Origin: Candidatus Pacearchaeota archaeon
GTDB taxonomy: Archaea > Nanoarchaeota > Nanoarchaeia > Pacearchaeales > GW2011-AR1
Assembly (NCBI GenBank): GCA_002686195.1
Contig: NZAS01000161.1
Location: forward strand, 1 to 11,636
DNA length: 11,636 nt
Reading direction: 5' to 3'
Shown here: piece after piece, positions 1 through 11,636 of the stretch
Numbering within the stretch: position 1 is the stretch's first letter
Layout of the letters: each line of letters begins with the position of its first letter
Made by a program: the position numbers and the translations under genes
The notes under the pieces: generated by a model
The model's input: the letters and a program-made list of their open reading frames with translations, nothing else
What the model was told of the DNA's origin: nothing
Databases searched by the model: none

Positions 1-433
1 CAAAGCATTATCAGAAGAAGAAATAACATATCACTATAGGCTTCCGAATGGAACACCGTTTGTTGGAAATGTATTCTATGAGCATGGCTTACTAGCAATT
101 ACGCATCCATCATCAGCATATCAAGGCATAGCTAGTGAATGCACGTTATCTTATAAGAACACGCACACAATTACAGAAAATGAATATATATTGGATATAA
201 AACGAGGAGAGTATAATTTTACCCTGAATCCTTCAATAATAGAAAAATCAGCAACTGGGTCAAGAGAAAGCAAGGTTGCCACATTTGTTACTGATACAGA
301 ATGGGACCCATACATAACAACTATTGGTTTATATGACAACCAGGCAAGATTACTAGCCGTTGGTAAATTATCCAAACCTTTAAGAAAAGATGATGGTTAT
401 GATACAACATTGGTTGTACGATTTGATACATAG
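1..433 (+). CDS. Probable virion structural protein, C-terminal part (5' partial)
   Basis: The frame is open from the left edge (first full codon at base 2) to the TAG at 431-433, giving 143 visible residues; the start lies outside the window. The visible part is rich in beta-type and aromatic residues. It includes NGTPFVGNVFYEHG near the start, KNTHTITENEY in the middle and DPYITTIGLYDNQARLLAVG near the end. The 'YITTIGLYD...LLAVGKLSKP' pattern resembles a segment I recall from phage tail and baseplate-type structural proteins, loosely like tail-collar fibre proteins with an 'IGLYD.dG.LiAvg' stretch. That similarity is from memory and was not searched. No enzyme motif, signal peptide or membrane segment is visible. 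It ends 8 bases before the endonuclease gene, whose ribosome site overlaps this stop codon, so the two are probably co-transcribed. A structural role is likely; the exact part of the virion is not known. Confidence 0.6.
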   Translation, partial: KALSEEEITYHYRLPNGTPFVGNVFYEHGLLAITHPSSAYQGIASECTLSYKNTHTITENEYILDIKRGEYNFTLNPSIIEKSATGSRESKVATFVTDTEWDPYITTIGLYDNQARLLAVGKLSKPLRKDDGYDTTLVVRFDT

Positions 434-441
434 GAAATAAC

Positions 442-864
442 ATGGCAAGAAAAAAATCTAAGGCCACGGCAGCAGCAATAAAGCATGGCTACAGATCGGG
501 TTTTGAACACAAGGTTTCTAAACAATTGACTGAAAATAAAATTAACTTTGGTTATGAGGTGACTCAAATAAATTATATCAAACCAGAAACCCAACATAAG
601 TATACGGTTGATTTTACACTACCAAATGGTATATTAGTAGAAACAAAGGGTCGTTGGGTATTAGAAGATAGAAAGAAACACCTACTAATTAAGAAACAAC
701 ACCCAGAGTTAGATATAAGACTTGTTTTTCAAAATCCAAAAGGAAAGATAAGAAAGGGTAGTAATACAACTTATGCTAATTTTTGCGACAAACACGGGAT
801 ACTCTGGGCAGACAAAGAAGTGCCTTTAGCTTGGTTAACTAAAAAACGTTCAAAAATGTTTTAG
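442..864 (+). CDS. T7 gp3-type endonuclease I, Holliday-junction resolvase
   Basis: This 140-residue protein matches the phage T7 endonuclease I family along almost its whole length (T7 gp3 is 149 residues). In that family a domain-swapped dimer cuts four-way junctions and other branched DNA and thereby debranches replication products before packaging. The catalytic set is present with the T7 spacing: Glu22 (in SGFEHKVSKQL), Asp57 (in YTVDFTLPNG), Glu67 and Lys69 (in VETKGRW), matching T7 Glu20, Asp55, Glu65 and Lys67. Family hallmarks DRKKHLLIKKQHPELDIRLVF, NTTYANFCDKHGI and WADKEVPLAWL follow. The Lys/Arg-rich N-terminus and C-terminal tail (KKRSKMF) suit DNA binding. The ATG at 442 is preceded by AGGA (432-435), which overlaps the upstream stop codon, suggesting translational coupling. 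It is followed after 30 bases by a primase gene. The fold and catalytic residues are clear, so the assignment is very secure. Confidence 0.96.
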   Translation: MARKKSKATAAAIKHGYRSGFEHKVSKQLTENKINFGYEVTQINYIKPETQHKYTVDFTLPNGILVETKGRWVLEDRKKHLLIKKQHPELDIRLVFQNPKGKIRKGSNTTYANFCDKHGILWADKEVPLAWLTKKRSKMF

Positions 865-894
865 TATTTGAAAAATTTTTATTATATTAACAAT
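865..894 (+). promoter_or_regulatory. AT-only leader before primase, possible weak promoter
   Basis: The 30 bases between the endonuclease stop and the primase ATG are almost purely A and T and contain TTGAAA (868-873) and TATATT (883-888). These resemble sigma70 -35 and -10 boxes but are only 9 bases apart, too close for a normal promoter. There is no Shine-Dalgarno sequence. The stretch may be an A/T-rich unstructured translation leader, or a promoter using only a -10-like element. Support is weak. Confidence 0.2.
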
Positions 895-1818
895 ATGAAT
901 AAATTAAGGTTAGTTCAATTGTTGGAATCTGTTCTTTCCAAGGGCAATTTTAACGAACAAAGCAATGAGATAACTTTCCACTGTCCATTTTGCAAACATC
1001 ACAAAAAGAAATTAAATATAAATTTAATTAGTCAAAAATGGCATTGCTGGGTGTGTGGTGTTGGTGGTTACACCATTTTTAACTTGTTTAAGAAACTAAA
1101 GGTGGAAAACAGCTATTATGTTAGTTTATCTAAAATAATAGGAAAAGATTTATCAATAATAAAAAATTATGATAAAAAATATGAAACACCAACTTTACCA
1201 AAAGAATTCACACCACTAGCATCAGCTAGATTAAAAAATCCAGAAACAAAAAATGCCCTATTATACTTAAGAAACAGAAATATAACTTCACAGGATATAC
1301 TAAAATATAACATAGGATATTGTGATGGGGGTAAATATGGAGGAATGATAATTGTACCAAGTTATGATAAGGATGGCAATCTAAATTTCTTTACAGGTAG
1401 AAGCTATTATGATGTAGCATTCAAACACTTAAATCCAGTAGTATCTAAAGATATAATAGGATTTGAATTATTTATAAATTGGAATGAGCCAATAACAATA
1501 GTTGAAGGAGCATTCGATGCAATTGCAGTAAAAAGAAATGCAATACCATTATTTGGAAAGCTTATATTGGATAAATTAAAATTAAAAATATTAGAAAAAA
1601 ATGTTAGAAGGATAAACATAGCATTGGATAAAGATGCAATGAAAATAGCAATAGAAATGGCAGAATATTTTATGTCTAATGGCATAATAATACATTTTGT
1701 GGAATTGCCTGAAAAAGACCCTTCAGAGTTAGGTTTTAAAAACATAACAACACTATTAAAGGAAGTAAAAAAGATGACACCTAAAAATCTTTTGGAGTAT
1801 AAGATAAATGAATATTGA
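895..1818 (+). CDS. DNA primase with zinc finger and TOPRIM domain
   Basis: This 307-residue protein is a compact primase of the DnaG/T4 gp61/T7 gp4 N-terminal type, which makes short RNA primers for lagging-strand synthesis. Residues 30-54 form a zinc-binding module with Cys30-x2-Cys33 (HCPFCKHH) and Cys51-x2-Cys54 (HCWVCGVGG). The TOPRIM domain lies at about 195-270, with the catalytic glutamate Glu204 in TIVEGAFDA and the metal-binding pair Asp245 and Asp247 in ALDKDA. The protein stops soon after TOPRIM, with no room for a helicase domain, so a separate replicative helicase would be needed (T4 gp41-like, not in this window). The ATG at 895 is preferred over the in-frame TTG at 868, because the domain starts directly after it. 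Neither site has a clear Shine-Dalgarno sequence. The 3' end overlaps the next gene by 11 bases. Primase identity is secure; equating it with T4 gp61 is an inference. Confidence 0.9.
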   Translation: MNKLRLVQLLESVLSKGNFNEQSNEITFHCPFCKHHKKKLNINLISQKWHCWVCGVGGYTIFNLFKKLKVENSYYVSLSKIIGKDLSIIKNYDKKYETPTLPKEFTPLASARLKNPETKNALLYLRNRNITSQDILKYNIGYCDGGKYGGMIIVPSYDKDGNLNFFTGRSYYDVAFKHLNPVVSKDIIGFELFINWNEPITIVEGAFDAIAVKRNAIPLFGKLILDKLKLKILEKNVRRINIALDKDAMKIAIEMAEYFMSNGIIIHFVELPEKDPSELGFKNITTLLKEVKKMTPKNLLEYKINEY

Positions 1819-4800
1819 TGTTGGATTTGAAAAGACAGAAAAAATACTGCATGTTGCAGATACCCATATTAGAAATTTTAAGAGACACAAAGAATATAGA
1901 CAAATATTTAGAAAACTATATAAGGAAGCCAGGCTTCTTCCCAAAAACAGCTTAATATATATTGCTGGTGATGTAATTCATACAAAAACAGATATATCTC
2001 CAGAACTAGTTCAAATTGTTAGTGAATTCTTAAATAGGCTAGCAAACATTAGGCCGACAATAGTTATAGCTGGAAATCATGATGCAAATCTAAATAATAA
2101 GTCTAGATTAGATTCTTTGTCGCCAATAATAGAAAATTTAGCAAATAAAAATTTACATTATCTTAAAGATAGCGGAATATATAGCATTGCTGATGTCGAT
2201 TTTATAGTTTATTCTATATTTGATGAAAAGGAAAACTGGCCCACTGCTAAAGATTCAAAGGCAAAAACAAGGATAGGAGTATTCCACGGTGCAGTAAATA
2301 ATTCTAAGACAGATGCTGGGTATACGGTAAGAGATGAAAATCTTCCATTAAAAACATTTAATGGATGTCATATGGTAATGTTGGGTGACATACATAAATA
2401 CCAACACCTTAATAAGGCAGAGACCATTGCTTATGCGGGTAGCCTCATTCAACAAAATTTTGGCGAAGCTTTTGAGAATCATGGATATGTTTTATGGGAT
2501 ATTCCAACCAGAAAGGGAGAATTTTTTAATATACCAAATGACTATGGATACTATACGTTAAGGGTAAAAGATGGAATACTTCCAAATATTGATGACATAC
2601 CAAAATATCCAAGACTAAGGTTCATAACTGAAAATACAACTCAGGCGCAAGTAAAGGAAATGTTAATTGAAATTAGAAAAAAATGCAAGGTACATGATTT
2701 TATTGCTATAAAAGGAGATAAATTATCTAATCTTTCAAATAATTCTAGAGGAAGCATAGAAATAACCAAGGATATACGAGATTCTGAATACCAAAATAAA
2801 TTGATAATAGAACATTTGGAAAGAAATTTTCCAGTTATAGAAGATTCTATACTTAAGAGAATTAGAAATATAAATAGAGACCTAAATAAACTTTTACCAG
2901 ATGTAGAAGTTGGAAGAAATATATATTGGAAACCAAAGAAATTTGAATTTTCAAATATGTTTAGCTATGGGGAAAATAATGTTATAGATTTTAATAATAT
3001 GAAAGGGGCCGTTGGAATATTTGCTCCAAACCATGCAGGTAAATCTGCAATACTTGATGCGCTATCTTATTGTATTTTTGATAAGTGTTCTAGAACAAAA
3101 ATGGCGGCCGCTGTAATAAATAATAAGAAAAATAATTTTAAGTGTAAACTAAATTTTGAGATAGATGGGGTAGACTATTTTATAGAAAGAAGAGGAAAAA
3201 GAAAAAAGGATGGCGGAGCACGAGTTGATGTTGATTTTTGGATGATGGGTGAAGATGGAAACCCAATATCTCTAAATGGAGACCAAAGGGTATATACAAA
3301 TAAAAATATCAGGGGTTATTTGGGCAAATATGATGACTTTGCATTAACGGCCTTATCTGTACAAAATAACAACACAGGATTTATAGATAAAACTCAAGTT
3401 GAGAAAAAAGATTCCTTAGCTCAATTTTTAGACATAAGTGTTTTTGAAGAGCTATACCATCATGCAAATGAAGAAATAAAAGATGTACAGGCATTATTAA
3501 GAGATTTCAAAAATATAGATTTTTCTCAAAATCTTCATGAATCAAATATAGATTTAAAAGACCTAAAGAAAAAATATTTTGACGTAGATAAAGAAAAAAC
3601 AAAAATACTAAATATAGAAAAAACTACAAATAAAAAAATTATTGAATATACATCTAAAATAATATCATTGGACCCTGATGTGCCAGAGAAGCCTGAACCA
3701 CTACAGGAAGAACTAAAAACAATAACAAAATATATACCTGTTCTAAAATCCAAACTCAAAAAATATTCTGAATATACTAAAGAAAATAGAATAGAATTTT
3801 TAGATATTAATAAGAAATTAAAAAAATATAATAGAAAAAACATTGAGCAAAACTATAAATTTTATGAGGAAAAAACTAAGGAATTAACACAAGTAAATCA
3901 TAATATTGATATGATGAAAATAACCGTTAAGAATAAATTAGAAATAGTTAATCAATTACATAATCATGAATATGACCCTGATTGCGAATTCTGCAGAAAT
4001 AATTCATTTGTCCAATCAGCAGAAAAAGCTAGGGAAGACTTACCAAAATTAAAACTTGAAACAGAAAAATTATTAGAAGCTAAAAAACATTTAGAATTAG
4101 AATTGAATAATTTATCTTCTGTGGTAGAACAATTAAAAGACATAAATAATTTAGATAAAAAACTTTCTCTAATTACGCAGTACCAAGGAGAAATAAAGAT
4201 AAAAACGGTACAAAGAGAATCAGATATATCTTCAAAAGAAATTAGAAAACACGCTGTTGAGAAATTGATAGAAAAATATCACCAAAATAAACGTTCTATA
4301 TTAGCAAATGAAAAGGTTAGAGAAAAAATAACCATAAAAGAAGATGAGCTAGATATAACAAAACAAAATCTTTCAGAAATAAATTCTAAATTACAAACTT
4401 CATATAGTGATATTAGTGTTTGTCAAAAAACAATAGAAAACATATTGGAATCTATAGAGAGAGCGCATGACCTTGAAGAAAGGGTAAAGGCATATGAATA
4501 TTATCTAAATGCAATTCAAAGAGATGGAGTACCATACGAGCTAATATCAGAAATATTACCATACGTAGAAGAAGAGGTTAATTTAATACTTTCCCAAATT
4601 TCAGATTTTTCTATAAACTTTGAAACTGATGGAAGAAATATAAATACATTTATTGTTTATAGCGATAAAGAAAGATGGGCTTTAGAAATGACATCTGGAA
4701 TGGAAAAATTTGTAAGCTCTCTTGCTATTCGAGTAGCTTTAATAACTGTATCAAATCTACCACGCCCAAACTTTTTAGCAATTGATGAAGGATTTGGAAA

Positions 4801-4963
4801 TTTAGATTCTGGAAATCTAAATTCTATTTTTTCATTATTTGACTATCTAAAATTAAATTTTAATTTCATAATAGTAATATCCCATATAGATATAATGAAA
4901 GATGCAACAGATAATCTTTTAGAGATATCCCAGGCTAAAGGCAACAGTCACGTATTGTATTAA
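1808..4963 (+). CDS. Fused Mre11-Rad50 (SbcD-SbcC, T4 gp47-gp46 type) nuclease-ATPase
   Basis: This 1051-residue protein joins two subunits that are normally separate. Residues 1 to about 240 are an Mre11/gp47-type calcineurin-like phosphoesterase: Asp18-Thr-His20, Asp55 (AGDVIH), Asn90-His91 (GNHD), His160 (FHG) and Asp194/His196 (GDIHK). A capping and linker region follows to about 370. The Rad50/gp46 ATPase starts near 375 (KKFEFSNMFSYGE). It has Walker A at 406-413 (APNHAGKS), long charged coiled coils at about 560-720 and 735-900, a CEFC zinc hook at 726-729, a signature motif at 963-964 (TSGMEKF), Walker B Asp993-Glu994 (FLAIDEG), a D-loop (GNLDSG) and H-loop His1026. Such complexes resect and trim DNA ends for recombination-dependent replication. 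The two halves match T4 gp47 (339 residues) and gp46 (560) in order and roughly in size. No ATG lies between residue 284 and the ATPase domain, so a separate Rad50 start is unlikely. GGAG at 1794-1797 is the probable ribosome site, and the start overlaps the primase end. Confidence 0.95.
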   Translation: MNIDVGFEKTEKILHVADTHIRNFKRHKEYRQIFRKLYKEARLLPKNSLIYIAGDVIHTKTDISPELVQIVSEFLNRLANIRPTIVIAGNHDANLNNKSRLDSLSPIIENLANKNLHYLKDSGIYSIADVDFIVYSIFDEKENWPTAKDSKAKTRIGVFHGAVNNSKTDAGYTVRDENLPLKTFNGCHMVMLGDIHKYQHLNKAETIAYAGSLIQQNFGEAFENHGYVLWDIPTRKGEFFNIPNDYGYYTLRVKDGILPNIDDIPKYPRLRFITENTTQAQVKEMLIEIRKKCKVHDFIAIKGDKLSNLSNNSRGSIEITKDIRDSEYQNKLIIEHLERNFPVIEDSILKRIRNINRDLNKLLPDVEVGRNIYWKPKKFEFSNMFSYGENNVIDFNNMKGAVGIFAPNHAGKSAILDALSYCIFDKCSRTKMAAAVINNKKNNFKCKLNFEIDGVDYFIERRGKRKKDGGARVDVDFWMMGEDGNPISLNGDQRVYTNKNIRGYLGKYDDFALTALSVQNNNTGFIDKTQVEKKDSLAQFLDISVFEELYHHANEEIKDVQALLRDFKNIDFSQNLHESNIDLKDLKKKYFDVDKEKTKILNIEKTTNKKIIEYTSKIISLDPDVPEKPEPLQEELKTITKYIPVLKSKLKKYSEYTKENRIEFLDINKKLKKYNRKNIEQNYKFYEEKTKELTQVNHNIDMMKITVKNKLEIVNQLHNHEYDPDCEFCRNNSFVQSAEKAREDLPKLKLETEKLLEAKKHLELELNNLSSVVEQLKDINNLDKKLSLITQYQGEIKIKTVQRESDISSKEIRKHAVEKLIEKYHQNKRSILANEKVREKITIKEDELDITKQNLSEINSKLQTSYSDISVCQKTIENILESIERAHDLEERVKAYEYYLNAIQRDGVPYELISEILPYVEEEVNLILSQISDFSINFETDGRNINTFIVYSDKERWALEMTSGMEKFVSSLAIRVALITVSNLPRPNFLAIDEGFGNLDSGNLNSIFSLFDYLKLNFNFIIVISHIDIMKDATDNLLEISQAKGNSHVLY

Positions 4964-4976
4964 TATCCATTCAAAT

Positions 4977-5004
4977 TGATATTTATATATTGATAAGATA
5001 GGAG
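4977..5004 (+). promoter_or_regulatory. Candidate late promoter motif and ribosome site before the large fibre gene
   Basis: The 50-base gap after the Mre11-Rad50 gene contains TGATATTTATATAT at 4977-4990, which recurs exactly at 10329-10342. Its TTTATATAT core resembles a -10-only phage late promoter, comparable in style but not in sequence to the T4 late box TATAAATA. No -35 element is at a proper distance. A strong Shine-Dalgarno sequence, AGGAG (5000-5004), sits 9 bases before the ATG at 5014. A weak AT-rich inverted repeat, AATATC (4962-4967) and GATATT (4978-4983), overlaps the motif. This is the junction between the DNA-processing and the virion genes, where a change of transcription class would be expected. 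Confidence 0.4.
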
Positions 5005-5013
5005 TTTTTACAT

Positions 5014-8000
5014 ATGCCAAAAATATTACGTTTTCAAGAACCGTTTAGGTACGAAGCACTTTCATATAGAGGATTAGATAAAATACAAGTTTTTGTTGTT
5101 GACGAAAGCTCAGATTCTTATGATTATTTTGGCTTCACAAGAGTACCTTCAGAATTAACAGCCGGCAGAAATTTATTGTCCCTAACCGGAACAAAAAATC
5201 TTGTCATTGGTTCAGAAATTGCCATAGAAGTATTGGATGCAAATGGAAACCTGGTTCCAGTTAGAACCTATGACCATATTGGAGATGGAAACGAAAGAGT
5301 ATTTTCTATAGAGATAGATGAAAGGGTGCCTGAAGGAGATGCTTTAATAACGGTTGTAGGAGTATCAAAAGGAAGGGTAGCATATGATAAACATAGGCAA
5401 AGAGATATTTCAGAACAGGTACCACCAGAGTATTCTGGTAGGTGGAATATACGATGGCAAAAAAGATTAAATTGCTATCCAAGACGTAGAAATGACTCCG
5501 AAATAGTATTTTTTCCAAATCCAGATATTATTGTAGAGGAAATAAAGCGCCCATATTTCAAATTACATTACGATGAAGATTTAATTTCTTCTTATTCTAA
5601 TTTAACAAATAATACCGCTTCATTCTACACATTATGCTCTACTGCATCATTAGGGCTACAAAACACATCTGCTAGTTTGAAGTATGAGGTAAAAGGAGGA
5701 AAGTATTATATAATAGCCGACAGTAATCCTGATTTTGGTGGATTTTCAAACGATATGGTTGGTGGCACTGTATTTTTTCCAACGCCAGAAAGTCCATACC
5801 CTTCGTCATACGCTGGTCCCTATGCATTACCATTATATAATGAGCTTGAAGATGGAGATGGCCAAGGAAATTTAGATACTAGTTCGGCATTAACACAATA
5901 TACAAACCGCGGAGCATATCATACATATATAATGGAAAGAATATCTCCACAGCAGTTAAGAGTAAATAGTCCACATACTACATTTCAAGGAATAGGAAGA
6001 GCGAACCAAAGAGAAGTATTTCATGATAAATTTGCTTTCAGCGATTTCAGATTGGATTGGGCTCAATCACCAGTATCAAGAAGCAATGTACTTGCCAGCG
6101 GAAGTAATGAGTTTAACACATCTTATGCAAAAATAACCTTTAGAGATTTGACCCCATTGGTTGGTGATGTGACAAGAATAAAAACATATATAAGAAATGA
6201 CCAAACAGTAAATGATTATCATTTAGTTGGTGATAATCCTGTATTTGCACAAGAGTTATTGATACAATCTGAGTCATTATGGACTAGATTCCCAGCTGGA
6301 GATTTTTCTAAATTTGGTGTCAGTGAATCCTTAGCTACATATTGGACGGCATCTACAAATGCATTGGGAACAATTGCAGGTCCAACTTTAGTTGCCTTCA
6401 AAATGGATACAACGTCACTTATTAACCCAATAGTTGAATCTTTACAGATTGGTGATTCAACAGCAATTTCATCGCAAGCGCTAGATGGAACAGACTTTTG
6501 GAACGTTGACTGTTTAACCCCAGTGGTGTTTGATGCCGATAAACATTATGAAGTAAGTTTTAAGTCGTTTGCAGTTAACACGAATGGAACAACACCAGTA
6601 ATTAAAGTATACCTGTTTGGAAATGCAATTATTGATTCAGGAGAAAAGATAGGCAAACATGTCGGTACCATACAAGAAGTCGCAACTGGTTATTCAGGTT
6701 CTAGAGAAATAATACAGGAAGAAGACCCACTAGATAACTTCAAATTCAAAGGGGTAAAGTTTACGTTTAAGGCAGATGCAACAGAGTATGGATATTTAAG
6801 ATTTAAGGTTGAACAAGGTTTATGGTATATTGCAGATGTATCAGTTAAGCCATATGACCAATTTGGATATACTCCACATACATTTGAGACCATAATACCT
6901 ACAACAAAGGGAAATGTTGCAGAAAAAGATGCATTAGATTTTAGGTTTGAATTCTATAATGATGACCATAGAAAAGCTGCCCATACAACTGAATTAAAAA
7001 ATATAGAGTTCGATAATGAATATACCTTTACAGCCACAAATATTATTGTCACTAGTGCAAGCATAGGCAACTTTTTTGGTGCAACACCAGTTGGAGATAA
7101 TGATTGGGTAAGAGCACAATCGATAGCTGGACAGCTAGCCAATGAACAACCAGCATTAACAGAAAGTATATACCATAGTGGTTCTGTTGGAATTGGAGAG
7201 TTTGCAACGTCAACGGTGGATTATCCATTACATATTAAAAAGATTGCCGGACAGGGAAATGCAACAATAAAATTATCCTCATATTCTTCCTCAATATTAC
7301 ACCTAGCATCAGATGTTGGAGGTACAGGCACACCAACAAGTAAAAGCGCCCACATTCTTTTCGACCATAATAATGCTGCAACTTCTTCAATAATAGGATA
7401 TAACGACCAAACTGGTCGCGATCCCGGAGGTGCCGTCATGGATGGAGCCACATTAGGAAGCTTTGTACTTCATGAAAGGCATGGAAAGGTGATGAGTTTG
7501 GGTGTAGGAGGTTATGCCAGATTTCATTTGGTGACTGGAAAATCCAACACATTTGACAATCAGGGCTCCCATGCAACATTTATAGGGTGGAAGAATCCAT
7601 TGCCCGGATCATTTGATTATGAGCTTGATGTCTCTGGTAGTGAAATAATTAGGAGTGGAACATTATATTTACCAAATGCAAATACAGAGGCCTCACCCCC
7701 ATATATATTAGGATTGAATGCAACTAATGCAACTGTCAAGACGACAACTGCACAGTTTCTTGCTGGTGATGAAGATTGGTACATTCAATCAACATACATA
7801 ACACAGTCAAGGGTTGGAGGTTCAACAGGAAGAACAGTTTGGATAGGGGATGGATCGGATATTACTGGATTAACGCCGGCAACATACATATTTCAAGTAT
7901 CTCAGAGTGGTGCAACGTCAAAAATAAGATTTCAAGGAATACCCTCATCTTCACTACAAACATTTAATATTTTGGTGGTTAATCCAGCAACTGGAGACGT

Positions 8001-10242
8001 TTACACAACAGAATCTGCAGCAGGTAGTATAGGGGGAGGCGGTGGTGATGATGAAGATTGGCACGTATCAGGTTCTTCATCTCCTCCAACTAGTATAAAC
8101 GATAGTATTTTCACATCTGGCAGTGTACAGGTAGGATGGTTCACCAATACTGCTGGCACAACCCATGCGCCAACAAACCTAGCCAAACCGGCCCTGCTTG
8201 TTAGGGGTAGAATAGAACAAGATTGGGAGAATGCTTATTCTGCAGAATCAACTATTATAGGTCTAGAAGCGGCTCCAAGTTATTCTCGTTTTGATAAAGT
8301 AGATGGAGACAATATAGGTGGATTTGGTGGTGGTTATGGAAACACAGCTGTGGGTTATCAGGCTGGTCGTGGATTTAAGTTTGAACATACCTCATGGAAT
8401 ACTGCAATTGGATGGAAAGCAATTGGCGGAGGCACACCCTCATCTGCAGATGGAGACTATAATATTGGAATAGGCGCAGAAACACTGTATGCTCTGAATG
8501 GCGGAAATAATAACGTTGCAATAGGATATAGAGCATTATATGATCTGACCGGAACCTACGACAACATTGCAATAGGATATCATGCTGGCTATAAAATAAC
8601 TTCTGGCCCCAGAAATATTATGATAGGCAGAAATACAGGAGCCACCAATCTTACAACAGGAGGACATAACATATTTTTAGGATACAATGCAGGAGCAAAT
8701 TCTGATGCAAACATATCTTCATCTCTTCAGATTCATAGTTCCAATGTAGCTACAACCAACCCACTTATAACGGGAAGCTTTTCAATGGGAACCGTAAGGA
8801 TAAATACTCAGTTAGGCCTTAACGTAGACCCAGCCTACAGGTTTGATATAGCCCAGGACCCTGATGACGCAAACCCTGTTAGGGTACTTTCCTTCAATGA
8901 GGGAGGCGGCAAAAATTTAGTATGGAATACGACTACAGGAATAATATATTTTGACCCTGATAGTGGTCACCAAGATGGGATTAACAACATGGAGAACTTG
9001 CAGCTCACGAATTCTCCCGGAATACTGTTTTCATCAGGAAGTATGACATTTTACAGCTCATCTGTCACACAATCCACAGGAATATTCCATACCCAATCCG
9101 CAATATTCAAGATGGAAAAGGATATAGCAAATGATACTTCTTTTATAATATCAGGATCTAGGGATGTAAAACTATATTTTTCAGGTTCTGGTAAATTAGG
9201 ATTCGGAACAACAAATCCAGAAAGAGATTTTGATATAAGAGCAGATGATTTTGGGATTAGAAAGAAAACCAAAATGGCCGGAATCAGAATGAATGCAGAT
9301 GGTAATTTTGAATCATATAATAATGATACAGCTGCACAATTGACAGGTAGTGAACTAATCATGACATATACAAGGGGCTCAACCAACTCTGCTCAAGATG
9401 ATGGTGATGACGATTTTTCTGACTCCTTAGAAGTACAACAAAACGATGTATTAGGTTCTATAAGATGGGTGGTAAATTCAGGCTCTATAGATGAAAGAGC
9501 AGGAGGAGCAGTAGCTAGTATTCAAACACTTGCAGCTGAAACTCAAGTAGTTGGAGCAGGCGTAGTTGGAAAAATGTTATTCCAAGTAGCTGGCGAGGCC
9601 AATTCTGCGCCAATCACAGCGTTAACAATGGATGGACCAAATTTATTAAGTACATTTGCTCATGCTGTAACCTTTGAAAGTAATCTAACTGCAAGTGGAA
9701 ATATAAGTTCAAGTGGAACAGTAATAGCAGAACAACTAACTTCAACTGATGATATAACAGCAGCAGGTGATATATCTGCAACAGGTACTATAAGAGGAAA
9801 AGAAATCCACATATTAAATACTTCATTCAAAGATGATATAGGCACTGATGAAGTATATGTTCCTTGGAATAGTACATCCGAGACTGTAAATGTTGCAAAC
9901 TTAAATACACCATTTATAGTTCCTTGTTCAGGAAGATTACTAAAAATAATATATAGATCAAATGGAAATAATACTGCAGCAACAGCTACATGGAGACTTA
10001 ATCAGGTATCTGAAGGACAACCACAAACAGGCGGAGGTCTAACTGTATTAGGAACAGCAACATGTATAGGCCCTCCCAATTCTGGTTCATCTACAGTTGA
10101 CTTTACAGGAGTATCTACAAATGAATTTGATGCTAATGATATGATTTTAGTTTCCATACAACATGATGTAGATGTAGGAGGTGAAATCAGTTATTTTGTA
10201 ACTGCAGTGTTTGAAATGGATTATAATACTTTAGGATATTAA
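5014..10242 (+). CDS. Giant modular tail fibre or virion appendage protein (1742 residues)
   Basis: This very long protein has the modular, Gly/Ser/Thr/Asn-rich build of a phage fibre. Residues 1-190 look like a baseplate or particle attachment domain, including RWNIRWQKRLNCYPRRRNDS and SEIVFFPNPDIIVEEIKRP. Residues about 430-615 form a beta-rich segment that may be a carbohydrate-binding-like module (inference). From about 690 the protein is repetitive: three Asp-rich 'DxDW' modules (Trp698, Trp922, Trp1016), 'SGSVxxG' strands (722-730, 1035-1043) and LGFGTTNPERDFDI near 1395, in the style of the 'IGTTxP.xLHV' repeats of fibre shafts. Residues 1110-1227 hold seven NxAIGY-type units, probably a beta-roll. 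TASGNIS repeats near 1560-1590 lead to a separate C-terminal domain (about 1600-1742) that is probably exposed. No signal peptide, membrane segment, enzymatic motif or endosialidase chaperone tail is evident. The start has AGGAG at 9 bases. Host recognition is the likely role. Confidence 0.85.
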   Translation: MPKILRFQEPFRYEALSYRGLDKIQVFVVDESSDSYDYFGFTRVPSELTAGRNLLSLTGTKNLVIGSEIAIEVLDANGNLVPVRTYDHIGDGNERVFSIEIDERVPEGDALITVVGVSKGRVAYDKHRQRDISEQVPPEYSGRWNIRWQKRLNCYPRRRNDSEIVFFPNPDIIVEEIKRPYFKLHYDEDLISSYSNLTNNTASFYTLCSTASLGLQNTSASLKYEVKGGKYYIIADSNPDFGGFSNDMVGGTVFFPTPESPYPSSYAGPYALPLYNELEDGDGQGNLDTSSALTQYTNRGAYHTYIMERISPQQLRVNSPHTTFQGIGRANQREVFHDKFAFSDFRLDWAQSPVSRSNVLASGSNEFNTSYAKITFRDLTPLVGDVTRIKTYIRNDQTVNDYHLVGDNPVFAQELLIQSESLWTRFPAGDFSKFGVSESLATYWTASTNALGTIAGPTLVAFKMDTTSLINPIVESLQIGDSTAISSQALDGTDFWNVDCLTPVVFDADKHYEVSFKSFAVNTNGTTPVIKVYLFGNAIIDSGEKIGKHVGTIQEVATGYSGSREIIQEEDPLDNFKFKGVKFTFKADATEYGYLRFKVEQGLWYIADVSVKPYDQFGYTPHTFETIIPTTKGNVAEKDALDFRFEFYNDDHRKAAHTTELKNIEFDNEYTFTATNIIVTSASIGNFFGATPVGDNDWVRAQSIAGQLANEQPALTESIYHSGSVGIGEFATSTVDYPLHIKKIAGQGNATIKLSSYSSSILHLASDVGGTGTPTSKSAHILFDHNNAATSSIIGYNDQTGRDPGGAVMDGATLGSFVLHERHGKVMSLGVGGYARFHLVTGKSNTFDNQGSHATFIGWKNPLPGSFDYELDVSGSEIIRSGTLYLPNANTEASPPYILGLNATNATVKTTTAQFLAGDEDWYIQSTYITQSRVGGSTGRTVWIGDGSDITGLTPATYIFQVSQSGATSKIRFQGIPSSSLQTFNILVVNPATGDVYTTESAAGSIGGGGGDDEDWHVSGSSSPPTSINDSIFTSGSVQVGWFTNTAGTTHAPTNLAKPALLVRGRIEQDWENAYSAESTIIGLEAAPSYSRFDKVDGDNIGGFGGGYGNTAVGYQAGRGFKFEHTSWNTAIGWKAIGGGTPSSADGDYNIGIGAETLYALNGGNNNVAIGYRALYDLTGTYDNIAIGYHAGYKITSGPRNIMIGRNTGATNLTTGGHNIFLGYNAGANSDANISSSLQIHSSNVATTNPLITGSFSMGTVRINTQLGLNVDPAYRFDIAQDPDDANPVRVLSFNEGGGKNLVWNTTTGIIYFDPDSGHQDGINNMENLQLTNSPGILFSSGSMTFYSSSVTQSTGIFHTQSAIFKMEKDIANDTSFIISGSRDVKLYFSGSGKLGFGTTNPERDFDIRADDFGIRKKTKMAGIRMNADGNFESYNNDTAAQLTGSELIMTYTRGSTNSAQDDGDDDFSDSLEVQQNDVLGSIRWVVNSGSIDERAGGAVASIQTLAAETQVVGAGVVGKMLFQVAGEANSAPITALTMDGPNLLSTFAHAVTFESNLTASGNISSSGTVIAEQLTSTDDITAAGDISATGTIRGKEIHILNTSFKDDIGTDEVYVPWNSTSETVNVANLNTPFIVPCSGRLLKIIYRSNGNNTAATATWRLNQVSEGQPQTGGGLTVLGTATCIGPPNSGSSTVDFTGVSTNEFDANDMILVSIQHDVDVGGEISYFVTAVFEMDYNTLGY
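7093..8142 (+). repeat. Three diverged Asp-Trp fibre modules
   Basis: Within the large fibre gene, three segments open with an acidic DxDW motif: GDNDWVRAQS (7093 onward), GDEDWYIQST (7765 onward) and DDEDWHVSGS (8047 onward). The first and third run on through a Ser/Thr-rich stretch to the near-identical strand cores SGSVGIGEF (ending 7203) and SGSVQVGWF (ending 8142). The third is preceded by a poly-glycine linker (IGGGGGDD). The copies are 224 and 94 residues apart and are diverged at the DNA level, so they look like old duplicated shaft or hinge modules and not recent repeats. Confidence 0.6.
8341..8694 (+). repeat. Seven-unit NxAIGY beta-roll array in the fibre
   Basis: Seven related units start at bases 8341 (NTAVGYQAG), 8398 (NTAIGWKAI), 8461 (NIGIGAETL), 8512 (NVAIGYRAL), 8563 (NIAIGYHAG), 8614 (NIMIGRNTG) and 8668 (NIFLGYNAG). 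Spacing is 19, 21, 17, 17, 17 and 18 residues. The Asn-x-Ala-Ile-Gly core resembles the left-handed parallel beta-roll repeats of YadA-type adhesin heads (NSVAIG), which are trimeric and bind surfaces. Here it probably makes a rigid trimeric receptor-contact or shaft segment. The units are clear by eye; the fold is inferred. Confidence 0.75.
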
Positions 10243-10327
10243 ATGGCAATTAAAATCAACAATAAAATTTCTTCAAAAGAAAATAGATGAACTTGTTGAA
10301 GAAGTAAATAAATTAAAGAATAGTTGA
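10243..10327 (+). pseudogene. Small coiled-coil reading frame split by an apparent +1 frameshift
   Basis: An ATG at 10243 follows the fibre stop codon directly and has AGGA (10233-10236) 6 bases upstream, the same arrangement as the endonuclease gene. It reads MAIKINNKISSKENR and stops at 10288-10290. The frame one base further on encodes FLQKKIDELVEEVNKLKNS up to the TGA at 10325-10327. Its Leu, Ile, Leu, Val and Leu fall at 4-3-4-3 spacing, a textbook coiled-coil heptad, yet this frame has no start codon of its own. Dropping one A from the AAAA run at 10275-10278 would give one 27-residue protein. It could be a sequencing indel, a decayed gene or a programmed frameshift. A small trimerising or assembly protein is possible. 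The function is unknown. Confidence 0.5.
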
Positions 10328-10328
10328 C

Positions 10329-10342
10329 TGATATTTATATAT
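10329..10342 (+). promoter_or_regulatory. Second copy of TGATATTTATATAT, touching the start of the 106-residue gene
   Basis: This 14-base motif is identical to that at 4977-4990 and lies in the second gap between structural genes. Its last two bases are the first two of the ATG at 10341. If it is a promoter -10 element, transcription would begin inside the 10341 gene and serve mainly the 10654 gene. Otherwise it could be a leader or processing signal. No Shine-Dalgarno sequence is present for the 10341 start. Confidence 0.3.
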
Positions 10343-10661
10343 GGCACAAGATATAATAAAAATAAAGTGGGATTCAGCTGACTTTGCATGGAGTGATAAT
10401 CCATATTCTTGGTCTGAAGTTCAACTTATACAAGAAATAACTCGTGGAGATGCAAGTCGCCAGGGTATAAAAAAAAGAATAGAAAAGCTTGAACCTGAAA
10501 AAAGGAAAAGGCTTATTCATCTTATCATGCGCAGAAAAGGTATAAAGATTTACGACAAATCTAAGGTCGTTAAAGAGAACATAAAAATAAATATTGATGA
10601 CGTAGAAATGATAATTAAAGAGGTAAAAGCGCAAATAGAAGCGGAGAATATACATGTATAA
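10341..10661 (+). CDS. Small charged protein of unknown function, virion-associated by context
   Basis: This 106-residue protein was not recognised. The N-terminus is tryptophan-rich (KIKWDSADFAWSDNPYSWSEVQLIQEI), followed by a basic helical stretch (GIKKRIEKLEPEKRKRLIHL, then IMRRKGIKIYDKSK) and an acidic and basic helical C-terminus (IDDVEMIIKEVKAQIEAEN). No signal peptide, membrane helix, cysteine motif or catalytic motif is visible. It lies between two fibre-type genes and its stop overlaps the next ATG by 8 bases, so the two are likely translated together and may act in the same particle. The ATG at 10341 lacks a Shine-Dalgarno sequence, and no better in-frame start is evident nearby. 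A small structural or assembly protein is the best guess, from position only. Confidence 0.7.
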   Translation: MAQDIIKIKWDSADFAWSDNPYSWSEVQLIQEITRGDASRQGIKKRIEKLEPEKRKRLIHLIMRRKGIKIYDKSKVVKENIKINIDDVEMIIKEVKAQIEAENIHV

Positions 10662-11226
10662 ATTATTTACAGATAAAGCAGAGCTCTTTGAATGCGATAT
10701 AAATTTAACTGGGGCCAGCTATAATAAAACAAAGGCTAGGCTAGTTATTGAAACTTCAGATTTTTCTTTGATGTTCAAGGGAAATGTTGGTAGTAGAGGT
10801 GAATGTAAAGTGCCAATTAAAAAATTAAAGGGATTGATAGATGAAAATATTTCTGGAAAAATAAGATTAGAAGTAATAGCAGAAGATACATATTTCGTTC
10901 CATGGGAAAGTAATTTTGAGATAGAGCAGTCTAAAAAGGTGACAGTTGAGGTAAAATCACAGCATAAAAAACCAAGACTTTCAGAATCAACTGGTCCAAT
11001 GGTAAAGGTTTCAGGAATAAGGCAGAAAAAAATATCTCTTTCTGAAAGACAACACGTAATAAACATATTAAGAATTTTAATACGTGAAAATATAAACATA
11101 AAAAATCTTTCTATAAAAAGAAACAAGCTAAACAACATAATTGCAGAATACATAAGTAAAAATCCAGTTAAACAAAAAAGAAAGGTTATAAACAAGGTAG
11201 TAAAAGTACTGTCAAAAAAGAAATAG
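10654..11226 (+). CDS. Probable virion structural protein, beta N-domain with basic C-terminal tail
   Basis: This 190-residue protein has two visibly different parts. Residues 1 to about 95 are beta-rich (LFTDKAELFECDINLTGAS, CKVPIKKLKGL, then IRLEVIAEDTYFVPWESNFE). Similar wording recurs, as I recall, in unannotated structural proteins of marine phages, but this was not searched. From about 95 to the end the protein is strongly Lys/Arg-rich and helical, ending KKRKVINKVVKVLSKKK-like, which suits binding to DNA, RNA or an acidic partner. No catalytic or metal motif and no membrane segment was seen. The ATG at 10654 has GGAG at 10643-10646, 7 bases upstream, and overlaps the preceding stop by 8 bases. 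It is followed 11 bases later by a fibre gene. The role is unknown; a head, neck or scaffold part and a fibre-assembly factor are both open. Confidence 0.75.
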   Translation: MYKLFTDKAELFECDINLTGASYNKTKARLVIETSDFSLMFKGNVGSRGECKVPIKKLKGLIDENISGKIRLEVIAEDTYFVPWESNFEIEQSKKVTVEVKSQHKKPRLSESTGPMVKVSGIRQKKISLSERQHVINILRILIRENINIKNLSIKRNKLNNIIAEYISKNPVKQKRKVINKVVKVLSKKK

Positions 11227-11237
11227 GGGTTATATAG

Positions 11238-11636
11238 ATGGCTTTACCAGACCTAACAGGCCAAAACATTCAAGATAGCTATCAGAGAGTAGTACAAACT
11301 GATGGCACAAATACCTTTGACGGAACAGGTAGTATATTGCCAATATCTTTTGATGGAGATGATATAATAGTACCTGGCGCTGTTCGCGCTCACTCATACA
11401 TAGTATCTGAAAGTACTGTTGTTGTATCATCTGGTTCTACTGCATTTGGTGATTCAACTGATGACACACATACATTCACAGGCCACATAACAGCCTCAGG
11501 TAATATAAGTGCAAGTGGTGATATAAAAGGAGTAAATGGTAGATTTACAGGAAAAGTTGGTATAGGAACAACTGCTCCTGGTGCTGAACTTGTTGTACAG
11601 GACGGTGAAGTATGGGCAGGAACAGGAGCAACAAAA
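11238..11636 (+). CDS. Second tail fibre or appendage protein, N-terminal part (3' partial)
   Basis: The gene starts at the ATG at 11238, with AGGGG (11225-11229) 8 bases upstream, and is open through the right edge, giving 133 visible residues. It begins MALPDLTGQNIQDSYQRV followed by LQ-like VVQTDGTNTFDGTGS, then SYIVSESTVVVSSGSTAFGD, TFTGHITASGNISASGDI and KVGIGTTAPGAELVV. The 'TASGNISASGDI' and 'VGIGTTxPxAxLxV' patterns are typical fibre-shaft repeats, the latter often found ahead of chaperone-of-endosialidase tails. Both also occur in diverged form in the large fibre encoded upstream. The N-terminal LTGQNIQDSYQR segment is probably an attachment or oligomerisation region. A fibre role is well supported by composition and repeats; the receptor and the full length are outside the window. 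Confidence 0.8.
   Translation, partial: MALPDLTGQNIQDSYQRVVQTDGTNTFDGTGSILPISFDGDDIIVPGAVRAHSYIVSESTVVVSSGSTAFGDSTDDTHTFTGHITASGNISASGDIKGVNGRFTGKVGIGTTAPGAELVVQDGEVWAGTGATK

What the first reader, a model, noticed from the sequence alone, without database searches (positions are those of the whole stretch)
1808..4963. Single-chain Mre11-Rad50 (gp47-gp46) fusion in a phage
The nuclease and the SMC-like ATPase of the end-processing complex are normally two genes (gp47/gp46 in T4, SbcD/SbcC in bacteria). Here all phosphoesterase motifs, a cap and linker, both Walker motifs, the signature, the H-loop and a CxxC zinc hook lie in one 1051-residue frame. No ATG occurs between residue 284 and the ATPase domain. 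A fusion fixes a 1:1 ratio and tethers the nuclease through residues about 240-375, which could change how ATP state controls nuclease access.
Basis: partly seen in the sequence, partly recalled or inferred. Interest (0 to 1): 0.75.

Follow-up and report, generated by a model that had tools for sequence, protein, structure and literature searches.

The report
Known viral Mre11-Rad50 fusion, new member
This phage gene really does join a DNA-end-cutting nuclease and its ATP-driven clamp in one protein, but such joined proteins in viruses were described in 2011, so this is a good clear example of a known kind.

Summary
Window 1808-4963 is one intact 1051-codon frame: an Mre11/SbcD-type nuclease (residues 12-198), cap, helix-loop-helix, short linker, then a Rad50/SbcC-type ATPase with CxxC hook. 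It is no frameshift artefact: 113 of the 120 listed database homologues cover the whole chain, and none of 241 related loci was seen cut at the domain junction, 6 being undecided or lacking one half. The linker stretch 360-373 has 14 residues in 144 of 146 aligned proteins.

It is not new as a kind. Yoshida and colleagues (2011, PMC3175470) described such fusions in Mimivirus R555, a Bacillus phage and aquatic viral metagenomes, beside phage primases and T7-like endonucleases as here. The window shares R555's two reported motif changes (GDxxH, GDIH); its best five structure matches are giant-virus proteins of 969-1389 aa.

Most likely role: T4 gp46/gp47-like end resection and tethering, with nuclease and ATPase held 1:1. 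Untested. The most interesting by-product is a phage lineage whose gene is cut inside the nuclease instead.

The parts
442..864 (+). T7 gp3-like endonuclease I (junction resolvase) gene, upstream neighbour
   Evidence: PF05367 8.3e-57, PHROG 945 3.3e-50
868..1818 (+). DnaG/Toprim-type primase gene, overlaps the fusion gene by 11 bases (listed start TTG 868; an ATG in the same frame at 895 is an alternative)
   Evidence: PHROG 47 9.8e-39; Pfam and NCBIfam DnaG/Toprim matches all below their curated cutoffs; a primase ORF lies next to the gene on its 5' side (87 bases of overlap to 1208 bases apart) in 233 of the 235 loci scored fused
1808..4963 (+). Single-chain Mre11-Rad50 (SbcD-SbcC) fusion gene, 1051 aa
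1841..2401 (+). Nuclease (calcineurin-like phosphoesterase) domain, residues 12-198
   Evidence: PF00149
1967..1981 (+). GDxxH motif, residues 54-58 (one of the two changes also reported for Mimivirus R555)
   Evidence: H58 in 145 of 146 aligned rows; paper text
2384..2395 (+). GDIH motif V, residues 193-196, Asp in place of the canonical His
   Evidence: D194 in 146 of 146 aligned rows; Asp in 14 of 15 fused and 0 of 9 separate Mre11; R555 has the same change
2426..2713 (+). Capping domain, about residues 207-302
   Evidence: strand-rich region of the AlphaFold2 model; limits are my reading
2783..2887 (+). Helix-loop-helix (Rad50-binding) region, residues 326-360
   Evidence: two helices 326-340 and 346-360, block pLDDT 79-91
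2888..2926 (+). Inter-domain linker, residues 361-373
   Evidence: low pLDDT between last HLH helix and first ATPase strand; the stretch 360-373 is 14 residues in 144 of 146 rows, 13 and 15 in one each
2927..3427 (+). ATPase N-lobe, about residues 374-540, Walker A at 3023-3046
   Evidence: PF13476, model, K412 in 146 of 146
3437..4516 (+). Coiled coil arms (about 544-719 and 733-903) with CxxC zinc hook at residues 726-729 (3983-3994)
   Evidence: model helices; both Cys in 146 of 146 rows
4691..4885 (+). ATPase C-lobe motifs: signature TSGME (962-966), Walker B and D-loop (989-1000), H-loop H1026

Best explanation
A member of the R555-type viral Mre11/Rad50 fusion family. Two chains probably pair into the usual M2R2 head: the nuclease and cap of each chain are held by the helix-loop-helix at the root of its own (or its partner's) coiled coil, and a linker of about 13 residues then runs into the ATPase N-lobe. 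ATP-driven head engagement and the zinc hook would work as in SbcCD and T4 gp46-gp47, resecting and tethering DNA ends for recombination-dependent replication together with the primase and T7-like resolvase encoded just upstream. Shown: one frame, both domain sets, conserved motifs, conserved linker length, conserved primase neighbour. Inferred: dimer, activity, role.
For: Domain matches; catalytic and ATPase residues conserved across 146 rows, the other 145 being 26-79% identical to the window; 113 of 120 listed homologues cover the whole chain; no break at the junction seen in 241 loci or in 79 partly overlapping ones; primase next to it in 233 of 235 fused loci; HLH and short linker in the model, in line with the 9-12 residue linker that the 2011 paper derived from the T. 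maritima complex; BFVD matches to proteins of Tupanvirus, Harvfovirus, Yasminevirus and others with alignments over 1000 columns; PDB matches to Mre11-Rad50(-Nbs1) and SbcCD; GDxxH and GDIH as the paper describes for R555.
Against: No activity was measured. Motif V is GDIH and the signature SGME, so activity cannot be assumed equal to the canonical enzymes. The model has pTM 0.40 and stretches under pLDDT 50 (94-99, 303-318, 367-371, 495-505, 517-534, 997-999), so the placing of nuclease against ATPase is not established. R555 itself was not aligned; its shared changes are read from the paper. H20 is Gln in 13 of 146 rows. Among named phage records the fused relatives are few: 11 of 50,697 matched, 2 over at least 80% of the query.
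Confidence: 0.88

Rival explanations
1. The single frame is a sequencing or assembly artefact of two adjacent genes.
For: It can look like this elsewhere: Listeria phage LMTA-57 has a single 1009-aa product where A511 has two genes, and its matching stretch is one base shorter (3030 against 3031 bases).
Against: 145 distinct fused ORFs of 1000 aa or more by a BLAST criterion, 151 by a motif criterion that also took in later loci, with near-constant linker length; no junction break seen in 241 loci.
Confidence: 0.02
2. The fused chain is made but works as two proteins, through proteolysis in the linker or an internal start that yields free Rad50.
For: The linker has low pLDDT; ATG at codon 285 and TTG at 332 and 337 exist in frame.
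Against: No ATG, GTG or TTG lies between 337 and 384, so no internal product would begin at the ATPase edge; one from M384 would lack the first ATPase strand (374-382). The linker's length is nearly constant.
Confidence: 0.08
3. A fused but catalytically altered enzyme: an ATP-dependent DNA end tether or structure-specific nuclease, with the Asp at motif V and SGME signature marking a shifted chemistry.
For: D194 and M965 are the same in 146 of 146 rows (two of the scans that fetched them used SGME patterns); all 9 separate Mre11 compared have His at motif V.
Against: The other metal ligands are nearly all kept; Asp is a plausible metal ligand (general knowledge); fused PAU has His at motif V, so the change is not tied strictly to fusion.
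Confidence: 0.15

Closest known systems
Mimivirus R555-type Mre11/Rad50 fusion proteins (Yoshida et al. 2011, PMC3175470, parts 1-3 of 5 read)
   Same: Nuclease-then-ATPase order in one chain, cap and HLH retained, short linker, GDxxH and Asp at the H206 position; aquatic metagenome relatives beside phage primases and T7 gp3-like endonucleases
   Different: R555 is 1351 aa and belongs to an amoeba virus; the window protein is 1051 aa, in a tailed-phage context. The one phage isolate in that paper, Bacillus phage 0305phi8-36, lacked one P-loop segment and the cap/HLH region; the window has both
Long single-chain proteins of jumbo phages pT24, PTm1, MA9V-1, PAU, and of Microcystis phage Mel-JY01
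   Same: Nuclease-to-ATPase single chain; all five lie with the window on the Rad50 tree
   Different: Only Mel-JY01 is close (41.6%). The four jumbo-phage proteins are 1301-1326 aa; of these only MA9V-1 has both Pfam domains above cutoff, and PAU keeps His at motif V
Phage T4 gp47/gp46 and SPO1-like SbcD/SbcC pairs
   Same: Same two activities, gene order nuclease then ATPase
   Different: Two genes; GHxH at motif V
E. coli SbcD/SbcC
   Same: Related sequence and fold
   Different: Two genes, 1048-aa SbcC, GHIH and SGGE motifs

Membership tests
Mre11/SbcD nuclease | Calcineurin-like phosphoesterase domain with metal-binding motifs I-V | tested here: met
   PF00149 above its cutoff; motif residues; motif V is GDIH, not GHxH
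Rad50/SbcC ATPase | Split ABC head, long coiled coil, CxxC hook, Walker A/B, signature, H-loop | tested here: met
   PF13476 above cutoff, model, residues; signature SGME, not SGGE
R555-type Mre11/Rad50 fusion | Both domain sets in one frame, Mre11 first, cap and HLH kept, short linker | tested here: met
R555-type Mre11/Rad50 fusion | GDxxH and Asp at the P. furiosus H206 position | tested here: met
   H58 and D194 against the paper's description
R555-type Mre11/Rad50 fusion | Groups with R555 on a tree | not tested
   R555 sequence was not fetched; the best five structure matches are related giant-virus proteins, which is suggestive only
Mre11-Rad50 complex | ATP-dependent nuclease activity and M2R2 assembly | not testable with these tools
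   needs protein

The most novel reading that the evidence does not exclude
Tailed phages hold a large, obligately single-chain branch of Mre11-Rad50 with a near-constant short tether, an Asp-for-His active site and an SGME signature, locked into a primase operon; within it one lineage has re-divided the machine at a new place, inside the nuclease active-site loop, with conserved tails on both pieces. That would make these phages a natural experiment on which covalent links the machine needs.
Probability: 0.35. Interest if true: 0.5.

Novelty: new member of a known kind. Interest (0 to 1): 0.22.

Why it matters
A compact, 1051-residue single-chain Mre11-Rad50 fixes stoichiometry and could be a convenient system for studying how ATP state gates the nuclease. 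Its family-wide conservation suggests that the fusion is functional and stable, and it supplies full-length phage members where the 2011 paper had only partial metagenome sequences and one incomplete phage isolate.

Tried and rejected
Artefact of two genes: rejected on homologues. Search for relatives cut at the junction, using nuclease-only and ATPase-only alignments so that separate genes could be found: none seen among 241 loci; 5 cut by contig ends, one separate Mre11 without a Rad50 match in its 16.8-kb locus (L091). Genome contigs gave 3 relatives from 31 pattern matches. Fusion as the strict cause of the motif V change: not supported, since PAU is fused with His. Single origin of fusion: the Rad50 tree puts the 15 fused rows on one side of a branch (SH-aLRT 98); the Mre11 tree needs two changes because separate L091 falls inside; long branches, weak forks and sampling by similarity make this weak, and the 2011 paper favoured several fusions. 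Own-genome search: none held. DNA-level (megablast) match of the window to phage records: none. Rfam at gathering thresholds: nothing in the window, L092 or L237. Papers: PMC3175470 parts 1-3 of 5 read; PMC7824862 passages only; all others seen as search listings. Structure of a dimer could not be predicted. In one search the script took the longest ORF of each locus, which was the wrong gene for nine of fifteen; only the six right ones were used.
Full report
What is there. The frame at 1808-4963 is one open reading frame of 1051 codons from ATG to stop. Pfam finds a calcineurin-like phosphoesterase at residues 12-198 and a Rad50-type AAA_23 domain at 382-652, both above their cutoffs; PHROGs match it to the phage SbcD-like and SbcC-like families in consecutive stretches; NCBIfam shows the same halves, all below the curated cutoffs. 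Upstream lie a T7-type endonuclease I (442-864) and a DnaG/Toprim primase (868-1818) that overlaps the fusion gene by 11 bases; downstream lies a 1742-aa gene with a tail-spike match.

Is it real. Of the 120 listed protein homologues (3712 passed the E-value limit), 113 cover the whole query and 7 cover 62-93% (no context is given, so the 7 may be contig fragments). Scans of viral contigs with the whole protein or its alignment and with nuclease-only and ATPase-only alignments, plus genome contigs and three phage records, gave 241 held loci. In one search, 235 were scored as fused, 5 ran off a contig end, and 1 (L091) has a separate 277-aa Mre11. Two of the 235 (L092, L237) are in fact divided inside the nuclease, see below, so 233 are unbroken as far as their contigs run. 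None was seen divided at the domain junction. Several loci overlap the same contigs; by sequence, 145 distinct fused ORFs of 1000 aa or more remain, 26-79% identical to the window. Among named phage records the family is rare: 11 of 50,697 gave a match and 2 covered at least 80% of the query; a search with the more distant L093 protein added Tenacibaculum, Chryseobacterium and Sphingomonas jumbo phages. More distant phages have two genes.

Anatomy. With the window, 146 rows were compared. D18, D55, N90, H160, D194, H196, K412, C726, C729, S963, G964, M965, E966, D993 and E994 are the same in 146 of 146; H58, H91 and Q519 in 145; H1026 in 142 with 4 gaps; H20 in 133 with 13 Gln. The AlphaFold2 model from 25 sequences (mean pLDDT 75.7, pTM 0.40) has two helices at 326-340 and 346-360 where the Rad50-binding helix-loop-helix belongs, a low-confidence stretch, and the first ATPase strand at 374. 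Residues 360-373 are 14 long in 144 of 146 rows. [quoted passage not shown] maritima complex, so the fused chain can fit the ordinary geometry. Foldseek finds as best five viral matches proteins of Tupanvirus (1379 aa, 26% identity), Harvfovirus, Yasminevirus, Terrestrivirus and Catovirus, with pT24 (rank 9), Listeria phage LMTA-57 (11) and PTm1 (15) among phages (TM-scores 0.3-0.5, large rmsd, as the coiled coil is long), and in the PDB Mre11-Rad50-Nbs1, SbcCD and Mre11:Rad50 structures among condensin, Smc5/6, MukBEF, Lamassu and Jet proteins.

What is known. Yoshida, Claverie and Ogata (PMC3175470, parts 1-3 of 5 read) reported that Mimivirus R555 is an Mre11-Rad50 fusion, found twelve more fusions including one in Bacillus phage 0305phi8-36, and found R555 homologues abundant in aquatic metagenomes, enriched in viral fractions, on scaffolds carrying phage-like primases and T7 gp3-like endonucleases. 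They confirmed the fusion itself in only a few long metagenome sequences. They note that R555 has His for the third Asp of the DxH..GDxxD..GNH pattern and Asp for H206. The window has both (GDVIH, GDIH) and the same neighbours. Searches of the held library list that paper first; a search for six fusion phrases found it and one E. coli paper seen only as a listing; a search from 2012 on (20 of 226 shown) listed no later paper on phage fusions by title, which is not proof that none exists. So the kind is known; this is a complete phage member.

Relation to separate pairs. Motif V is GDxH in 14 of 15 fused proteins sampled, and GHxH in the fifteenth (PAU) and in 9 of 9 separate Mre11 proteins. 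On the Rad50 tree the 15 fused rows lie on one side of a branch (98); on the Mre11 tree two changes are needed. This is a small sample drawn mostly by similarity to the window, with ten of the fifteen from one close group.

How it most likely works. By analogy with T4 gp46/gp47 and SbcCD (established knowledge), it resects and tethers DNA ends for recombination-dependent replication. The primase and resolvase neighbours fit that. None of the biochemical steps was tested here.

By-product. In a scan with the downstream piece of L237, 33 of 79 loci have the gene divided just after the GDIHK.Q motif, 42 are unbroken and 4 could not be scored because a piece runs off the contig (the loci are not all distinct contigs and partly repeat the 241). 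Both pieces carry conserved extra ends. A frame of about 300 codons lies between them in 29 of the 33 by the script; in the other 4 none passed its filter, though one of these (L280) has it on inspection. In L237 it overlaps both pieces by 11 bases. In L092, a 484-kb phage record, the division is at the same place but the ORF between has a TnsA-like nuclease match. L092 and L237 fall at different places inside the fused group on the Rad50 tree, among weakly supported forks. This resembles genes-in-pieces cases such as the Aeromonas phage Aeh1 ribonucleotide reductase (recalled, not looked up; one search listed no such Mre11 case among the 8 of 22 papers shown).

Noticed in passing
L256 4361-8598 and 32 further loci; also L237 3833-8055: A phage lineage in which the fused gene is divided inside the nuclease, right after GDIHK.Q, with conserved extra ends on both pieces and a ~300-aa ORF between that has only a weak, sub-cutoff DUF354 match; the Mre11-Rad50 junction stays fused. 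33 of 79 loci.
   Followed up: partly
L092 4974-9199 (LR756508.1, 484 kb phage): Division at the same place but with a TnsA-like nuclease ORF (PF08722, 5.8e-06) between the pieces; possibly an independent insertion at the same loop.
   Followed up: partly
Listeria phages LMTA-57 and LMTA-148 against A511: LMTA-57 is annotated with a single recombination exonuclease where A511 has two genes; its matching stretch is one base shorter, as is that of LMTA-148 (annotated as three features), so this may be a recent fusion or a sequencing error.
   Followed up: no
L091 7995-8828 (Bacteroidales MAG contig, 287 kb): A separate 277-aa Mre11 with GHIH, a primase of the same family upstream, and no Rad50 match in the 16.8-kb locus; falls inside the fused group on the Mre11 tree.
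   Followed up: partly
window 5014-10242 and 11238-11636: A 1742-aa gene with a tail-spike match (PHROG 4636 at residues 1105-1260) and a further gene cut by the window end with similar ISASGDI-type words.
   Followed up: no
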